A stretch of 64,000 bases of DNA, from NCBI RefSeq assembly GCF_013705725.1, contig NZ_CP055481.1, positions 3,472,001 through 3,536,000 on the forward strand, read 5' to 3'. Shown here one piece after another: positions 1 through 64,000 of this stretch; the stretch's first letter is position 1, and each line of letters begins with the position of its first letter. The stretch is from Klebsiella sp. RHBSTW-00484. GTDB lineage: Bacteria > Pseudomonadota > Gammaproteobacteria > Enterobacterales > Enterobacteriaceae. Below the pieces are notes generated by a model that was given only the letters and a program-made list of their open reading frames with translations, was not told where the DNA came from and ran no database searches. Made by a program: the position numbers and the translations under genes.

Positions 1-2959
1 GCTGATTAACGCCTGCTATCTGATGATTAACGTCAGCGTTAATACTGCTCACAGCATCAGTTATCGTCTGATTTACCCCGGCAATCTGCTGCTCGATGCC
101 GGCATTGATATCTGAAACCGTATCATCAATATTTTTATTAACGCTGGTGATTTTCTCATCCAGTGATTTGCTGACAGCAGTGATCTGATCGTTAGCCGCA
201 TCGATAGCCTTGTTGGCAGCACCGATGCTTTGGTTAACTGTCGAAATATTGTCATCGAGTGTCTGATTTACGGTATCGATGTTCTCCTTTATCGACTTGT
301 TGACCGCGTCAATCTGGCTATCAACCTCCTTATTGATAGCCGTAACGGTCTCTTCAATATTCTGGTTAACGGCCGAAACCTGCTGCTCCATATCCTCACG
401 GATAACGTCGGCGGTTTCCGTCAGTTGCTGATGCGTCTCCTCTATATCACGCTGGACCTCCTCCCATGCCGGCGTTTGTTTGATTGCATCAGTCAGCTGG
501 TCGTAATACGCGCCGATATCATCGCTGGCCATGCCCTGCACCCAGGCAGTCCACGGGCTTTCATTGCCGAGGCGGTCCACAATTCTCGCCCGGTACCAGA
601 ACATGGCCGCGATCTGCAGCCCCATTTGCTGGTACGTTTTTCCCGGATACGCAACATCAGAGAGCGCCATCGCCCCGTTGCCGTTCGGGTTTGGACTGTA
701 TTGCAGCTCAGTTTTTTGGGTGTCGCCGGTGCCCGCAGGGAACTCCCAGTTCAGCTGCACGCCATGCAGTAACGAGGTCGTTGTCAGGGCGATCGGCGCC
801 GACGGCAGACCAATTTTACCGGTCAGCGTTTTCTCTTCCGAATACGCCCAGCCGCTGGAAACCTCAGCGGCATTAATCGCCCAGACGCGCACCAGGTAGC
901 GACCCGCATAAATGCCGGTGATCTCGAACGAGGTGGTCGAGCTGCGCGGCACTTTTATCCAGTTGCCGTCATTTCGGCGCCACTGTGCCTCATACGAAAT
1001 CGCGTCTTTAACCGCGCTCCACTGCGCCTGCATCGTTTCGACGCTGATACCCTGATTCACCACAGAATACGAGCTGATAACGATATTTTCCGGCGGCGAC
1101 TGATTCCCCGGGGGGATAACACTAATCGGGCGCTGATCGATAATCGCGCCATTGTCGATACGTGGGAATTTATCCGGGTCGTGGGCCACGCCGGTGATGG
1201 TATACGTGGCGTTGTTGTTGTCCTTGACCCCGATAACGCGGTACTGCTGCGCAACCAGGTCTGCATACTCGACGATCCAGACGCACTCCGATTCCGGAGT
1301 CTCGCTGTATGCCGTCGTGACTGTAACCTGCCGGCGGCCGTTGACCGACTGTATGGTCCTGGCCTGAGAGATACCGGACGGCAGGTTCAGCTGCAGCCGA
1401 TCGTCAGCTTTTGCGTCAATATCACGGTCGAGCGTGATCACCCGGCCGTTAACCCCGCTGATACGGCCGCCATTGACTCTCCCGGCCAGCAGTTCGTCGG
1501 CCAGCGCAATGATGTAGCCCGGCTGCGGGATTTTGCCATCGAGACCGACATCGATCTCAACCAGGCGGTCCTTATTGTTGGTCAGGATTCCCCATAGCCC
1601 CTTACGGTGTGCCTCGCTCTGGCGGGTACACCCGATGGCTGTCACCTCAAGCTGGTTAAAGCTGTACCGGCTGACCAGCTCCGGAACGAATGCCGGCTCC
1701 ATCGCGTCAGAGTAGGCGTTAGCCGGATCTGACCAGGATACCAGGGCGTTGGTATAGCGGGCCTTACTGGTGCTGCTGGAGTAGCGGGGCTTACCAATAA
1801 TGTTCGCCCGGGTGTAGTTGAAATCGACATCGCGGGGCATATCTGCCTGCACGACAATCTGCTCACCACTCCAGCAGATCATCCCACGGAAAATGGCGGC
1901 AAAATCGCGCAGCACGGTGTACGCGTCGTTGCGTTCTTGCACATAGACGTTACAGAGATAGCGAGGCTCCATGCCATCGCCGCCCCTGCCGTCAGGGATC
2001 AGCTGGTCGCAATACTGCGCAATCTGATACAGCGTCCATTTCGAGATATTGGTGCTGGTCAGGCGGTTGCCGAGTCCAAAACGGTCCTCCACAACAATAT
2101 CGTAATAAATCCAGGCCGGGTTATCCGTCCAGGCCCACTTAAACCCACCGGTCCAGACGTCGGTATATTCACGGGTCTCCGGGTTGTAGTTGTCAGGAAC
2201 GCGGACAACGCGCCCACGCGGCTCACAGGAAATCTGCGGGATAGAGCCATTGAACAGCTTTGAATCGAACTCGAGATAAAGCAGCGCCGTGTGGGGGTAA
2301 CGCAACTTCGCGTCAATCACCTCGGTGTAGCTCTGCAGCGTCATGACATCGCCAATTTTTACGCTATTGGCGTCGGGCGTAATTTTCCGCAGGCGCAGGG
2401 TCCAGGTGCTGCCCGCCCGGGGCAGATCGATGCGGTGGCTCCGCTCATAACCGGAGGTCGTCTTGCCTGTGACCGCGGTCTCAAGAACAGTCTGCCAGAC
2501 TCCACCATCCGTCTGCATGTCCAGCGCATATTTGACGGTATTTCCCACCACATCGCCATCGTCTTCCTGTTTCATCAGGGACGGCCATTTCAGGCGGACG
2601 CGAACAGCGGATAATTGGGTATTCGTAAATGTGTGGGTCCAGGCTATAGAGCTGGAAACTTCCGTCCCGACGCTTATTTCATTTTCTGTTCCGGGAATAC
2701 CATGAATATAAGTCTGAGCCTGCGTGCCTGGGCGAAAATCCCACACAACACCCGGGAAGTTTTCCGAGCCATCGGCATTTTCAAGAGGGGTTCCATCAAG
2801 ATAAATATCTTTTCCCGTTAAACCGCCAGCGAATTCCCCCTCGCCTAACGCAATCAGTATTTTGGCTTTTGCTACAGACTGTAAATCGTCTGGCTGTTCC
2901 GTCGGTGTCCGCTGCTTTGAGCTGCCACCCTTGCGCCCTTTAATTATGCTGTTTGCCAT
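1..2959 (-). CDS. J: Host specificity / central tail fibre protein J (C-terminus off the window)
   Basis: Lambda gpJ-type protein that forms the tail tip fibre and contacts the outer-membrane receptor. The reading frame is open from an ATG at 2959 to the left edge, so about 986 residues are visible and the receptor-binding C-terminus is missing. The N-terminus (KGRKGGSSKQRTPTEQPDDL) is typical of gpJ. Fibronectin-III-like segments lie around 480-1050. Positions about 1-450 encode a long repeated SxNxxI/DxxI heptad-like stretch that should form a trimeric coiled coil. It is the last visible gene of the tail operon, 64 bp after I, with a terminator hairpin between them. The family call is firm; receptor specificity cannot be read. 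Confidence 0.93.
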   Translation of the reverse strand, partial: MANSIIKGRKGGSSKQRTPTEQPDDLQSVAKAKILIALGEGEFAGGLTGKDIYLDGTPLENADGSENFPGVVWDFRPGTQAQTYIHGIPGTENEISVGTEVSSSIAWTHTFTNTQLSAVRVRLKWPSLMKQEDDGDVVGNTVKYALDMQTDGGVWQTVLETAVTGKTTSGYERSHRIDLPRAGSTWTLRLRKITPDANSVKIGDVMTLQSYTEVIDAKLRYPHTALLYLEFDSKLFNGSIPQISCEPRGRVVRVPDNYNPETREYTDVWTGGFKWAWTDNPAWIYYDIVVEDRFGLGNRLTSTNISKWTLYQIAQYCDQLIPDGRGGDGMEPRYLCNVYVQERNDAYTVLRDFAAIFRGMICWSGEQIVVQADMPRDVDFNYTRANIIGKPRYSSSTSKARYTNALVSWSDPANAYSDAMEPAFVPELVSRYSFNQLEVTAIGCTRQSEAHRKGLWGILTNNKDRLVEIDVGLDGKIPQPGYIIALADELLAGRVNGGRISGVNGRVITLDRDIDAKADDRLQLNLPSGISQARTIQSVNGRRQVTVTTAYSETPESECVWIVEYADLVAQQYRVIGVKDNNNATYTITGVAHDPDKFPRIDNGAIIDQRPISVIPPGNQSPPENIVISSYSVVNQGISVETMQAQWSAVKDAISYEAQWRRNDGNWIKVPRSSTTSFEITGIYAGRYLVRVWAINAAEVSSGWAYSEEKTLTGKIGLPSAPIALTTTSLLHGVQLNWEFPAGTGDTQKTELQYSPNPNGNGAMALSDVAYPGKTYQQMGLQIAAMFWYRARIVDRLGNESPWTAWVQGMASDDIGAYYDQLTDAIKQTPAWEEVQRDIEETHQQLTETADVIREDMEQQVSAVNQNIEETVTAINKEVDSQIDAVNKSIKENIDTVNQTLDDNISTVNQSIGAANKAIDAANDQITAVSKSLDEKITSVNKNIDDTVSDINAGIEQQIAGVNQTITDAVSSINADVNHQIAGVNQ

Positions 2960-2970
2960 ATTACGCCCAT

Positions 2971-2993
2971 AAAAAAAGCCACCCGAAGGTGGC
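2971..2993 (-). terminator. Intrinsic terminator between tail genes I and J
   Basis: On the minus strand the sequence forms a 6-bp GCCACC/GGTGGC stem with a TTCG tetraloop followed by seven T. It lies after the stop of I and before the start of J, so J expression should need read-through or late antitermination. One of five similar hairpins in this operon. Confidence 0.8.
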
Positions 2994-3022
2994 CTGAATT
3001 GGATGGTTTATTTAATAAATAT

Positions 3023-3613
3023 TTATTGCTGGTCTTCGACGTAAATCCCGGCGGATATAATCGCCCCGCCAATTCGCCGTTTGCCGTACAGCAAGCCGAC
3101 CGGATAGCCCTGCGATGCTGTATTTGTCACGCCGCCAAAGGCGTAGCTGGCCTTGTTATCAGGTGACTCTTTACGGGCCAGGCCCGCTGGCTGTGGGGAT
3201 AGCATTTGGACTACGCCGCCGAGCATTAATGATGCTCCCGTGCCATAAAACCACGGTGCAGCTGCGGCAGCAGGAGTAAAACTTAATACAACCCCCACAA
3301 CAACAAGAACGGCTCCCAGGATAGTTTGAAGGACACCGGATTTTTTACTCCCGATAACCACTGGTACGATACGGATTATCTCCCCAGTAACGGGGAAACC
3401 TAAATCATCGATACCAATATTTTTCTCATCTTTAAATACTGCATAGGCTAATCCGCGCTCCTCGCTGGATATCATGAATTTTTCGAACCCTGGTATTGTT
3501 TTTGCCAGCGCAACACCTGCTTCATGGGTAGTGGAAATAAGCCGTTGATGAACCTTACCAAATTTTTTACCAAGTGTTCCACTCAATTCAATGCGCGTCA
3601 TAACCTCTTGCAT
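3023..3613 (-). CDS. I: Tail assembly protein I
   Basis: Lambda gpI-like tail tip assembly protein of 196 residues. The ATG at 3613 is chosen because GGAG lies 7 bases upstream; the frame stays open 16 codons further upstream without a better ribosome site. The N-terminal half (MTRIELSGTLGKKFGKVHQR) is the usual ubiquitin-like gpI domain. A hydrophobic Val/Ala/Gly-rich stretch around residues 95-135 and a C-terminal GYPVGLLYGKRRIGGAIISA segment are also typical. In lambda, I acts with K, L and J to build the tail tip initiator. It is flanked on both sides by hairpin terminators. Confidence 0.88.
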   Translation of the reverse strand: MQEVMTRIELSGTLGKKFGKVHQRLISTTHEAGVALAKTIPGFEKFMISSEERGLAYAVFKDEKNIGIDDLGFPVTGEIIRIVPVVIGSKKSGVLQTILGAVLVVVGVVLSFTPAAAAAPWFYGTGASLMLGGVVQMLSPQPAGLARKESPDNKASYAFGGVTNTASQGYPVGLLYGKRRIGGAIISAGIYVEDQQ

Positions 3614-3627
3614 AAAATACTCCAAAT

Positions 3628-3649
3628 AAAAAAGGCCGTTAATACGGCC
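3628..3649 (-). terminator. Intrinsic terminator between lipoprotein gene and I
   Basis: Minus-strand stem GGCCGT/ACGGCC with a four-base loop followed by six T, directly after the lipoprotein moron gene. With the moron's location inside the tail operon this suggests the moron is a self-contained unit. Confidence 0.75.
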
Positions 3650-3670
3650 CTTTGATTTCACATTAGGATA

Positions 3671-4078
3671 TTATTTAACTTGCCACATCCTGTACTGTCC
3701 CCAGAAACCTACTTCAGTTAAATATTCTTGGGGTGTGCCATCCGCCACTAAATCAAGGGTTTTTCTCATCCCCATGCTTAAAACATTGCACTCATTACTC
3801 ACGCGTAGCTTATGAGGCCCATTAGCCAAATAAGCTGTAACGAATTGATTTTGTCTTAAAAGAGCAACATCTTTACCATCAATAGCAACAAGAAATTTGC
3901 ACATGCCTCCACTACCACCACCGATGAACTGCTTATTCCTCGTTACCGTAACCTTTGTTTGCTGTGTATCACTTTTAGGTGTAACCATTTCTTGGTTTAA
4001 AATCTTTTCTGCCTGCCCATATGGACGCGCACATCCAGCCAGAGTCAAAACGGCCAATGCCAGAGTGATTTTTTTCAT
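3671..4078 (-). CDS. Phage-encoded lipoprotein (moron between K and I)
   Basis: A 135-residue protein of unknown exact function. The N-terminus MKKITLALAVLTLAGCARP is a lipoprotein signal with lipobox LAGC, so the mature chain should start at Cys16 and be membrane anchored. Later segments include a Gly-rich GGGSGGMC stretch and a beta-rich C-terminal half with two further cysteines, resembling small immunoglobulin-like lipoprotein domains. It is not part of the standard lambda tail gene set and sits between K and I with its own terminator downstream, the usual arrangement of a lysogenic-conversion gene. A role in surface modification or superinfection exclusion is inference only. Confidence 0.7.
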   Translation of the reverse strand: MKKITLALAVLTLAGCARPYGQAEKILNQEMVTPKSDTQQTKVTVTRNKQFIGGGSGGMCKFLVAIDGKDVALLRQNQFVTAYLANGPHKLRVSNECNVLSMGMRKTLDLVADGTPQEYLTEVGFWGQYRMWQVK

Positions 4079-4119
4079 TCCCCATATCCTTTTGCTTTTA
4101 GTTCAAATCCCGCAAAAGA

Positions 4120-4830
4120 CTAACATAGAGAGTGGTACCGAACGATTTTCATCGTCCTGTCGAGATAGTATCCGCCATACGGTACCCGCTGACTAAGATG
4201 ACCATAGAGGTGGTGCAGCAACATGTTCCCCTCCAGCAAAATCCCGGCGTGGTTCCATTTGTCAGCCTGCACCTGCATGATCACCATGTCACCTGGCTGC
4301 GGCGGGCCATCAAACTCACGGAACCCACATTCATACCAGCAGTTCTGGTAGAAATTGTCCGGGAACTCATTTTCCCACCAGTGATAGTCGACGCGGTAAT
4401 CGTGCAGCTCGATGCCGTGGGTCTGCCGGAAATAGCGCATCACCAGACCCCAGCAGTCATAATGGCCAAGCACGAACGGGCGCTCGAGGAGCGGCAATTC
4501 GCCGCGGGGGAGAATGGTACGGAGATCTCCCTCTGGCCAGCTGATAATGTGCCACGGCAGCTGCGTGGCATCGCACTGCGCTTTGTCCAGTTCGCTGGGT
4601 TGCGGCGTTGCATCCGGATGGCTGTGAACAATACCGATGATCGTTCCCCAATCCTCAACCGCTGCATAATCCTCCGGCGCCAGAACGAAATTATCGTTCG
4701 CCTCGCTGGCCAGGTTCCGGCAGGGGAAATAACGCTCCACCCGCCCCTTCTGGGCAATCAGCCCGCACGCCTCGCGCGGGTAATCGGCCGCTGCATGCGT
4801 CTGAATGGCCTTAATCGTTTTCTGGCGCAT
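4120..4830 (-). CDS. K: Tail tip protein K (JAMM peptidase plus NlpC/P60)
   Basis: Lambda gpK homologue, 236 residues, with two enzymatic domains. The N-terminal Mov34/JAMM domain keeps Glu20, H69-S-H71, Ser79 and Asp82, a complete metal-site set. The C-terminal half is an NlpC/P60 cysteine peptidase with the Cys in HYDCWGLV and the His in WNHAGILLEG. Such proteins help tail tip assembly and may cut the peptidoglycan during DNA entry. The gene follows L after one base (stop of L at 4832) and precedes the lipoprotein moron. Confidence 0.93.
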   Translation of the reverse strand: MRQKTIKAIQTHAAADYPREACGLIAQKGRVERYFPCRNLASEANDNFVLAPEDYAAVEDWGTIIGIVHSHPDATPQPSELDKAQCDATQLPWHIISWPEGDLRTILPRGELPLLERPFVLGHYDCWGLVMRYFRQTHGIELHDYRVDYHWWENEFPDNFYQNCWYECGFREFDGPPQPGDMVIMQVQADKWNHAGILLEGNMLLHHLYGHLSQRVPYGGYYLDRTMKIVRYHSLC

Positions 4831-4831
4831 A

Positions 4832-5587
4832 TCAGCTCCTGATCAGCGACGTGCCCGGGAACCCACCGAACGGCAGCTCGTTGTTTTTACCAAATCGCAG
4901 TTTGCAGCCCGTCAGCGTGCCATTGCAGACGTCCTGCGATGGGTCATCGACCGGTTTGTTATTTTTGTCGAAATAACGCGTGCCGGCATAATCGCAGCCA
5001 TCGCCGCTACGGTATTTATTGCGGATACACCAGGCGCAAATCGAGTGATATTGCCGGGTTGGAATCATCATCCCCTGCAGGTCCATCGGGCTGGCCAGCG
5101 CGAACTCCACCGCTTCGTCAGTTTCGAGGTTTTTGGCATCAATAAAATACAGCTGGCGCTTTTCCTGCGTCGGGTCCGCCGTCGCATTCCCGTCCGCAAA
5201 GTTCCGCACATCCAGATATTGCTTCTGCGTATCATGGATAGTAACCCGCGCCTGCGCCATGTCGTCGTAATACAAACACAGCGCGGAAATAGACCCGTCG
5301 ATGTTACCCACCCGCAGCGTCGGCTGTGCATCACTCCCCGTGGTGGAGGATTCGATCCCCTCCAGCTCACATGGCCAGGCTTTATATTCCGTACCTTGCC
5401 ACCAGATGCTTTTGGCTGGCAGCTTCGCTTCATCGTCGCCGGCAGCGATTATTTCCGCAGCCGAGTGAGGTACGTTATACCCGTGAAAATATAAAACCTC
5501 GCCCATGTTGAACGCGCGGCCGTCGATTTCAAACAGCCGGATAGAATCACCCGGCTCCAGCTTCTGATAATCTGCGTTAAGACTCAT
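4832..5587 (-). CDS. L: Minor tail protein L
   Basis: Lambda gpL-like tail tip protein of 251 residues. It carries a C-terminal cluster of four cysteines (CAWCIRNKYRSGDGCDYAG followed by DVCNGTLTGCKLRFG), the signature of the iron-sulphur or metal-binding domain in this family. The segment YFHGYNVPHSAAEIIAAGDD near the N-terminus is also typical. It overlaps the end of M by 4 bases (ATGA) and sits directly before K, so M-L-K are translationally coupled. The product belongs to the tail tip complex with J, I, K and M. Confidence 0.92.
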   Translation of the reverse strand: MSLNADYQKLEPGDSIRLFEIDGRAFNMGEVLYFHGYNVPHSAAEIIAAGDDEAKLPAKSIWWQGTEYKAWPCELEGIESSTTGSDAQPTLRVGNIDGSISALCLYYDDMAQARVTIHDTQKQYLDVRNFADGNATADPTQEKRQLYFIDAKNLETDEAVEFALASPMDLQGMMIPTRQYHSICAWCIRNKYRSGDGCDYAGTRYFDKNNKPVDDPSQDVCNGTLTGCKLRFGKNNELPFGGFPGTSLIRS

Positions 5588-5922
5588 GGTTTAAATCCCT
5601 GAATAAATGTTGCTGACAGGGAGTAGTTCCCCCCGCCCATAGGCACTGGTTTGTATTGCGTGCAGCGGAAAAGCCCGACATCTTCGAGCGGCGGCGTCCA
5701 CTGAAAAGATTTCGTACCACCATGACGGTCCAGGAACTGTTTTATCGCTCGAATATAGTCTTCAGTACCGACAAAATTCAGTTCCCATTGCTGCTCACGA
5801 TTATTGAGACCATCCCCCGATGTCTGCGTATAACCGTCACCAAATTTCGCCTCTCTGACACGGAAATCGACGGTTTCCGTGGGATTAACCCTGGGACTCC
5901 AGGTGAATATCTCAATGGCCAT
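5584..5922 (-). CDS. M: Minor tail protein M
   Basis: Lambda gpM-like distal tail protein, 112 residues. The start MAIEIFTWSPRVNPTETVDF and the FGDGYTQ motif are characteristic of the family, as is a Phe/Trp-rich middle (TKSFQWTPPLEDVGLFRCTQ). The ATG overlaps the last base of the tape measure gene and its stop overlaps L. In lambda, M is needed for joining the tail tip to the tape measure complex. Confidence 0.92.
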   Translation of the reverse strand: MAIEIFTWSPRVNPTETVDFRVREAKFGDGYTQTSGDGLNNREQQWELNFVGTEDYIRAIKQFLDRHGGTKSFQWTPPLEDVGLFRCTQYKPVPMGGGNYSLSATFIQGFKP

Positions 5923-8894
5923 TAACGTTGTCCTTTTACGGCGTTCCAGATAGCGCCACCCGCGCGCATGTCTTTCGCCATGAGCTCTCTGTATTTCTTC
6001 TCAACAAACGCCCCAATTTGCTGACCAAACTGCTCAAAACCAGACGTGGATTTAGAGGACGCCTGATCGCCGGAAATGGTGATCCAAACTTTCGGGCCCT
6101 CTGACGCGCCGGCGTTCTGACCGCCACCCACAGCGCGTACCCCGAGCGAGCCGTCGCCTGCGCGGGTCAGTGGCATAATTGCCTCCGGCCCCGCCTCCCC
6201 AAACACGCCCGCGCCTTTAGCGAAAGCGAATAACTGAGGGGAGTCGTAGACCTGATTTCGGTATGAGCTGAGGGATGGCGAGTCATAAACGCCGCCTTTG
6301 GCGTTGAAGGTTAGCCCGGAAGCCGCTGAATCATAAGCCCCGGATGGCGTACTTCCACCGCCGCCGGCTGCGCCACCAATAATGGAACCTGCGGCGCCAA
6401 GAATGCTCTGGAGCGCGCTGGAAAGGGCTATTCGTGAGGCTATTTTTGCCAGGTCGGAAAGGACAGAGGCCGTGAAACTTTTAAAACTGGATTTCCCCGT
6501 GACGGCAAACGACGCGAGCGACCCTGCCATGTCATCGAATGCCCCCGTGGTAAAGCTGGCCACCTGGCTGTTCGCATCACGGGCATTATCTATCCAGTTG
6601 AGCGTTCCTCGCCGGAAACCGGCACTGTAATCCTGTTCAGCCACCAGGCGGTCCTGGGCGCTTTGCTCAACGATCTGCAGCTCCCGCTGCTTCACCGACT
6701 CCAGATCGGCCAGTCGAGCCTGATATTCAGTGGACGTTTTATCCGTGAAATCTTTTTCAAGAGCCAGCCGACGCTGGTTAAACCGGTTAATAATGGCATT
6801 ACGGGCCTCGGTATCGCTTGCCTCCTGTTCTGACAGGCTGTACTTCTCAAGATTCAGGGCAGCCTCGCGCTGCATAGCCTGAGCCTCTTCAGCCCATTTC
6901 CGGCTTTCAGCCTGGTATTTCAGCGAGGTTTTCCGTAGAGCTGCTTCCTTCTCCAGCTGAATATTCGACTGAAGCTGCGCACGGATTTGCTCCTGCATGG
7001 CCACCAGGCTTTGCTGGCTTTTCGTGAGGTGATTTCCCTTGAGGCTGGAAACCTTCTCATCAAATGCGACCAGCTGCCGTTCTGATTCGGTCAGCGTATC
7101 AGTTGTCTGTACCTGCTCTTTCAGTACGGCATTGCGCTGCTGCGCCTGTACCAGCAACCGTTGACCTTCAGTCTCGCTGTTGCCTGATTTTTTGGGCTTA
7201 TCTTTCTTCGTCGACTTGTCGTACTCGTCGTTAATCCCTTTCAGGATACGCTGGTACTCCTTAGACCCCGACGCATAGATACTGCTATTCAGCCGCTTAA
7301 TCGCCGCCGCCCGCTTGTCTGCCGCAGTAGTCCCGGCATCCATGTAGCTTTTAAGACCCGCAGTATTCTTTATGCGCTCATTCTGCGCTGCAGCTGTAGC
7401 TCCCGCGATATCACCGGCCAGCTGGCCAGCCATGCTCCTTAACGTTCGCTGGACGTCCTGCGTTTTATCAATCGCACCACCGAGCGCGATGACTGCCTGC
7501 TCTCCGGCTGTCCCCCATGTGTTCCCGAGGTTTTTTACCGTTTCAGCGGTCTTATCGACATCAACACCCAACTCGGCCAGACGATTTTTCTCGGCCTGTA
7601 TCGCCGCCTCAATCAGTAACTGGCTTGCCTGCGCCGTGCTTCCTCTATCCTTCAGCGCCATGACTTGCTGAACGATCGAATCTTTCAGGACCACACCGGA
7701 TGCCGTCAGCTTATGCATAGCTGAAACAGGATCATCCTTTAATCCGGAAAGATGGTTAACCAGCTCCTGAGCATCGCCGCCCGCCTTCTCATACGCATTG
7801 GCCAGCGTGGCAACATCATTCAGCAGCCGACCACTAAACCCGGCTTTTGCCGCAGCAGAAACGGCATTGACTGACGTCTCCGTATTCCCCAGTTCACCAC
7901 TCAGTTTTTTAAGGTCCGCAGCAGTGACCAGCGAGGACGTTTTAAGATCCAATGCTGCAGCGTTCAGCTTTTTGGTCTGCTCTTCCGCCTTTTTAAACTC
8001 GGTATAAATCAGCGTACCGCCGGCAGCGAGTACGGACAGACCAATACCAACCGGCCCGCCCAGCAGGCTCATCGCAGAACTGAGCGCCCGGCTACTGGTG
8101 GCCGCGATGCGTTGCCTTAGCGATAGCTCTGTATTGGCCACGGCTGCAGCTTCAGTTGCCGCAGTCAACGCGACTTTTCCGCCCGTCTCAGCAGCATCTG
8201 CAGTCGCAACAGCAGCCTTAGCCGCCTTCAGCTTATCCAGCCCACTGGCCTCCAGCCGGTTGGCTTCAATAATGGCGCGCTCGTTTTTCAGGTGTTGATC
8301 CTGATAACTGACGTTTAACCCATAGAGCTTGTTAACCTCAGTCTGTTTCGCATAATACTCATCCAGAGCGATCGCTTGCTCTCGCTGGGCCTGCGCTGCG
8401 GCTATCGTTTTTTCAGCAATGGTAACTTTGTTAAGCGCGGCCTGCCGTTCTGCCTGCGCGGCCTCAATCTGCGATTTTGCCGCCGATGCCAGTTCTGCTG
8501 CCGCATTACGGGCTGCATCCTGTTGTGTCTTCCAACCCCCTGCAGAACCATCTAACTGCCCCTTTAGTGAATGGACCGCCGGGATCAGCGCGTTAATTAT
8601 GCTACTGCTGGCGACATTACTTCCGGCGGCAACTTCATGGAGGACAAAGTTCAGTTGACCGGCACCTTTGGTGGCACCAGAAAACTGATCATCATTTGCC
8701 CCCTGGACGCCGATTTTTTTCGCCGCGTCGACTGTTTTGGCTATCGCATTTGCCAGCTCATTGGCCTGCTCTGTCGCCTGCTTATTAAATTTTTTACTGG
8801 CCTGCCCTGCGCTCTGATATGCCTCGGTAATTTGTGACCGAAACGCGGCGGAATTGAGATGCAGGGCAACCGACAAACTAGCTACGTCACTCAT
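5922..8894 (-). CDS. H: Tail length tape measure protein H
   Basis: A 990-residue tape measure protein, determining tail length and likely passing into the cell with the DNA. The N-terminus (MSDVASLSVALHLNSAAFRS) matches the lambda-type family. The first 250 residues are Ala/Glu/Gln-rich coiled coil, followed by a hydrophobic Gly-rich segment about residues 275-300 that may be membrane active, a second coiled-coil region (about 560-760) and a C-terminus rich in Gly/Ser. The size predicts a tail near lambda length (lambda gpH 853 residues), slightly longer. It overlaps the T frame by 4 bases, so G, GT and H are coupled. Confidence 0.95.
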   Translation of the reverse strand: MSDVASLSVALHLNSAAFRSQITEAYQSAGQASKKFNKQATEQANELANAIAKTVDAAKKIGVQGANDDQFSGATKGAGQLNFVLHEVAAGSNVASSSIINALIPAVHSLKGQLDGSAGGWKTQQDAARNAAAELASAAKSQIEAAQAERQAALNKVTIAEKTIAAAQAQREQAIALDEYYAKQTEVNKLYGLNVSYQDQHLKNERAIIEANRLEASGLDKLKAAKAAVATADAAETGGKVALTAATEAAAVANTELSLRQRIAATSSRALSSAMSLLGGPVGIGLSVLAAGGTLIYTEFKKAEEQTKKLNAAALDLKTSSLVTAADLKKLSGELGNTETSVNAVSAAAKAGFSGRLLNDVATLANAYEKAGGDAQELVNHLSGLKDDPVSAMHKLTASGVVLKDSIVQQVMALKDRGSTAQASQLLIEAAIQAEKNRLAELGVDVDKTAETVKNLGNTWGTAGEQAVIALGGAIDKTQDVQRTLRSMAGQLAGDIAGATAAAQNERIKNTAGLKSYMDAGTTAADKRAAAIKRLNSSIYASGSKEYQRILKGINDEYDKSTKKDKPKKSGNSETEGQRLLVQAQQRNAVLKEQVQTTDTLTESERQLVAFDEKVSSLKGNHLTKSQQSLVAMQEQIRAQLQSNIQLEKEAALRKTSLKYQAESRKWAEEAQAMQREAALNLEKYSLSEQEASDTEARNAIINRFNQRRLALEKDFTDKTSTEYQARLADLESVKQRELQIVEQSAQDRLVAEQDYSAGFRRGTLNWIDNARDANSQVASFTTGAFDDMAGSLASFAVTGKSSFKSFTASVLSDLAKIASRIALSSALQSILGAAGSIIGGAAGGGGSTPSGAYDSAASGLTFNAKGGVYDSPSLSSYRNQVYDSPQLFAFAKGAGVFGEAGPEAIMPLTRAGDGSLGVRAVGGGQNAGASEGPKVWITISGDQASSKSTSGFEQFGQQIGAFVEKKYRELMAKDMRAGGAIWNAVKGQR

Positions 8895-9106
8895 TGACCC
8901 AGAATCCTCATAACATCAGCACATTGCTGATCTGTAACTGATACGGCAGGGCTGTCAGACGGTTCCTGGGCTGGAGTCTGGATGGGGTTGCTTGTCAGGG
9001 AGAGCCAGGCTTGCCAGTGAAGAAGAATATTGGCAGGGAGGTTGGCGATTTTTCGTGGATCATACTCCCCCAGGCGAGCGGCCAACGAAAAGACCGTCAT
9101 CAACAT
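8891..9106 (-). CDS. T: Tail assembly chaperone T frame (made as G-T frameshift fusion)
   Basis: Open frame corresponding to lambda gene T. Read from its own ATG it gives 71 residues, but in long-tailed phages T is made by -1 frameshifting from G. Here the slippery heptamer A-AAA-AAC lies three codons before the G stop, and the -1 frame is open from 9121 into this frame, giving a fusion of about 190 residues. The T part should bind the tape measure protein, while G and GT are chaperones absent from the virion. It overlaps H by 4 bases. Confidence 0.85.
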   Translation of the reverse strand: MLMTVFSLAARLGEYDPRKIANLPANILLHWQAWLSLTSNPIQTPAQEPSDSPAVSVTDQQCADVMRILGQ

Positions 9107-9117
9107 GGGGGAGTTGA

Positions 9118-9462
9118 TCAGTTTTTTTTCGCCTCCTCCAGCGTGCCGTAGCTGAAACGCTGAACCTTAGACAACGCCTCGGAGATTGACCCATAGGATC
9201 GAGATTTCATCAGCTCAACCGGAGACGGTAGCCCTTGTTCGGGAACGCCATCTTTATCGACCAGGGCGCTCAATATTAGTGCTGACGCCTCCAGCATCAA
9301 TCCACGCGTTTCGCCCGGGCCTGTTAGTTGTTCCGCCTTTTCTTCAAAATCAGCCAGCTCACTGGCGGTCAGGCGACGAACATAGAACTCACCACCAAAA
9401 ATATTCAGAGGGAATGCATCGCTATCGGGAGCCAGCAGGCGAGATTTAACGTCGGTTTTCAT
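9118..9462 (-). CDS. G: Tail assembly chaperone G
   Basis: Lambda gpG-type tail assembly chaperone, 114 residues. The start MKTDVKSRLLAPDSDAFPLN and an acidic helical region (ELADFEEKAEQLTG) are typical. Its 3' end carries the frameshift site producing the G-T fusion. It lies between the tail tube gene and H, the invariant position of this gene in siphophages. A hairpin terminator separates it from the upstream tube gene. Confidence 0.9.
   Translation of the reverse strand: MKTDVKSRLLAPDSDAFPLNIFGGEFYVRRLTASELADFEEKAEQLTGPGETRGLMLEASALILSALVDKDGVPEQGLPSPVELMKSRSYGSISEALSKVQRFSYGTLEEAKKN
9121..9127 (-). promoter_or_regulatory. Programmed -1 ribosomal frameshift site (A AAA AAC)
   Basis: In the G frame the codons read GCG AAA AAA AAC TGA. 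The heptamer A AAA AAC matches the X XXY YYZ rule, and shifting back one base leads into the open T frame. Lambda uses a related site in the same gene. No downstream structure was evaluated. Confidence 0.85.
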
Positions 9463-9476
9463 TCATTGTTTTCCAC

Positions 9477-9498
9477 AAAAAAGCCACCCAAAGGTGGC
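9477..9498 (-). terminator. Intrinsic terminator after the tail tube gene
   Basis: Minus-strand stem GCCACC/GGTGGC with a four-base loop and a run of six T, placed between the stop of the tail tube gene and the start of G. It would allow more tail tube mRNA than chaperone mRNA. Confidence 0.8.
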
Positions 9499-9522
9499 TG
9501 TCAGTTATTGGTAAAATACGGC

Positions 9523-9987
9523 TTATGCGCCGCCGTCGGCGACTGTGCCCCAGGTGATTTGGTTCTGTTTACCTTGAACGGTGATCTGAATGACGTCACT
9601 CGCCGGCGCGCTGATTTCGTTCATCTGCCAGCCGGACAGCGCCAGCAGCGCCGTCGACGTTCGCCCGTTCGGCAGCTCAACATAAAGCTGAATGGTTTTG
9701 CGCGCCGCTGCAGCGTTAAGCAGCGCAGCAAAGTCGGTATTTTTGGGATCATCGATAAAACCCAGCGACCTTTCCGGTCCATCCGGCAGATCGGAAACAG
9801 ACTGCTTTTGTTTATCTTTCAGCGTCGTGCAATCCACAAAACCACCCACCTGCCCCATCGCTCCCAAGGCTTTACAGTTATCCAGCGCTTTCATCGCTGC
9901 CACTGCATCACCAGGTCCCCCAAACTTAACGATGGAGCCCGCCGGCAACATCGCATATTCAGGCGATGCTTTTTTCTCATCAGCCAT
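9523..9987 (-). CDS. V: Major tail tube protein V
   Basis: Tail tube protein of 154 residues, lambda gpV type. It shows a single beta-rich tube domain (VKFGGPGDAVAAMKALDNCK near the N-terminus, ALSGWQMNEISAPASDVIQI near the C-terminus). It lacks the additional Ig-like C-terminal domain of lambda gpV, which fits the shorter length. It polymerises as stacked hexamers around the tape measure. A strong terminator follows. Position between tail completion genes and the G/GT chaperone supports the call. Confidence 0.88.
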   Translation of the reverse strand: MADEKKASPEYAMLPAGSIVKFGGPGDAVAAMKALDNCKALGAMGQVGGFVDCTTLKDKQKQSVSDLPDGPERSLGFIDDPKNTDFAALLNAAAARKTIQLYVELPNGRTSTALLALSGWQMNEISAPASDVIQITVQGKQNQITWGTVADGGA

Positions 9988-10022
9988 GATTTTTCTCTCT
10001 TTTTATTAATTGATAGCTGTCG

Positions 10023-10427
10023 CTACCCGTTTTGAATACCGTGGCGAATTTCCACGACCAGCACGCTGAGCACTTTCTGAAGGTTGTAATCCAGCGCAGG
10101 CCGAATAAAGGGTTCTGCCACCTGTTTGACAGTGCCAAACTCCTGCGCCACCGCCTTCATATGGTGCTCTTTGCTGGGCCCAACCCGGAGCGTTATAACT
10201 GTGCTTCGGTACTTTGCCGATCCTTTTCTCGATCTGATTTTGATGGTGTCACGCATATGCTCTTCAGGGGACGCTTCGTCAAAGCCGGCATGCTGCTTCA
10301 TATCCTCTTCGACGACCTTTAACGCCTCACGGCCAGCATCGCGTAAAACCTTCGTTGCGACTTTTTCCCCCAGCGCGGTAAGTTGTCGCTCCAGCTCATC
10401 CAGCCCCTTCACTTCCATTCGAATCAC
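10023..10427 (-). CDS. HK97 gp10-like tail completion / neck protein
   Basis: A 134-residue protein of the HK97-gp10 family, which connects the head to the tail. The opening MIRMEVKGLDELERQLTALG, the helix GEKVATKVLRDAGREALKVV and a C-terminal AQEFGTVKQVAEPFIRPALD segment are hallmark features of this group. The start overlaps the stop of the preceding gene by 4 bases (ATGA). The gene sits between the other connector genes and the tail tube gene, as in HK97-type phages. Confidence 0.85.
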   Translation of the reverse strand: MIRMEVKGLDELERQLTALGEKVATKVLRDAGREALKVVEEDMKQHAGFDEASPEEHMRDTIKIRSRKGSAKYRSTVITLRVGPSKEHHMKAVAQEFGTVKQVAEPFIRPALDYNLQKVLSVLVVEIRHGIQNG

Positions 10428-10813
10428 GATGAATCCTCCATGTGATGAATAATGAAATCGCGGATCAGGCGGTACTGGATGCGCCGGTTCGTCAGCGTAG
10501 TCTTGTCCTGCCGGATGCCGCCGCGTTCAACGTACTGAACCGGGACATTTTCCAGCCGGCCGTGGACGAGTTTTTTCCATTCAGACCAGATTTTGCTGTC
10601 CAGCTGCAGGAGGTTGGTGTAGTCGTCAATCCGGTAAATCGTCACCTGAAAACGCGCTGAAATCAGTCCGGTCCGCAGTGTTCCCGTGTACATCTCCGGG
10701 TCTGAAATTCGTTGAAACGTTACTCCCTCCTGCTCGCTATCCGGCAACAGCAGCGGGTAAGCATTCAGGCCGGTAATACTCTCCAGGGCGGTTTTAATTG
10801 CCAGCTCTATCAT
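10424..10813 (-). CDS. Tail terminator-like protein (DUF3168 type)
   Basis: A 129-residue protein beginning MIELAIKTALESITGLNAYP at the ATG at 10813; the frame extends upstream to 11098 but that part is Arg/Trp-rich shadow sequence of the overlapping connector gene. The pattern (N-terminal helix, QEGVTFQRISDPEMYTGTLR, then a beta-rich centre) fits the DUF3168/tail terminator group that caps the tail tube. It overlaps the upstream gene by 20 bases and the downstream neck gene by 4. The assignment is by pattern and position. Confidence 0.78.
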   Translation of the reverse strand: MIELAIKTALESITGLNAYPLLLPDSEQEGVTFQRISDPEMYTGTLRTGLISARFQVTIYRIDDYTNLLQLDSKIWSEWKKLVHGRLENVPVQYVERGGIRQDKTTLTNRRIQYRLIRDFIIHHMEDSS

Positions 10814-11132
10814 GGCGCCCGTCCGCCTCCCCCGTAATGATGATCCGGTCCGTTTTTCGGTCGATATTCCGGACGGTGTAAACCAATTCTTTCGTCGTGA
10901 TTTTCCAGTCCAAATCGACCAAAACTCCCGGATAAACCGTAAACAAACGGGTTTCCACCACCTGCTCCTGATCCTGCGTTCGCACCTTTCGGCCCGATAC
11001 CAGCTCGGTCTTCGCCCAGGCTTTGCCTGCCTCGACCAGTGTCTCCGGTAGCGGTTCGCCCAGCGGCCCCCGTCCAGACTGGACATAGCTGATTGCAATA
11101 CGACAGTTCATTTCTCCCGGTTTCAGGCTCAT
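10794..11132 (-). CDS. Head closure / head-tail adaptor protein
   Basis: A 112-residue protein starting MSLKPGEMNCRIAISYVQSG at the ATG at 11132. The SPP1 gp16/HK97 gp7-like head-tail joining family has the same layout: a short N-terminal leader, a W-containing beta strand (AGKAWAKTELVSGRKVRTQD) and repeated beta strands to the C-terminus. It overlaps the gp6-like gene upstream by 4 bases. It should plug the portal after packaging and receive the tail. Confidence 0.82.
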   Translation of the reverse strand: MSLKPGEMNCRIAISYVQSGRGPLGEPLPETLVEAGKAWAKTELVSGRKVRTQDQEQVVETRLFTVYPGVLVDLDWKITTKELVYTVRNIDRKTDRIIITGEADGRHDRAGN

Positions 11133-11446
11133 ACGGTGTGCTCCTGCAGGGGAAAAAGCAGATGCCTTACTGCGGCAGTTTCCAGCCACTGGCCCGTGTG
11201 GCCATTCAGATACGCATCGCTGACCAGATACTGCACGGCCAGCTTGATATCCTCATCGGCAACGAATCCCCGGGTCGTCTCCGGGAGCGCCTGCAGCTCC
11301 GCATCGCTGGCAACCAGCTTGCAGTAGTAATCTCGCTCGATACTCCGCAGCGCGGCGGTGACCATTTTCGTGAGCATGCCGTCATGCTCGGTGAAATCCA
11401 GTTCCAGACGGAGCTGGGTTTTCACATCAGCCAATGTCAGTATCAA
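11129..11446 (-). CDS. Head-tail connector protein (HK97 gp6-like)
   Basis: A 105-residue connector of the HK97 gp6 family. The start is placed at TTG 11446 because GGGAG lies 9 bases upstream and family members begin right before the LTLADVKTQLRLEL motif; the upstream extension in frame is shadow of the preceding gene. Motifs in the middle (HDGMLTKMVTAALRSIERDY) and the C-terminal AVQYLVSDAYLNGHTGQW helix are typical. It forms a ring below the portal. It overlaps the preceding gene by 20 bases. Confidence 0.8.
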   Translation of the reverse strand: MILTLADVKTQLRLELDFTEHDGMLTKMVTAALRSIERDYYCKLVASDAELQALPETTRGFVADEDIKLAVQYLVSDAYLNGHTGQWLETAAVRHLLFPLQEHTV

Positions 11447-11885
11447 AGTCGTTATCTCCCGGTTTCGGTGCCATTGCGCGTTTGGCATCTTTCGGCCATA
11501 CCGCAATGCCGCGAGAAACAAGCTCTTCTGCATATTTACTATCAAAACAAGCGATATCACCACGCGAATAACGGCTATACGGGCCGAGGAACACAACGGC
11601 TTTACGTTCTGGCACTTTTACCTCCGCTGGGGCCTGCGGTTCACTTTGACTATTACTGGTGCCGGTATTTTCCGGGCCATCCACGGGCGCTCCGGCATCG
11701 GTATCGCTCCCCGATGTATTTTCCCCGCCTTCGGCACCGCTACCACCGTCGACGCCAACTGTGGCGTCACCGGTATTACGGCTGGCCACTTCAGCGACAG
11801 TCCCACTCGTGCCGGAAGCATCCAGGGATGCATCAGTCGTTGTCGCATCTTTGCCTGCTGCGGATTTCGTTGTTTTACCTGCCAT
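11427..11885 (-). CDS. Small head-region protein, low-complexity N-terminus
   Basis: A 152-residue protein of unknown function following the major capsid gene. Residues 1-90 are a disordered Ala/Gly/Ser/Thr-rich stretch (for example DASGTSGTVAEVASRNTG). Residues 92-135 form a compact domain with GPYSRYSRGDIACFDSKYAE and RGIAVWP motifs seen in small proteins next to HK97-type capsid genes. A terminator separates it from the capsid gene. It might be a head accessory protein, but nothing in the sequence proves this. Confidence 0.65.
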   Translation of the reverse strand: MAGKTTKSAAGKDATTTDASLDASGTSGTVAEVASRNTGDATVGVDGGSGAEGGENTSGSDTDAGAPVDGPENTGTSNSQSEPQAPAEVKVPERKAVVFLGPYSRYSRGDIACFDSKYAEELVSRGIAVWPKDAKRAMAPKPGDNDFDTDIG

Positions 11886-11910
11886 TTATTACCTCCTGCC
11901 TCTGAAACAG

Positions 11911-11930
11911 AAAAGCCCGCATATGCGGGC
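11911..11930 (-). terminator. Intrinsic terminator after the major capsid gene
   Basis: Minus-strand perfect stem GCCCGC/GCGGGC with ATAT loop followed by TTTT, 23 bases after the capsid stop. It would separate high-level capsid transcripts from the connector genes. Confidence 0.75.
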
Positions 11931-11952
11931 CTTATTGACGGATACGGTACGG

Positions 11953-13239
11953 CTAGAACAAAACGCCGGTACCCAGCACCAGACCTTCCGGGTGACGGAA
12001 GCCGATGTCGTGCTCAGTTACAACGCGGATCAGAGACTGATTACGCGCAAAGGCAGAAACCAGGTTGCCTTCGGCATCTTTGTACGTCGCCTCTTTGGAG
12101 AAATCGACCTTCATGGCACCGTCTTCACCGATGACAACATCGTTGAAGTCCGCGAAATAAATTTCTGATTCTTTACCGCTGTCACCCAGGTTAACCGGGA
12201 TCGCGCTGGTGCGTTCAATCGGGTGGCCTTTCAACATACCCTGTGCCATTTCCGGGTAGACTTTGTTACCGTTGCCATCACGCAGGCCAAACAGTTTCAT
12301 GTAGGTGCGGTTCGACATACCCCAGCCACAACGGATCATCAGGCTATTGCCATCCATAGCCATCAAAATAACTTTATCCAGGTACTCATCAACCGTATTC
12401 AGGTTGACTTCCGCTGCTGCTTCCCAGGGCAACAGACGATTCCACTGCGTTGCGCGGGCTTTCATACCCGTCGGGGTATCGCCGGTTCCATCATCACGCA
12501 TAAACGCTTTATCTTCACGAACAGAGATAGCGGTCAGAATGTCCTGCAGAACCAGTTGTTCAACATTAAAACCGGCACGGCCAATCAGCTGGTTCGAAAT
12601 CGGTACCAGCGCGATCATGGTTTTTGCATTCAGTTTTACATCGTCGAATTTTGATTCAGACGCCTTAGCATCCTTCCCTTCACCGGTATAGCTGGCAGTT
12701 GCACCGCCAGCGGAACGCGGTAAAGACAAATTTCCGTTCGGCAGTGGGATCGAGCGAGCCCCCAGCTTACGTACAATAGTGCGATCGCTCAGCAGCTCGA
12801 TCACTTCGTTTTGCATATTTTCCGGGATAAGTGCGCCGCCAGAACCCGATACGGTTGAGATGGCCATCGATACAGTCTGGTCATTCAGTTCTTCGGCGGC
12901 GAACGTAGCCGCATCACGCAGATCGCCCTTCGCTGCAGCAATCGACATGACCATGCGGGTCATTCCGGCGCCGACGTATTGCTTCGGTTCTGCTTTGACA
13001 ACGATGGCCGGGCCATGTTGGGTCGCTTTAACCGGCTTCGCAACGACCGCGGCCGCACGTTCTGCGGCTTCCAGACGTTCCATTTTGGCGCTGATATCGG
13101 CGAACTGCTGCTGCAGGCCACCAAATTCTGTCAGCTGCTCCGGTGTCAGCGTACCGCCGCTCGCCTCAATGGTCGCCAGGGCCTGAACTTGTTCGTTGAT
13201 ACCCGCACGCTGACGACGCAATTCTTCAATCTGTGGCAT
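11953..13239 (-). CDS. Major capsid protein (HK97 fold, with scaffolding delta domain)
   Basis: HK97-fold major capsid protein, 428 residues from the ATG at 13239, which has a GAGAG ribosome site; an ATG 24 bases upstream lies right behind a terminator T-run and is unlikely. Residues 1-100 (MPQIEELRRQRAGINEQVQA and following coiled coil) form the delta domain that acts as internal scaffold and is removed by the upstream protease. Then come the N-arm, the E-loop region (ARSIPLPNGNLSLPRSAGG) and the P/A domains ending in FRHPEGLVLGTGVLF. Hairpins lie on both sides of the gene. Confidence 0.94.
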   Translation of the reverse strand: MPQIEELRRQRAGINEQVQALATIEASGGTLTPEQLTEFGGLQQQFADISAKMERLEAAERAAAVVAKPVKATQHGPAIVVKAEPKQYVGAGMTRMVMSIAAAKGDLRDAATFAAEELNDQTVSMAISTVSGSGGALIPENMQNEVIELLSDRTIVRKLGARSIPLPNGNLSLPRSAGGATASYTGEGKDAKASESKFDDVKLNAKTMIALVPISNQLIGRAGFNVEQLVLQDILTAISVREDKAFMRDDGTGDTPTGMKARATQWNRLLPWEAAAEVNLNTVDEYLDKVILMAMDGNSLMIRCGWGMSNRTYMKLFGLRDGNGNKVYPEMAQGMLKGHPIERTSAIPVNLGDSGKESEIYFADFNDVVIGEDGAMKVDFSKEATYKDAEGNLVSAFARNQSLIRVVTEHDIGFRHPEGLVLGTGVLF

Positions 13240-13263
13240 TTTATTTCTCTCTTTCTTCGACAT

Positions 13264-13286
13264 AAAAAAAGCAGCCCGGAGGCTGC
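13264..13286 (-). terminator. Intrinsic terminator between protease and capsid genes
   Basis: Minus-strand stem GCAGCC/GGCTGC, four-base loop, seven T. It lies 25 bases before the capsid start codon. Such a site upstream of the capsid gene implies read-through by an antiterminated polymerase or an unseen local promoter. Confidence 0.75.
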
Positions 13287-13311
13287 TTAGAGGTGACGCG
13301 CTTGCGTCGGG

Positions 13312-14232
13312 TTACATTTGGGCTTGAATATCCATCGCTGCTGCCCGGAATTGAATGGAGCTGGTTTTCTGAGGAGTCTTGTACTTCGCCGCAATGGCGT
13401 TAATCGCCGACTGCGGGTCAGAAACTTCATCGGCCAGACCCGCTGAAACGGCCCCGGAGCCAGAGAAAATCCCAGCCTGCGTATTAATTACCGCCTGCTG
13501 CTCGATACCGCGATACCCAGCCACCGAGCCAGTAAACGTTTCGTACATCTCGTCGATCATCCCCTGGAACATGCCCAGCGCCTCTTCACTCAGCGGCTCA
13601 TGCTGGGTGCCGTTATTTTTGTTATCACCCCTGAAGATAGTGGTGAACGTCAGCCCCATTTTTTCTTCCAGCTTCGACGTATCCAGGTGCTCCATAATCA
13701 CACCGATAGACCCCACGCCACTGGTCTGGCTGACGATGATTTTGCTGCAGGCCGACGCGATGAAATACGCTGCAGAATAGGCGTTGTAGTTAACAATCGC
13801 CGTAATGGGTTTCGTTTCGCGAGATTGATAAATGAAGTCGGCCAGCTCCTTGCACCCCACTGCTGCGCCGCCGCCGGAGTTAATATCCAGCACGATTTCG
13901 CTAATCGACGGATCGTTTAACGCCATACTCAGCTGGCTGCGGATCCGCTCATAGCTGGTTAGCTCGGTGCAGGCCTGCGTAATCTGCCCACGACGTGGTA
14001 CCAGCAATCCGTGGACAGGAATAACCGCTACTCCACCGGCTGGCTGTACCTGCTCCGCTGCGGAAGCGTTATCCGGATTCAGTGCTAACTGGATACTGCT
14101 ATCGTCGACCGTTCCCTGAATGCGGGGGATCAGCACCGCTTTCACAGAATCCATCGCCTGCCGCGACACGTAATGCGGCACGCCAAAGACCATTTCCGCC
14201 AGGTGCGGATAGTTAATCAGTTTGGTTGTCAT
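13312..14232 (-). CDS. Capsid maturation protease (S49/SppA-like)
   Basis: A 306-residue ClpP/SppA-fold serine protease, family S49. It has the oxyanion strand DINSGGGAAVGCKELADFI, the catalytic Ser in YNAYSAAYFIASAC, and a following VSQTSGVGSIGVIMEHLDTS region usual for SppA-type enzymes, with a Lys-containing segment (TSKLEEKMG). It lies between portal and capsid genes, where it would cleave the capsid delta domain and itself during prohead maturation. The family differs from the U35 protease of HK97 itself. Confidence 0.92.
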   Translation of the reverse strand: MTTKLINYPHLAEMVFGVPHYVSRQAMDSVKAVLIPRIQGTVDDSSIQLALNPDNASAAEQVQPAGGVAVIPVHGLLVPRRGQITQACTELTSYERIRSQLSMALNDPSISEIVLDINSGGGAAVGCKELADFIYQSRETKPITAIVNYNAYSAAYFIASACSKIIVSQTSGVGSIGVIMEHLDTSKLEEKMGLTFTTIFRGDNKNNGTQHEPLSEEALGMFQGMIDEMYETFTGSVAGYRGIEQQAVINTQAGIFSGSGAVSAGLADEVSDPQSAINAIAAKYKTPQKTSSIQFRAAAMDIQAQM

Positions 14233-14267
14233 GATTTTTACCAGATAAGCCCGCTCTGCAGTGGTAT

Positions 14268-15539
14268 TCAGGATCTGGCCAGAATGGCTTTAATTTCCGT
14301 CATCTGCTTCGCGGTTGGCTTTTTATCGCCAGGAATGATTTGAGCGCTATCGACCATGTTCAGCGGCGTGAGGTATTTATCACCACCGGCTATCGGCGGC
14401 AGGTTTTCCATCCGCCGGATATCATTGGTCGATAACCAGCCCCACTGGCGTCCCAGCGCATAGGACTCATAGCGTGATTTCTGGTCGCCGCGCAGTAACC
14501 CGGAGACATTGAATTCTATATACAGATCACGTCGCTCGCTGGGCAGCAGCAGGTCACGCTGCAGCGCACCTTCGTGGCGTTTCAGCCAGGCCAGCAGCGT
14601 ATACATCACGAATTGCAGCCCCTGATGCTCGATGTTGTTGTTGGTCGCTTTCGCCAGCATTTGCACCATATGTGGTGGGATTTTGTAGAGACGGCAAACC
14701 TCCTCCACACCCCACTGGCGCGACTGTAGCAGCTGTGCCTTCTCGTTATCCTGCGAGAGTGACTTGTAGCTCATCCCCTCCTGCAGCAGGGCAACGGAAA
14801 ACATGTTATGGATGCCAGAATAGCGATCGGTCCATTTCGCCAGGAGCTGATCAATCTTCTCCTGACTCTTGATGGCCACTGCTTCTTTTGGTCGCTCAAT
14901 AACACCGCTCATCGTCGTACCGCGCCGGAATACCGCCGAAGCATGCTCTTCAACCGCCAGGTTCAACCCGAGTACGTCGGCGTTCGTCTGAATAGGCGAG
15001 CTACCGATATAGCCGTCCAGTGAAAATACTTTCACATGGTGCATCATGCGCATCGGCAGGGTTTCTCCGATTTCGGGGATTTCGTAATACGGCATCCCGT
15101 CCGGCCCCTTCAGGACAATCACCTTTTTCGGGTTAATCGGGATCAGCTCTTTCGGATAGCCTTTTCCATCGCGGTCGATGATCGAGTAGCAATTTCCCTC
15201 CAGCCCCAGCAACCCCTGCTGTTGCTCGAAATATTCGAACGACGTGTCTTTTTTGTTGGGCTGGGAATGGATCAGATCGTATATCGGGTGGTCTGTCGCG
15301 CGCTGGCGACCACCATTTTTATCTCGCCGGTAGAGTTCGACCGGCAGCTGCGCGACGGACTCCGCCAGGAGCGTGACACAGGCCCGAATAGCAGAAAGCC
15401 CAAGCGCTGTCTCCGGCGTAATCATGACACCCGCTTTACTCTGACTTGAACTGACGCCGCCCAACTTTGCTTCCCAGAAACCACCGCGCGACCGCTGTTT
15501 CCCTCTAAACATCTGGGGAATAAACATCATCTCCCCCAT
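14268..15539 (-). CDS. Portal protein (HK97 family)
   Basis: HK97-type portal protein of up to 423 residues, forming the dodecameric DNA channel of the head. Typical motifs are ALGLSAIRACVTLLAESVAQ near residue 45, LYRRDKNGGR, HPIYDLIHSQPN and GVEEVCRLYKIPPHMVQ. The start is uncertain between 15539 and 15527, since a GGGGGAG ribosome site overlaps the first ATG and suits the second better. It overlaps the small membrane protein gene by 35 bases and lies before the protease gene. Confidence 0.93.
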   Translation of the reverse strand: MGEMMFIPQMFRGKQRSRGGFWEAKLGGVSSSQSKAGVMITPETALGLSAIRACVTLLAESVAQLPVELYRRDKNGGRQRATDHPIYDLIHSQPNKKDTSFEYFEQQQGLLGLEGNCYSIIDRDGKGYPKELIPINPKKVIVLKGPDGMPYYEIPEIGETLPMRMMHHVKVFSLDGYIGSSPIQTNADVLGLNLAVEEHASAVFRRGTTMSGVIERPKEAVAIKSQEKIDQLLAKWTDRYSGIHNMFSVALLQEGMSYKSLSQDNEKAQLLQSRQWGVEEVCRLYKIPPHMVQMLAKATNNNIEHQGLQFVMYTLLAWLKRHEGALQRDLLLPSERRDLYIEFNVSGLLRGDQKSRYESYALGRQWGWLSTNDIRRMENLPPIAGGDKYLTPLNMVDSAQIIPGDKKPTAKQMTEIKAILARS

Positions 15540-15702
15540 TTTTAGCGTGAACAGACACCGTTCTGGCGATTAAAAACGACCAGACCAGGCAGATAATGCC
15601 TCCTGTGATCAGTCCCGCTGCGGGAGAAACCAGCCAGGCACCAACGGACATCAATACAGCACCGGCGAGGCCGATAATGAAACTCAGAATTGTGATCAAC
15701 AC
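15505..15702 (-). CDS. Small membrane protein between terminase and portal
   Basis: A 65-residue protein starting with GTG at 15702, which overlaps the terminase stop by 7 bases; GAGGAAG lies just upstream. Two hydrophobic helices (LITILSFIIGLAGAVLMSVG and AAGLITGGIICLVWSFLIA) make up most of the chain. Tiny two-helix proteins at this position are common in HK97-type head modules. The function is unknown. Confidence 0.72.
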   Translation of the reverse strand: MLITILSFIIGLAGAVLMSVGAWLVSPAAGLITGGIICLVWSFLIARTVSVHAKNGGDDVYSPDV

Positions 15703-17417
15703 ACTATATCTTCCTCATCGTATACAGACTTGATGACTGCGCTGTTCAACATGGCGCGCCCTATCCCCATCATTAAACCAACTGCTCCATCAATCTTGTT
15801 TTGTTTCCCCTCTTTTGTTGGGCGAACAATATCGTCGCTGCCCGGTAAATATCGTCCTACAACGTTCTGGATACACCAGTTCATGATGGGGTTTCCATCA
15901 TGGTGGAATCGACCCGATGCCAGTGCAGCTTCAATCTCTCTCATTGGGTCGCTCATATGGGTGAAGTTCTGTCTGATTTCGACGGGCTCTAGTCCCTCTT
16001 CCTCAAGCAGATGGCGTAAGGAAGTGGCACCATAAGGATCGATCGGGCACTGGGCAATTTTCACGTTCTGACGTAATTGCAGGATTGATTCGAAAATCAG
16101 CCGATAATCAACTTCTGCTCCATCGGTTGGAATTAAAACGCCCTGCCCCACAAAGGACTGATAACGTTCTGAGGTATGTTTAAGTTTGGGATCGACAGAA
16201 TAAATGGTGTCTTCAGGCACCCAGAACATTGACCCGACACAATAGAAATGGGTAATACCTTCAATATCACGACGAAAAACAGGTATGACGGCGTTAAGAT
16301 CGACCTTTGACGCAAGGTCAATCCCCAGCCAGCATTCTTCATCGGCAAAATCAGACAATTTAAGACTTTTATCAGCGGCAGCCATCCATTTCTGCAAATC
16401 GTAAAAGACAGTTTTTGCACTCACCCAGCGATTAAAATGCTTGGTCAGAATCTTGTTAGTCTGACTGGGGTTCGAAATCGCCAGTAACTGTTTTGCGCGA
16501 AGAAAGTTTTCTTTTACCGATATTCCATAATTGGGATTGGCTTTGATTAGCGATTCCGGCTTAGTCCAGTCATCATCCTCATCAAGACCATAGATTATAC
16601 CGAAAATACCCTCATTCTCTTCGCCCTTGCGTGTCTTGCGTAGGATCTCCACCACCTGTTCGCGCTTCTCATAGCACGGCGAGGTAATGTCATAACCCGC
16701 AGTTGTGATGATGAGTGTAATGGGTTGCTCGCGAGCCCCCATCCCGGTTGTCATTGTGGTATATAGGGCGTCGGTAATATGTTCATGATATTCGTCGATA
16801 ATGGCGCATGACGGCGAATCACCGTCACCTGGATCGCCAATTACCGGTGCAAAAATGGAACCATCAGGGCGAGTCATTTTTTTCGCCCAGGGCTTTATAG
16901 AAAACTTCTGCCTTAATGCGGGCAGTTTTTTCACCATTAACAGCGCCGGAGCAAACACTTTCCAGGCCTGCTTTTCGGTCGTGGCGCCGCAATACACTTC
17001 TGCACCATGTTCACCATCAGCGCAGAACATATAATTACCCACTGCTGCAGCCAGCGCGGATTTTCCATTTTTCCTCGGCACCTCAATGTAAATTTCATTG
17101 AAGCGCCGAAGACCGGATTTTTTGTGGATCCAGCCAAAGGGCACGCCAAGCGAAAACTTTTGCCAGGGTTCAAAATCTATTCTGAGTTTTCGGCGGGCCC
17201 ATTCCCCCGCTGTATGTGGCATTTTTTGGGAAAAGCGGAGAAATCGCTCCGCCTTATTTTTATCGAACCGATAGGGCCAGTTCGGATCCTTCGCGCGATC
17301 CAGGTCATCAAGATGTCGCTGGCAGGCAAGAATAGTTAACTGACATGCCAGAATCTTCCCGCCAACGATATCCCTTGCATACTGGTTCGCCGCATTGACG
17401 TTCGGATATGTGGCCAT
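15696..17417 (-). CDS. Terminase large subunit
   Basis: Large terminase of 573 residues, the DNA packaging motor and nuclease (Terminase_1 / HK97 gp2-like). The ATPase domain shows the Walker A-like segment EVPRKNGKSALAAAVGNYMF and Walker B CAIIDEYHEH. The RNase H-like nuclease domain has WLGIDLASKVDLNAVIPVFR, with further acidic sites in the C-terminal third. It overlaps the small subunit stop by one base. With the nearby HNH nuclease it is characteristic of cos-type packaging, though the cos site was not identified. Confidence 0.95.
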   Translation of the reverse strand: MATYPNVNAANQYARDIVGGKILACQLTILACQRHLDDLDRAKDPNWPYRFDKNKAERFLRFSQKMPHTAGEWARRKLRIDFEPWQKFSLGVPFGWIHKKSGLRRFNEIYIEVPRKNGKSALAAAVGNYMFCADGEHGAEVYCGATTEKQAWKVFAPALLMVKKLPALRQKFSIKPWAKKMTRPDGSIFAPVIGDPGDGDSPSCAIIDEYHEHITDALYTTMTTGMGAREQPITLIITTAGYDITSPCYEKREQVVEILRKTRKGEENEGIFGIIYGLDEDDDWTKPESLIKANPNYGISVKENFLRAKQLLAISNPSQTNKILTKHFNRWVSAKTVFYDLQKWMAAADKSLKLSDFADEECWLGIDLASKVDLNAVIPVFRRDIEGITHFYCVGSMFWVPEDTIYSVDPKLKHTSERYQSFVGQGVLIPTDGAEVDYRLIFESILQLRQNVKIAQCPIDPYGATSLRHLLEEEGLEPVEIRQNFTHMSDPMREIEAALASGRFHHDGNPIMNWCIQNVVGRYLPGSDDIVRPTKEGKQNKIDGAVGLMMGIGRAMLNSAVIKSVYDEEDIVC

Positions 17418-17851
17418 CAGTCAAACTCGTCAAATTCATTCCCGTCATCGTCCGGATCATTTCTGCCGCTGGTCATTCGGATACGGCTGAGCGGATCTAA
17501 CCCCAGTAGCGAGCCCAGACGGGCAATCTGGGAAACAGAGTCATTTCTGACGTTCACGGCAGGGTGTTTTTTTAATCCTCCCATTTCACTTTCAGTTGTT
17601 AGCCCTTGAGCCAGTAATTTTTCGGCTTCGAGCATCAGATGGAAGGCGTTGCAATAGGCCAGGAGTAAAGGCGCATCTTCAAGTTCAAAAACGCCTCTTT
17701 CGATCAGGATTTTGCTTTGGGTCTTCCATATTCGTATCGCTGCCTCCCCCATTAACTCAGTCGGAGGCGCAATTCGTGTCAATTTGCTTTTTTGCCCGGT
17801 GGGTAAAACTGGTTTTCTCCCCCCTCCAGACGATCGAATTCCACCAGCCAT
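17417..17851 (-). CDS. Terminase small subunit (P27 family)
   Basis: P27-type small terminase, 144 residues, recognising the packaging site. The N-terminal MAGGIRSSGGGRKPVLP, the helical LMGEAAIRIWKTQSKILIER and the C-terminal SLLGLDPLSRIRM motif are family hallmarks, followed by an acidic tail (NDPDDDGNEFDEFD) that probably contacts the large subunit. It overlaps the large subunit by one base. Upstream there is a 254-bp gene-free stretch. Confidence 0.92.
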   Translation of the reverse strand: MAGGIRSSGGGRKPVLPTGQKSKLTRIAPPTELMGEAAIRIWKTQSKILIERGVFELEDAPLLLAYCNAFHLMLEAEKLLAQGLTTESEMGGLKKHPAVNVRNDSVSQIARLGSLLGLDPLSRIRMTSGRNDPDDDGNEFDEFD

Positions 17852-18105
17852 AACTCCTCTTTTGATAGGTGAAACCTGCCGGAAAAAAGATCCTTATTTC
17901 TGGCGTGTAAAAATGTCCTTCAAGCGGCAGTCCTGGAGCGCGAGAGGGGTTGAGGATTTGATCCCCCCCACCCCTAAAATGACATTGATTCTCATTTATA
18001 ATTTATGCAAATGATAATGGCTATCATTATTAACCCAAGAAATAATTACAAGTTAAATGATTTCAATTTGAAACTAATCACACCCGCCGCCATCGTGGTA
18101 CCGGT
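17852..18105. other. Gene-free region upstream of terminase; likely packaging-site region
   Basis: No convincing gene on either strand. The part near 17930-17985 is rich in G/C runs (GAGGGGTTGAGG, ATCCCCCCCACCCC), then the sequence turns AT-rich and contains a Fur-like palindrome. In related phages cos lies in this interval, but no cohesive-end sequence can be named from the sequence alone. Confidence 0.45.
18010..18028. promoter_or_regulatory. Fur-box-like palindrome inside the prophage
   Basis: AATGATAATGGCTATCATT has the arms AATGATA/TATCATT and matches the 19-bp Fur consensus at most positions. A second, weaker Fur-like stretch (TGATTCTCATTTATAAT) lies directly to its left. No iron gene adjoins it. 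Binding is inferred from the match only. Confidence 0.45.
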
Positions 18106-18306
18106 TCAGTCGAGAGTAAAGTCGTCATTCAGGTTGCGGCGACGGCCACTGCTGGCATTGTGCGGGCATGCATTCGAGTTATGCCCGGACCGGCCACAAT
18201 AACTGCAGCGCAGATTGGCGCGACGCGATGAACCTCCCCATGTTTTCGGGCAGTTGGCGTATGTATGGAGCGGTGAGCCGCAATAGGTGCAGCGGATGTA
18301 AGCCAT
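18106..18306 (-). CDS. Small protein with two CCHC zinc knuckles
   Basis: A 66-residue basic protein starting MAYIRCTYCGSPLHTYANCP at the ATG at 18306, which is 5 bases behind GGAGG. It carries two exact C-x2-C-x4-H-x4-C zinc knuckles (CTYCGSPLHTYANC and CSYCGRSGHNSNAC) separated by an Arg-rich linker, as in retroviral nucleocapsids. Such a protein should bind single-stranded nucleic acid. It is in the cluster between HNH nuclease and terminase, so a role around packaging or cos processing is possible but unproven. Confidence 0.75.
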   Translation of the reverse strand: MAYIRCTYCGSPLHTYANCPKTWGGSSRRANLRCSYCGRSGHNSNACPHNASSGRRRNLNDDFTLD

Positions 18307-18374
18307 CATTACCTCCATTTAAAGACTCAGCATTATCACAGGCGCTCTATGAACGCCTGTTGTAATGCCTGCCG

Positions 18375-18818
18375 TCAGGATTCAGTTGGCGCTGGTGCTG
18401 CTGCGCCACCATCAGCCTGTAATACGCTCTCAGGCAGACGCTCGGCCAGCGCCCTGTTCTCGAAAACCTTCAGCCCGTACTGGCCGACCCAGGTCGTTTC
18501 CTGCCCGACACTGCCCGAGATAAATTCCATGACCTCTGCCAGCAGGTCTTTAACAAGCGTTTCCGGGCCCGTCCGCCAGTATTGCTCAATCGCAATCAGC
18601 AGGGGATCAGAGCCATTGGCAATGCTTTGCTTGCCTACGGAGTACGTTTTCTTTTTTGCCTTGTCGGTCACGCACTGCAACTGCGTCATCAGGACCAGAT
18701 CGGCAATAGGACTGGTATCACGGACCTCGACGGTCATCGTAGCCAGCTTGTTCCCCGATTCGGAATCAGTAGACGATGCGTAATACATCGAGATGGTCAA
18801 ATCATCACGACTGAACAT
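18375..18818 (-). CDS. Hypothetical phage protein
   Basis: A 147-residue protein, not recognised. It begins MFSRDDLTISMYYASSTDSE, has a helical DLLAEVMEFISGSVGQETTW segment and an Ala/Pro-rich tail. It lies 2 bases after the stop of the preceding gene, so the two are probably co-translated. The location between HNH and terminase is usually filled with poorly conserved accessory genes. Confidence 0.65.
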   Translation of the reverse strand: MFSRDDLTISMYYASSTDSESGNKLATMTVEVRDTSPIADLVLMTQLQCVTDKAKKKTYSVGKQSIANGSDPLLIAIEQYWRTGPETLVKDLLAEVMEFISGSVGQETTWVGQYGLKVFENRALAERLPESVLQADGGAAAPAPTES

Positions 18819-18820
18819 AA

Positions 18821-19111
18821 TTAATGGCTCCGGTTACGATTGCGGTTTTTGCTGCGAGGTGAGCGGGCGTGCGGTGCATTAGGTGGTGATGCGGCCAGTA
18901 GTTCTCCTTCTTTCTCTTGCCCCGCTGATTGCGGCTGAACGGGATCCAGTCCATTGGGGGATTCACCGCCTACCTCAAATTTAAGATGTGGTTCTTTACC
19001 CAGGAAGTGACTGAAGTTCAGGCCCGATAATCCTACATTGAGCATCGACACACCCTCGACCTCAACGGTGACGAGCTGTCCATCAACGTATTCAATTTTA
19101 AGATTCTTCAT
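18821..19111 (-). CDS. Hypothetical phage protein
   Basis: A 96-residue protein starting MKNLKIEYVDGQLVTVEVEG at the ATG at 19111, preceded by AGAGAG. The first half is beta-rich and compact; the second half is a disordered linker ending in an Arg/Asn-rich basic tail (RSPRSKNRNRNRSH). It overlaps the HNH gene by 4 bases. No function recognised. Confidence 0.65.
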   Translation of the reverse strand: MKNLKIEYVDGQLVTVEVEGVSMLNVGLSGLNFSHFLGKEPHLKFEVGGESPNGLDPVQPQSAGQEKEGELLAASPPNAPHARSPRSKNRNRNRSH

Positions 19112-19470
19112 CGTGTTCTCTCTGTTGCGGTTTTCTTTCTGTGGCATGGCCAGCACAACGATTCTAGGTTGGAATCGTCATCGGTACCGCCGTGAGCTTT
19201 CGGGAGGATGTGGTCGACGCTAGCGGCTTTCGTGGCGATGCCGTGGCGCCGACAGTTCTGGCAAAGGTGTTTGTCTCGCTGGAATATTCTTGGGCGGATG
19301 ATCTCCCAGACTCGGCCATAACCGCGCTCCTGCCGGCTCTTTCCTGGTTGGTAGTTTCGCCAGCCTTCACCGGCATGTTCCTGCTGGTGGACTTCACAGT
19401 AACCGCTGGCGTTGTTTGTAATAGCAGCGCACCCTTTATGACGGCAAGGGCGCTTTGCTCGTGGCGGCAT
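19108..19470 (-). CDS. HNH endonuclease
   Basis: A 120-residue HNH nuclease of the HK97 gp74 type. The N-terminal zinc-binding part is RPCRHKGCAAITNNASGYC; the HNH core has CQNCRRHGIATKAASVDHIL, with the catalytic Asp-His pair, then NLESLCWPCHRKKTA. These proteins are encoded next to terminase in cos-packaging phages and stimulate cos cleavage by the terminase. Here three small genes separate it from the small subunit, which is more than usual. Confidence 0.9.
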   Translation of the reverse strand: MPPRAKRPCRHKGCAAITNNASGYCEVHQQEHAGEGWRNYQPGKSRQERGYGRVWEIIRPRIFQRDKHLCQNCRRHGIATKAASVDHILPKAHGGTDDDSNLESLCWPCHRKKTATERTR

Positions 19471-19508
19471 GAATCCTCTCTTATCCTCAGAAGAGGATAT
19501 TCATTTAT

Positions 19509-20021
19509 TTATCCTTTAGTGGGGATAGAATCCTTCACCGATTGATAAATTTGCTCGCATACTATTCCGGCTGCGTAGCGTTCGTCAGCGATTGCAGCAT
19601 ACCGTCGAGCTTCTTCTGCAATGTCTCCAAGCATGTTGGCAAGCACTCCCGCGGTGGCGTCAGTTGTTTTGCTTCTGACGGTAGCGGCAAGACTTGCGGT
19701 GTGGCTTGCGGCGTCCAGGCGGGTGGCAAGGTTTTTTGCCTGCTGGCGCAGCTGATTAACAGTGCCAGAGAGATTAGCGACAGCAGCGTGTGCTGCAGCG
19801 GTTTTGACTTGAGCATCTTTTATGGCCTCATCGCGGGCGATCAGACGCCCCTGTTCAATAATCCGCGCCGCGGTTTGCGCGTTCACATCCTGCGCCAATT
19901 CGGCACTATCACGTTCCGCCCACTGCTTTTCCCATGCCCGATCGCTCCAGGCTGAACCAGCGATAAAGGAGCCGGCTAGCATCACAACCGCAATCGTGGG
20001 TTTTAGGTAGTTTGAATTCAC
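19509..20021 (-). CDS. Rz: Inner-membrane spanin Rz
   Basis: Rz-type spanin of 170 residues. GTG at 20021 is the likely start because it overlaps the endolysin stop as GTGA and directly precedes the transmembrane segment ([20 protein letters not shown]). The rest is a periplasmic Ala/Gln-rich coiled coil (about residues 45-130). It disrupts the outer membrane together with Rz1 in the last step of lysis. The Rz1 gene is fully nested in a second frame. Confidence 0.88.
19562..19816 (-). CDS. Rz1: Outer-membrane spanin lipoprotein Rz1 (nested in Rz)
   Basis: An 84-residue lipoprotein read in another frame entirely inside Rz. The signal [20 protein letters not shown] ends with the lipobox LISC, and the mature part is proline-rich ([17 protein letters not shown]), both hallmark features of Rz1. 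It would sit on the inner face of the outer membrane and bind Rz. Its length is somewhat above that of lambda Rz1 (60 residues). Confidence 0.88.
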
Positions 20022-20557
20022 TGGCCTAACCCCCAGCACGTCAGCGCACTTTCCTGATCTCTCCTTTCGACCTGACCGTAACAGCCATTCTTCTGGCCTT
20101 TGGTCAGGCGGCAATCACGGCCACCGTCTTTGATCCACCAGCGAATGGCTTCGCATGCGCCCTTACGATCATCGGCATTTATGCGCTTATAGAATGTGGA
20201 GGGGAAACATTTACCGGGGCCGATGTTGTAAGGACAAAATGATGCGATACCCACTTTCTGCGGAGCGGTAAGCGAAACCTTAATATTCCGGTTTACCCAA
20301 GCCAGAGCCTTGTCCCGCTCGATGGCGTTTACCTGCTTACACAGCTCCTCGGTTGCTCTTTGTCCCTTAACGACGGACTTGCCATCGATGACCGTAACCC
20401 CGTGGCACAATGACCACACACCGCCGGGATCAACTACTGCCACCAGCGCATTACCTTCTTTCTCGCTAATGAATTGATCAAACAGCACCGGTGCTGATGC
20501 GCCAGCAGCAATCAGCGCCAGCATTGCCGCACTGAGTTTTGTTTTCAGATTGGCCAT
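20018..20557 (-). CDS. SAR endolysin (lysozyme, GH24)
   Basis: Phage lysozyme of 179 residues from the ATG at 20557 ([19 protein letters not shown]). The weakly hydrophobic Ala-rich N-terminal segment is a signal-anchor-release domain as in P21 R and P1 Lyz, so the enzyme is exported and freed when the holin collapses the membrane potential. The catalytic Glu34 and Asp43 are in place; the third triad position, usually Thr, looks like Ser49. There are several cysteines that may control activation. It overlaps Rz by 4 bases and follows the holin after 1 base. Confidence 0.9.
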
Positions 20558-20558
20558 G

Positions 20559-20807
20559 TTAGCTATCCTGCGGTGGTTGACCACCGTATCCACGGTCGAG
20601 GGACTGCTGATACATCTTCGTCCAGCGGCGCTTGTAATACAGATTGGTCAGGTATGTCGCGACGCCGATTATCACACCGCTGGCCAGTGCAATAAAATTC
20701 CAGTCCAGCCCGTGAAACCAGTCATAGGTTTGTGCCAATCCGGTACATATCAGGCTGCCTGACGTGCAGTACGAGGCCGCCGAAAATATTTTGTCAGGCA
20801 TTTTCAT
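20559..20807 (-). CDS. Class II holin (S21-like pinholin)
   Basis: An 82-residue two-helix protein, similar to phage 21 S. The start MKMPDKIFSAASYCTSGSL has two Met codons two residues apart, like the dual-start design of S21 in which the longer form inhibits lysis. Transmembrane parts are about residues 8-28 and 38-56, followed by a charged C-terminus. A GGAGG site precedes the first ATG. A pinholin fits the SAR endolysin next door. Confidence 0.86.
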   Translation of the reverse strand: MKMPDKIFSAASYCTSGSLICTGLAQTYDWFHGLDWNFIALASGVIIGVATYLTNLYYKRRWTKMYQQSLDRGYGGQPPQDS

Positions 20808-21397
20808 AGTCTCTCACCTCCGATATACGGATGGCGCTGTGTGTTTGAAAGGGGTCGGCTCCACGAGCTGGATTAGCAAGAACGCCTCCAGTTCATTCCC
20901 CGCGAACCTTATGTGATATGGAATGGCCGTCAGATGGATTTACGACAAAACACAGAGTGAGTGACGTTCTGGCGGCACAAATGAAAAAGGCCACGCAAAT
21001 GCGCAGCCCTGTGGTTTGGGTGTTAATTTACAATTGGTAGATGAGCCGATAAACTTCCAGAGCCGGGATGTAAAGCTGCAGCCCTGCCATTAATCAACTC
21101 ATATCACCGCTTTTTTTGGTGGCCCGCATTCTGAGCGGGCTTTTTTTTCGCCCAAAGAGAAGGCCCACCGAAGCGGGCCTTCCAGCTATCATTATTTTTA
21201 TATTGGGTGTGGTGCTGAGTGCCTCTCAGTAAGCCTTTGGTCAGCTACCATGACTTGCGGTCCGAGTGAATCATAAGGATTCCATTTAAGCTGTTTCCGC
21301 CCCTCCGCACAGGGGGATTCACCACGCGCTTTAATTAACCAGCCATTTCAGCACATGTCAACATCTTGCGTTCTGCACTTCAGCACCGGTCAATTTG
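20808..21397. other. Gene-free leader of the lysis cassette with hairpins
   Basis: About 590 bases without a convincing gene. It contains a plus-strand hairpin with eight T at 21122-21148 and an inverted repeat AAGGCCC/GGGCCTT at 21160-21181. The region lies between the remains of a broken gene and the holin, and corresponds to the lambda Q-to-S leader interval. Confidence 0.5.
21122..21148 (+). terminator. Plus-strand intrinsic terminator
   Basis: Stem GCCCGC/GCGGGC, seven-base loop, eight T. It points against the late genes, so it would stop antisense or plus-strand transcripts such as any entering from the lysis region. Confidence 0.65.
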
Positions 21398-21544
21398 CTA
21401 TTCAATAACTCTCTTGGCTGTTGTGTAGATTTTCGTCAAATAAAGATCCTTTGTCTGTTCATTATGAATCTGAAGCATAAACTGCAAGGTCTGCTCTGTT
21501 ATTGGCTGACCGCTTTCTTTAAGCATTACTATGGCTCTGCCCAG
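21398..21544 (-). pseudogene. 3' fragment of a gene cut by the IS element (possible AriR/YmgB-type)
   Basis: The frame from the left IS boundary to a stop at 21398 encodes 48 residues beginning LGRAIVMLKESGQPITEQ and ending in a helical segment. The pattern of L-G-x-A followed by L-x-x-SG-x-x-IT-x-x-x-L resembles small AriR/YmgB biofilm and acid-response regulators, although the fragment is short. No start codon with a ribosome site precedes it. On the other side of the IS the frame stays open but runs through a terminator hairpin, so the true 5' part was probably lost. Confidence 0.5.
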
Positions 21545-21615
21545 TGACCTGCTCCCCGTTGATTAGTACACCCCGATGTTAGTAATGTCTTCATAAGCCA
21601 CATGAGGACACCCCC

Positions 21616-21879
21616 ATGAAGAAGCGTTTTTCCGACCAACAGATCATCAGTATTCTCCGCGAGGCTGAAGCCGGGGTATCCGCCCGGGAACTCTGCCGCA
21701 AGCACGCTATTTCCGATGCCACGTTTTACACCTGGCGTAAAAAGTATGGCGGCATGGAGGTGCCCGAGGTTAAGCGCCTGAAGTCGCTTGAGGAAGAGAA
21801 CGCACGACTCAAGAAGCTGCTGGCCGAAGCCATGCTGGATAAGGAGGCGCTTCAGGTGGCCCTGGGCCGAAAGTACTGA
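21616..21879 (+). CDS. IS3-family transposase OrfA
   Basis: An 87-residue helix-turn-helix protein ([20 protein letters not shown], then [20 protein letters not shown]) followed by a leucine-zipper-like helix ([20 protein letters not shown]). It binds the element's ends and provides the N-terminus of the OrfAB transposase by frameshifting. It is intact. Confidence 0.93.
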
Positions 21880-21902
21880 CGACAGACCAGAAGCGCGAAG
21901 CC

Positions 21903-22736
21903 GTGGTGTTGATGTGTGATGCGACCGGTCTGTCGCAACGTCGTGCCTGCAGGCTGACAGGTTTGTCCCTGTCGACCTGCCGTTACGAAGCGCAGCGTCC
22001 GGCATCGGATGCGCATTTATCCGGGCGCATCACCGAACTGGCGCTGGAGCGCAGGCGTTTTGGTTACCGCCGCATCTGGCAGCTGCTGCGCCGCGAAGGG
22101 CTTCATGTTAATCACAAGCGAGTATACCGGCTCTACCATCTGAGTGGACTCGGCGTAAAACGCAGACGTCGTCGTAAAGGGCTGGCAACAGAACGTCTGC
22201 CGCTGCTCCGCCCGGCAGCGCCGAATCTGACCTGGTCGATGGATTTTGTCATGGATGCGCTGGCCACCGGTCGCAGGATCAAGTGCCTGACCTGCGTGGA
22301 TGACTTCACGAAGGAGTGCCTGACGGTCACCGTTGCCTTCGGGATTTCAGGCGTGCAGGTCACGCGTATTCTGGACAGCATTGCGCTGTTTCGTGGCTAT
22401 CCGGCGACGATAAGAACCGATCAGGGCCCGGAGTTTACCTGCCGCGCGCTCGATCAATGGGCCTTTGAGCATGGCGTGGAGCTACGGCTCATTCAGCCCG
22501 GCAAGCCGACACAGAACGGATTTATTGAGAGTTTTAACGGACGCTTTCGCGATGAATGCCTGAATGAACACTGGTTCAGCAACGTCAGCCATGCCAGGAA
22601 AACCATCAGTGAATGGCGTCAGGATTATAACGAGTGCCGCCCGCACTCCACGCTGAATTATCAGACGCCGTCTGAGTTTGCGGCGGGCTGGAGAAAGGGT
22701 AATTCTGATAGTGAAGGATCCGACATTACTAAGTGA
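21903..22736 (+). CDS. IS3-family transposase OrfB (DDE integrase core)
   Basis: A 277-residue catalytic part in the -1 frame relative to OrfA, so it is normally made as an OrfAB fusion. It shows the HTH_21 segment ([20 protein letters not shown]) and the rve core with the DDE acids in [18 protein letters not shown] and [16 protein letters not shown]. The frame is open upstream of the first ATG, so the true junction with OrfA is not fixed. It appears intact and the element may be active. Confidence 0.92.
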
Positions 22737-22765
22737 GCGTTGTATCTAATCCTGGGGGCAGGTCA

Positions 22766-23063
22766 CTAGAGCCCTAACTGGATTGCAGAAAAAACAAAGC
22801 CCCGGCGAATACCAAGGCTTGTTAGTTTTCATTTGCAATACGACGATGTGACAGGGGTACTGATGCAATGCATCTCGCGAATACCCCTGTCGTATCGCCG
22901 GAAAGCAAAAACCCCGCGCTGGCGGGGTTCTCGTTATAATCAAATTGTCGCTTTTTACCGCTGCCAAGTGGCGCAGCTCTGCCAAGCATGAATGGATTAT
23001 CTAAATTTCTGGCCCGTTTTCAATACCAACCCCGAAAAATAGCACTAATAGCTAAAATCACTC
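22766..23063. other. Gene-free stretch between IS and DUF1133, with terminators
   Basis: About 300 bases. It contains a weak minus-strand hairpin near 22797-22820 with a T-run, and a strong one at 22907-22929. A 79-codon frame here is rejected because it runs through the hairpin and into the IS. The late promoter pR' and terminator tR' would be expected in this interval. Confidence 0.5.
22907..22929 (-). terminator. Strong intrinsic terminator upstream of the lysis region (tR'-like)
   Basis: Minus-strand stem AACCCCGC/GCGGGGTT with a CAGC loop followed by T residues. It sits between DUF1133 and the lysis genes, where Q-type antitermination normally acts. Confidence 0.75.
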
Positions 23064-23669
23064 TTACTCCTCTTCCGCCAATAGTTTACGGGATGACAAA
23101 AAGACCTTCGCTCTGAATATCTCCAAACACCAGCGCACGCGCTTCCTTGCCTCACCATCAGTGAGCCACGGCGCAACAGTCCTAACCTCCCTGGTGATAT
23201 CAGAGATTTTCTTTCGTGTGGTGTAATAGTGAAGTCCTACAACATAAACCGGATCGTTTGTTTCAAATGCCTGAAGAACTGATTCCTCAACAAAATCGAC
23301 ATCATCATTATGCAAAGCAGTATCAATGACACTGACAGGTATCTGTGGCCATAAAATCGCGTGGGCACGCTTCAACGCCTGTGGTCCCTGAAACCCCTCA
23401 GACCTGGCCTGAGTCAGCGCTACAGTAAAGCGTTCCAGTGCTTTATCTGACCAGCGCCCACCCCTCAGGACATTCCAGCAGGCATGCTCTCTTGGCATCC
23501 GGGGAGAAGTACCGCCTCGTATACCTTCCCCCCATGTTGTAAGAAGCGATTTAATCCAGGATGACTGAATGCCATTCAGTAACATACATTTGCCCAGCCA
23601 GCTTTTGCGCGGGGCGGCAGCGATGGTTTCTAATCCTGCATTGTGCAGGCGGCGCTGACGTGGTGTCAT
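23064..23669 (-). CDS. DUF1133-type protein (late antiterminator position)
   Basis: A 201-residue protein resembling DUF1133 proteins of Gifsy-like prophages. It starts MTPRQRRLHNAGLETIAAAP, has MPREHACWNVLRGGRWSDKA in the middle and a C-terminal helix-turn-helix-like segment (APWLTDGEARKRVRWCLEIF). It is the last gene before the late region, the place of lambda Q, and no other Q candidate exists in the window. An antiterminator role is inferred from position and the nucleic-acid-binding look only. Confidence 0.7.
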   Translation of the reverse strand: MTPRQRRLHNAGLETIAAAPRKSWLGKCMLLNGIQSSWIKSLLTTWGEGIRGGTSPRMPREHACWNVLRGGRWSDKALERFTVALTQARSEGFQGPQALKRAHAILWPQIPVSVIDTALHNDDVDFVEESVLQAFETNDPVYVVGLHYYTTRKKISDITREVRTVAPWLTDGEARKRVRWCLEIFRAKVFLSSRKLLAEEE

Positions 23670-23681
23670 TCTGTCTTCTCC

Positions 23682-24719
23682 TTACGCCAGAACGCCGAGC
23701 GCATAAGCCCGGTCCAGCAATTTAATAATCAGCACCGGCTGGGTACCGTATTCACGTTCGAATGCCCGTGGATTTTCATGCAGCTGTCGGTGATGTTTTC
23801 GGCAAAGCGGGATTGTAAAAATATCGTGGGCTTTTGTACCAACGCCGCCCTGCCCCCAGCCAATAAGGTGATGGGCATCATCAGCAGGCTGGCCGCAGCA
23901 CATACATGGCTGAGTTTTTACCCACGCGAGAAAATGAAGTGATTCCCAGCGGATTCGCTTAGGCCGCGCAAAAAAAGTTGCTGGCGCTTCAGGGACAACC
24001 TTCACACTTAAAACAGGCCTTGGCGGTGATGGGGTCAATGCAGTAGAGGCTGGCGGTAATGATGTCACTCGCTCAGCAAGAATGCTGGTGGCCGGTATGG
24101 ACGGAACAATATCGCTTTCTTTATATACAGACAGGAATGGCTCATCAGGTAACCGTAACCCACGCTGCGCCAGCGTCTCCGTAATAGCATCAGCTATACC
24201 AGACTGAACTGCCCACCAGCACAACTCTGCGATTGAAAGAGAGCGCTCTTTGTTATAACCGAGCCCGATCAGCACAGTGTCTATTACCCAGTCTGCCACA
24301 TTGCGAAGCGCCAGCGCCCCGAGCTCTGGAGTCGCCTGCTCCCGCAGCTTATTGTCACAGTGCCAGCACACCAGCAGCGCGCCAGGCGGGTGCCGCATCG
24401 TTACCATCTCGTTATGGTGATATTCGGAATGAGGGTACTGGCACTTCTTCACCCGAAGCAACAGCCACCGTTCCAACGCCGGCAATCCACCAGCAGCAAG
24501 AATCACACGTTCATCGGAAAAGAACACATGCAGGCTGGAATCCTCTGCTAACGGTTGCCGGGCGTCTGGGACACAACCAGATGGCATTGAATCCATTTCC
24601 GCCGGCGGCATTTCAACCAGCACACGTCCCTTGCCGAAAATCCTCATTAGCTCACTCCCAGGCTTCAGGAGTACGATGCCAAGATGCCGGGCAATATCTA
24701 CGTTTAGCAACGCCCGCAT
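23682..24719 (-). CDS. DUF968 protein with C-terminal HNH-like nuclease domain
   Basis: A 345-residue DUF968-type protein (family of ydfU in Qin). The start MRALLNVDIARHLGIVLLKP at 24719 overlaps the upstream stop as TGATG. The N-terminal half has a GALLVCWHCDNKLREQ zinc motif. The C-terminal 90 residues form an HNH fold with CMCCGQPADDAHHLIGWGQG and IPLCRKHHRQLHENPRAFER. A proline-rich linker (residues about 215-245) joins them. The family is thought to act in phage recombination or DNA processing; the exact substrate is unknown. Confidence 0.82.
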   Translation of the reverse strand: MRALLNVDIARHLGIVLLKPGSELMRIFGKGRVLVEMPPAEMDSMPSGCVPDARQPLAEDSSLHVFFSDERVILAAGGLPALERWLLLRVKKCQYPHSEYHHNEMVTMRHPPGALLVCWHCDNKLREQATPELGALALRNVADWVIDTVLIGLGYNKERSLSIAELCWWAVQSGIADAITETLAQRGLRLPDEPFLSVYKESDIVPSIPATSILAERVTSLPPASTALTPSPPRPVLSVKVVPEAPATFFARPKRIRWESLHFLAWVKTQPCMCCGQPADDAHHLIGWGQGGVGTKAHDIFTIPLCRKHHRQLHENPRAFEREYGTQPVLIIKLLDRAYALGVLA

Positions 24720-24922
24720 CAGTCCCTCCACATTTTCTGTAAGAAGGTTTTGTCCGCGCGGGGCTCCTTTTCTGACTCGGGTAAAAACACGCTAACCTCC
24801 CACAATACAAAATCACGGGATAGGCACTTCTCTACCTGGTAGTTCGCCTTTCGGTAGCGCGCCACCAGCTCCAGTGCCTGCGACTCCGTCAAACCTGTGT
24901 GCTGAAACCAGCTTCGCTTCAT
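24719..24922 (-). CDS. Small phage protein
   Basis: A 67-residue protein (MKRSWFQHTGLTESQALELV...) of unknown function. A conserved-looking opening TGLTESQALELVARYRKANY suggests a short helical domain. It overlaps the LexA-like gene by 4 bases and DUF968 by 3, so it belongs to the same early operon. Confidence 0.65.
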   Translation of the reverse strand: MKRSWFQHTGLTESQALELVARYRKANYQVEKCLSRDFVLWEVSVFLPESEKEPRADKTFLQKMWRD

Positions 24923-25311
24923 AGCTGGGCCTCATACAGTCGGATGAACTCAATGGCACGTTCGCGTGCCCCCGGTTCGTTATGAACCATTTCCTGCAGC
25001 AGTTGCACGGCGAGCGATGGCTCTTTATGACCGACGATAGAAATACCGCGGGACATATTAGGGGCGATGGTGATGACCCCTTTTCTGCGCAATGCGCGAA
25101 GGTGTTCAGCGGCCGCGTTCGGAGACGCAGCGCCAATCAGATCTGACAGCTCTCTGGCCGTAGGCGGGTAACCGTGTTTTGTGATGAACGCAACGAGGAG
25201 ATCAAACACCTCCTGCTGGCGTGGGGTCAGTTTCTGGAATGACGAAAAACCAGCGTTGTCGTTATGACTGCCGGTCTGATTTGATTCTGGTTTTGCGATG
25301 GTATGCGCCAT
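24919..25311 (-). CDS. LexA-type DNA-binding protein without peptidase domain
   Basis: A 130-residue protein starting MAHTIAKPESNQTGSHNDNA at 25311, 6 bases behind GGAGAG. Residues 30-95 match the winged-helix domain of LexA closely (LTPRQQEVFDLLVAFITKHG, then SPNAAAEHLRALRRKGVITI). The recognition helix keeps the Ser-Pro-Asn-Ala residues and one of the two Glu residues of E. coli LexA. The S24 cleavage and dimer domain is absent, replaced by a short helical tail. It may bind SOS boxes or a related phage operator. It follows dinI and the putative antirepressor. Confidence 0.82.
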   Translation of the reverse strand: MAHTIAKPESNQTGSHNDNAGFSSFQKLTPRQQEVFDLLVAFITKHGYPPTARELSDLIGAASPNAAAEHLRALRRKGVITIAPNMSRGISIVGHKEPSLAVQLLQEMVHNEPGARERAIEFIRLYEAQL

Positions 25312-25351
25312 GGTTTCTCTCCGTGGCGCAGCAGGTATAGGTTGTTCAGGC

Positions 25352-25609
25352 CTATGACGGGAGTGTAACAGAACCCGGCGGAACCTGGTAACCAACTCCA
25401 GACTTCGCCTTTTCTATCATTTGCGCAAATAACGAGAGAGTCCCCACTATCTCATCTTGCTGTAGTGGCATAAACGAAATTGTATCACCACGACGGTACA
25501 TCAAAGCGCGATCACATACCGGAAACGACCTGAGGCGGGCAACGATAACCCCATCATCGCACCTAATTACTACATAGCCGGTGTTCGGCATTTTTTGTTT
25601 TTCGCCCAC
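25352..25609 (-). CDS. Small protein in dinI operon, putative antirepressor
   Basis: An 85-residue protein translated from GTG at 25609, 7 bases behind AGAGGA. It starts with a short polar leader, then MPNTGYVVIRCDDGVIVARL. In Gifsy prophages the gene directly after the phage dinI copy encodes an antirepressor of about this size that inactivates a non-cleavable repressor after DNA damage. Position, size, the SOS box upstream and the type of repressor in this phage all agree with that role. Sequence identity to known antirepressors could not be tested. Confidence 0.55.
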   Translation of the reverse strand: MGEKQKMPNTGYVVIRCDDGVIVARLRSFPVCDRALMYRRGDTISFMPLQQDEIVGTLSLFAQMIEKAKSGVGYQVPPGSVTLPS

Positions 25610-25653
25610 TACAAAATCCTCTCAAAAAACCCGGTCAATCGCCGCGCTGAAAC

Positions 25654-25887
25654 TCAATAAAACCAGTCGTCGGCGCTTTCCCACGTTTCCTGTAGGATCT
25701 CTTCTATCGTTTCTCTATCGCCGTCAATACCGCCCAAAACACTCAATCCGTCAGCCCCTGCGCGACGAACTGATAATTTGCATTTCTCGTATTTTTGGCT
25801 TAACCGCCGCAGCAATTCCACTTCCAGCGCAAGCTCAACACCATCAGGCAGTGGCTTCTTGCGGTCGATTGTGATTTCAACTCTCAT
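25654..25887 (-). CDS. dinI: DinI-like SOS protein
   Basis: A 77-residue DinI-family protein, starting MRVEITIDRKKPLPDGVELA at 25887. It has the family layout: an N-terminal beta strand, a helix with LEVELLRRLSQKYEKCKLSV, a VRRAGADGLSVLG strand and an acidic C-terminal helix (DRETIEEILQETWESADDWF) that contacts RecA. Family members modulate RecA filament stability. It is the first gene behind a near-perfect SOS box and begins the group with the putative antirepressor and the LexA-like protein. Confidence 0.9.
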   Translation of the reverse strand: MRVEITIDRKKPLPDGVELALEVELLRRLSQKYEKCKLSVRRAGADGLSVLGGIDGDRETIEEILQETWESADDWFY

Positions 25888-25906
25888 AGTAACCTCGATA
25901 TCGATA

Positions 25907-25926
25907 TACTGTATGAATAAACAGTA
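25907..25926 (-). promoter_or_regulatory. LexA (SOS) box upstream of dinI
   Basis: TACTGTATGAATAAACAGTA is a full CTGT-N8-ACAG palindrome with the extended TA flanks, 20 bases upstream of the dinI start codon. It should put dinI and the following genes under host LexA control. Confidence 0.92.
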
Positions 25927-26128
25927 TATCGATAAGCACGAATTTTCAACCCTTTGCAGGTAAGTTTCGTTAGGGCAATGCAACAGGCATCTGAAGTTTT
26001 TGCAGCATGTTGTCCCCTACGCTGTTTTTTTGTTCAAATAGCTGAAATTATGTATTATACCCTCAAAAAACCAAACTATTTTAGCAAAAACAATTAGTTA
26101 GTTATCTTGCACTTTCTTTAGTAACTCG

Positions 26129-26156
26129 TTGACTTCACATGAGAAGTGCTTAAAAT
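26129..26156 (+). promoter_or_regulatory. Candidate promoter of the GHKL cargo genes
   Basis: TTGACT and TAAAAT are spaced 16 bases apart, 52 bases before the chosen start of the GHKL gene. It is divergent from the SOS-controlled dinI promoter. The call rests on consensus match only. Confidence 0.5.
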
Positions 26157-26207
26157 CAAAAATTTACACTTATGCATTTATTTTGCGACGCACATAGCGA
26201 GAAAATT

Positions 26208-27599
26208 ATGACTGAAAAAACAACGCCAACAGCAGACTTTAGTCCTAGTAAAAGATTTTTTGTAAGCATGCTGACTAGGGATATTGAACTTAACGATGCC
26301 ATTCTTGATCTCCTCGACAATTGTGTAGATGGAGCTTTGCGTACTAAAAAAGACCAACAAAATGTATTGAAGCCATATAAAGGTTTTTATGCAAAACTTA
26401 CAATCAATAAAGATGAATTTATAATCGAAGACAATTGTGGAGGCATCCCTAAAAGCTTCCGAGAATATGCTTTTAAAATGGGGCGCCCTCATCAAAAAGA
26501 AGAAGAAAATGAAGGTACAGTTGGTGTTTATGGTATAGGAATGAAAAGAGCCATATTTAAAATGGGTAGAGATTGCTCGATACAATCTAATAATCCAGAT
26601 GGAGCATTCTCTGTGGGTATAACACCTGATTGGATAGATGGTGATGGCTGGAAAATACCTATGCACGAGAGCGATTTTGATAAAAGCGCACCAACTGGCA
26701 CAACTATAAAAATAAAAAAACTTCATTCTAATGTGGCACAAAAATTTAGCGAAAGCACATATCTTAGCGATCTATTCTTGCAAATAAAACATTCATTATC
26801 TTTCATCATTCAAAAAGGATTTAACATTGAATTAAATGGTATTGTCGTTGAACACAACCCTATAAATATTATAACCGACAACACACAAATCGAGCCATAT
26901 ATATATAAAGCTAAAATAGATGATGTTGATGTTGACTTGATTGTTGGATTCTATAAAAATTTAGAAGATGAAAATGATGATGCGTTAGAAAAAAGAAGCT
27001 CTGATGACGCGGGTTGGACTATCATTTGCAATGACCGCGTTGTGTTATATTGTGATAAAACCCATCTAACTGGATGGGGCTTTGCGAATGTACCAAGGTT
27101 CCATACACAATTTATAGCAATTTCAGGTGTTGTTCGATTTACTAGTAAGAATCCTGAAAAACTACCAATAACAACTACAAAACGAGGTGTTGACCTTAGC
27201 TCCACGTTGTACAATGACGTACGTAATAAAATGATTGAAGGTATGATGCATTTCATTCGCTTTACCAACCAATGGAAAGGCGAACACCTTGAAGAAGGGA
27301 AGAAACTGCTTAAATCAGCTCAATTATATGAAGCTCAAACTCTATTTGAAGTTGATCCGGAGTCAGTCGCTGAAGAAAAGAAAAATAACTGGTCAAATCC
27401 TAATAGAAACAAAAATGAATGGCGATATACACCGAAACTACCTACACCAGTGAAAAAAAACACGACTGTACGAATAATCTTTACACGAGAAAAAGAAGAC
27501 GTAAAAATTTTATCTAGATACTTCTTTGGGCATGATGATGCAAGCCCTTCTGATGTAGGGATGGAGTGCTTTGATTCCGTGATTGAAGAGGTGAAGTGA
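26208..27599 (+). CDS. GHKL/MORC-like ATPase, first gene of cargo module
   Basis: A 463-residue ATPase of the GHKL (Hsp90/MutL/MORC) superfamily. The ATG at 26208 has a GAGA ribosome site; an ATG 36 bases upstream is possible. Bergerat motifs: N-box DLLDNCVDGA (Asn38), G1 EDNCGGIP (Asp75), G2 GVYGIGMKRA (106-115), then PTGTTIKIKK. The 260-330 part (WTIICNDRVVLYCDKTHLTG) resembles the ribosomal-S5-fold transducer domain of MutL/MORC proteins. No nuclease motif is seen. Its stop overlaps the next start (TGATG). Prokaryotic MORC-like ATPases are known companions of restriction-modification genes. Codon use is AT-rich and alien to the phage. Confidence 0.85.
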   Translation: MTEKTTPTADFSPSKRFFVSMLTRDIELNDAILDLLDNCVDGALRTKKDQQNVLKPYKGFYAKLTINKDEFIIEDNCGGIPKSFREYAFKMGRPHQKEEENEGTVGVYGIGMKRAIFKMGRDCSIQSNNPDGAFSVGITPDWIDGDGWKIPMHESDFDKSAPTGTTIKIKKLHSNVAQKFSESTYLSDLFLQIKHSLSFIIQKGFNIELNGIVVEHNPINIITDNTQIEPYIYKAKIDDVDVDLIVGFYKNLEDENDDALEKRSSDDAGWTIICNDRVVLYCDKTHLTGWGFANVPRFHTQFIAISGVVRFTSKNPEKLPITTTKRGVDLSSTLYNDVRNKMIEGMMHFIRFTNQWKGEHLEEGKKLLKSAQLYEAQTLFEVDPESVAEEKKNNWSNPNRNKNEWRYTPKLPTPVKKNTTVRIIFTREKEDVKILSRYFFGHDDASPSDVGMECFDSVIEEVK

Positions 27600-28588
27600 T
27601 GTCTGGACAATATATCCCCTATCATCTAAGACATAATAAATCAATTGATAGAGAAATTTTCCTTGAAAGCCTAAGTCTATTAGCCAAAAGATTAAATATT
27701 CAAGAATATACATATATAGGTTTTGGCGGTCCAATGCTTGAGGATTTTAGGATCATGCATAACCGAGTAGCCCTCTCTGATATGATTTCGCTCGAAGAAC
27801 AGGCGTCAACTCATATCAGACAGAAATATAATCTACCTTATAATTGTATTGATTGTAAACTAATATCAGCTCACGACTTTATCCTTGATTATAATTTTTC
27901 TAAACCTTCAATAACTTGGTTAGATTATGCATCTCCCAAAGGAATACAAAATGACCTAGATGATATTCAACTTCTAAGTACTAAAGTAAGTTCACTCGAC
28001 ATTTTGAAGGTCACCTTTCCCATAAACCCCGGTTCTTACTATCAGCGGAGGGTTGGAGAAAGTCTAGATGATTTTAAAGAAGCTTTCATACAGTCATTAA
28101 AATCATTCCTTGGGAAGAAGTACCTTGACTTCAACCTTCAAATACTGAATACAGATCTCTCGGACAGTAAAATTAAAGCTCTCTTGACACGAATTATTAC
28201 GAACGCATTTAGATCAGCAATCGAACGAGGACTTTCTGGACGTAAGGATAAACTTCAATACTATCCATTATCATTAAATCAATATAATGATGGTAGCCAC
28301 ACAATGTTGACAATCTCAGGATTCTTCGCCTCGGAACCAGAATATTCTGAGTTGTCCGAAGCATGTAACTTTTCTACTTGGAAATTTTTCTCTGCCAATT
28401 GGGAAGACGTTCAAGAAATAGCCATACCAACGCTAACAATTAAGGAAAAAATAAATTTAGATAGTAAACTGCCTGATCAAGAAGCCTACCAGGCAGCTGC
28501 TGAAGAGTTTTCGTTAAATGAAAACGAAAGAGATAACTATTTTAAATATTATAGATTATACCCTAACTTCCAAAGAATTATGGTTTAA
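27599..28588 (+). CDS. Cargo protein with methyltransferase-like Rossmann motifs
   Basis: A 329-residue protein coupled to the GHKL gene: its ATG at 27599 overlaps the GHKL stop and GAGGTGA lies 4 bases upstream. The opening MSGQYIPYHLRHNKSIDREI is followed by YIGFGGPMLEDF (39-50), like motif I of class I methyltransferases, then an acidic MISLEEQ (62-68) and WLDYAS (107-112) where motifs II and IV would be. The C-terminal half is helical. Substrate unknown; it could also be a degenerate fold with another activity. The last 33 bases overlap the convergent C5 methyltransferase gene. Confidence 0.72.
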   Translation: MSGQYIPYHLRHNKSIDREIFLESLSLLAKRLNIQEYTYIGFGGPMLEDFRIMHNRVALSDMISLEEQASTHIRQKYNLPYNCIDCKLISAHDFILDYNFSKPSITWLDYASPKGIQNDLDDIQLLSTKVSSLDILKVTFPINPGSYYQRRVGESLDDFKEAFIQSLKSFLGKKYLDFNLQILNTDLSDSKIKALLTRIITNAFRSAIERGLSGRKDKLQYYPLSLNQYNDGSHTMLTISGFFASEPEYSELSEACNFSTWKFFSANWEDVQEIAIPTLTIKEKINLDSKLPDQEAYQAAAEEFSLNENERDNYFKYYRLYPNFQRIMV

Positions 28589-29710
28589 ATATTCGGGCTG
28601 TACTCCGTTATTATTCAATTCGTTGTACAGCCCCTTTAATATGTATTCGGCAACTAATGGTGACACACTGTTCCCTATTTGTCTGAAACTATGCCATTTG
28701 GTTCTGTGGAAACGAAACCAATCTGGAAAACCTTGTAATCTTGCAGCTTCTCTAGGAGTAATCACCCTTGCATAATGAGGATGAATAGGTCTAACTGCTT
28801 GAAAACTACCTTTATCACTTGCAGTTCCAGCCCTTAGTGTTGGACAAAAACCATCTGGATCTAATCGGGTAGACCTAGAAATTTTATCTGTCTCCCCAAA
28901 AGATAAGGCACCATAGCGATCTTGGACTACTGAGCTGTGTAGTGTTCCTGTACATCCAGATATTATATTCTTTTTTAACTTAGCGATTGATTCCTTATCG
29001 CCAACATTAGGTGGTATTTGCCCCCAAAGTTTTTCGTAAAAAACACCTTTTCTATCTTTTAGAATCGGCCTCCAACTCTCAGATTCAGATTGCCAGGTAG
29101 CATCGATGATGTCTGGTAATCCATGCAAAGCATCTTTTACAGTAACTTGAGTAACCATTTTAGGCATAAACATTTCATATGACATATCAAGTTTTAACGT
29201 TTTTCTTACACCGATGAAAAAATATCTAGTCCGTACAGTTGGAGCACCGTAGTCGGATGCTTTTACCTTGATGGGCTCGAGAATATTATAATCATCGCTT
29301 ACCATACTAAACGCTTTGTTTCTAATTTCGGAATACTTATCTTGCATAATACCTGGGACATTTTCTGCCAAAAAAAATAATGGCTGCAACTCTGAAACCA
29401 GACGATAAAAGTGCATATAGAGTTGATTCCTACTATCATCAGGATTTCCTTTCCCGATAGAACTAAATCCTTGGCACGGTGGGCCACCAATAATGCCATC
29501 TATAGAAATATCATCTTTAAGAAGTCCCTTAATTATATCCGCATTTAGCAAAGAAACATCTTCTTGGATGTGCAAGCTAGTAGGGAAATTAATTGCATGA
29601 GTTTCTATTGCATGCGGATCAATTTCAACAGCCATTTTAACATCAAACCCAGCACGAGCAGCTCCAAGGCTTAGCCCTCCGACACCAGAAAATAAATCTA
29701 TTACATTCAT
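28556..29710 (-). CDS. DNA cytosine-5 methyltransferase
   Basis: A 384-residue Dcm/HhaI-type enzyme that methylates carbon 5 of cytosine in DNA. All core motifs are present: I DLFSGVGGLSLG (5-16), IV GGPPCQGFS with catalytic Cys79, VI ENVPGI, VIII DYGAPTVRTRYFF, IX RVITPREAARLQGF and X QIGNSVSPLVAEYI. The target recognition domain lies about 190-290, so the site cannot be predicted. It is convergent with the GHKL gene pair but runs in the same direction as the phage early genes, so lytic transcription could express it. No cognate endonuclease was recognised. Confidence 0.95.
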   Translation of the reverse strand: MNVIDLFSGVGGLSLGAARAGFDVKMAVEIDPHAIETHAINFPTSLHIQEDVSLLNADIIKGLLKDDISIDGIIGGPPCQGFSSIGKGNPDDSRNQLYMHFYRLVSELQPLFFLAENVPGIMQDKYSEIRNKAFSMVSDDYNILEPIKVKASDYGAPTVRTRYFFIGVRKTLKLDMSYEMFMPKMVTQVTVKDALHGLPDIIDATWQSESESWRPILKDRKGVFYEKLWGQIPPNVGDKESIAKLKKNIISGCTGTLHSSVVQDRYGALSFGETDKISRSTRLDPDGFCPTLRAGTASDKGSFQAVRPIHPHYARVITPREAARLQGFPDWFRFHRTKWHSFRQIGNSVSPLVAEYILKGLYNELNNNGVQPEYLNHNSLEVRV

Positions 29711-29865
29711 ACAGTTAAAACTTCTCTTAAAGATTTTTCAGTATTCTAACACAACTATTCTTTTTGGTTTAACCCTATGAGATAGCTTGATGTATGTTTA
29801 TCCTTTCCCAACAGGGCATCTCATAATTTTTAACCTTTCGATGGCATTTGGCCCTCATTGTTCTA

Positions 29866-30069
29866 TCATTTGTTGGTCTCTGCGATCGGTTTAATTAAGT
29901 CCAGCAGAAGCTGACGGCGCATTTGCTCCGCAAAACGACGTTTTTCGGTGCCTTTGTGATAGCACTCGGTTTTCCCAACGACCCACACCGATGGGGTTTC
30001 ATGCAGAAGCTTTTGCTGTGGGCCATCTTTCGTTATCACGGTACCGGTATGGGTTTTAACGATGCTCAT
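29866..30069 (-). CDS. Small early phage protein
   Basis: A 67-residue protein (MSIVKTHTGTVITKDGPQQK...) of unknown function. It has a beta-rich first half and a basic helical tail (KRRFAEQMRRQLLLDLIKP). It overlaps the gene before it by 4 bases (ATGA). It is the last early-operon gene before the cargo module. Confidence 0.65.
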   Translation of the reverse strand: MSIVKTHTGTVITKDGPQQKLLHETPSVWVVGKTECYHKGTEKRRFAEQMRRQLLLDLIKPIAETNK

Positions 30070-30332
30070 TTGGTTACTCCTGAGTTCTTCCGATAACTAA
30101 ATCTGTTGAGGTCAAAATCGATGGTTGCCCGTTGGTCTCGGAATAATCCAAGTCGCCCATAGCGAATGACCTTTCCGGAATTCGCAGCAGCACGGAAATG
30201 TTTACCAACTGAGTCACGGCACATATGAAGCTCGGAGCAGGCCTCTTTCACCGTCAGTCGGCCTTTCGTCAGTGTCAACTCGATAATTTTCTGAACGCTC
30301 GCCTGTTGTTGTTCACGCGATTTGTTAGCCAT
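30066..30332 (-). CDS. Small helix-turn-helix protein
   Basis: An 88-residue protein starting MANKSREQQQASVQKIIELT at 30332. The centre (TKGRLTVKEACSELHMCRDSVGKHFRAAANSGKVIRYGR, in pieces) has the spacing of a winged helix: helix, recognition helix with RDSVGKHF, and a short wing. Its start lies inside the end of the ParB-like gene, overlapping by 8 bases. Probably a DNA-binding early regulator; target unknown. Confidence 0.68.
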   Translation of the reverse strand: MANKSREQQQASVQKIIELTLTKGRLTVKEACSELHMCRDSVGKHFRAAANSGKVIRYGRLGLFRDQRATIDFDLNRFSYRKNSGVTK

Positions 30333-31119
30333 GGTTAGGCTCCTCCCCCAACACCCAACGCAGCGCGTCGGCGTAATCGCCGCTGGCGCCTTCAAGGGCT
30401 TTTGTAATTTCCTTGCGGGTTTTTAGCCTCAGCTTTTCGCCCCCGAGAATCTGGCGCTGCCGGCGCGATTTCTCATGTCCCGAAACTCCCTCTGCTACCG
30501 CTTCAAGCTGCTTGACTGTCTCCCGCTGCTGCTCTGGAGGCATATCGACGAGCTGGCGCGCTTGCGTGACCGTTACTTTCCCGGATTCAACAGCAGCCTG
30601 AACGGCGTGTGTGGCATCCAGGAGCGCTACGGTCGACTGGACGGTTTTAACGCTACAGCCGAAAAGCAAAGCAATATCACTTTCGTCATGCCCGTATTCC
30701 ATCTGCTGAACCATTTTTTTAGCCCGACCCAGGGGGGTATCTGGCTGAGTTATCTCGTTTTCACTGACCATATATTTGGCCATTTGAATTGCAGATCCGC
30801 GCTTAGCAATACCAGGGACCGGCCAAGGCTCCAGCCCTTCTCGCTTACGCCTGGTGTTTGCCTCTGTGGCGTTCTTCACTCGCTGCCGCCCTGCCACCAC
30901 GCTCGTTTTTCCAGACTCTGGGTCTTTCCACACGATAATGGGTTCGATTACACCGAGTTCCATGATGTTGAGGATCACCGATTCATTCAGCGGTAGGTGT
31001 ACCCGCTCGTCATATAGCGGGTGTGATGTATCGGTTACCAAATGCAGATTTTCCGGTTCGAAAAACAGAACGTTGCTTTTGCCGCTAGCGCCGTATGCGT
31101 CGATTGAATTTTTAGCCAT
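30325..31119 (-). CDS. ParB/sulfiredoxin-fold DNA-binding protein
   Basis: A 264-residue protein starting MAKNSIDAYGASGKSNVLFF at 31119, 7 bases behind GGAGGT. The N-terminal ParB domain has ESVILNIMELGVIEPIIVWK and VVAGRQRVKNATEA; the second part holds a helix-turn-helix (HDESDIALLFGCSVKTVQST). This is the architecture of ParB-type partition proteins, but no parA is present and the prophage is integrated, so it more likely acts as a DNA-binding or CTPase regulator of phage replication. Confidence 0.82.
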   Translation of the reverse strand: MAKNSIDAYGASGKSNVLFFEPENLHLVTDTSHPLYDERVHLPLNESVILNIMELGVIEPIIVWKDPESGKTSVVAGRQRVKNATEANTRRKREGLEPWPVPGIAKRGSAIQMAKYMVSENEITQPDTPLGRAKKMVQQMEYGHDESDIALLFGCSVKTVQSTVALLDATHAVQAAVESGKVTVTQARQLVDMPPEQQRETVKQLEAVAEGVSGHEKSRRQRQILGGEKLRLKTRKEITKALEGASGDYADALRWVLGEEPNHG

Positions 31120-31121
31120 GA

Positions 31122-31562
31122 TCAGCACCTCCGCGCGTTACGCAGACAACGACTGCGCAGCCGGGCAATAAACCATAATTCGTTCGCTGTGGCAGTCATT
31201 CCCAGAATATGCGTGTACACCGTTGCAGCGCGCCGCCAGAGTTTTTTTTCTTCCAGCTGCTTCGCCAGAACTACTGCCGTATTCACCTGCTGAACGTCAA
31301 CAGTTTCTGCACGCGGAGCCAATTCAGGCAGTACAACTTCCGGCACTTCCACGCCCGGTTTTACCCAATACACGTACTGGGTTCCATTGTGGAAACGGAT
31401 CAATTTGCCAGCCTCGGTCAGTTTCCGAAGAATTGCGCCGGCAGTGCTGGATTGTAAATCCAACGCTTCGCAAACGTCCTGCAGGACGCAGTCAGGCGTA
31501 AGGTTGACAATGGCCAGCGCCATCTGTGACTTGGTTACTCGGTCTTTCTTTTTTTTGGTCAT
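31122..31562 (-). CDS. PerC-like regulator with N-terminal winged helix
   Basis: A 146-residue protein starting MTKKKKDRVTKSQMALAIVN at 31562; a TTG two codons upstream is also possible. Residues 10-65 form a winged-helix-like domain (CEALDLQSSTAGAILRKLTE). The C-terminus has the PerC-type signature AKQLEEKKLWRRAATVYTHI. PerC-type proteins act as transcription regulators and are common in prophages. The start codon is part of a repeated CGAGTTTTGACCATGA initiation motif found at several genes of this phage. Confidence 0.65.
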   Translation of the reverse strand: MTKKKKDRVTKSQMALAIVNLTPDCVLQDVCEALDLQSSTAGAILRKLTEAGKLIRFHNGTQYVYWVKPGVEVPEVVLPELAPRAETVDVQQVNTAVVLAKQLEEKKLWRRAATVYTHILGMTATANELWFIARLRSRCLRNARRC

Positions 31563-31575
31563 GGTCAAAACTCGC

Positions 31576-32247
31576 TTACTTGGTTAAACCAGCCGCTTTG
31601 CGGCGCTTGTACTCTTCCATCAAAACCTGTGCTGGCGTCGGCCCTGCTGGATGCATCGGTGCTGCCAACTGCCGACGAATCGGGGGAATCGAAAACCCGT
31701 TACCCAGGTGTTTGGTCCATTTCGTGAGTAAGCTTTCTGCCATTTTTTTCAGCTCTCCCTCCGTCAGGCTCCGCTCAACTCCGGTTCTGCGCATCTCAAT
31801 GCAAATGTGATACAGAACATCCTGTTTCCATGGGTATTTGTCGCTTCCGGAGTAGCGGTAAGACTCGTTTCTCCAGCGTTTGTACTCCGCCATCACTGCC
31901 TCGGATGTCAGATTGAACGGGTTAGCACCGCTGGCAGACACCAGTGCAACGAACTCAGCAAGATCCGGCGGCCATGTGTTGCCTGCGGCGCAGCGCTCCA
32001 TGCACTGTCGGCAGACCAGTGTGATCTGGGCTTCACTCATCGACCCAATCTGAGCTGCCCAGAGTTCTGATGGTTCCTCCCCGTTCTTCAGGATCCATCG
32101 GTTCGAAAAGATTTCGCCCATCACTTCCCATAGGCGCCACGCCGTTTCGACGTCCATCTGATCCGGTAACTTGCAACCGTTGCTCACGGGCGGCTCGAAT
32201 CTGCTGAACAGCTCTTGATGCTGCTGGTTCTGCTCGTACTCCCACAT
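31576..32247 (-). CDS. P: Replication protein P
   Basis: A 223-residue protein of the lambda P family, which recruits host DnaB helicase to the O-origin complex. It begins [20 protein letters not shown] at 32247, behind GGGGG. Typical segments are [40 protein letters not shown] and [20 protein letters not shown] at the C-terminus. Its first 215 bases overlap the 3' end of O in another frame, an unusually long overlap that both clean reading frames and the ribosome site support. Confidence 0.88.
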
Positions 32248-33052
32248 GATCTTTACCCCCGTTAACTGGTTTAATTTGTCGCACTTCTGCACGGTTAAGA
32301 TGCCGGGCAAGTTTTTGCTCCCACTGCACCAGGTGAAATACTTTGCCTTCTGCCTGCCAGTAGGAGATGAAACTGCTCAATTCTGCCGGCAGGTTTAACC
32401 CTGGTTTTAATGGCATTCCCCAGAGCGTCGCTTGCCTCGGAAAATCAGCTGATGGTTTCCACCCCTGGTACATCGCAAATTTTCCAAACGGCTGAGCATC
32501 TCCGAAATAAACACCAGGCTGATTTGGATAGTCGGGAAAATCTGGTCTGACCATTCCGCTATCTGTGGGGGTTATATCTTTTGGTTCCTCTGGTAGATTC
32601 CGGATCCCGTTTTTGGGATCGTTTGATGGAAAAAACGGGATCGTTTGGTTGTTTTGTGTACTTGAAACAATCCCGTTTTCGGGTGCCTTTTCTTCTATAA
32701 CGACCCCGTTTTCGGGTATGTTTGAACGAACCCGTTTTTGGTAATCTTCCCGTTTTTGGGTGTGTTCAATTTCGGCAACGCTTTCTTCCACACCGCAAAG
32801 GCGGTATACCGGTATTTGCTTTGTCCGCCCACGTCGCTCACCTGTATCTTCAATAAGCCCAATCGAAACCAGATATTGCAGGCTTGACTGAACCGTTTTC
32901 TTATCCAGCTCAGTTGCTTCAGCCAGTGCAGGAATGGATGGAAAAGCACAGAGATCAGCCCCGCACATATCGGCCAGCCAGGTCAGAACTGCTTTTGCAG
33001 AGGACTTCCCGGTCTTGACTTTTTTGGCCCATCGCATTGCGTCAATGCTCAT
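32033..33052 (-). CDS. O: Replication initiator O-like (DnaT-type C-terminal domain)
   Basis: A 339-residue replication initiator. Residues 1-85 form a winged helix ([20 protein letters not shown]). A linker of about 95 residues repeats P-E-N-G-type motifs ([23 protein letters not shown]) because the DNA there contains origin iterons. Then comes a DnaT-like domain ([20 protein letters not shown]) and a tail ending in SSDWVDE. It loads helicase with P. The ATG at 33052 overlaps a 13-codon leader frame. Confidence 0.87.
32606..32760. repeat. Iteron array in O: likely phage replication origin
   Basis: Six copies of a 12-bp element close to CCCGTTTTYGGG at 32606, 32628 (inverted and imperfect), 32672, 32705, 32731 and 32749 within 155 bases. 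As in lambda, the iterons lie inside the initiator gene, here coding the PENG-like linker. They are expected binding sites for the O protein's winged helix. Spacing is irregular (18-44 bases). Confidence 0.8.
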
Positions 33053-33083
33053 GAAGCCCCCCTATTTTCTGTACGGTACTCAT
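33042..33083 (-). CDS. 13-codon leader peptide overlapping the O start
   Basis: ATG at 33083 opens a frame [13 protein letters not shown] that stops inside O, 10 bases past the O start codon. It follows the repeated motif ATCGAGTTTTGACAATGA. A ribosome finishing the leader would stand at the O start, so translational coupling is likely. Inferred from sequence layout only. Confidence 0.45.
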
Positions 33084-33096
33084 TGTCAAAACTCGA

Positions 33097-33561
33097 TTAA
33101 AAAAACTGTGGCGCTACGGCGCTAAGGCTCGCCAGTAGTGGTCCCGCCGCATCTGCAGGAAGCATGTTAAAAAGCGCAATTGCCGCCTCCCTAATTTCCC
33201 GCTCCAGCTTCTGCAAAGGAGCGCCGAGCAGCTTCGCCTGATGCGCCTCACTGCATTCTTTTATCGCGGCGGCCACCAACTCACTCTCAGTTAAGCCGCG
33301 TTTCAGATTATGTTTACGCGCGATCTCTATCGGCATCGCATCAGCAATGGCCGGCGCCAGTTGCATCACGTAACTAGTGTACTTTTCCGATGAGCTCTCA
33401 TTTTTCAGATAGCGGTAAAGGTTCTGCTTGTTGACACTGACCCCCCTTCCGTTCTGCTTTTCCCACTGTTCGGCCACCAGCTGCGTAATGGTTTCCTGTG
33501 CGCGGCCGGGTAAAGTTGATTCCCATTCCTGGATGGCTTCGAAAATAGTTCTGCACTTCAT
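33097..33561 (-). CDS. CII-like / YdaT-family regulator
   Basis: A 154-residue protein starting MKCRTIFEAIQEWESTLPGR at 33561. It resembles YdaT of the Rac prophage, including NKQNLYRYLKNES and a central APAIADAMPIEIARKHNL, with a long helical C-terminus. YdaT-type proteins occupy the lambda cII place next to cro and act as DNA-binding regulators that can be toxic. It lies between the Cro-like gene and O, which fits. Confidence 0.75.
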   Translation of the reverse strand: MKCRTIFEAIQEWESTLPGRAQETITQLVAEQWEKQNGRGVSVNKQNLYRYLKNESSSEKYTSYVMQLAPAIADAMPIEIARKHNLKRGLTESELVAAAIKECSEAHQAKLLGAPLQKLEREIREAAIALFNMLPADAAGPLLASLSAVAPQFF

Positions 33562-33653
33562 ACTGTCCCGGCGCCTCGGCGAATACTGATTTTCAGATTT
33601 CAGTTGCACGGAAACATGCGAGTTATGATTTTAAAAAGTGATAGGTTGCATGG

Positions 33654-33881
33654 TTACGCCTCTTCGTTCGGCATCCCATCAGTGGGATTCGGGTACAAAT
33701 CGGGGCGAAGTTCATGGGGGGTAACTTGCCATTCCACCGCTTTACTCACTTTGAGCACCAACTCACCGGGTACTTTGTTCTTGAACCAACCGTTTACGGT
33801 TTGTGCGCGTCGCTTCATACGCCTCCCCAGCTCTGCCTGACTGCAGATGTTTAAAAGTTTTTTTTGAATAGATGTTTTCAT
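33654..33881 (-). CDS. Cro/YdaS-like repressor
   Basis: A 75-residue helix-turn-helix protein starting MKTSIQKKLLNICSQAELGR at 33881. The recognition region AELGRRMKRRAQTVNGWFKN and the following PHELRPDLYPNP match the YdaS/Cro family of Gifsy- and Rac-like phages. It is divergent from the CI-like repressor across a shared operator region and is the first gene of the PR operon. It should promote lytic growth by repressing cI. Confidence 0.85.
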   Translation of the reverse strand: MKTSIQKKLLNICSQAELGRRMKRRAQTVNGWFKNKVPGELVLKVSKAVEWQVTPHELRPDLYPNPTDGMPNEEA

Positions 33882-34002
33882 CGGTTCATCTCGTTGATCG
33901 GTATCGATGAACAACAATAAATCAAATTATTTCGATATCGTCAAATTATTTCGATAGTAAGACATACAGAAAAAATCTGTATAATTGACGATAACTATCT
34001 GA
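33882..34002. promoter_or_regulatory. Operator/promoter region between cro-like and cI-like genes (OR)
   Basis: Contains two direct copies of TCAAATTATTTCGATA at 33922 and 33941 and more TATCGA-type half-sites (GGTATCGATGA, ACGATAACTATC). A minus-strand promoter TTGACG-17-TTTATT overlaps the repeats (PR), and TATAAT at 33980-33985 suits transcription of cI. Half-site TATCGA recurs in the PL operator. Confidence 0.72.
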
Positions 34003-34425
34003 ATGGATAAAGAGATGAACTTCGGAAAGCGCTTGCAAAGGGCAATAAATGATCTCGGAATATCCCAGGCGGAACTGGCTCGCAGACTGGGTGTAAAAGC
34101 TCAATCTGTGAATGGCTGGTGTAATTCAGATATCCTTCCTAGATCTGAAGTTTTGAGACTACTACCATCGGTAACGGGTTACCCGCTCTCGTGGTTTTTT
34201 ATGGAAGACGACGAAACACCGGAAGAACATGACCCCATGGCTACCCACAGCCAAATAAAACCGGCTTCCATCCTGCAAGAAAAGTTACTTACCGTATTCG
34301 AGCAGCTGCCTACGGATGTGGAAAAAGAAAAAATAATCACGATGATAGAAATGCGGCTTCAGGAACTTGATGATTTCGCACAAGCGTATTTGCAAAAACG
34401 AAATCTGATCCCGCCAACCAAATAA
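34003..34425 (+). CDS. Short CI-type prophage repressor, no S24 domain
   Basis: A repressor of 136-140 residues (start 34003 or 34015). The N-terminal XRE domain (MNFGKRLQRAINDLGISQAE, recognition helix AQSVNGWCNS) is followed by YPLSWFFMEDDETPEE and a short helical C-terminal part (LQEKLLTVFEQLPTDVEKEK). The autocleavage domain of lambda CI is missing, as in Gifsy repressors of this size. Induction must therefore use something other than RecA-stimulated self-cleavage, most simply the SOS-controlled antirepressor candidate near dinI. Confidence 0.86.
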   Translation: MDKEMNFGKRLQRAINDLGISQAELARRLGVKAQSVNGWCNSDILPRSEVLRLLPSVTGYPLSWFFMEDDETPEEHDPMATHSQIKPASILQEKLLTVFEQLPTDVEKEKIITMIEMRLQELDDFAQAYLQKRNLIPPTK

Positions 34426-34502
34426 CAACGAGTTAGCCTCCCCTCCTCTATGTGGGTCTCTTCAGATCTGCAGCTTTTTTTGCCCATATCTATCAATTTA
34501 AT

Positions 34503-34531
34503 TTGACACATATCGATTGAATCGATAATAC
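34503..34531 (+). promoter_or_regulatory. PL-type promoter with repressor operator (OL)
   Basis: TTGACA at 34503 and TAATAC at 34526 are spaced 17 bases. Between them lies the perfect palindrome TATCGATTGAATCGATA (34511-34527), sharing half-site TATCGA with the OR region. It points toward the recombination genes and is the equivalent of lambda PL/OL. Confidence 0.85.
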
Positions 34532-34676
34532 TAGTCCCATCACAACACGTCATCGAGGCAGGACGCCCACGAAGTAGCTGCCGGCGGCATACGAAACACC
34601 GGATGAGATGACCAGAGAGTGTACTGTGCGGTGAGCCAGTATTAGTTCTCACCACGAGTTTTCGAGTTTGTAGGGA

Positions 34677-34808
34677 ATGTGCGTGACGACCAACACGTTA
34701 CTGACCCACCAGCAAAGTACGCACAATCAATGCGCAGCAGGTTTAAACGTTCCGCTGGCCCGCGATACAGGCAAAAAAAAGCGCCCTACTGGACGCTTGG
34801 CTCTTTAA
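34677..34808 (+). CDS. Possible small basic protein, first frame of the PL transcript
   Basis: A frame of 43 codons (or 41 from GTG at 34683, 6 bases behind AGGGA) ending in GKKKRPTGRLAL. It lies 145 bases after PL, the position of lambda N, and its tail is basic. There is no further evidence that it is translated, and similarity to N proteins is not visible. Confidence 0.35.
   Translation: MCVTTNTLLTHQQSTHNQCAAGLNVPLARDTGKKKRPTGRLAL
34773..34797 (-). terminator. Terminator downstream of the 2TM protein gene
   Basis: Minus-strand hairpin AGCGTCC/GGGCGCT (one G-U pair) with AGTA loop and eight T, 28 bases after the stop of the 2TM gene. It also prevents that operon from running into the repressor region. 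Confidence 0.75.
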
Positions 34809-34824
34809 CAATCTCTTTGGTGAT

Positions 34825-35295
34825 TCAATCATCCTTTGGCAAGTCACCGGCGAGCCAGGACATAATTTTTTCGACAGGACTAAGTCGAATCGCTTTCGCC
34901 TCAGAATAACGCCCAAAGGATATGAGGGTTCGTTTATGGGCGGCATCCCTGAACAGTCCAAGAGTAGGATTATCTCCTTCTTCTGCCCTGAGATAGGCAA
35001 CATGAAGCTCTTCATCAGAATAACTGGCAGGCAAATTAATCAGCTGCTTCATTTTTCTAGACTGGACTTCACATAACATGGACACCCTCCCTGGCTGCCA
35101 CACAAAGCTGATAACCGATATCGCTGCAACCACTGCACCGAAAAGGGGAATACTTCCATAAGCAGCAAAAATAGCTGACCCGAGCATGATTTGAATAAAT
35201 GTCAGCATGCGATCCATACGATTAAAAAACGTTGCTTGCATCGTCTCTATATAAAACGAGTAGCGAATATTGAATATCGTTGTCTCTCGGGTCAT
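34825..35295 (-). CDS. Two-transmembrane protein, SLATT-like candidate
   Basis: A 156-residue membrane protein starting MTRETTIFNIRYSFYIETMQ at 35295, 5 bases behind AGAGG. Two adjacent transmembrane helices at about 30-45 and 50-68 (MLTFIQIMLGSAIFAAYG, GAVVAAISVISFVW) are preceded by an amphipathic helix and followed by a long cytoplasmic helix (VSMLCEVQSRKMKQLINLPA) and a C-terminal domain. This layout is that of SLATT-type 2TM effectors in phage defence systems, but it is a general pattern. It is antisense to the PL transcript, with its own small upstream gene and terminator, so it is probably expressed in the lysogen. Confidence 0.7.
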   Translation of the reverse strand: MTRETTIFNIRYSFYIETMQATFFNRMDRMLTFIQIMLGSAIFAAYGSIPLFGAVVAAISVISFVWQPGRVSMLCEVQSRKMKQLINLPASYSDEELHVAYLRAEEGDNPTLGLFRDAAHKRTLISFGRYSEAKAIRLSPVEKIMSWLAGDLPKDD

Positions 35296-35304
35296 GCACA
35301 CCTC

Positions 35305-35406
35305 TTACTCTTTAGGTTGTGGCTCAGGCTGCCTTTCTGAAGGTCGGTATGGTACCTGTCCATCAGGCATTGGACGCCCTGAATCACCAAATTGGTTAAT
35401 AAGCAT
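35305..35406 (-). CDS. 33-residue Pro/Gln-rich small protein upstream of the 2TM gene
   Basis: MLINQFGDSGRPMPDGQVPY and a PEPQPKE tail, starting at the ATG at 35406, which has GGAGG 5 bases upstream. It stops 9 bases before the 2TM gene's start, so both are likely co-expressed. Too short for a function call; it may be a partner or leader of the 2TM protein. Confidence 0.5.
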   Translation of the reverse strand: MLINQFGDSGRPMPDGQVPYRPSERQPEPQPKE

Positions 35407-35744
35407 TTTACCCTCCATGGGGTCGGTATTAATGGAGTTCTTCACGTGTGAGGTGGAGTTCGTGTGCCGGACACGGGTAAGAATCCGGCAATTCGATGTT
35501 AACACATGACTAACTAACCAAATTACATGTGGATTAAGTTGATTTTGCAATGCGGTGAATGCGGCTATGCGCACGCGGCTCAGTTAAAGCAGTACCGCCT
35601 TGTTTCCCAGGTGGGGTGGAAAAGAAGCTGTCGGCAGTAGTTGTTAACTGGCTACCGTCACCGGGAGGCACCCGGCGCCGCATTGCAAAGCCTGACTAAT
35701 GGTTAGTCAACAAGTACCGTTTGCCGCGTTAAGGCAGGGCTGAA

Positions 35745-35861
35745 ATGAGTAAAAACAGCATCCGCTTTATGGTCATTTCGCTGGTTATCGGGCTCATCTT
35801 TTGGGCTTCAGTTTCAAAACCAATTACGGAGTTTGTCACATGGTTGATTTCGCTCGTGTAG
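35745..35861 (+). CDS. 38-residue single-span membrane protein
   Basis: MSKNSIRFMVISLVIGLIFW starts a one-helix membrane protein that ends TWLISLV. It overlaps the next frame by 22 bases and lies in a run of tightly packed small genes on the PL transcript. Function unknown. Confidence 0.5.
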   Translation: MSKNSIRFMVISLVIGLIFWASVSKPITEFVTWLISLV

Positions 35862-35962
35862 CAACAGGCCGCCAGGCGGTACGCCTTAACTGGATCACCG
35901 CAAGAGTTCGCCAACTCTGCTACTTCCTCGCGCAGAAAGGGGATCCTGAGGTAAACGCATGA
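35840..35962 (+). CDS. 40-residue small phage protein
   Basis: MVDFARVATGRQAVRLNWIT is followed by a helical ARVRQLCYFLAQKG segment. It overlaps both neighbours, its stop sharing ATGA with the DUF1482 gene. Similar short proteins stand before DUF1482 in Gifsy-like phages. Function unknown. Confidence 0.5.
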   Translation: MVDFARVATGRQAVRLNWITARVRQLCYFLAQKGDPEVNA

Positions 35963-36153
35963 ACACCCTGTTTGCCTTAGTTATCAGCGTCTGCGCGCTG
36001 ACCGGTGAATGCTCTGATGTTCTGATCGGCGTGTATAACTCGGAAAAAATTTGCGTGGATGCCGCAACAGAACAGCACGTTAAAGGCCAGTGCTTGCCCT
36101 ACAAGCAGGCATTCGCCGCGGCTGACGACCAACAGCCGGCTGTAAGTTTTTAA
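35959..36153 (+). CDS. DUF1482-like small exported protein
   Basis: A 64-residue protein (MNTLFALVISVCALTGECSD...) resembling DUF1482 proteins of lambdoid prophages. The first 16 residues are hydrophobic and could act as a signal or anchor; four cysteines (positions about 12, 18, 31 and 45) suggest disulphides in the periplasm. It lies in the PL operon before the RecE-like gene. Role unknown. Confidence 0.72.
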   Translation: MNTLFALVISVCALTGECSDVLIGVYNSEKICVDAATEQHVKGQCLPYKQAFAAADDQQPAVSF

Positions 36154-36213
36154 ATCGAGTTTTAATCAATGACTACGGCCTCATAAAGCACAAAACCCGC
36201 GCAAGGCGGGTTC
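36152..36213 (+). promoter_or_regulatory. Repeated initiation motif with five-codon frame and hairpin
   Basis: AATCGAGTTTTAATCAATGA includes the ATG of a five-codon frame (MTTAS, 36169-36186), followed by a hairpin CCCGC/GCGGG at about 36197-36211. It is one copy of a motif that also precedes the RecE-like gene, O and the PerC-like gene. Probably a leader-type regulatory element. Confidence 0.4.
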
Positions 36214-36260
36214 AGTACCCGGTCAGCCGACCAAAGCTTTCCGGAATCGAGTTTTGACCA

Positions 36261-36359
36261 ATGACCACCACCAAGGCGGCTGCCATCAGCTGCCGGGTAT
36301 CTTACAATCCAATGGAGCCCAGACGCAATGAGCAACTATGCGTACCTCATCAAAGCTAA
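36261..36359 (+). CDS. 32-codon leader peptide overlapping the RecE-like start
   Basis: ATG at 36261, directly after TCGAGTTTTGACCA, opens MTTTKAAAISCRVSYNPMEP and stops 32 bases inside the RecE-like gene. The arrangement parallels the leader at O and suggests translational coupling. It may be non-functional as a peptide. Confidence 0.4.
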   Translation: MTTTKAAAISCRVSYNPMEPRRNEQLCVPHQS

Positions 36360-38388
36360 AGCAAAATCAGCTGATGCTAAAAGCCTGTTTTGCTGGTTCT
36401 CGGCAAAATCCGACTCACGCGCCGATCGTGAAATACTGAATATTCTCGAAGACGCCGGAATATCTGTTGGCCGCGGTGCTGACCACCAGCTGCCGATCCG
36501 CACTAACTGGTTTATCGTTGACGACCTACCAGAAGAAAACGTGCTGGATGATACCTGGTGCGACCGCTACGAACTCGGCGGAGAAGATGGGATCTCCTGG
36601 GGCAAAATTGCCGCACCAGAACCTGATGGACATGTCGAAAATCCGGCTCCGCTAGACCATGCAGGCGATGCAGGCGATGCAGGCGATGCAGGCGATGCAG
36701 GCGATGAGAACGCGGTATATTCACTCGCGACAATGCCTTTTCGCACTCAGTTACTGGCTCAATTCGTAGCCGATGACCGTCATACCTACCACATCAGCAT
36801 TCCGGAGCGTAATCGGCTGTCAATTCTGGAAATGGATGTCGATAACAATGCGGTGCAGGATCTGATTCTTGCGGCGGAGAACGTGCCGGAGATCAAATCA
36901 TACGATATGCCGGGGCTTTGGAAATTTACCAGCGCGATGAAGTCTGTATTCCCTACAGAAAAACGCCATGAGCTGGGTAAGCAGGTTCAGTTTGCAAAAT
37001 TATGGTTTCAGACGTCCCACCTTGATCGCGGCATCCTCACAAAAGAATGGACGCGCGGTAATTTCATCACAACGGTTAATCGCACTCCATCTGGAGCAAA
37101 CGCCGGCGGCGGTAATACAACTGATCGACGCACCGAGCTAACGGTTTTGGGGCTGGAATATGAAATAGCCCTCGGACTCATTGCGCGCGGCAAAGAGTTC
37201 GATATCTACAATGTTCCGATGGAAATAGATATTCAGGCTAATTCAATTATGAACAAGTTTGATAACAAAGAGTTTCTGGCAACCCGCGAATTATTTATGT
37301 CCATACCTGGTGGGCGAGATTACTCACGTGCCTGCAATATCGCAACGGTAAAAACCACACCTGTGGGTCTGTGGCAAGATCGTGTTGCTCACCGGGAACA
37401 CCTTAACCACATAATGACAGAAACAGACCACGCGCATCCTGACGAGCTGATTGTGGATATTGCCTGTGGGCGATCCTCGATGCCTATGCCATCAAACATA
37501 GCCAAAACTTCCAACCACAGGAAAGAAGAGATCTCAGCTGATGAGGCAAAAGATGTAAAACCGAAAAAGAAAACGTACGAAGAACTGCATGAAGATCATC
37601 AAAAATTAAAAAAAAATATTACTCCAAAAAATATCCCTGTCCCGGAGACCACCAGCCATGTGCAGATGGAAGAAACTGGCAGTGATGAAGCCGCGGATCA
37701 TTATGAAATGCCAGAGAGCAAAGCGGCAGCTGGGCATGCTTCGTGCGACGCTGAGCCTGGCGGCGCGTCAGCTGCCGTAAATATTGAGATCGGCCATCAT
37801 AATTGTGATGAAGAATTGTCCGCTGATTTTGTTCACATCATGGTGGATATGGAAACCATGGGCAAAAAATCTAATGCCCCTATCGTCTCCATCGGCGCCG
37901 TATTATTTGATCCGGCTACAGGGATTCTCGGCGAAAAATTTTACAAAGTTGTCAGCCTGGAATCTTCGGTTTCGTGGGGTGCTGAGATCGACCCCTCAAC
38001 AGTTATATGGTGGTTAAAACAATCCCCTGAAGCGCGTTCGGCTATAGCCAATGATGACGCCCTAAAGTTGGATGATGCCCTGCTCATGTTCACTGACTTC
38101 GTCCTGGAGAACGTCACGGGCGGCCGTAAAAAAGCGCAGGTGTGGGGGAATGGTTCCACATTCGATAACACGATTTTGCGTTCGTCATTTGATCTCGCCT
38201 GCCTCGATTGTCCGTGGGACTACTGGAATGACCGCGACGTCAGAACGATGGTTGAACTCGGCAAAGCCATTGGCTTCGATCCCAAAACCTCTATCCCATT
38301 TGAGGGCGACCGTCATAACGCATTAGCGGATGCCAAGCACCAGGCCCGGTACGTTTCTGCCATCTGGCAACGACTGATTAAAAACTGA
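36328..38388 (+). CDS. RecE-like protein fused to a DEDDh exonuclease domain
   Basis: A 686-residue early protein. Residues 1-390 resemble the non-nuclease N-terminal part of exonuclease VIII (RecE) (TNWFIVDDLPEENVLDDTWC, then LWFQTSHLDRGI). A charged linker rich in Glu and Lys (about 395-495) leads to a DnaQ/RNase T-like DEDDh domain with HIMVDMETMGKKSNAPIVSI, GNGSTFDNTIL and HNALADAKHQA, the Rv2179c-like type found in Gifsy phages. It should degrade nucleic acid 3' to 5'. No recT/bet partner follows. A DAG repeat lies at residues 112-126. Confidence 0.85.
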   Translation: MSNYAYLIKAKAKSADAKSLFCWFSAKSDSRADREILNILEDAGISVGRGADHQLPIRTNWFIVDDLPEENVLDDTWCDRYELGGEDGISWGKIAAPEPDGHVENPAPLDHAGDAGDAGDAGDAGDENAVYSLATMPFRTQLLAQFVADDRHTYHISIPERNRLSILEMDVDNNAVQDLILAAENVPEIKSYDMPGLWKFTSAMKSVFPTEKRHELGKQVQFAKLWFQTSHLDRGILTKEWTRGNFITTVNRTPSGANAGGGNTTDRRTELTVLGLEYEIALGLIARGKEFDIYNVPMEIDIQANSIMNKFDNKEFLATRELFMSIPGGRDYSRACNIATVKTTPVGLWQDRVAHREHLNHIMTETDHAHPDELIVDIACGRSSMPMPSNIAKTSNHRKEEISADEAKDVKPKKKTYEELHEDHQKLKKNITPKNIPVPETTSHVQMEETGSDEAADHYEMPESKAAAGHASCDAEPGGASAAVNIEIGHHNCDEELSADFVHIMVDMETMGKKSNAPIVSIGAVLFDPATGILGEKFYKVVSLESSVSWGAEIDPSTVIWWLKQSPEARSAIANDDALKLDDALLMFTDFVLENVTGGRKKAQVWGNGSTFDNTILRSSFDLACLDCPWDYWNDRDVRTMVELGKAIGFDPKTSIPFEGDRHNALADAKHQARYVSAIWQRLIKN
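36661..36705 (+). repeat. Five tandem 9-bp repeats (GCAGGCGAT) in the RecE-like gene
   Basis: Five perfect, in-frame copies coding Ala-Gly-Asp each. Slippage would change length by three residues without breaking the frame. Confidence 0.95.
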
Positions 38389-38439
38389 TTTTCTAAATTC
38401 AGTAGATGGCCCTTAAATGGGCCATTATTAGGAGGATAA

Positions 38440-38688
38440 ATGTCGAGGTTAGTTCTTCTTTCTGTATGGGCTGAACACGAATTCGGAGATCCGGTTCCTG
38501 CACCGTCAACACTGAACAAGTACGCGAAGAATGGAATGATATCCCCACAACCACAGAAGGTTGGGAAAAGCTGGCGGGTGGAATTGGATGCTCGCTTTGT
38601 TGGAATGACAACAGCACCTGAGGTGAAAAAACAAGATCACCCGTTGTTGAGGAGAATTCTTGAAGATGGGCAGACCACGGAAACATAA
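38440..38688 (+). CDS. xis: Excisionase
   Basis: An 82-residue Xis-type protein, MSRLVLLSVWAEHEFGDPVP, with the winged-helix segment PSTLNKYAKNGMISPQPQKV and GKSWRV typical of lambda excisionase. It directs integrase toward prophage excision. It overlaps the integrase gene by 23 bases, as xis and int do in lambda. Preceded by AGGAGG. Confidence 0.9.
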   Translation: MSRLVLLSVWAEHEFGDPVPAPSTLNKYAKNGMISPQPQKVGKSWRVELDARFVGMTTAPEVKKQDHPLLRRILEDGQTTET

Positions 38689-39793
38689 TGTAACTATACC
38701 AGGACTTTCCCCTTATTTTGATTCCCGGACAAAAAAGGTTTACTGGCGTTATAAACATCCTGTTACAGGGAAATTCCATGGCTTAGGCACTGACGAAAGA
38801 GTTGCTAAAGAAATTGCAATAGAAGCTAACAGCCGCCTAGCTGAACAGCAGATGAGGAATATTCTTAAGATAAAAAGTGAGGTGAATAAACGCATTGGTG
38901 GTTCAGCAACAGTATCTGAGTTCGCCTTTCGTTATTTAAAGATCCAGCAAGAAAGATATGATCGAGGTGAAATAAAACTCAACACGCTAAAACAGAAGTA
39001 CTCACCTATAAAAGTTTTTGAACAACAACTTGGTATGAAACCTCTCGACCAAATTACTGTAAAGGATATTGTGGGCATCCTGGAAGAATATAAGGAAAAA
39101 GGTCATAACCGTATGGGACAAATATTTAGGAAGATCGCTATTGATGTCTTTGCAGAAGCCCAGCAGGTTGGCGACGTTCCCGTCGGATTCAACCCGGCAG
39201 AAGCTGCAAAAAAACCTCACGTCAAAATTACGCGCCAACGATTAACTTTTGAAGAGTGGAAGTTAATTTATACTGCGGCGAAGAAAGAACATTATTTTCT
39301 TCAGAAAGGGATGCTTCTTGCCGTGGTAACTGGTCAACGGTTGTCAGATATTTGCAACATGAAATTTACCGACATTGAAGATAATCATCTACTTGTCGAA
39401 CAGACTAAAACAGGTGCAAAAATCGCGATACCGCTCGCCCTGCGATGTCGCCAACTTGATATCAGTCTGGGTGAAGTGATTTCTCTGTGTAGGGATCAGG
39501 TGCTTAGCCAGTATTTACTTCACCATCACCACGCCAAAGGAAAGGCAAAGCGTGGGGGGAAGGTACAGCCGGCAACTTTAACAGTGGCATTTAGTAAGGC
39601 AAGAGACGAAGTGGAATATGCGTGGGATAAAAATGGAACACCTCCCAGTTTTCATGAGCAACGATCATTATCTGAACGTCTTTACCGGGAACAGGGTGTA
39701 AACACTCAGATCCTGCTCGGTCATACGAGCAAAACAATGACCGACAGGTACAATGATTCACGCGGAAAAGAATGGAAAAAACTGGTCATATAA
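38666..39793 (+). CDS. int: Tyrosine integrase
   Basis: A 375-residue lambda-type integrase (MGRPRKHNVTIPGLSPYFDS). TTG at 38660 has a better-placed GGAG, but ATG 38666 matches family N-termini. Domains: arm-binding N-terminus, core-binding region (about 70-170) and the catalytic domain with Arg in TGQRLSDICN, H-x-x-R in SFHEQRSLSERLY and the Tyr nucleophile in TMTDRYND. The gene ends 46 bases before ompW's 3' end, with a terminator over its stop codon, so the attachment site is immediately downstream. Confidence 0.95.
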   Translation: MGRPRKHNVTIPGLSPYFDSRTKKVYWRYKHPVTGKFHGLGTDERVAKEIAIEANSRLAEQQMRNILKIKSEVNKRIGGSATVSEFAFRYLKIQQERYDRGEIKLNTLKQKYSPIKVFEQQLGMKPLDQITVKDIVGILEEYKEKGHNRMGQIFRKIAIDVFAEAQQVGDVPVGFNPAEAAKKPHVKITRQRLTFEEWKLIYTAAKKEHYFLQKGMLLAVVTGQRLSDICNMKFTDIEDNHLLVEQTKTGAKIAIPLALRCRQLDISLGEVISLCRDQVLSQYLLHHHHAKGKAKRGGKVQPATLTVAFSKARDEVEYAWDKNGTPPSFHEQRSLSERLYREQGVNTQILLGHTSKTMTDRYNDSRGKEWKKLVI

Positions 39794-39804
39794 TGACCAG
39801 TTTT
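39778..39804 (+). terminator. Intrinsic terminator overlapping the int stop codon
   Basis: A perfect 12-bp stem AAAACTGGTCAT/ATGACCAGTTTT with an ATA loop. The stop codon of int straddles the loop and the right arm. It may work in both directions. Confidence 0.85.
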
Positions 39805-39836
39805 GCAGAAGAGTTTTGCTGGGGTTTTGCAGAAGA
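39801..39836. other. Probable prophage-chromosome junction (attR region)
   Basis: Two copies of TTTTGCAGAAGA at 39801 and 39825 lie between the int stop and the ompW stop. The junction must be here because int is phage and ompW is host. The core cannot be fixed without the other end of the prophage, which is outside the window. Confidence 0.55.
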
Positions 39837-39838
39837 AT

Positions 39839-40477
39839 TCAGAACCGGTATCCCGCAGAGAACATAAACACCCACGGATCCAGGCGGGTACTGACTTTCT
39901 GGTCCACGCCGCCGGCTTTGAATTTCACATCGGTGTCGATATCCATGTACCACACCGACATGTTAATCAGCCAGTCACGGTTGATCAGGTAATCCATACC
40001 GACCTGACCCGCAGCACCCCAGGAATCTTTCAGGCTCAAATCGGAAATCCCCTGATTTTTACCATTGTCGTTCACACCTTCGTCAAAGAAGGTGGTGTAG
40101 TTGATACCCACGCCAACGTATGGACGCAGCTTGCTGCTGGAATCGCCAAAGTACCACTGCGCCATTAAGGTCGGCGGTAAATGGTGAACGGTGGCAATAT
40201 TACCGGTTGCAGCGGTGCCAATCTTATGACGGAACGGCGTCGCGGCCAGCAGCTCAACCCCGATATTATCGGTTGCCATATAGGTAAAGGTCAGGCCAAG
40301 CTGTGTGTTATTGCTGACGCTAAAGCCCCCTAAGCTTCCCAATGTACCGCCCGCCCCTTCCGTTGGCCTTACCGTTGCCGAACCTGCGCGAAGAAAAAAT
40401 TCACCAGCTTCATGCGCCCAGACGCTGCTGCTGGAAAGAGTGCTCAAAATAACAAATGCCGCTGCTAACTTTTTCAT
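39839..40477 (-). CDS. ompW: Outer membrane protein OmpW
   Basis: An 8-stranded beta-barrel of 212 residues, the same length as E. coli OmpW. It starts MKKLAAAFVILSTLSSSSVWAHE, given here as MKKLAAAFVILSTLSSSSVW plus cleavage after Ala, with GAGG before the ATG. The C-terminal Phe (FSAGYRF) is the usual barrel sorting signal. It takes up small hydrophobic molecules and serves as a colicin S4 receptor in E. coli. The prophage is inserted just beyond its stop codon and leaves the coding part intact. Confidence 0.96.
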   Translation of the reverse strand: MKKLAAAFVILSTLSSSSVWAHEAGEFFLRAGSATVRPTEGAGGTLGSLGGFSVSNNTQLGLTFTYMATDNIGVELLAATPFRHKIGTAATGNIATVHHLPPTLMAQWYFGDSSSKLRPYVGVGINYTTFFDEGVNDNGKNQGISDLSLKDSWGAAGQVGMDYLINRDWLINMSVWYMDIDTDVKFKAGGVDQKVSTRLDPWVFMFSAGYRF

Positions 40478-40790
40478 ATCCACTTCCTCATTATGGTTAT
40501 TCAGCGCAAGAATATACCTACAATGAAGTATGTTTGATCCAACACAGATCACACAAAGTCGGAAAATTTAACATTTATTGATCCAGATTAATTTTCACTT
40601 TTTTCATATAACTAGCGATAAACATACTGTATCAATTTTCTGTTTTTACTGGAGCTAAGGCGATGGACCGCTGATTGTGCCTTCTATTTACAAAGATATA
40701 CTTAGCGCGCAGGAGCAGAGACTGCTACCCAGGCACGATTTGCGGTACAATCGCCGGCTAGTTAACACCTGCAAGACTCAAGGAGAATGC
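40478..40790. promoter_or_regulatory. Divergent ompW/yciC intergenic region
   Basis: A 313-base AT-rich interval without a convincing gene. It must hold the ompW promoter (minus) and the yciC promoter (plus). The stretch TTTGATCCAACACAGATCAC near 40530-40550 is loosely like a CRP or FNR site; an exact match was not found. Confidence 0.45.
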
Positions 40791-41534
40791 ATGTCTATCA
40801 CGGCGCAGTCCGTCTACCGTGACACCGGAAACTTTTTCCGTAATCAGTTCGTCACTATTTTGCTGATTGCATTGTTGTGCGCGCTTATTACGGTAGTACT
40901 TGGCCATGCCTTTTCACCCAGTGAAGAGCAATTATCGATTCTGAGCGAAGGCGATAGCCTGACGGGTAGCGTCGGGTTGTTCGAGCTGGTGCAAAGTATG
41001 ACGCCGGAACAGCAGCAGGTCCTGCTACGAGCTTCGGCAGCCTCTACATTCTCTGGACTGGTGGGCAATGCGATCCTTGCGGGCGGCGTTCTGCTGATGA
41101 TTCAGATGATCTCCGCAGGTCAACGCGTCAGTGCCTTACGTGCGATTGGTGCTTCTGCGCCAGTGCTGCCAAAGCTGCTGCTGCTGATCCTGCTCACGAC
41201 TTTTGTTGTGCAAATGGGGATGATGCTGGTGGTGGTGCCTGGCGTGCTGCTAGCGATCGTCTTTTCATTCGCGCCAATTATGCTGGTACAGGACAAAATG
41301 GGTGTTTTCAGCGCCCTGCGCAGCAGTATGCGTCTGGCATGGGCCAATATTCGCCTGGTTGCACCCGCGATAATCGGCTGGCTGCTGGCGAAAACCCTAC
41401 TTCTGCTGTTTGCATCCAGCTTCGCCGTACTGACGCCAAACGTTGGCGCAATCGTTATAAATACCATCAGCAACCTGATCTCCGCATTGTTGCTGATCTA
41501 TTTATTCCGCTTGTATATGCTTATTCGCAACTAA
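40791..41534 (+). CDS. yciC: Inner membrane protein YciC (UPF0259)
   Basis: A 247-residue polytopic inner membrane protein, same length as E. coli YciC. The ATG at 40791 follows AAGGAG. It starts [20 protein letters not shown] and has about six hydrophobic segments, the first at residues 20-40. E. coli YciC contributes to envelope homeostasis, with TonB-linked effects. The partner yciB follows after 51 bases. Confidence 0.95.
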
Positions 41535-41585
41535 CTTAATCCGGGTCGGGCGCTCCCGGCCCATTCTGAACGACGGAATCGATGT

Positions 41586-42125
41586 ATGAAGCAGTTTCTG
41601 GATTTTTTACCGCTGGTAGTCTTCTTCGCATTCTACAAGCTCTACGATATCTACGCCGCAACGACCGCGCTGATTATCGCCACCGCCATCGTGCTGATTT
41701 ATAGCTGGGTGCGCTATCGCAAAGTCGAAAAAATGGCGCTGATTACCTTTGTCCTGGTCGCATTTTTCGGTGGCCTGACCATTTTCTTCCATAACGATGA
41801 GTTTATAAAATGGAAGGTCACGGTCATCTACGTTCTGTTCGCTGGCGCGCTGTTGTTTAGCCAATGGGTGATGAAAAAGCCGCTGATCCAGCGCATGCTG
41901 GGTAAAGAGCTGACGTTACCGCAGCAGGTTTGGTCGCGTCTGAATCTGGCCTGGGCGGTATTCTTCATCCTTTGCGGGTTAGCGAATATCTACATCGCCT
42001 TCTGGTTGCCGCAAAATATCTGGGTCAACTTTAAAGTCTTCGGTTTAACCGCTATGACGCTGGTGTTCACCTTGCTAAGCGGCGTTTACATCTATCGCCA
42101 TATGCCGCAGGACGACAATCACTAA
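41586..42125 (+). CDS. yciB: Septation-associated membrane protein YciB
   Basis: A 179-residue integral membrane protein ([20 protein letters not shown]) with five or six transmembrane helices and the C-terminal HMPQDDNH. It interacts with cell elongation and division proteins and affects envelope biogenesis in E. coli. It normally stands in a yciC-yciB-yciA row; here a siderophore receptor separates it from yciA. Confidence 0.96.
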
Positions 42126-42326
42126 GTTCGCTTCGGCACGCAGTCCTGCGTGCCGTTTCTCTTCGCTTTCCCTCGCCTTCACAGAAACAATTCGTATTGT
42201 AAGGTATCTCGTCCAGAGAACGCCTTGAGTCACCATGTAGTCTGCCGTTCCCTCACGATATCTACCAGATGCTGGAAAGTTGCGGCAATTGTGAGGATTT
42301 CATGGAGATTGGCCCCTCGCAATTGT

Positions 42327-42345
42327 AATGATAATAATTATCATT
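42327..42345 (+). promoter_or_regulatory. Fur box of the siderophore receptor gene
   Basis: AATGATAATAATTATCATT is a perfect 19-bp palindrome matching the Fur consensus, 47 bases upstream of the receptor's ATG. It should repress the gene when iron is sufficient. Confidence 0.92.
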
Positions 42346-42391
42346 GATATTCTCGATCTCAATTTTTCATGACTTGATATGGATATTTAAA

Positions 42392-44572
42392 ATGAGACCG
42401 CAGAAAAATCACATCGCCACTCCCCTGGCCCTGGCCATCGCTGGTTTGCTTAGCCCAGGGGCTTTCGCCGAAGAGGCTGAATTGGATACCGAAACGATGG
42501 TGGTTCGGGGAACCGCGGAAGAAGCGCTAAAGCAGCAGCCGGGCGTCTCGATCATCACCGCGGAAGATATCGCTAAAGATCCGCCGGTTAACGACCTGTC
42601 TGAAATCATTCGTAAAATGCCCGGCGTTAACCTGACCGGCAACAGCGCCAGCGGCAGCCGCGGCAACAACCGACAGATTGATATTCGCGGCATGGGGCCG
42701 GAAAACACGCTGATTCTTATCGATGGTGTGCCCGTCAGTTCGAGAAACTCGGTGCGCTATAGCTGGCGCGGCGAGCGCGATACCCGCGGCGACAGCAACT
42801 GGGTTCCGCCGGAAATGGTCGAGCGTATCGAAGTTCTGCGCGGCCCCGCGGCTGCTCGCTACGGCTCTGGCGCTGCAGGCGGCGTGGTCAATATCATCAC
42901 CAAGCGCCCGACCAACGACTGGCATGGCTCGCTCTCGCTCTATACCAATCAGCCGGAAAATAATAAAGAAGGTTCCACCAACCGGGCTAACTTTAACCTT
43001 AACGGACCGCTGGCCGGGGATGCCCTGACGATGCGTCTGTACGGTAATATCAACAAAACCGAACCAGACGCCTGGGATATTAACCATGCGCAAAATGACT
43101 CTTATGCCGCAGGCCGCGAAGGCGTGCGCAATAAAGATATTAACGCCCTGCTGTCATGGAAAGTGACGCCGCAGCAGATTGTCGATTTCAGCTATGCCTA
43201 CAGCCGCCAGGGCAACATCTACGCCGGTGATACGCAATACAGCAACGGCAACGTTAGCCCAAACGGACTAGTCGACTCACTGTATGGTCAGGAAACGAAC
43301 CGCATGTATCGCCAGACCTGGGGCCTGACCTATAACGGTATCTGGGATTGGGGCCAGTCTAAAGCGGGCGTCTATTACGAAAAAACCAACAACACCCGCC
43401 TGCAGGAGGGCTCTACCGGCCGCGTAGAGGGGATGATCAATAGCGATGAATACGCCACCAGCCGCCTGGAATCATGGCGTTCAACCGGCGAACTCAATAT
43501 TCCATTCAACTGGCTGGCTGAGCAGACGCTTACGCTGGGTATGGAGTGGAATCGCGATGATTTGAACGATCCGGCGTCGATGCAGGCCACCAGCGTGACC
43601 GAAGAAGTCCCCGGCACTTCCGGCAACCCGTCTGAGCGCAGCACGAAAAATAGCGCCACCCTCACCGGTCTCTATCTCGAAGACAATATTGAAGCGACGC
43701 CGGGCACCAATATTATCCCCGGACTGCGTTTTGACTATCACAACGATTTCGGCAGCAACTGGAGCCCGAGCCTGAACCTGTCGCAGGATCTGGGCGATAT
43801 GTTTAAGGTCAAAGCAGGTATTGCCCGGGTATTTAAAGCACCGAACCTGTATCAGTCCAGCGATGGCTATTTGCTGCGCACGAACGGTAACGGCTGCCCG
43901 ACCAACCTCACCGGGAATGGTTGTTATCTGCTGGGTAACCCAAACCTTGATCCGGAAATCAGTATCAACAAAGAGGTCGGCCTTGAATTTAACTTAAATG
44001 GCTACAATGCCGGTATCACCTGGTTCCGTAACGATTACAAAAACAAAATCGTCTCCGGCGCCGACGTGTTGGGCTATACCTCTGATGGGAATTATATTCT
44101 CCAGTGGCAAAACGGCGGTAAAGCGGTCGTCGAAGGTCTTGAAGGGACCCTGCTGGTGCCGGTGATTGCCGATACGCTGAACTGGCGCACCAACGCCACC
44201 TATATGATCAAATCGGAAAACAAAGATACCGGCAACCCGCTGTCCGTCATTCCGAAATATACCATCAACACCATGCTCGACTGGCAGGTTAACAGCAAGC
44301 TCTCAGCCAACGTGAACTGGACCATGTACGGTCGGCAGAAACCGCGCGAATATGCGGAAATTCGTAACGAGACGGGCGTACTGGCGACCAACGAAGTCGG
44401 TTCCTATTCTGTCGTCGGAATTGGCGGTAACTATCAGCTGATGAAAGATTTACGCCTGAATGCCGGGATCAGCAACCTGTTCGATAAGCAGCTTTATCGC
44501 GAAAACTCGGGCGCGTCGACCTACAACGAACCGGGTCGTGCGTACTACGCTGGCGTCACGCTCTCCTTCTAA
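42392..44572 (+). CDS. iroN: TonB-dependent catecholate siderophore receptor (IroN/FepA type)
   Basis: A 726-residue outer membrane receptor. The ATG at 42392 gives a signal peptide (ATPLALAIAGLLSPGAFAEE); a longer frame upstream has no ribosome site. The TonB box region ETMVVRG, plug motifs MPGVNLTGNSASGSRGNNRQ and GPENTLILIDGVPVSSRNSV, and the C-terminal NEPGRAYYAGVTLSF agree best with IroN (salmochelin) and then FepA. It imports ferric catecholates. No iro biosynthesis genes are near. Placement between yciB and yciA with its own Fur box suggests a Klebsiella-specific insertion. Confidence 0.88.
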   Translation: MRPQKNHIATPLALAIAGLLSPGAFAEEAELDTETMVVRGTAEEALKQQPGVSIITAEDIAKDPPVNDLSEIIRKMPGVNLTGNSASGSRGNNRQIDIRGMGPENTLILIDGVPVSSRNSVRYSWRGERDTRGDSNWVPPEMVERIEVLRGPAAARYGSGAAGGVVNIITKRPTNDWHGSLSLYTNQPENNKEGSTNRANFNLNGPLAGDALTMRLYGNINKTEPDAWDINHAQNDSYAAGREGVRNKDINALLSWKVTPQQIVDFSYAYSRQGNIYAGDTQYSNGNVSPNGLVDSLYGQETNRMYRQTWGLTYNGIWDWGQSKAGVYYEKTNNTRLQEGSTGRVEGMINSDEYATSRLESWRSTGELNIPFNWLAEQTLTLGMEWNRDDLNDPASMQATSVTEEVPGTSGNPSERSTKNSATLTGLYLEDNIEATPGTNIIPGLRFDYHNDFGSNWSPSLNLSQDLGDMFKVKAGIARVFKAPNLYQSSDGYLLRTNGNGCPTNLTGNGCYLLGNPNLDPEISINKEVGLEFNLNGYNAGITWFRNDYKNKIVSGADVLGYTSDGNYILQWQNGGKAVVEGLEGTLLVPVIADTLNWRTNATYMIKSENKDTGNPLSVIPKYTINTMLDWQVNSKLSANVNWTMYGRQKPREYAEIRNETGVLATNEVGSYSVVGIGGNYQLMKDLRLNAGISNLFDKQLYRENSGASTYNEPGRAYYAGVTLSF

Positions 44573-44672
44573 ACCTCTACGCCCGCATTAGCGGGCGTCT
44601 CCCCCTATTCTCTCCACGCCCTTTTCATAGTAGCATCGCGCCTGATCATCTTTGACGAGTACAGAGTAGAGA

Positions 44673-45071
44673 ATGACGACAACAGATCTCGCGCCGAAGG
44701 GCGAATTGGTTTTACGCACCCTGGCGATGCCAGCGGATACCAACGCCAACGGCGATATTTTTGGCGGCTGGCTAATGTCGCAAATGGATATCGGCGGCGC
44801 CATTATGGCGAAAGAAATTGCCCATGGTCGCGTGGTGACCGTACGCGTCGACGGCATGACCTTTTTACGTCCGGTCGCGGTCGGCGATGTGGTGTGTTGC
44901 TACGCCGACTGCGTGAAGCGCGGCAATACCTCGGTAACTATCAATATGGAAGTGTGGGTGAAAAAAGTGTCGTCTGAGCCAATCGGCCAACGCTACAAGG
45001 CAACCGAAGCGCTGTTTATCTATGTTGCGGTGGATAACCAGGGCAAACCGCGCGCGCTGCCTGCCCAATAA
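44673..45071 (+). CDS. yciA: Acyl-CoA thioesterase YciA
   Basis: A 132-residue hotdog-fold thioesterase (MTTTDLAPKGELVLRTLAMP). The catalytic-site segment ANGDIFGGWLMSQMDIGGA, with the conserved Asp, and VVTVRVDGMTFLRPVAVGDV are present. It hydrolyses many acyl-CoAs. In E. coli tonB follows; here it is followed by a bidirectional terminator and yniB. Confidence 0.96.
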   Translation: MTTTDLAPKGELVLRTLAMPADTNANGDIFGGWLMSQMDIGGAIMAKEIAHGRVVTVRVDGMTFLRPVAVGDVVCCYADCVKRGNTSVTINMEVWVKKVSSEPIGQRYKATEALFIYVAVDNQGKPRALPAQ

Positions 45072-45076
45072 TGCAG

Positions 45077-45102
45077 ATAGCCCGGCAAACTCGCCGGGCT
45101 AT
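45077..45102. terminator. Bidirectional terminator between yciA and yniB
   Basis: Stem ATAGCCCGGC/GCCGGGCTAT with a six-base loop in the interval between two convergent genes. Confidence 0.8.
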
Positions 45103-45106
45103 CTGT

Positions 45107-45643
45107 TTACAGGAAACCGAGTAAAGAAAAGAAGAAGTAGCCGATCACGAGGGTAATCACCGGCAGCACGTACAGCGGGAAATACTGCACCAGAATAGTA
45201 TGACGCGGCACCACCACACGTTCGGCGATCTGCTCGCGCGTCAGCCCTTCCGTCCCTTTGGCCTGCTCAAGAATCAGCTGATCCTCAACCCCCTCACGCA
45301 GAAACTTAGCCTGACGGCTCATCCGCGCGCCGGATGCCTGCAGCGCCATCCCGACAAAGATCAGGATATAGATAATCCAGAAGCCGATATTCATGCCGTG
45401 CTTAAAGTCCGGAAGCGGCGAGTTGTACCAAAAGAAATTCAGGAACGGCGTATTGAAGCGCACCATCTCGATCATCACGTGCGCAAAATCCATCATCACC
45501 GCATCAATCCCCGGCTTTTTCTCGCTGTGCTCGTACATAAACTTCAGCACCGAAATCAGCGTCGAGATAACTGCCGGAATAAACACCACCCACCCCAAAA
45601 TACGTTTAAGTACTGCAATGCGTCCAGCTTGTTGATACGTCAT
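45107..45643 (-). CDS. yniB: Inner membrane protein YniB
   Basis: A 178-residue membrane protein (MTYQQAGRIAVLKRILGWVV) with about four hydrophobic segments, including GFWIIYILIFVGMALQASGA and the C-terminal LPVITLVIGYFFFSLLGFL. It matches E. coli YniB in length. The function is unknown. It is divergent from hxpB as in E. coli. Confidence 0.93.
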   Translation of the reverse strand: MTYQQAGRIAVLKRILGWVVFIPAVISTLISVLKFMYEHSEKKPGIDAVMMDFAHVMIEMVRFNTPFLNFFWYNSPLPDFKHGMNIGFWIIYILIFVGMALQASGARMSRQAKFLREGVEDQLILEQAKGTEGLTREQIAERVVVPRHTILVQYFPLYVLPVITLVIGYFFFSLLGFL

Positions 45644-45917
45644 GGGTTCCCCTTGTTAAGACGCTCTAGCCACTCTAAGAACCTATCTCAGGCTATTTCA
45701 CTTGCCACTTTGGACCAGGGCAGTGCTCAAAATCCTCACGTACTTCATGTACGCTCCGGTTTCTGCGCGCTGTCCGTGTCCAAATTGGCTGCGCCAATAA
45801 CGCCTGGTGGTATACGCTCTAAGTCTACCTTCGTCGGCGAATTTCGCCCAATAATGCGCGGTATGATATACCATGAGTGCCAATTCGTTATCTACTTACG
45901 CTACAGGAGAGGGACTT

Positions 45918-46586
45918 ATGTCAGCCAGGCGACAGATTCATGCCGCGATTTTTGATATGGATGGATTACTGATTGATTCCGAACCGCTATGGGATAAGGC
46001 AGAGCTGGAGGTGATTGCAAGCCTCGGAGTGGATATTAGCCGCCGCAGTGAAATGCCCGATATTCTGGGGCTACGCATCGATTTAGTCGTCGACCTGTGG
46101 TTTGCCCAGCAGCCGTGGAAAGGCCCGGATCGCGCCGAAGTGACCGCGCGAATTATCAACCGCGCTATCCAACTGGTTGAAGAAGCACGTCCGCTCCTGC
46201 CCGGCGCGCGGGAAGCGGTGGCGATGTGTAAAGCGCAGGGACTGAAAATCGGCCTGGCCTCAGCATCACCGCTGCGGATGCTGGAAAAAGTCCTCACCAT
46301 GTTTGAGCTGCGCGACCAGTTTGATGCACTCGCTTCCGCCGAAATGCTGCCGTTCAGCAAACCGCATCCGCAGGTTTATCTGAACTGTGCGGAAAAACTT
46401 GGCGTCAGCCCTCTGAACTGCGTGGCGCTGGAAGATTCTGTCAACGGCATGATTGCCAGCAAAGCGGCGCGGATGCGCTCTATTGTCGTGCCTGAAGAAG
46501 AGAATAGCCGCGATCCTCGCTTTGTGCTGGCCGATGTGAAGCTAACGAGCCTGCAATCCCTCACCCTGACCGACCTGCTCGGCTAA
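45918..46586 (+). CDS. hxpB: Hexitol/2-deoxyglucose-6-phosphate phosphatase HxpB (YniC)
   Basis: A 222-residue HAD-family sugar phosphatase starting MSARRQIHAAIFDMDGLLID at 45918, behind AGGAGAGGG. The HAD motifs are FDMDGLL (nucleophile Asp), LASASP, Lys in FSKPHPQ, and ALEDSVNG. In E. coli it dephosphorylates 2-deoxyglucose-6-phosphate and sorbitol- and mannitol-phosphates. The 274 bases upstream hold no gene, only a small hairpin CGTAC/GTACG near 45739-45753. Confidence 0.95.
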   Translation: MSARRQIHAAIFDMDGLLIDSEPLWDKAELEVIASLGVDISRRSEMPDILGLRIDLVVDLWFAQQPWKGPDRAEVTARIINRAIQLVEEARPLLPGAREAVAMCKAQGLKIGLASASPLRMLEKVLTMFELRDQFDALASAEMLPFSKPHPQVYLNCAEKLGVSPLNCVALEDSVNGMIASKAARMRSIVVPEEENSRDPRFVLADVKLTSLQSLTLTDLLG

Positions 46587-46735
46587 GCCCTCCAGTGATA
46601 ATGGGATAGCAATCTTATCCCATTATCACAAAATTAAAACACCGTTTCATTTTTAATTGTTTTTTCCTCCTCCGCCCTCTATGCTTGTCCTCAATGGCGT
46701 TATTTAACGCATGAAATCAGAATACAGAGGTGCAT

Positions 46736-47497
46736 ATGGTACTGAACGCCTTTGACCTTACGGGTAAGGTCGCTATCGTAACGGGTTGTGATACCGGACT
46801 CGGCCAGGGCATGACGCTGGGCCTTGCGCAAGCCGGGTGCGATATCGTCGGGGTCAATCGTAGAATTCCCCATGAAACGGCGGAAAAGGTTCAGGCGTTG
46901 GGCCGACGCTTCACCGCTATCCAGGCCGATTTGAGTCACCAGGATGAGATTGGCTCGATTGTCACTCAGGCCGTTGCTGCGATGGGCAGAGTCGATATTC
47001 TGGTCAACAACGCTGGCACAATCCGCCGCACCGATGCGCTCGATTTTTCAGAAAAAGATTGGGATGACGTCCTGAATCTGAATCTGAAATCGGTCTTTTT
47101 TCTTTCGCAAGCGGTCGCCCGGCAGTTTATTCAGCAAGGCGATGGCGGAAAAATCATTAACATCGCTTCAATGCTCTCCTTTCAGGGCGGCATTCGGGTT
47201 CCTTCATATACCGCCTCAAAAAGCGGTGTTCTCGGCATTACTCGCCTGATGGCTAATGAATGGGCGGGACACCGCATCAACGTTAACGCCATCGCGCCGG
47301 GATATATGGCGACCAACAACACTCAGCAATTACGTGACGATGCCGAGCGCAGTAAAGAGATCCTCGACCGCATTCCTGCCGGGCGCTGGGGCGTTCCGGA
47401 TGACCTGCAAGGGCCGGTGGTATTCCTCGCCTCTAAGGCAGCAGATTACGTCAGTGGCTATACTCTGGCGGTTGACGGAGGCTGGCTGGCACGTTGA
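46736..47497 (+). CDS. kduD: KduD-type short-chain dehydrogenase
   Basis: A 253-residue SDR closely resembling 2-dehydro-3-deoxy-D-gluconate 5-dehydrogenase. The ATG at 46736 follows AGAGGTG. The NAD-binding motif VTGCDTGLGQGM, NNAG, the catalytic Ser in ASMLSFQ and Tyr-x3-Lys in YTASK are complete; the C-terminus FLASKAADYVSGYTLAVDGG is typical. In E. coli kduD stands beside kduI in pectin/uronate breakdown; here it is alone, so this may be a second copy with a different physiological role. Confidence 0.88.
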   Translation: MVLNAFDLTGKVAIVTGCDTGLGQGMTLGLAQAGCDIVGVNRRIPHETAEKVQALGRRFTAIQADLSHQDEIGSIVTQAVAAMGRVDILVNNAGTIRRTDALDFSEKDWDDVLNLNLKSVFFLSQAVARQFIQQGDGGKIINIASMLSFQGGIRVPSYTASKSGVLGITRLMANEWAGHRINVNAIAPGYMATNNTQQLRDDAERSKEILDRIPAGRWGVPDDLQGPVVFLASKAADYVSGYTLAVDGGWLAR

Positions 47498-47555
47498 TGA
47501 TTTTGTGACATAGAGTTACACCGTCACCTCTTCCGCACACTGTATAAAAACCCTA

Positions 47556-47575
47556 TACTGTATGAATTGACAGTT
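47556..47575 (+). promoter_or_regulatory. LexA box upstream of ydjM
   Basis: TACTGTATGAATTGACAGTT carries CTGT-N8-ACAG, 15 bases before the ydjM start. A degenerate copy (CTGTATAAAAACCC) lies just upstream. E. coli ydjM is a known SOS gene. Confidence 0.9.
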
Positions 47576-47589
47576 TAGGGTTTCTTATC

Positions 47590-48180
47590 ATGACGGCGGA
47601 AGGTCACCTTCTCTTTTCTATCGCCTGTGCGGTATTTGCGAAAAACGCGGAATTAACCCCCGTGCTGGCCCAGGGGGACTGGTGGCATATTGTCCCTTCC
47701 GCAATTTTGACCTGCCTGCTGCCCGACATCGATCACCCTAAGTCATTTCTCGGGCAGCGTTTACGCTGGATTTCAAAACCGATAGCCCGCGCCTTTGGTC
47801 ATCGCGGCTTCACCCATAGCCTGCTGGTAGTCTTCGGCGCTCTTGCGCTGTTCTCGTTAAAAGTGCCCGATGGCTGGATAATCCCGGCGGACGCTGTCCA
47901 GGGGCTGGTGCTGGGCTATCTCAGCCATATCCTTGCCGACATGCTGACTCCTGCGGGAGTGCCGCTGCTTTGGCCCTGCCGCTGGCGCTTTCGCTTACCT
48001 ATCCTCGCGCCGCGTAAAGGCAACCAGCTAGAGCGCGCGCTGTGTATGGCGCTCTTCATCTATGCGGTGTGGATGCCGCAGACTTTTGCCGATAATAGCG
48101 CCGTGCGCTGGTCATCGAGCATGATTAACACGCTGCAAACCACCTTTAATCGATTTATTAGTCACCAGGCAGGACAATAA
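47590..48180 (+). CDS. ydjM: Membrane-bound metal-dependent hydrolase YdjM
   Basis: A 196-residue protein of the YdjM/LexA-regulated membrane hydrolase family (MTAEGHLLFSIACAVFAKNA). Metal-ligand-like motifs HL near the N-terminus, PDIDHPKS, GHRGFTHS and HILADMLTPAG are all present among about four membrane segments. It is SOS-induced; the physiological substrate is unknown. RNA starts are set by the LexA box just upstream. Confidence 0.94.
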   Translation: MTAEGHLLFSIACAVFAKNAELTPVLAQGDWWHIVPSAILTCLLPDIDHPKSFLGQRLRWISKPIARAFGHRGFTHSLLVVFGALALFSLKVPDGWIIPADAVQGLVLGYLSHILADMLTPAGVPLLWPCRWRFRLPILAPRKGNQLERALCMALFIYAVWMPQTFADNSAVRWSSSMINTLQTTFNRFISHQAGQ

Positions 48181-48313
48181 ATAAGCAAACTATCTATTTT
48201 GTTATAATCAATTCCATTTGGATATAAGTAACGAATAACGCCTTCTGCTACCCTTGCCGTCATAAGAGTTGGTTATTGACCAACCCGGTAAAAAAGATAT
48301 CAGGAGAACGGGG

Positions 48314-49705
48314 ATGAATTTTCCATTAATAGCGAACGTTATCGTGTTCGCGGTTTTGCTGTTGGCGCTTGCTCAAACCCGCCACAAACAGTGGAGCCTC
48401 GCTAAAAAAGTACTGGTCGGTCTGGTTATCGGCGTTATTTTCGGCCTGGCGCTGCAATTTATCTATGGTTCCGACAGCCAGGTGCTGAAGGATTCTATCC
48501 AGTGGTTCAATATCGTCGGCAACGGCTATGTTCAGCTACTGCAAATGATCGTTATGCCGCTGGTCTTCGCCTCTATCCTGAGCGCGGTCGCCCGTCTGCA
48601 TAACGCTTCACAGCTGGGTAAAATCAGCTTTTTGAGCATTGGTACTCTGCTTTTCACCACGCTGATTGCAGCACTGGTCGGTGTTTTGGTCACCAATCTG
48701 TTTGGCCTGACCGCTGAAGGGCTGGTGCAAGGCAGCGCGGAAACCGCTCGTCTTAACGCCATTCAGAGCAACTATGCCGGTAAAGTGGCGGACCTGAGCG
48801 TCCCGCAAATGGTGCTCTCTTTCATACCAAAAAACCCGTTTGCTGACCTGACCGGCGCGAACCCAACGTCGATTATCAGTGTGGTTATCTTCGCGGCATT
48901 CCTTGGCGTCGCAGCGCTGAAGTTGCTGAAAGATGACATTGCCAAAGGCCAGCGCGTGCTCACCGCCATCGACACGCTGCAAAGCTGGGTTATGAAGTTA
49001 GTCCGTCTGGTTATGCAGTTAACGCCGTATGGCGTGCTGGCGCTGATGACCAAAGTGGTTGCGGGCTCTAACCTGCAGGACATCATCAAGCTCGGCAGCT
49101 TCGTTATCGCCTCGTATCTCGGCCTGGGCATTATGTTCGTGGTGCACGGCCTGCTGCTGGCAGTGAACGGCGTGAGCCCGCTGAAGTACTTCCGCAAAGT
49201 GTGGCCGGTGCTGACCTTCGCCTTCACCAGTCGTTCCAGTGCGGCTTCTATTCCGCTGAACGTCGAAGCGCAAACTCGCCGTCTCGGCGTACCGGAATCT
49301 ATCGCCAGCTTCTCAGCATCATTCGGCGCGACCATTGGTCAGAACGGTTGTGCGGGTCTTTACCCGGCGATGCTGGCAGTCATGGTCGCTCCGACCGTCG
49401 GTATCAACCCGTTCGATCCGCTATGGATTGCCACCCTGGTGGGCATTGTCACCGTCAGTTCCGCAGGCGTTGCGGGCGTTGGCGGCGGCGCAACTTTTGC
49501 CGCGCTGATCGTCCTGCCGGCAATGGGTCTGCCAGTGACGCTGGTGGCGCTGTTAATTTCAGTTGAACCACTGATTGATATGGGTCGTACCGCGCTGAAC
49601 GTCAGCGGTTCAATGACCGCCGGTACCCTGACCAGTCAGTGGCTGCGTCAAACCGACAAAACCATTCTTGATAGCGAAGAGGATGCCGAACTGGCCCACC
49701 GCTAA
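48314..49705 (+). CDS. tcyP: L-cystine transporter TcyP (YdjN)
   Basis: A 463-residue sodium/dicarboxylate-type symporter, same length as E. coli YdjN. The ATG at 48314 follows AGGAG and gives [20 protein letters not shown]. Signature segments of the family are [40 protein letters not shown] and [17 protein letters not shown]. It imports cystine and related sulphur compounds. A strong terminator follows. Confidence 0.96.
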
Positions 49706-49734
49706 TCTGAGAGGGCCGTAAAGCCTTCAGAGAT

Positions 49735-49768
49735 AAAAAAACCGCTGATGATCTCAGCGGTTTTTTTT
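49735..49768 (+). terminator. Terminator after tcyP
   Basis: Stem ACCGCTGA/TCAGCGGT with a five-base loop, flanked by A6 and T8, so it can act in both directions for tcyP and cedA. Confidence 0.9.
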
Positions 49769-49784
49769 GTTTTAGCTCGCGCCC

Positions 49785-50024
49785 TCAGGCATCTATCTCG
49801 CCTTCCTGCCTCATCTGCTCCGCCCAGCGCTGCGCCGCTTCCGGCACGTTAAACGGCGGTGAACGGCGAAAATGTTCGTCCACCAGCACAAAGGCGACGT
49901 ACTTATTGCGCAGCACCCAGACATCGCGAAACCCGTCCATTTTGACGGCGTGTTCCGGCGGCGCTGGCTCCACTCGAGGCACGTAGCTAATGACCTGACG
50001 ATTTTGTTGGCGATGTGGTTTCAT
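49785..50024 (-). CDS. cedA: Cell division activator CedA
   Basis: A 79-residue protein close to E. coli CedA (80 residues), starting MKPHRQQNRQVISYVPRVEP at 50024. The double-stranded-DNA-binding fold is recognisable from FRDVWVLRNKYVAFVLVDEH and the C-terminal AAQRWAEQMRQEGE helix. It restores division when chromosomes overreplicate and has been found associated with RNA polymerase. It is divergent from katE, as in E. coli. Confidence 0.95.
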   Translation of the reverse strand: MKPHRQQNRQVISYVPRVEPAPPEHAVKMDGFRDVWVLRNKYVAFVLVDEHFRRSPPFNVPEAAQRWAEQMRQEGEIDA

Positions 50025-50220
50025 CACAAATAGATTCACTAAACAAAGCGGGAAACATAAACCCCTATCATAGCTGAAAGCGCCCCCTTTCGTCGCCCCC
50101 TGCTTATTATCCTTAAAAGGTAAAAGTCCTGGAATAAAATCTGATGGAACAGATGTTCTATAGTTAGAAGGGTTTTGGTTCAGCAACGACCATTTTCAGT
50201 AATGAAAACAGGAGCGAGCA

Positions 50221-52479
50221 ATGTCAGATAAACACCATAAACCACAAACCCACCAGTCACCGGTTCACGATGACCGGGAAGCGAAGCCAGGTCTCGATTC
50301 TTTAGCACCCAATGACCAGAACTGGCGACCCACGCCGCACCCCACAGCTCCGGGTGAAGTACCGACCGCGCCTGGCAGTATAAAAGCCCCGGATACGCAT
50401 AGCGATAAGCTTGACGCGCTGGATGATCATCGTAAAGGCGGCGAGGATTTTGCGCTCACCACCAACCAGGGCGTACGTATCGCTGACGATCAAAACTCGC
50501 TGCGTGCGGGCAAACGTGGCCCCACGCTGCTGGAAGATTTTATCCTGCGCGAGAAAATTACCCATTTTGACCATGAACGCATCCCCGAGAGGATCGTCCA
50601 CGCCCGAGGCTCCGCAGCGCACGGCTACTTTCAGCCCTATAGCAACCTGAGCGACATCACCAAAGCCGATTTTCTCTCCGACCCGGAGAAGAAAACCCCG
50701 GTTTTCGTGCGCTTTTCTACCGTCCAGGGCGGTGCAGGGTCCGCCGATACGGTGCGCGACATCCGCGGTTTCGCCACCAAGTTCTATACCGACGAGGGCA
50801 TTTTTGATCTGGTCGGCAATAACACCCCCATCTTCTTTATCCAGGACGCGCTCAAATTCCCTGATTTCGTCCATGCGGTAAAACCGGAACCTCACTGGGC
50901 CGTCCCGCAAGGGCAAAGTGCACATGACACCTTTTGGGACTACGTATCACTACAGCCAGAAACGCTGCACAACGTAATGTGGGCGATGTCCGATCGCGGT
51001 TTACCCCGCAGCTATCGCACGATGGAAGGGTTCGGTATCCATACCTTCCGCCTGATAAATGCCGAAGGCAAAGCAACCTTTGTACGTTTTCACTGGAAAC
51101 CAGTAGCGGGCAAGGCCTCTCTGGTGTGGGATGAGTCGCAGAAGCTGACAGGTCGCGATCCTGATTTCCATCGTCGCGATTTATGGGAAGCCATTGAAGC
51201 GGGAGATTTCCCCGAGTATGAACTGGGGCTACAGCTCATCCCCGAGGAGGATGAGTTTGCCTATGACTTCGATCTGCTGGACCCCACCAAGCTTATCCCG
51301 GAAGCGCTGGTCCCTGTTCAACGGGTCGGGAAAATGGTCCTCAATCGTAACCCGGATAATTTCTTTGCCGAAAATGAACAGGCTGCGTTTCATCCCGGGC
51401 ACATCGTGCCGGGGATAGATTTCAGCAACGATCCGCTGCTGCAGGGCCGTTTATTTTCCTATACCGATACGCAGATTAGCCGCCTTGGCGGGCCTAATTT
51501 CCATGAGATTCCTATTAATAAGCCCACCTGCCCGTATCATAATTTCCAGCGCGACGGTATGCATCGCATGGATATTGATACCAACCCGGCAAACTATGAA
51601 CCTAACTCAATCAACGATAACTGGCCCCGCGAGACGCCGCCAGCCGCTAAACGCGGAGGATTCGAATCCTACGCCGAGCGGGTAGACGGCGAAAAAATTC
51701 GCCAGCGCAGCCCGTCGTTCGGCGAATACTACTCTCAGCCTCTACTGTTTTGGCGCAGCCAGACGCCACTTGAGCAGCAGCATATTATCGACGGTTTTAG
51801 CTTCGAACTGAGCAAAGTCGTCAGAGAGTGGATCCGCGAGAGGGTTGTCGAACAACTGGCGCATATCGACCTGCAGCTGGCTCAGGCTGTGGGTAAAAAT
51901 CTCGGTATCGAACTCACTGACGACCAGCGTAGCATCACGCCGCCGCCGGATGTTAATGGTTTGAAAAAGGACCCTACGCTAAGCCTGTATGCCATTCCCA
52001 GCGGCGATGTAAAAGGCCGCGTGGTGGCGGTGTTACTTAACGATCGTCCGGTCGCCAAAGAGCTGTTGGTGCTGCTGAAAGCGCTCAAGGCCAAGGGAGT
52101 GCATGCCAAACTGCTCTATTCACGAATGGGTAAAGTGAAGGCTGATGATGGCACCACGTTGCCGGTTGCCGGGACCTTTGCCGGTTCGCCGTCATTAACC
52201 GTAGATGCGGTCATCGTTCCCGGCGGCGATCTGCAAAGCCTGAGCAACAACGGCGACTTCCACTATTACCTGCTGGAGGCCTACAAACATCTGAAGCCGA
52301 TTCTACTGGCAGGCGATGCCAGACCGTGTAAAACGTCGCTTCAGGTCGCCAGCAAGGGCGAAGAAGGGATCGTGGAGACAAATGCGATAGATGGCAAATC
52401 CATGGATGAACTGATCACCCTGATGGCGGCGCATCGGGTGTGGTCAAGAAGCGCTAAAATCGCCGCAATTCCTGCATAA
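50221..52479 (+). CDS. katE: Catalase HPII
   Basis: A 752-residue large-subunit monofunctional catalase, matching E. coli KatE (753). The catalytic His is in [14 protein letters not shown] and the conserved Asn region follows in the [20 protein letters not shown] segment. The C-terminal 150 residues ([20 protein letters not shown] onwards) form the extra flavodoxin/DJ-1-like domain of HPII enzymes. It detoxifies hydrogen peroxide in stationary phase and is RpoS dependent in E. coli. Confidence 0.97.
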
Positions 52480-52485
52480 AAAACA

Positions 52486-52509
52486 AGGCCCAGCATAAAT
52501 GCCGGGCCT
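52486..52509. terminator. Bidirectional terminator between katE and chbG
   Basis: Stem AGGCCC/GGGCCT with a 12-base interior that itself can pair in part (GCATAAATGC). Located between two convergent genes. Confidence 0.7.
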
Positions 52510-52518
52510 CTTTACCGG

Positions 52519-53277
52519 TCACACGTCGCGATAGGTTCCGAGCCGATAGCCGTGTTCGGCTATCGCGTACTTCAGCGAATCAGACGTCAGCACGTCCAGC
52601 TCGGTCAGACGCGGGTAACAATAAGCGCTGCCCATAATGGTGTTATCGACAAAAGCCGGGTGGCACATCACTTCCAGCGACTTTTCATCACGCTGGATGG
52701 ATGCTTCCAGAGTTTGCAGAAACAGCCCTTCACAAACGGCTTCACCATAAAATTCACTGGCAAATCCATCGCTGCTGCGCGCTGCATCCTGCTCCAGCCC
52801 GGAAAGGGTCGCCAGTTGGCGGTCGATGCGCATCGCCACGCCCTTCTCACGTGCAAACGCCGCCACGATGGGGTAGATCTGCGCAATCATATGCACATGG
52901 TGATGGCTATCAATATGCGTCGGCTCATAACCAAACAGCTCGACAAACCGGCGATACTGGCACTCCAGCTCGTGCGCGATTTCATCCAGCGGCAGGCTAT
53001 CCTCTTCCGCCATCTGCCAAATCCACTTACCCAGTCGCCCTTCGCGGGTTAAGCCCGGCATCGCCGACAACGGCTCGCCAAGCGTCAGGACAAAGTGCAT
53101 TCCGACCGCCAGCTCCGGTACGCAGCGGCTGAGCTGGGCGGCGTGGCTAATCGCCGCGCCGTTGACCAGTGCCGTCGTGGAGGTGACCAGACCATTTTTG
53201 CAAGCTTCGACAATACCGTAGTTCTGCCCCTTGCTGAGGCCAAAATCATCGGCATTCACGATCAACACGCGTTCCAT
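52519..53277 (-). CDS. chbG: Chitooligosaccharide deacetylase ChbG
   Basis: A 252-residue YdjC-family deacetylase ([20 protein letters not shown]). Metal-binding motifs NADDFG and DSHHHVHM are intact. It removes one acetyl group from chitobiose-6-phosphate, which is needed for the ChbR inducer and ChbF hydrolysis. Last gene of the chb operon, 12 bases after chbF. Confidence 0.96.
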
Positions 53278-53289
53278 GAGCCGCTCCCT

Positions 53290-54636
53290 TTACTGTTTCA
53301 GTTTTTCGATAGTCGCCGCAAAGTTTGGCAGCCATTGCTCGTGCGCGAGGATCATCTCCCGCGCCAGCTTCTCGGCATCGCGATCGGAGTGGATCAGCGG
53401 GCTCAGGTTAAGCGCCAACAGGACATCATCCAGCTTGCCGCTGATTGCCGCTTCGCTGGCCGCCACTTCAAAACCCTTAATGGTGTAAATCAGCCCCAGC
53501 ACTTTCTCATCGAAATGCGTGATGCGCGGTGTCGGCTTCGCACCATCACGGCCCAGCGTGCAGGTCATTTCCACCGCCCAGTCGGCCGGGATGTTATCAA
53601 TGTGGCCATGATGCGGCACGTTCACGTAGTGTTCGGCCTGCTTATCATTGTAGATGGCGTTGATCACTTCACAGGCTGCGTCTGAGTAGTATGCCCCGCC
53701 GCGCTGCTCCAGCTCTTTCGGTTTGATGTTCAGATCCGGATTTTTATACAGCTCGAACAGCTGTTTCTCAACTTTCTGCACAACCTGTGCGCGCGCACCG
53801 CCTTTATAGTACTCGCCCATTTCAATCGCCAGCATCTCTTTTGGCTTGAAGTAGTAGAGCAAATAGGAGCACGGAATCAGGCGCAGTGAGCGAATCAGCC
53901 CTTCGCTAAACGGCAGATCAAAGATATTTTTTACTGAGTTCGCGGTCAGACGACCGGAAGCCACGCCGTCCAGCAGCTCGTCAAAGCGCGAAACGCCGTT
54001 AACAAGCACGTCGCGAACAAACACCAGGTGATTCAGACCAAACAGATCGATGTTCAGCTCGTCGCTCGGACTCAGCTTCAGCACGTCGGTGATAAACATT
54101 TTCATGCCGATCGGAATATTGCACACGCCGATAAAGCGCTTAAAGCCGGTGTGGCGATAGACCGCTTCGGTCACCATACCTGCCGGGTTGGTAAAGTTAA
54201 TCACCCAGGCGTTCGGGCAGACTTCCTGCACATCTTTTACGATGTCAAAAATGACCGGAATAGTGCGCAGGCCTTTAAACAGACCGCCCGCACCGTTGGT
54301 TTCCTGGCCTAAATAACCATGGCTCAGCGGAATGCGTTCGTCTTTCTCACGCGCCTTCAGTTGGCCAACGCGCAGTTGAGTGGTCACGAAATCCGCCCCT
54401 TCCAGCGCCGCGCGGCGATCGAGGGTTTTATAGACTTTCATCGGCACGCCGGCTTTTTCCACCATGCGCTGGCACAGGGCGTGGATAATATCGAGCTTTT
54501 CCTGCCCTTCTGCGACGTCCACCAGCCACAGTTCGGTAATTGGCAGTTCATGATAACGTTTCAGGAACCCTTCCAGTAATTCCGGGGTATAGCTGCTGCC
54601 GCCACCGATAGTCACGACTTTCAATTTCTGGCTCAT
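53290..54636 (-). CDS. chbF: 6-phospho-beta-glucosidase ChbF (GH4)
   Basis: A 448-residue glycoside hydrolase family 4 enzyme using NAD and a divalent metal. It starts MSQKLKVVTIGGGSSYTPEL, with the Rossmann Gly motif, and has INFTNPAGMVTEAV and the metal-site segment FIGVCNIPIGMKMF. It splits phosphorylated chitobiose after deacetylation by ChbG. It lies between chbR and chbG, as in E. coli. Confidence 0.96.
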   Translation of the reverse strand: MSQKLKVVTIGGGSSYTPELLEGFLKRYHELPITELWLVDVAEGQEKLDIIHALCQRMVEKAGVPMKVYKTLDRRAALEGADFVTTQLRVGQLKAREKDERIPLSHGYLGQETNGAGGLFKGLRTIPVIFDIVKDVQEVCPNAWVINFTNPAGMVTEAVYRHTGFKRFIGVCNIPIGMKMFITDVLKLSPSDELNIDLFGLNHLVFVRDVLVNGVSRFDELLDGVASGRLTANSVKNIFDLPFSEGLIRSLRLIPCSYLLYYFKPKEMLAIEMGEYYKGGARAQVVQKVEKQLFELYKNPDLNIKPKELEQRGGAYYSDAACEVINAIYNDKQAEHYVNVPHHGHIDNIPADWAVEMTCTLGRDGAKPTPRITHFDEKVLGLIYTIKGFEVAASEAAISGKLDDVLLALNLSPLIHSDRDAEKLAREMILAHEQWLPNFAATIEKLKQ

Positions 54637-54745
54637 TATTTTCTCCCTTGTGGACTACGCATGTACGTACCCCACTCTCCGTTTAAATACGGACAGTTAA
54701 CTTGAATATTTAGGGTATAGACCGCGCGGAATATTCCGCGCCCGC

Positions 54746-55585
54746 TTAATTAATACTGGTGAGATGCTTCCGATAACTGCTGGGGGTAAATGAAGTCAGC
54801 TTTTTGAATGTTTTAATAAACAAACTTGGGCTACTATACCCCGACTCATAGGCAATATCGGTCACCGAGTAGTTGGTTATCTCTAACTGTTTCTTGGCGA
54901 AGTTGATACGAATATCATTAATTATCTGCATCGGCGTTTTTGCATAATAACGTTGGGTCGCGCGGGTTAAGTACTCCTGAGTTTTCCCGGAGAGCTCAAC
55001 CATATTTTCCAGTGCGCACTCGCCAAACTTAAGATTATCGTGCATCCCCTCGACGGCATTTTTCAACCATTGCGGAATCACATCTTCCACGGGTTCCTCG
55101 CGGTAATGCCGTAAACGATTAAGGGTGTAAAACGAGACCAGTTCGATAAATTCGTCAAATTCAGTTTCACGAAAATTCAGCGATGCAATAACCGACTCAA
55201 TGTAACTGAGAAAAGTACTTTTGACGCCGTAGACCTGAGAAGCAACCACACCAAACGGTATCAGCGGCAGATAGTGTTTCTCAAAGAAACTTTTGCTAAT
55301 GCCGACGTTAAGAATGCGTGTCGCGCCAAATTCATAAAAACTCTGGTGATGCGACCCCATCGGGATGAAGACAAAATCCCCGCGCTCCAGCAGCACCCGC
55401 TTACCATTAATGACCTGATAATAGCGGCCGGTTAAAACGATGGTGTACTCGTAATAATCATGCTGGTGAAGCCCGCTCACGCTCTCCGTTTTGTTATAAA
55501 TGACCACATGAAAGTTTTTGCCGTTGAACAGTTGTTGCTCCCGGGCGGTACTGATTTCAGTGGTCATCATCTTTGGTTGCCTCAT
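54746..55585 (-). CDS. chbR: AraC-type regulator ChbR
   Basis: A 279-residue dual regulator of the chb operon, near the E. coli length of 280. Residues 15-110 hold the cupin sensing domain ([20 protein letters not shown]) and the last 100 residues the two helix-turn-helix motifs ([40 protein letters not shown]). It represses without, and activates with, the deacetylated sugar phosphate. Start choice between 55585 and an ATG 15-18 bases downstream is uncertain. Confidence 0.95.
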
Positions 55586-55597
55586 CGTGTCGATGAC

Positions 55598-55945
55598 CTA
55601 TTGTACCTTCTCGTGCAGCTCAATCAATTCGGCAACCAACTCACGAGCCAGCATTGAGGTCATTAGATGATCCTGCGCATGAACCAGCACCAGGCTCACC
55701 TTCACTTTACCTTCGCCTTCATCGCTCTCAATCAGTTGCGTTTGCACCAGATGCGCTTCGCTCAGGGCCACCCTTGATTGCTCCATCATGGCTTTCGCTG
55801 CCTCGAAGTCGCCTTTCTTTGCCTGCTTCAGTGCGCCGTAGGCCAGACTGCGTGCTTGCCCGGAGTTGATAATCAGCCCCATCACCACCTCTTCGAGGTC
55901 GTTTATCGGCGTGTCTTCTGCTGCGATATTATCCAGATCAAACAT
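55598..55945 (-). CDS. chbA: Chitobiose PTS enzyme IIA (ChbA)
   Basis: A 115-residue lactose/cellobiose-type IIA. The ATG at 55945 is 6 bases behind GAGGGA; an ATG two codons upstream touches that site. The phosphorylated His is in VSLVLVHAQDHLMTSML. It passes the phosphate from HPr to ChbB. Located between chbC and chbR. Confidence 0.95.
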   Translation of the reverse strand: MFDLDNIAAEDTPINDLEEVVMGLIINSGQARSLAYGALKQAKKGDFEAAKAMMEQSRVALSEAHLVQTQLIESDEGEGKVKVSLVLVHAQDHLMTSMLARELVAELIELHEKVQ

Positions 55946-55998
55946 AATCATTCCCTCGTTGCTCAGGCGGTACGGGAAACCTCCCGTACCGCTCGATA

Positions 55999-57357
55999 TT
56001 AGAATTTCAGTGCGTTAGCGATATCTTCTTCGCTCTCTTCCTGCTCAATGACGCCCTGCGCTTTGTTGGAAATTATCACAAACGGCAGGTAGACCAGCGT
56101 GGCTATACCCAGGTTGAACAGTGCGAGTAACAGTGCAGCAACGCTGCCGTTAGTGTTAAAGAAGGCACCCAAACCGGTCGGCATGGTCCACGGCGCGATG
56201 TTGGTAATCGGCGGGATGATGCCCAGGGTGTAAGCGGTCATGGTGATAGCCGCCAGCAGAGGCTGAATCAGAATGAACGGGATAAACATCACCGGGTTCA
56301 TAATAATCGGCAGACCGAACAGGATTGGCTCGTTAATCTGGAAGATGCCTGACGGCAGCGCCAACTTCGCAACCTGACGATGATCCTCACGACGTGAAGC
56401 GATGAAGATAGCGATGATTAAGCCCAGAGTCGCACCGGTACCGCCAAGGAAGATGTAGGAATCAAGCATCGGCTTGGCCCACATATGGAAGCTCTTACCT
56501 GCGGCCAGCGCGGCTTCGACAGAACCATACTGCTGATAGGTCGCGATATTTTCCAGCGCCCACGGCGTCATGATTCCGCTATCCAGCGCCGACAGCGCCA
56601 GCGAACCGTGTACACCGAAGAACCACAGCAGTGAGGTGAAAATCACATACGCCCAGCCAACGACGGCACCCATTGAGGCCAGCGGCGTGGAGATGGTATC
56701 CATGATGATCTGGTGGAAGTTCGTGCCCCAGTGGGTCAGAGCCCAGGAGATAATCCCCATGATCGACAGTATAATAAAGGCCGGAATGACCGCCGAGAAT
56801 GAGCGGGAAACCGAAGCCGGTACGCTGGACGGCAGCGTAATGACCCAATTACGATGAACGATGAAGGTGAACATCTCGGCAACGACCAAACCGATCACGA
56901 TACCGGAAATAATATTAGCGCCGCCTAACCAGTTAGCGCCAACGGCGTAGGCCTCACCCACGCTATAAGGCGTAACGGTCATAAATGCCGCGACGGCCAG
57001 TAAGCCTGCCGCCATCGGGTCCACTTTACGCTCTTCAGCTAATGCGGAACCGATAAAGAAAGGCGCCATCAGCGACATAATACCCAGCGTACCGTTATAA
57101 ACGTTACCGCCGATAGCTTTAAAACCGTTAAGGGTTTCAATTGTAGAAGCATCCAGACGAATGCCCATTGAATAAAAGAAAGAGCCGTCGCCAAAGCTCA
57201 GAAATACGTTGTTAATTAGAACAAACATTGCCCCAGCTAGCGTCAATGGCATTAACTTAATAAAGCCGTTCTTAATTGCATTGACGTGAGGTTGTCTTCC
57301 TATTCTGACGGCAAAAGGAAGGAGTACCTTTTCAAGCGAATCAATCACTTTACTCAT
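55999..57357 (-). CDS. chbC: Chitobiose PTS enzyme IIC (ChbC)
   Basis: A 452-residue membrane permease of the lactose/cellobiose PTS group ([20 protein letters not shown]). About ten hydrophobic segments, with the substrate-site motifs [20 protein letters not shown]. It transports N,N'-diacetylchitobiose with phosphorylation. Its translation start lies downstream of a 167-base intergenic region bearing the ChiX-complementary site. Confidence 0.96.
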
Positions 57358-57404
57358 AATAAATACCCTTTAAGGCCGTAATATAATTATTACGGCGATG
57401 ATGG

Positions 57405-57425
57405 ATGAAATTACTCTTTGACGGG
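57405..57425 (-). promoter_or_regulatory. ChiX sRNA pairing (decoy) site between chbB and chbC
   Basis: The plus strand reads ATGAAATTACTCTTTGACGGG, nearly identical to the remembered ChiX sRNA segment with one change, so the chb mRNA is complementary to ChiX. In E. coli and Salmonella this intergenic site traps ChiX when the operon is induced, thereby derepressing the chitoporin gene. The same location supports the call. Confidence 0.8.
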
Positions 57426-57524
57426 AAAATAAACTCTCGATACTCCGGACAGTAAAGTGGCTAAAACCACCCCTACGAAGTTGTTAGCATTGCTATCCGA
57501 AATATGTCGAGTTTTAAAATAAAA

Positions 57525-57845
57525 TTATTGTGCAGCAGCTTTCTTAATGGCCGCAACGGCCGCTTTCAAAACACCTAAACCATCAATCTTACCGTATAAA
57601 ACCGAGTCAATGACTTCCACAGGTTTATTTGGCAGTAAACGTTGAATATCTGGCAGCATATAAGATATCTGCGGACCTAATAGAACGACATCGGCTTCAG
57701 GCCCTTTTTCACCGGCCAGCGTTTCCGGGAATGCTTCAATAACGACCGGCACTTCGTATTTCTCGGCCTGAGCGCGCATTTTAGAAACCAGCAGCGATGT
57801 AGACATCCCGGCGGAACAAAATAGGTAGATATGTTTCTTTTCCAT
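57525..57845 (-). CDS. chbB: Chitobiose PTS enzyme IIB (ChbB)
   Basis: A 106-residue IIB protein ([20 protein letters not shown]), the first gene of the operon. The phosphorylated Cys10 lies in the [10 protein letters not shown] loop. It takes phosphate from ChbA and gives it to the sugar bound by ChbC. The promoter region upstream (57846-58070) should hold ChbR, NagC and CRP sites, which were not mapped. Confidence 0.96.
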
Positions 57846-58074
57846 GAACGCTTCCTCAATGTGTGTGACCTGCGCTCTCTGCATCCTGATGCCTGAGAGC
57901 CGGGTAAGACATGTTTTCTTTCAATTAGTATTGTTTATGCATTGAGTATACGGCATCACCCGGAACCAGGATAATTCCTCCTTGAACAAAATTGTCTCTC
58001 ATTGACCTTACGTTTTGACTACCCTCACATTTCCCTCAAATAATTCGCGCAATTAAATAAGCATGACAAATCAT

Positions 58075-58100
58075 AAAAAAGCCCGACCACTGGTCGGGCT
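58075..58100 (-). terminator. Terminator after osmE
   Basis: Minus-strand stem AGCCCGACCA/TGGTCGGGCT with six T, 30 bases after the osmE stop. Confidence 0.9.
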
Positions 58101-58129
58101 TACGTAGAAATCAGCAATACGGCGGTATC

Positions 58130-58468
58130 TTACTTGCTGTTGCGCGGATCCGTGTCGTACTCTGCGCAGGTCTGATAGCCAGAATTGATAACGTGTCCCG
58201 TATCGTCTAAGGCAACAAAATAGGTTTCAATTTTACCATCGCGTTGACCCAGGATGTATGTCTGGCAGGTACCACGCGCATGAATCATGGTGACTTCAGA
58301 TGAAGGTTTACCGGCAATTTGCGTTACCTGAGCACGGGTCATACCTTTTTTGACGTCTTTAACCACCGGCTGCGTGAACTGATCTTTGGTACGGTCATAG
58401 GCCGTACACCCTGCCAGCATAGTCAATACTGCTGCTGCGCCCAGAAATCCTGCAAAATTCTTGTTCAT
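58130..58468 (-). CDS. osmE: Osmotically inducible lipoprotein OsmE
   Basis: A 112-residue lipoprotein of the SmpA/OmlA (BamE-like) family, same length as in E. coli. The signal [20 protein letters not shown] ends with the lipobox LAGC; the mature part has [20 protein letters not shown], the usual SmpA-fold motif. It is induced by high osmolarity and RpoS in E. coli. Divergent from nadE. Confidence 0.95.
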
Positions 58469-58698
58469 ATACCATCCTCTTTTTTTTGGCGTGTTAATAA
58501 GCCTGGAATAAATATCGTTATTTTTCAAGCCGAAGGTGGAAATGAGCAAAAATTAAGAGCTTTCCAATAATAAAAGCTATGTCCTTGAGGTTGCATGCTT
58601 TTGCGTCACTCAAAACTGTGATCCTTGTCGTTTTACCGTCAAAGAGGTAGCTTAAACCCTTGCTGATTGCCAAACAGATTCACTTCCCGGAGGGCGCG

Positions 58699-59526
58699 AT
58701 GACGCTACAACAAGAAATTATTCAGGCACTGGGCGCAAAACCCCAGATCGATGTCGAAGGCGAGATACGCCGCAGCGTAGACTTTCTCAAGTCTTACCTG
58801 CAAACGTATCCTTTTATTAAATCACTGGTTCTTGGCATCAGCGGCGGACAGGACTCAACGCTGACCGGCAAACTGTGCCAGATGGCCATCAACGAGCTGC
58901 GAGCCGAAACGGGCGATAGTACCCTGCAATTTATTGCCGTCCGTTTGCCCTACGGCGTGCAGGCGGATGAGCAGGATTGCCAGGATGCCATCGCCTTTAT
59001 TCAGCCGGATCACGTATTAACGGTCAATATTAAAGGCGCTGTGCTGGCCAGCGAACAGGCACTGCGTGAAACGGGCATCGAACTTAGCGACTTTGTTCGC
59101 GGCAATGAAAAAGCCCGTGAACGTATGAAGGCGCAGTACAGTATTGCGGGGATGACCCACGGCGTGGTGGTCGGGACCGACCATGCTGCGGAAGCGATTA
59201 CTGGATTCTTCACCAAATACGGCGACGGCGGTACCGACATTAACCCCATTTTCCGCCTCAACAAACGTCAGGGCAAACAGCTACTGGCGCAGTTAGGCTG
59301 TCCGGAACATCTGTATAAAAAGCTACCGACCGCCGATCTTGAAGACGATCGCCCCTCCCTGCCCGACGAAGTGGCGCTGGGCGTGACCTACGACAACATT
59401 GACGACTATCTGGAAGGCAAAACATTGGACGAGAAAATCGCCAAAACCATCGAAGGCTGGTATCTGAAAACCGAACATAAACGTCGGCCGCCGATTACCG
59501 TATTCGACGACTTCTGGAAAAAGTAG
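58699..59526 (+). CDS. nadE: NH3-dependent NAD+ synthetase
   Basis: A 275-residue enzyme ([20 protein letters not shown]) making NAD from deamido-NAD, ammonia and ATP. The PP-loop SGGQDST is present in [14 protein letters not shown], followed by the usual [12 protein letters not shown] and [20 protein letters not shown] segments. The start at 58699 fits the E. coli length. A GGAGGG sequence lies upstream. Confidence 0.97.
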
Positions 59527-59597
59527 CGCCCCTCTCCTTTCACCCCGGCTCAGGTCGGGGTTGTTTTTTTACCCTTCTCTGCTTTTCTTGCAACTGC

Positions 59598-59724
59598 TAT
59601 ACCCTAAATAATTCAAGTTGCAGGAAGACGGCAAGTGAGCGAATCCCCGGGAGCTTACACTGGTAAGTGACTGGGGTGAACGAATGCAGCCAACACACAT
59701 GCAACTTGAAGTATGACGGGTATA
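59598..59724. repeat. ERIC element (127 bp)
   Basis: A full-length enterobacterial repetitive intergenic consensus element with terminal inverted repeats (TATACCCTAAATAATTCAAG ... ACTTGAAGTATGACGGGTAT) and the conserved AGTGACTGGGGTGAACG core. It lies between nadE and cho and ends directly at the cho SOS box. Confidence 0.92.
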
Positions 59725-59744
59725 TACTGGATAAATAAACAGCA
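59725..59744 (+). promoter_or_regulatory. LexA box of cho
   Basis: TACTGGATAAATAAACAGCA has CTGG-N8-ACAG, a near-consensus SOS box, 13 bases before the start codon. E. coli cho is SOS-regulated with a similar CTGG half-site. Confidence 0.82.
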
Positions 59745-59756
59745 CCAGGAGTGATA

Positions 59757-60617
59757 GTGGCAAGAAGGCAATCCGCACCGCGTCTCGAATTTGAAGCGGC
59801 AGCAATTTATGAATATCCCGAGCACCTGCGTTCATGGCTTGAAGCGCTGCCAAAGCAGCCAGGGGTGTACCTGTTTCACGGTGAAAGCGAGACTCTGCCG
59901 CTTTATATCGGGAAAAGCGTCAATATCCGCAGTCGGGTGCTGTCTCACCTGCGCACGCCGAACGAAGCCGCAATGCTACGCCAGGCACGGCGTATTACCT
60001 GGCAACGCACGGCGGGCGAACTCGGCGCTTTATTATTAGAAGCGCAGCTCATCAAAGAGCAGCAGCCTTTGTTCAATAAACGCCTGCGGCAAAACCGCCA
60101 GCTGTGTTCGTTACGTCTGACGGACTCCCGCCCGCAGGTGGTCTACGCGAGCGAACTGGATTTCTCACAGCAAAACGATCTCTATGGTCTGTTTGCAAAC
60201 CGCCGCACAGCGCTCCAGGCGCTGCAAAAAATCGCCGATGAACATCGCCTCTGTTACGGACTTATGGGGCTGGAACCGCTCAACCGTGGCCGCGCCTGCT
60301 TTCGTTCCGCGCTGGGCCGCTGCGCGGGTGCCTGCTGTGGTAAAGAAAGCACAGACGCGCACCATCAACGGCTACTGGAAAATATGCAAAAAATGCAGCT
60401 GGTATGCTGGCCGTGGCCCGGCGCGGTCGCTCTGGAAGAAAGCAGTGGTGACATGACGCAATATCACATCATTCATAACTGGCTGTGGCTGGGTGCCGTC
60501 GATTCTCTATCACAAGCGTCAGCGTTAACGCGCCTGTCGGCCAAATTTGATCATGACGGTTATAAAATATTGTGCAAACTGCTGCTCAGCGGCAGCTATA
60601 AGCTTCATCCGCTATGA
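59757..60617 (+). CDS. cho: Excinuclease Cho (UvrC homologue)
   Basis: A 286-residue single-GIY-YIG endonuclease. GTG at 59757 is preferred, 5 bases behind AGGAG (GTG 59751 possible). The GIY-YIG part has PGVYLFHGESETLPLYIGKS and RSRVLSHLRTPNEAAMLRQA; a cysteine cluster (CFRSALGRCAGACCGKES) follows. It makes the 3' incision at lesions that UvrC cannot process. A little shorter at the C-terminus than the E. coli protein. Confidence 0.95.
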   Translation: MARRQSAPRLEFEAAAIYEYPEHLRSWLEALPKQPGVYLFHGESETLPLYIGKSVNIRSRVLSHLRTPNEAAMLRQARRITWQRTAGELGALLLEAQLIKEQQPLFNKRLRQNRQLCSLRLTDSRPQVVYASELDFSQQNDLYGLFANRRTALQALQKIADEHRLCYGLMGLEPLNRGRACFRSALGRCAGACCGKESTDAHHQRLLENMQKMQLVCWPWPGAVALEESSGDMTQYHIIHNWLWLGAVDSLSQASALTRLSAKFDHDGYKILCKLLLSGSYKLHPL

Positions 60618-60638
60618 GCGGAGTTTAAGCCCCGGTTT

Positions 60639-60681
60639 TATACCCGTCATACTTCAAGCAACTCGAATTATTTTGGGTATA
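60639..60681. repeat. Core-deleted ERIC remnant acting as hairpin
   Basis: The two ERIC ends, TATACCCGTCATACTTCAAG and a reversed AATTATTTTGGGTATA end, are joined without the central 85 bases. The flanks AGCCCCGGT and ACCGGGGCT extend the palindrome (about 60627-60691), forming a strong stem between the convergent cho and DUF2207 genes, likely working as terminator. Confidence 0.75.
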
Positions 60682-60703
60682 GACCGGGGCTATTTCCCCG
60701 CAA

Positions 60704-62743
60704 TTACCAACCGCCACCGCCTCCGCCGCCCGAACCACCGCCGGACGAGCCGCCGCCGGAAGATCCCGAACCGCTGTAGCTCGAGCCTGATGAGCCAGAT
60801 CCTGAACTGCTGCTGGGCGTTGGCATCGAAGACGTTCGGCAGGACTCGCTGAAGTGACTTACGCTCCCCCAGTCGGCGCTGGCAAACGCCGCCGACATTG
60901 CGCCGGTACTGCTCAGATAGTGCGCAAAGGTATCGGCCCAGGTTTTCCCCACCCCGAGCGCCAGCGCAACCGGCAGCAGCTCTTCAAAGTGGGTAATCAT
61001 CTGTGCGGGCGGATAGATAATCTGATAACGATGCTTTTCAGCGGTGCCGAGATACAGTTTCAACCCTTTGGCGATAGCTAACTCATCCAGCCCCTGCTGC
61101 GTATAACGAGGCGTTTTCCAGCCGACAAAAATGCATAGCACGATCGCGGCCAGCAGTGCGCCGATATAACCGGCAGGAAGCTGGGTTACAGGCAATATCC
61201 CGAAGAGAAAAAGCCCTCCCCCCAGTGTCGCGAACGGTCCAAAGATGACAGCAAAAAATAGCAGACCCGCCCCCCAGGCGCGCCACATTTCCCGCGGATG
61301 GCATAAAAAGCGCAGCAGAAAAGTTAACATCGTTGCGCCGATCAGCATAAAGAGCGCCGCCGGGATGGTGAGCAGCGCGACCTCAACGTTAACCCAGATA
61401 CCGCAAATCACCGGCATCAGCAGTGCAATATAGATGCAGCGTCGCAGCGGTTGCGCCCACTTGCAAAACAGTTTAGGGCGCAGCGCTTCACAGCGCTTAT
61501 CCTGCCGATCGCGGCCATTCTGCATCGACTTCTGATGGGCCACGCTGAGGTCGATATTCTTTCTTTTACCTTTAAATAGCGTGCTTAATAGCTGCAGGTC
61601 ATCGCTGTTTAAGCGGCTATTCCCCTCAACGGGCAAACGAGTCAGCACCTGTTTTCCGCCCGAGTCTGAAAGCCAGGGACTATGGGATTGATTTTCGTCC
61701 CCCTTCACCGCCATCCCGCGCTTCGCTACCAGCCCCAAAAGGTCGCTACTAAAAGCAATATCATCATATTTACGCCGGATGAGAAAACGCAGATAGCCCG
61801 GCGACATCCCGGCAGGCAGCGAAAATAGCGGCACGACCGGCGGCATTCTCAACCCGGCTTTAGTTACGTGTTTCCGCCACCAGAGGCCGTAGTACAACAC
61901 CATAAGCAGCAACGGCAGCCATATCACGCTGGTCTTCAGAGTAGGAATGAGCAGATGTACCAGCGGCAACGCGGCTTCCGGCGCCGGAGCGGCAGCAAGA
62001 ATCGCCCGCGGCCAGGTATAGACAACGGTCAGCCCTTCCCCTTTTGCCAGCGGTCGCAGGGTGCGCACGCTGCCGTCGGGCAGAACCTCTGCATTGTGCT
62101 CCTTGGCCCCTGCGAATCCGGTGTACACGTCAATAGAGCGCAGCCTGGCGTCTTTGGAATCTACATTGAGATTATCGGAGGCGTCCGGCAGTTCCAGGCG
62201 AAAGCTGGCCTTGCTAATGGGCCAGGCCCAGTCGTTTCCCGTCACGTTCCAGTAAAGCTCATCCCACTCGGGGAAGCGGCTGAAATGATTGAAGATGTGA
62301 TAACGAATTTCGTAGTTATAGATGCCCGGCTTGAGGATGCGTTCACCGCTACCAATGCGCACAGTCAGGGTCTTTGCCGCCTCATCCAGACTAAACGGCT
62401 CAGACACGCCGTCGCGCGACACCGATTCGATCGCATAGTAAACACGAAATATTTTGCCGTCCTGACGGTTCCAGGTCAGAGGCAGCGTGCGGAAAATCCC
62501 CCTACGGATCTCTTTCCCCAGCGCAAGCACTTTGATGTTTTCACGCATCTCCATGCTGCCATCCGGGTTAAAACGCGCCCGGGAGTCGAAAGAAAGGATA
62601 TGTTCATACGCCGGGATCGCGCCAGGCGGAAGCTGCGAGGCATCTTTGAGAACTATCAGGTTATCTGAAGCGTATATGGCATGACTGGCCAGAAACAGCA
62701 GCAGCCCGAAAACGCGCAGCAGGCGGGTGGACAAATTGAACAT
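60704..62743 (-). CDS. DUF2207 membrane protein (YciQ-like)
   Basis: A 679-residue membrane protein starting MFNLSTRLLRVFGLLLFLAS at 62743 with a signal peptide. Residues 25-260 are a periplasmic DUF2207 domain (YEHILSFDSRARFNPDGSME, RRGIFRTLPLTWN), followed by a membrane helix at about 270-290, a cytoplasmic part, a cluster of three to four helices (about 450-545) and a C-terminal domain. The last 45 residues are a Ser/Gly low-complexity tail. The start lies 5 bases after the LemA-like gene's stop, so the two act together, probably in the envelope. Exact function unknown. Confidence 0.88.
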   Translation of the reverse strand: MFNLSTRLLRVFGLLLFLASHAIYASDNLIVLKDASQLPPGAIPAYEHILSFDSRARFNPDGSMEMRENIKVLALGKEIRRGIFRTLPLTWNRQDGKIFRVYYAIESVSRDGVSEPFSLDEAAKTLTVRIGSGERILKPGIYNYEIRYHIFNHFSRFPEWDELYWNVTGNDWAWPISKASFRLELPDASDNLNVDSKDARLRSIDVYTGFAGAKEHNAEVLPDGSVRTLRPLAKGEGLTVVYTWPRAILAAAPAPEAALPLVHLLIPTLKTSVIWLPLLLMVLYYGLWWRKHVTKAGLRMPPVVPLFSLPAGMSPGYLRFLIRRKYDDIAFSSDLLGLVAKRGMAVKGDENQSHSPWLSDSGGKQVLTRLPVEGNSRLNSDDLQLLSTLFKGKRKNIDLSVAHQKSMQNGRDRQDKRCEALRPKLFCKWAQPLRRCIYIALLMPVICGIWVNVEVALLTIPAALFMLIGATMLTFLLRFLCHPREMWRAWGAGLLFFAVIFGPFATLGGGLFLFGILPVTQLPAGYIGALLAAIVLCIFVGWKTPRYTQQGLDELAIAKGLKLYLGTAEKHRYQIIYPPAQMITHFEELLPVALALGVGKTWADTFAHYLSSTGAMSAAFASADWGSVSHFSESCRTSSMPTPSSSSGSGSSGSSYSGSGSSGGGSSGGGSGGGGGGGW

Positions 62744-62747
62744 GCAA

Positions 62748-63290
62748 TCACTCCATCCGAGGCGCTTTGGCCTCTTCGGGAGAGTCCAGCTCAAAAAACA
62801 CTTCTGTTTTAAAATTAAATAGCCGCGCCAGCAGCAGGCTGGGGAAAGACTCCACCAGAATATTGAAATCGCGCACCGTACCGTTGAAGTAGCGGCGAGC
62901 CATTTGCAGTTGCTCTTCTATTTCGCTGAGGGATTGCTGTAAGGAGAGAAAGTTTTCGCTGGCTCTGAGCTCAGGATAAGCTTCGCCGAGCGCAAATATG
63001 CGCCCCAGCGTACCCGCGTAACTGCGCTCGTTATCCGCTATCTGACGAGTATTGCCCACCAGTTCGCCACGCTGGCGGGATATCTCTTCCAGCAGTTCCT
63101 TTTCATGCTGCGCATAGCGTTTCACCAGGCTTAGCAGATTAGGCGCCAGGTCGTGACGACGTTTGAGCTGTACGGCAATGCCGCTCCAGGCCTCATCTTT
63201 GAAACGCCGCAGGGAGATAAAGCGGTTATAGGTCATGACGACCCAGACGAGTACTACAACGATAATGGCCAGACCGATATACATTTCCAT
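62748..63290 (-). CDS. lemA: LemA family protein
   Basis: A 180-residue LemA-type protein: N-terminal membrane anchor (MEMYIGLAIIVVVLVWVVMT) followed by a helical bundle with the signature YNRFISLRRFKDEAWSGIAV, QLKRRHDLAPNLLSLVKRYA and FNILVESFPSLLLARLFNFK. LemA proteins are often paired with DUF2207 or TPM-domain genes; function is not settled. E. coli K-12 lacks this pair between cho and spy, where it has ves instead. Confidence 0.9.
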   Translation of the reverse strand: MEMYIGLAIIVVVLVWVVMTYNRFISLRRFKDEAWSGIAVQLKRRHDLAPNLLSLVKRYAQHEKELLEEISRQRGELVGNTRQIADNERSYAGTLGRIFALGEAYPELRASENFLSLQQSLSEIEEQLQMARRYFNGTVRDFNILVESFPSLLLARLFNFKTEVFFELDSPEEAKAPRME

Positions 63291-63409
63291 ATGTTAAATC
63301 CATAAAATAGCAGGCAGCATAAATATTTTGCATATACCCGCAATGATACCAAGGGTATCTATCCTGACACACTCGACCCTGTGGGGTAAATCGGGTTTCT
63401 CTATCAGGC

Positions 63410-63536
63410 TATTTGTTTAGTTAACTGGCTATATAAAAGGCGGCAAGGGAGTGAGTCCCCAGGAGCATAGATAACTATGTGACTGGGGTGAGTGAGCGTA
63501 GCCAACACATAAGCAATTTGAAGTATGACGGGTATA
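63410..63536. repeat. ERIC-like element, left arm degenerate
   Basis: Contains the ERIC core (AGTGAGTCCCCAGGAGCATA, GTGACTGGGGTGAGTGAGCG) and a right end TTTGAAGTATGACGGGTATA. The left 25 bases no longer match the TATACCC end. It fills most of the interval between lemA and the spy terminator. Confidence 0.85.
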
Positions 63537-63542
63537 TATAAA

Positions 63543-63600
63543 GAAAAAACCGCCGGCCCTGCCCAAAGCCTGTTGGCATTATTGGGCAAGACCGGCGGTC
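63543..63600 (-). terminator. Terminator after spy
   Basis: Long minus-strand stem of GACCGCCGGT... with GGCGGT and a TTTTTT run, bases 63543-63600, 19 bases after the spy stop. The interior repeats TTGCCCAA/TTGGGCA extend the pairing. Confidence 0.85.
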
Positions 63601-63618
63601 TTAAGTCAGCGCGCTGAG

Positions 63619-64000
63619 TTATTCAGCTGGTGCAGGCATTTTACCTTCAGGCGCTTTACGTTCTGTCAGATGCTTCTCAAAATTGGCATTAAACTGTTTT
63701 TTCTGTTCCGGCGTCAGAATGTTGTAAATCTTGTTCTGGGTTTCCAGACGGGCCAGCGCCATCTCTTTGTGCTGGGCTTCCATCTTATCAATCTGCGCTT
63801 CCGCCTTTGCTTTATCGAAGGTGTCGCTGGCGACCAGTTCATGCATCGCGCGGCGTTCATCCAGAGACGGACGCTTCATATTTTCACGCTGGCCTTTCAT
63901 GATGTCGCGAATTTGCGTTTTCTGCGCATCGGTCAGGTTCAGACCTTTGAACATCATTTCGTGTGGGCCGCCTTTGCCTTTATGATGCATCATCGGCTTG
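63619..64000 (-). CDS. spy: Periplasmic chaperone Spy (N-terminus off the window)
   Basis: The visible 127 codons match the mature E. coli Spy: MMHHKGKGGPHEMMFKGLNL, LTDAQKTQIRDIMKGQRENM and YNILTPEQKKQFNANFEKHL. These LTxxQ repeats form the cradle-shaped ATP-independent chaperone that protects periplasmic proteins under envelope stress (Cpx/Bae controlled in E. coli). The frame continues past the right edge (Lys-Pro before the first visible Met), so the signal peptide lies outside. Confidence 0.96.
   Translation of the reverse strand, partial: KPMMHHKGKGGPHEMMFKGLNLTDAQKTQIRDIMKGQRENMKRPSLDERRAMHELVASDTFDKAKAEAQIDKMEAQHKEMALARLETQNKIYNILTPEQKKQFNANFEKHLTERKAPEGKMPAPAE

Follow-up and report, generated by a model that had tools for sequence, protein, structure and literature searches.

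A prophage cassette of a MORC-type GHKL ATPase, a Methyltransf_35 protein and a C5 DNA methyltransferase: a candidate anti-phage module with no recognisable nuclease

What could a GHKL ATPase, a methyltransferase-like protein and a cytosine DNA methyltransferase do together in a prophage, with no visible nuclease beside them? The question is raised by positions 26208-29710 of the window (the whole stretch of 64,000 nucleotides that was analysed), which lie within a lambdoid prophage. An earlier note, made from the sequence, had described three ORFs there, a start-stop-coupled pair and a complete C5 enzyme, and ORF and Pfam analysis confirmed them. The Methyltransf_35 protein is called MT35 below.

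26208..27599, plus strand: ATPase, MORC-type GHKL, 463 aa (HATPase_c_3, E=9.2e-9; phrog_20521 over residues 1-463; AlphaFold pLDDT 86)
26307..26321, plus strand: ATPase N-box, residues D34 to N38, where Asp stands for the usual Glu (D34, D37 and N38 each in 69/69 relatives)
26430..26444, plus strand: ATPase G1 box DNCGG, residues 75-79 (D75 and G79 in 69/69; C77 in 68/69)
27012..27044, plus strand: ATPase S5-region motif of MORC type, residues 269-279 (65/69 relatives; 0.36% of shuffled sequences, which were the background used)
27180..27182, plus strand: ATPase Lys 325 in the S5/transducer region, a candidate phosphate-contacting lysine (69/69; putative role)
27599..28588, plus strand: MT35, Methyltransf_35 (PF20553), 329 aa (Pfam, E=4e-88; AlphaFold pLDDT 93.4, class I methyltransferase fold)
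27713..27745, plus strand: MT35 candidate SAM-binding motif I, residues 39-49, after the first core strand (Y39 and D49 in 99/99; G43 in 98, G44 in 93)
27917..27928, plus strand: MT35 candidate active-site motif W-L-D-Y, residues 107-110, at the end of the fourth core strand (W107 and D109 in 99/99)
28556..29710, minus strand: C5 cytosine DNA methyltransferase, 384 aa (DNA_methylase, E=3.4e-62; near relative of solved 3g7u, 736 bits)
29471..29482, minus strand: PPCQ of the C5 enzyme, which we take to be its catalytic motif (read from the translation)

The ATG of MT35 begins on the final base of the ATPase stop codon, which points to translational coupling, and the C5 gene is convergent with MT35, with a tail-to-tail overlap of 33 bp. 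An ATG at 26172 is a possible alternative start of the ATPase, but 463 aa is also the length of its relatives, the Sakai protein for one. The AT-rich island proposed for this region was borne out by GC values of 0.333-0.390 in seven 1-kb windows spanning 26001-30000, compared with 0.496 (25001-26000) and 0.529 (30001-31000) in the flanks. The annotated neighbours are phage genes of the replication-side early region, with ParB-like, P-like and DinI-like genes adjoining, and the ATPase-MT35 pair is oriented against the early genes of the prophage. Promoter-like sites (18 versus 14.7 in shuffles) and terminator-like sites (2 versus 2.4) were both close to the number expected by chance. The three genes are intact and under purifying selection, the dN/dS values against the copy of E. 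coli O157:H7 Sakai being 0.046, 0.047 and 0.080 (approximate values, because dS is 0.86-1.07). Sakai locus tags occur in two papers, as microarray entries in one of them.

MORC proteins have been defined by a GHKL domain with ATP-binding motifs and a GhXhhpXXRhl motif in the S5 domain (PMC2292703). The ATPase fits this sequence definition, since its HATPase_c_3 match exceeds the Pfam cut-off, the ATP-binding residues are in place and residues 269-279 carry the S5 motif. The earlier note had credited it with all Bergerat motifs; the motif residues are indeed found in 68-69 of 69 relatives, with the nuance that in 69/69 D34 replaces Glu, the usual catalytic residue of the GHKL N-box. Sequence matches to solved MORC proteins were weak (MORC4, E=0.83; MORC3, E=0.039 and 0.06, profile), and the AlphaFold model matched the folds of Hsp90, SMCHD1 and MORC2 alike. 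Because the protein search returned 5,370 matches for the ATPase against 61 for MT35, the latter from a search limited by exact words, other partners may be common among the relatives of the ATPase; such partners were seen in 5/68 ATPase-seeded viral loci.

MT35 matches PF20553 over residues 1-328 with 296.2 bits (cut-off 27) and belongs, by sequence, to this named but uncharacterised family. Its AlphaFold model has the class I SAM-dependent methyltransferase fold, and MT35 is by fold a predicted class I methyltransferase, for which the candidate motifs would provide SAM binding and catalysis. The Rossmann methyltransferase-like partner seen at first reading is supported by both results, and the profile searches and structure predictions once proposed for the two proteins identify a MORC-type GHKL ATPase and a class I methyltransferase fold. 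No PDB match for MT35 was obtained by sequence or profile; its best structural matches include Trm1 and other RNA methyltransferases (Foldseek, VIA-align), and small-molecule methyltransferases score almost as high in Foldseek. The C5 enzyme matches many PADLOC MTase_II profiles, and the genome of the window holds only 4 C5 genes in 6.9 Mb.

A type II R-M system requires a DNA methyltransferase, and the C5 enzyme is a complete one; it also requires a cognate restriction endonuclease, and none was recognised in the three proteins. The cassette is classed as R-M-like, and not as R-M, because no nuclease profile of Pfam, PADLOC, NCBIfam or PHROGs was found in the ATPase, MT35 or C5 proteins, in agreement with the 'no visible nuclease' of the first reading; the search covered these three proteins, beside which six overlapping ORFs of 66-187 aa are listed in the interval. 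The fold matches of the ATPase and MT35 did not suggest a hidden nuclease, the C-terminal ends of the models being barely covered (MT35 beyond residue 271). In the PADLOC catalogue of 2023, neither protein matched any family up to E=1, and Pfam revealed neither a DUF4263-type C-terminal nuclease, as in Shedu/paraMORC3, nor a HEF_HK domain in the ATPase up to the same value.

To find how far the genes travel together, 128 MT35 loci were collected by scans that depend on exact matches to short peptides, the genome part being the best 80 of 87 loci; the sample contains many metagenome bins and several near-identical viral loci, and a reduced listing has 115 rows. Among these loci, the gene immediately upstream of MT35 is the ATPase in 125 of 128, and measurement in 124 loci places the first conserved motif of MT35 4-16 codons past the ATPase stop. 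The other three are two contigs that begin at MT35 (L118, L133) and one locus with the ATPase on the opposite strand (L084). A C5 gene, counted wherever a profile matched below E=1e-8 at a distance of up to about 7.5 kb, is nearby in 96 loci, 20 of which also have a Vsr-cluster gene; 23 loci are DISARM loci, one of them also with C5, and 9 have neither. Vsr, DrmA, DrmB, DrmC, DrmMI, portal and gpA genes were identified on one representative per cluster. Under a stricter rule (ATPase, MT35 and a strong C5 match within 3.5 kb), the three genes occur together in 92/133 loci, or 65 of 92 after dereplication. The earlier note had held that the lack of co-occurrence, or an ordinary phage replication or housekeeping role, would speak against a module; the survey found the three genes together in phages and chromosomes, and the pair inside DISARM operons and at the P2 portal-gpA site. 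Its view of the C5 gene as part of the module stands for most loci and is not universal, given the 9/128 loci with neither C5 nor DISARM and the DISARM copies with the adenine-type DrmMI. Four genomes of loci with neither had 3-13 C5 matches elsewhere. The neighbours of two cyanobacterial loci (L010, L011) are respiratory-chain genes and not a defence island.

The cassette is also found in E. coli P2-like prophages, and all three genes occur in inovirus PfAC20. Among the MT35-seeded viral loci, which overlap the 68 ATPase-seeded ones, 21 of 48 are located between a P2-like portal gene and a gpA-type gene, a site reported as a hotspot of anti-phage systems with 1,650 arrangements (Rousset et al., PMC9122126); the cassette may be among the arrangements in their tables. 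Cases of decay are too few to weigh: the pair is broken with C5 present in three loci (L005, L066, L135), one deletion in O157:H7 F6294 removed C5 and most of MT35, and L056 is ambiguous, with an intact pair and C5 only as a partial match upstream. Exchange of the C5 gene beneath similar pairs was rarely seen, in 10 pairs of loci; L013/L023 is the clearest of these, and there the enzyme of L023 is two genes removed.

Part of this arrangement is already in print. MORC ATPases neighbouring cytosine methylases and Vsr were published in 2008 (Iyer, Abhiman, Aravind; PMC2292703), and the link of prokaryotic MORC-type ATPases to R-M loci, mentioned in the earlier note, is documented there. These neighbourhoods resemble the cassette in their GHKL and S5 ATPase with the MORC motif and in their cytosine methylase and Vsr neighbours; about 70% have a helicase, which the window cassette lacks like the remaining minority, and the accessible text does not describe an MT35 partner, a DISARM embedding or a phage hotspot for them. 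No paper describing the three-gene module was found in the literature on PF20553, HATPase_c_3, DISARM and MORC (the Rousset tables being outside this scope); neither the MT35 partner nor its embedding in DISARM turned up in the papers found, while MORC beside C5 methylases is published.

Among known systems, DISARM of the class with DrmMI is close, as the same pair is found flanked by drmMI and drmA in 23/128 loci (genome part, best 80 of 87). The pair is optional in it: of 56 plasmid records with DrmA, two have MT35 and one of those is DISARM. The window copy is without drmA, drmB and drmC, and its identity as DISARM was rejected, neither drmA nor drmB being among the annotated neighbours. 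VcSduA, the GHKL-Shedu (paraMORC3) of Vibrio cholerae, is a proven anti-phage protein with a GHKL engine; it is a single gene with its own DUF4263 nuclease and, in the available text, no described C5 or MT35 partner (PMC12137116). HEF_HK-type systems likewise combine a HATPase_c_3 gene and a fixed partner beside C5 methylases and Vsr, but their partner is receiver-like and MT35 methyltransferase-like, and this identity was rejected because the ATPase is without HEF_HK. MZA also has a GHKL-type ATPase, MzaB, in a defence system; it was rejected at E=0.083, the score of 11.2 bits being far below the cut-off of 850. PD-lambda-5 is prophage-borne, methyltransferase-linked defence (PMC9519451), but its profiles are matched by neither the ATPase nor MT35.

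Genomic context suggests that the cassette is an R-M-like or other defence module, as the earlier note proposed, in which the pair would act as effector and C5 would mark self DNA; this reading is best supported because of the co-occurrence, the DISARM embedding and the P2 portal-gpA hotspot, all of them matters of context. In its fuller form, to which we give a probability of about 0.58, the cassette is a mobile, methylation-guarded anti-phage system in which the MORC ATPase and MT35 replace the restriction enzyme. Intact genes under purifying selection, the coupling of ATPase and MT35, the association with DNA methyltransferases or DISARM, the hotspot and the folds are its basis; against it stand the absence of PADLOC matches for the pair, the 9/128 loci with neither C5 nor DISARM nearby, the far greater number of protein matches for the ATPase than for MT35, and the ambiguous locus L056. 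The C5 enzyme would mark resident DNA, the MORC-type ATPase would close as an ATP-driven clamp on unmarked DNA, and the clamp, in the least certain step, may position or switch on MT35, whose action on incoming DNA, or on RNA such as tRNA, would stop the infection. DNA compaction by the MORC protein may form part or all of the block. We found no close precedent in the literature for a methyltransferase as restriction effector.

Other readings were weighed against the same data. That C5 and MT35 both merely modify DNA, with the GHKL clamp aiding MT35, and so shield phage or host DNA from other restriction systems or alter expression, is unlikely. It would explain the class I fold of MT35 with its conserved candidate cofactor motifs, the lack of a recognised nuclease and the modification enzyme drmMI beside the DISARM pair, and phages often carry C5 methyltransferases (676 of 50,697 records match the window enzyme); but an ATPase strictly coupled to MT35 exceeds the needs of a shield, and the Vsr-cluster genes in 20 loci, the non-phage DISARM and chromosomal loci and the hotspot position argue against it. 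We regard as very doubtful an addiction or abortive-infection module, in which the pair would be a toxin, silent under C5 methylation, that acts on the host cell and not on incoming DNA. In a sister arrangement, the partner of C5 is a longer GHKL protein whose C-terminal part resembles PD-Lambda-5_A or Hypoth_Ymh, and PD-lambda-5, which shares this likeness, has been described as RM+Abi in compacted form (PMC9519451). The best matches of MT35 include RNA methyltransferases, Trm1 among them, yet small-molecule enzymes nearly equal them in Foldseek, and no result obtained relates the sister effector domain to MT35. An ordinary phage role in replication, repair or DNA topology, with a methyltransferase nearby by chance, would suit the early region and its ParB-like, P-like and DinI-like genes; it is highly improbable given the AT-rich island, a pair that runs opposite to the early genes, and the presence of the cassette in lambdoid and P2-like phages, an inovirus, DISARM and chromosomal loci.

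A bolder form of the defence reading, decidedly unlikely in our judgement, is restriction without cutting: the MORC ATPase would recognise DNA without C5 methylation and silence it by clamping and compaction, and a second methyl mark set by MT35 would lock this state or block translation. If true, this would be a prokaryotic counterpart of the eukaryotic MORC silencing linked to DNA methylation, portable among C5 cassettes, P2-like and lambdoid phages, an inovirus and DISARM.

We found no paper in the literature testing what a prokaryotic MORC ATPase does. The cassette is a small, three-gene MORC version without helicase or recognised nuclease, and since natural copies occur in E. coli P2-like prophages, MORC function could be tested in a K-12 strain. 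If the cassette protects, its effector would have to be a methyltransferase serving as a weapon or else silencing without nucleolysis, either of which would broaden the meaning of restriction, and one DISARM lineage would have the pair as a predicted functional component.

The three genes first noticed in AT-rich prophage DNA are all intact at 26208-29710 of the window, where the GC content falls to 0.33-0.39, and the annotated neighbours identify the host element as a lambdoid prophage. The cassette and its surroundings are organized as follows:

Left of the cassette: tape measure, major head protein, portal and terminase
24919-25983, just before the cassette, following an HNH protein: LexA-type DNA-binding protein (DNA-binding domain match only) and DinI-like protein
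Within 26208-29710, forward strand: MORC-type GHKL ATPase, 463 aa, forming an overlapping pair with the next gene
Within 26208-29710, forward strand: MT35, a 329-aa Methyltransf_35 (PF20553) protein, overlapping the ATPase gene
Within 26208-29710, reverse strand: cytosine-5 DNA methyltransferase (C5), 384 aa, tail to tail with the pair
After the cassette: ParB-like, P-like loader, CII-like and repressor-family genes, exonuclease and integrase

The C5 gene is co-oriented with the phage replication genes and the pair is opposed to them. Between the terminase and HNH genes, the translation of a 277-aa ORF (21903-22736, forward strand) reads like an IS3-family transposase.

Scans seeded with MT35 gave 128 loci (the best 80 of 87 genome loci plus 48 viral loci), and the ATPase lies immediately upstream of MT35 in 125 of them; two exceptions are at contig edges and the third has the ATPase on the opposite strand. 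The recurrence that the earlier note wished to see checked outside prophages was found in genome as well as viral loci. From the ATPase stop to the first conserved MT35 motif there are 4-16 codons (124 loci measured). MT35 was also present in 63 of 68 viral loci seeded with the ATPase, the remaining five carrying C5 and a longer GHKL protein. Among 299 Pseudomonadota genomes, MT35 occurs in three, with the ATPase adjacent in the same three, and one further weak ATPase match has no MT35 beside it; among 369 genomes of the class, a sample sharing two genomes with the first, MT35 lies next to three strong ATPase matches, one of them at a decayed locus, but not next to a fourth, weak one. Pairwise identities in 65 dereplicated loci correlate at 0.84 for ATPase versus MT35 and at 0.48 for MT35 versus C5. 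The protein search, with 5,370 ATPase relatives versus 61 MT35 relatives, counts against strict pairing, although its restriction to exact words may account for part of this gap. On a Sinorhizobium meliloti psymA plasmid (L005:2599-7798), about 2.5 kb with other ORFs parts the ATPase from an interrupted MT35.

Analysis of the neighbourhoods revealed C5 at 96 of the 128 MT35-seeded loci, 20 of which also have a Vsr-cluster gene. Since the window's genome holds only four C5 matches in 6.9 Mb, close linkage at most loci is not due to chance. DISARM holds 23 of the 128 loci (one also with C5), and nine have neither nearby; four of these nine genomes were searched and contain 3, 5, 5 and 13 C5 matches elsewhere, and the methyl mark could possibly be supplied in trans at such loci. 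The gene order in DISARM loci, named by assigning representatives with PADLOC, is drmMI, ATPase, MT35, drmA, drmB. Of 24 DISARM loci, plasmid locus L004 included, 23 contain the MmeI-like drmMI cluster and 20 the drmC cluster. Plasmid records contain DrmA in 56 cases and MT35 in two, one of them within DISARM. The pair is an optional part of DISARM, for which extra auxiliary genes are known (PMC9142583), and on the MT35 tree the DISARM rows require 3 changes of label versus 22 with shuffled labels; therefore, its recruitment was rare. In three DISARM loci (L042, L050, L077), MT35 and drmA are separated by one extra gene encoding about 400-450 aa. At L022:12403-14751, a second, diverged MT35-GHKL pair lies beyond the C5 gene on the opposite strand, so that one C5 enzyme is flanked by two pairs. 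At viral locus L134:1-6523, what comes after the pair is not C5 but a protein of 1133 aa bearing PLD and SNF2 helicase domains.

In 21 of the 48 viral loci the cassette is flanked by P2-like portal and gpA-type genes, as it is in E. coli strains 222 and EC05; this interval of P2 is a hotspot of anti-phage systems (Rousset et al., PMC9122126). Lambdoid-type neighbours occur at 18 of the 48, and in prophage Sp10 of E. coli O157:H7 Sakai the cassette is flanked by a NinB-type gene and replication genes. In inovirus PfAC20 (L003:280-3711) it forms ORF1-3, all on one strand (identity 28.5% for MT35, 32.2% for ATPase, 43.3% for C5); ORF9 is an additional short C5 methyltransferase gene. A DNA match to the cassette occurs in 254 of 5,426 E. 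coli genomes; in 172, O157:H7 Sakai and EDL933 among them, it covers 80% or more of the cassette, at about 84%. Sixty spread E. coli rows include a second type (66%), in which all three genes are annotated, as well as one at 71% and eight C5-only matches. MT35-bearing genome contigs are labelled with 15 phyla, many being metagenome bins.

The pair occupies the position expected of a restriction enzyme, beside C5 (often with Vsr) or in DISARM, in a defence hotspot and with no recognised nuclease. We give a probability of roughly 0.58 to the cassette being a methylation-guarded defence system. The absence of a visible nuclease, remarked before, was confirmed for the three proteins with Pfam, PADLOC, NCBIfam and PHROGs profiles. 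C5 would mark self DNA, the ATPase, as a MORC-type clamp, would react to unmarked DNA, and MT35, judging by its fold and conservation, may be the catalytic partner. C5 diverges under a similar pair at 10 pairs of loci (MT35 69% and C5 34% in L013 versus L023, for example), and in DISARM its place is taken by an adenine-type enzyme; both observations hint that the pair reads no single fixed sequence. In most cases, however, a similar pair comes with a similar C5, the median over 313 comparisons, near-copies among them, being 0.82. The dN/dS values between the window and Sakai were 0.046 for ATPase, 0.047 for MT35 and 0.080 for C5, with dS near 1. A decay survey of 135 loci uncovered three (L005, L066, L135) where the pair is broken but C5 remains, and one ambiguous reverse case (L056), the other incomplete genes being at contig ends; in E. 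coli O157:H7 F6294 (L218:4103-5862), a deletion removed C5 and most of MT35, the ATPase being annotated as intact. Decay that hits the pair while C5 stays, and the joint loss in F6294, fit C5 as a guard gene, in small numbers.

The longer GHKL protein, which measures about 550-620 aa and varies in its C-terminal part, was found at 12 loci: the five viral ones (L202-L206), where it is alone with C5, and seven in genomes (L012, L013, L014, L016, L019, L021, L026), where it accompanies the full cassette. The published MORC motif (PMC2292703) is present in 12 of 12. The C-terminal part resembles PD-Lambda-5_A in L014 and Hypoth_Ymh in L016, which suggests that the slot after the GHKL engine accepts exchangeable effectors; PD-lambda-5 is termed a compacted RM+Abi system (PMC9519451).

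Literature searches on MT35 and on the pair found no paper, but MORC genes adjoining cytosine methylases and Vsr, in some cases with no helicase, have been in print since 2008 (PMC2292703). An HATPase_c_3 gene with a different partner near C5 methylases is also published (PMC8011034), and VcSduA is an established GHKL anti-phage protein (PMC12137116) with a fused nuclease, unlike the window cassette. As MORC, cytosine methylase and Vsr together are in print and the searches on MT35 and the pair retrieved nothing, the cassette is a predicted variant of MORC-linked R-M-like systems, portable and widespread.
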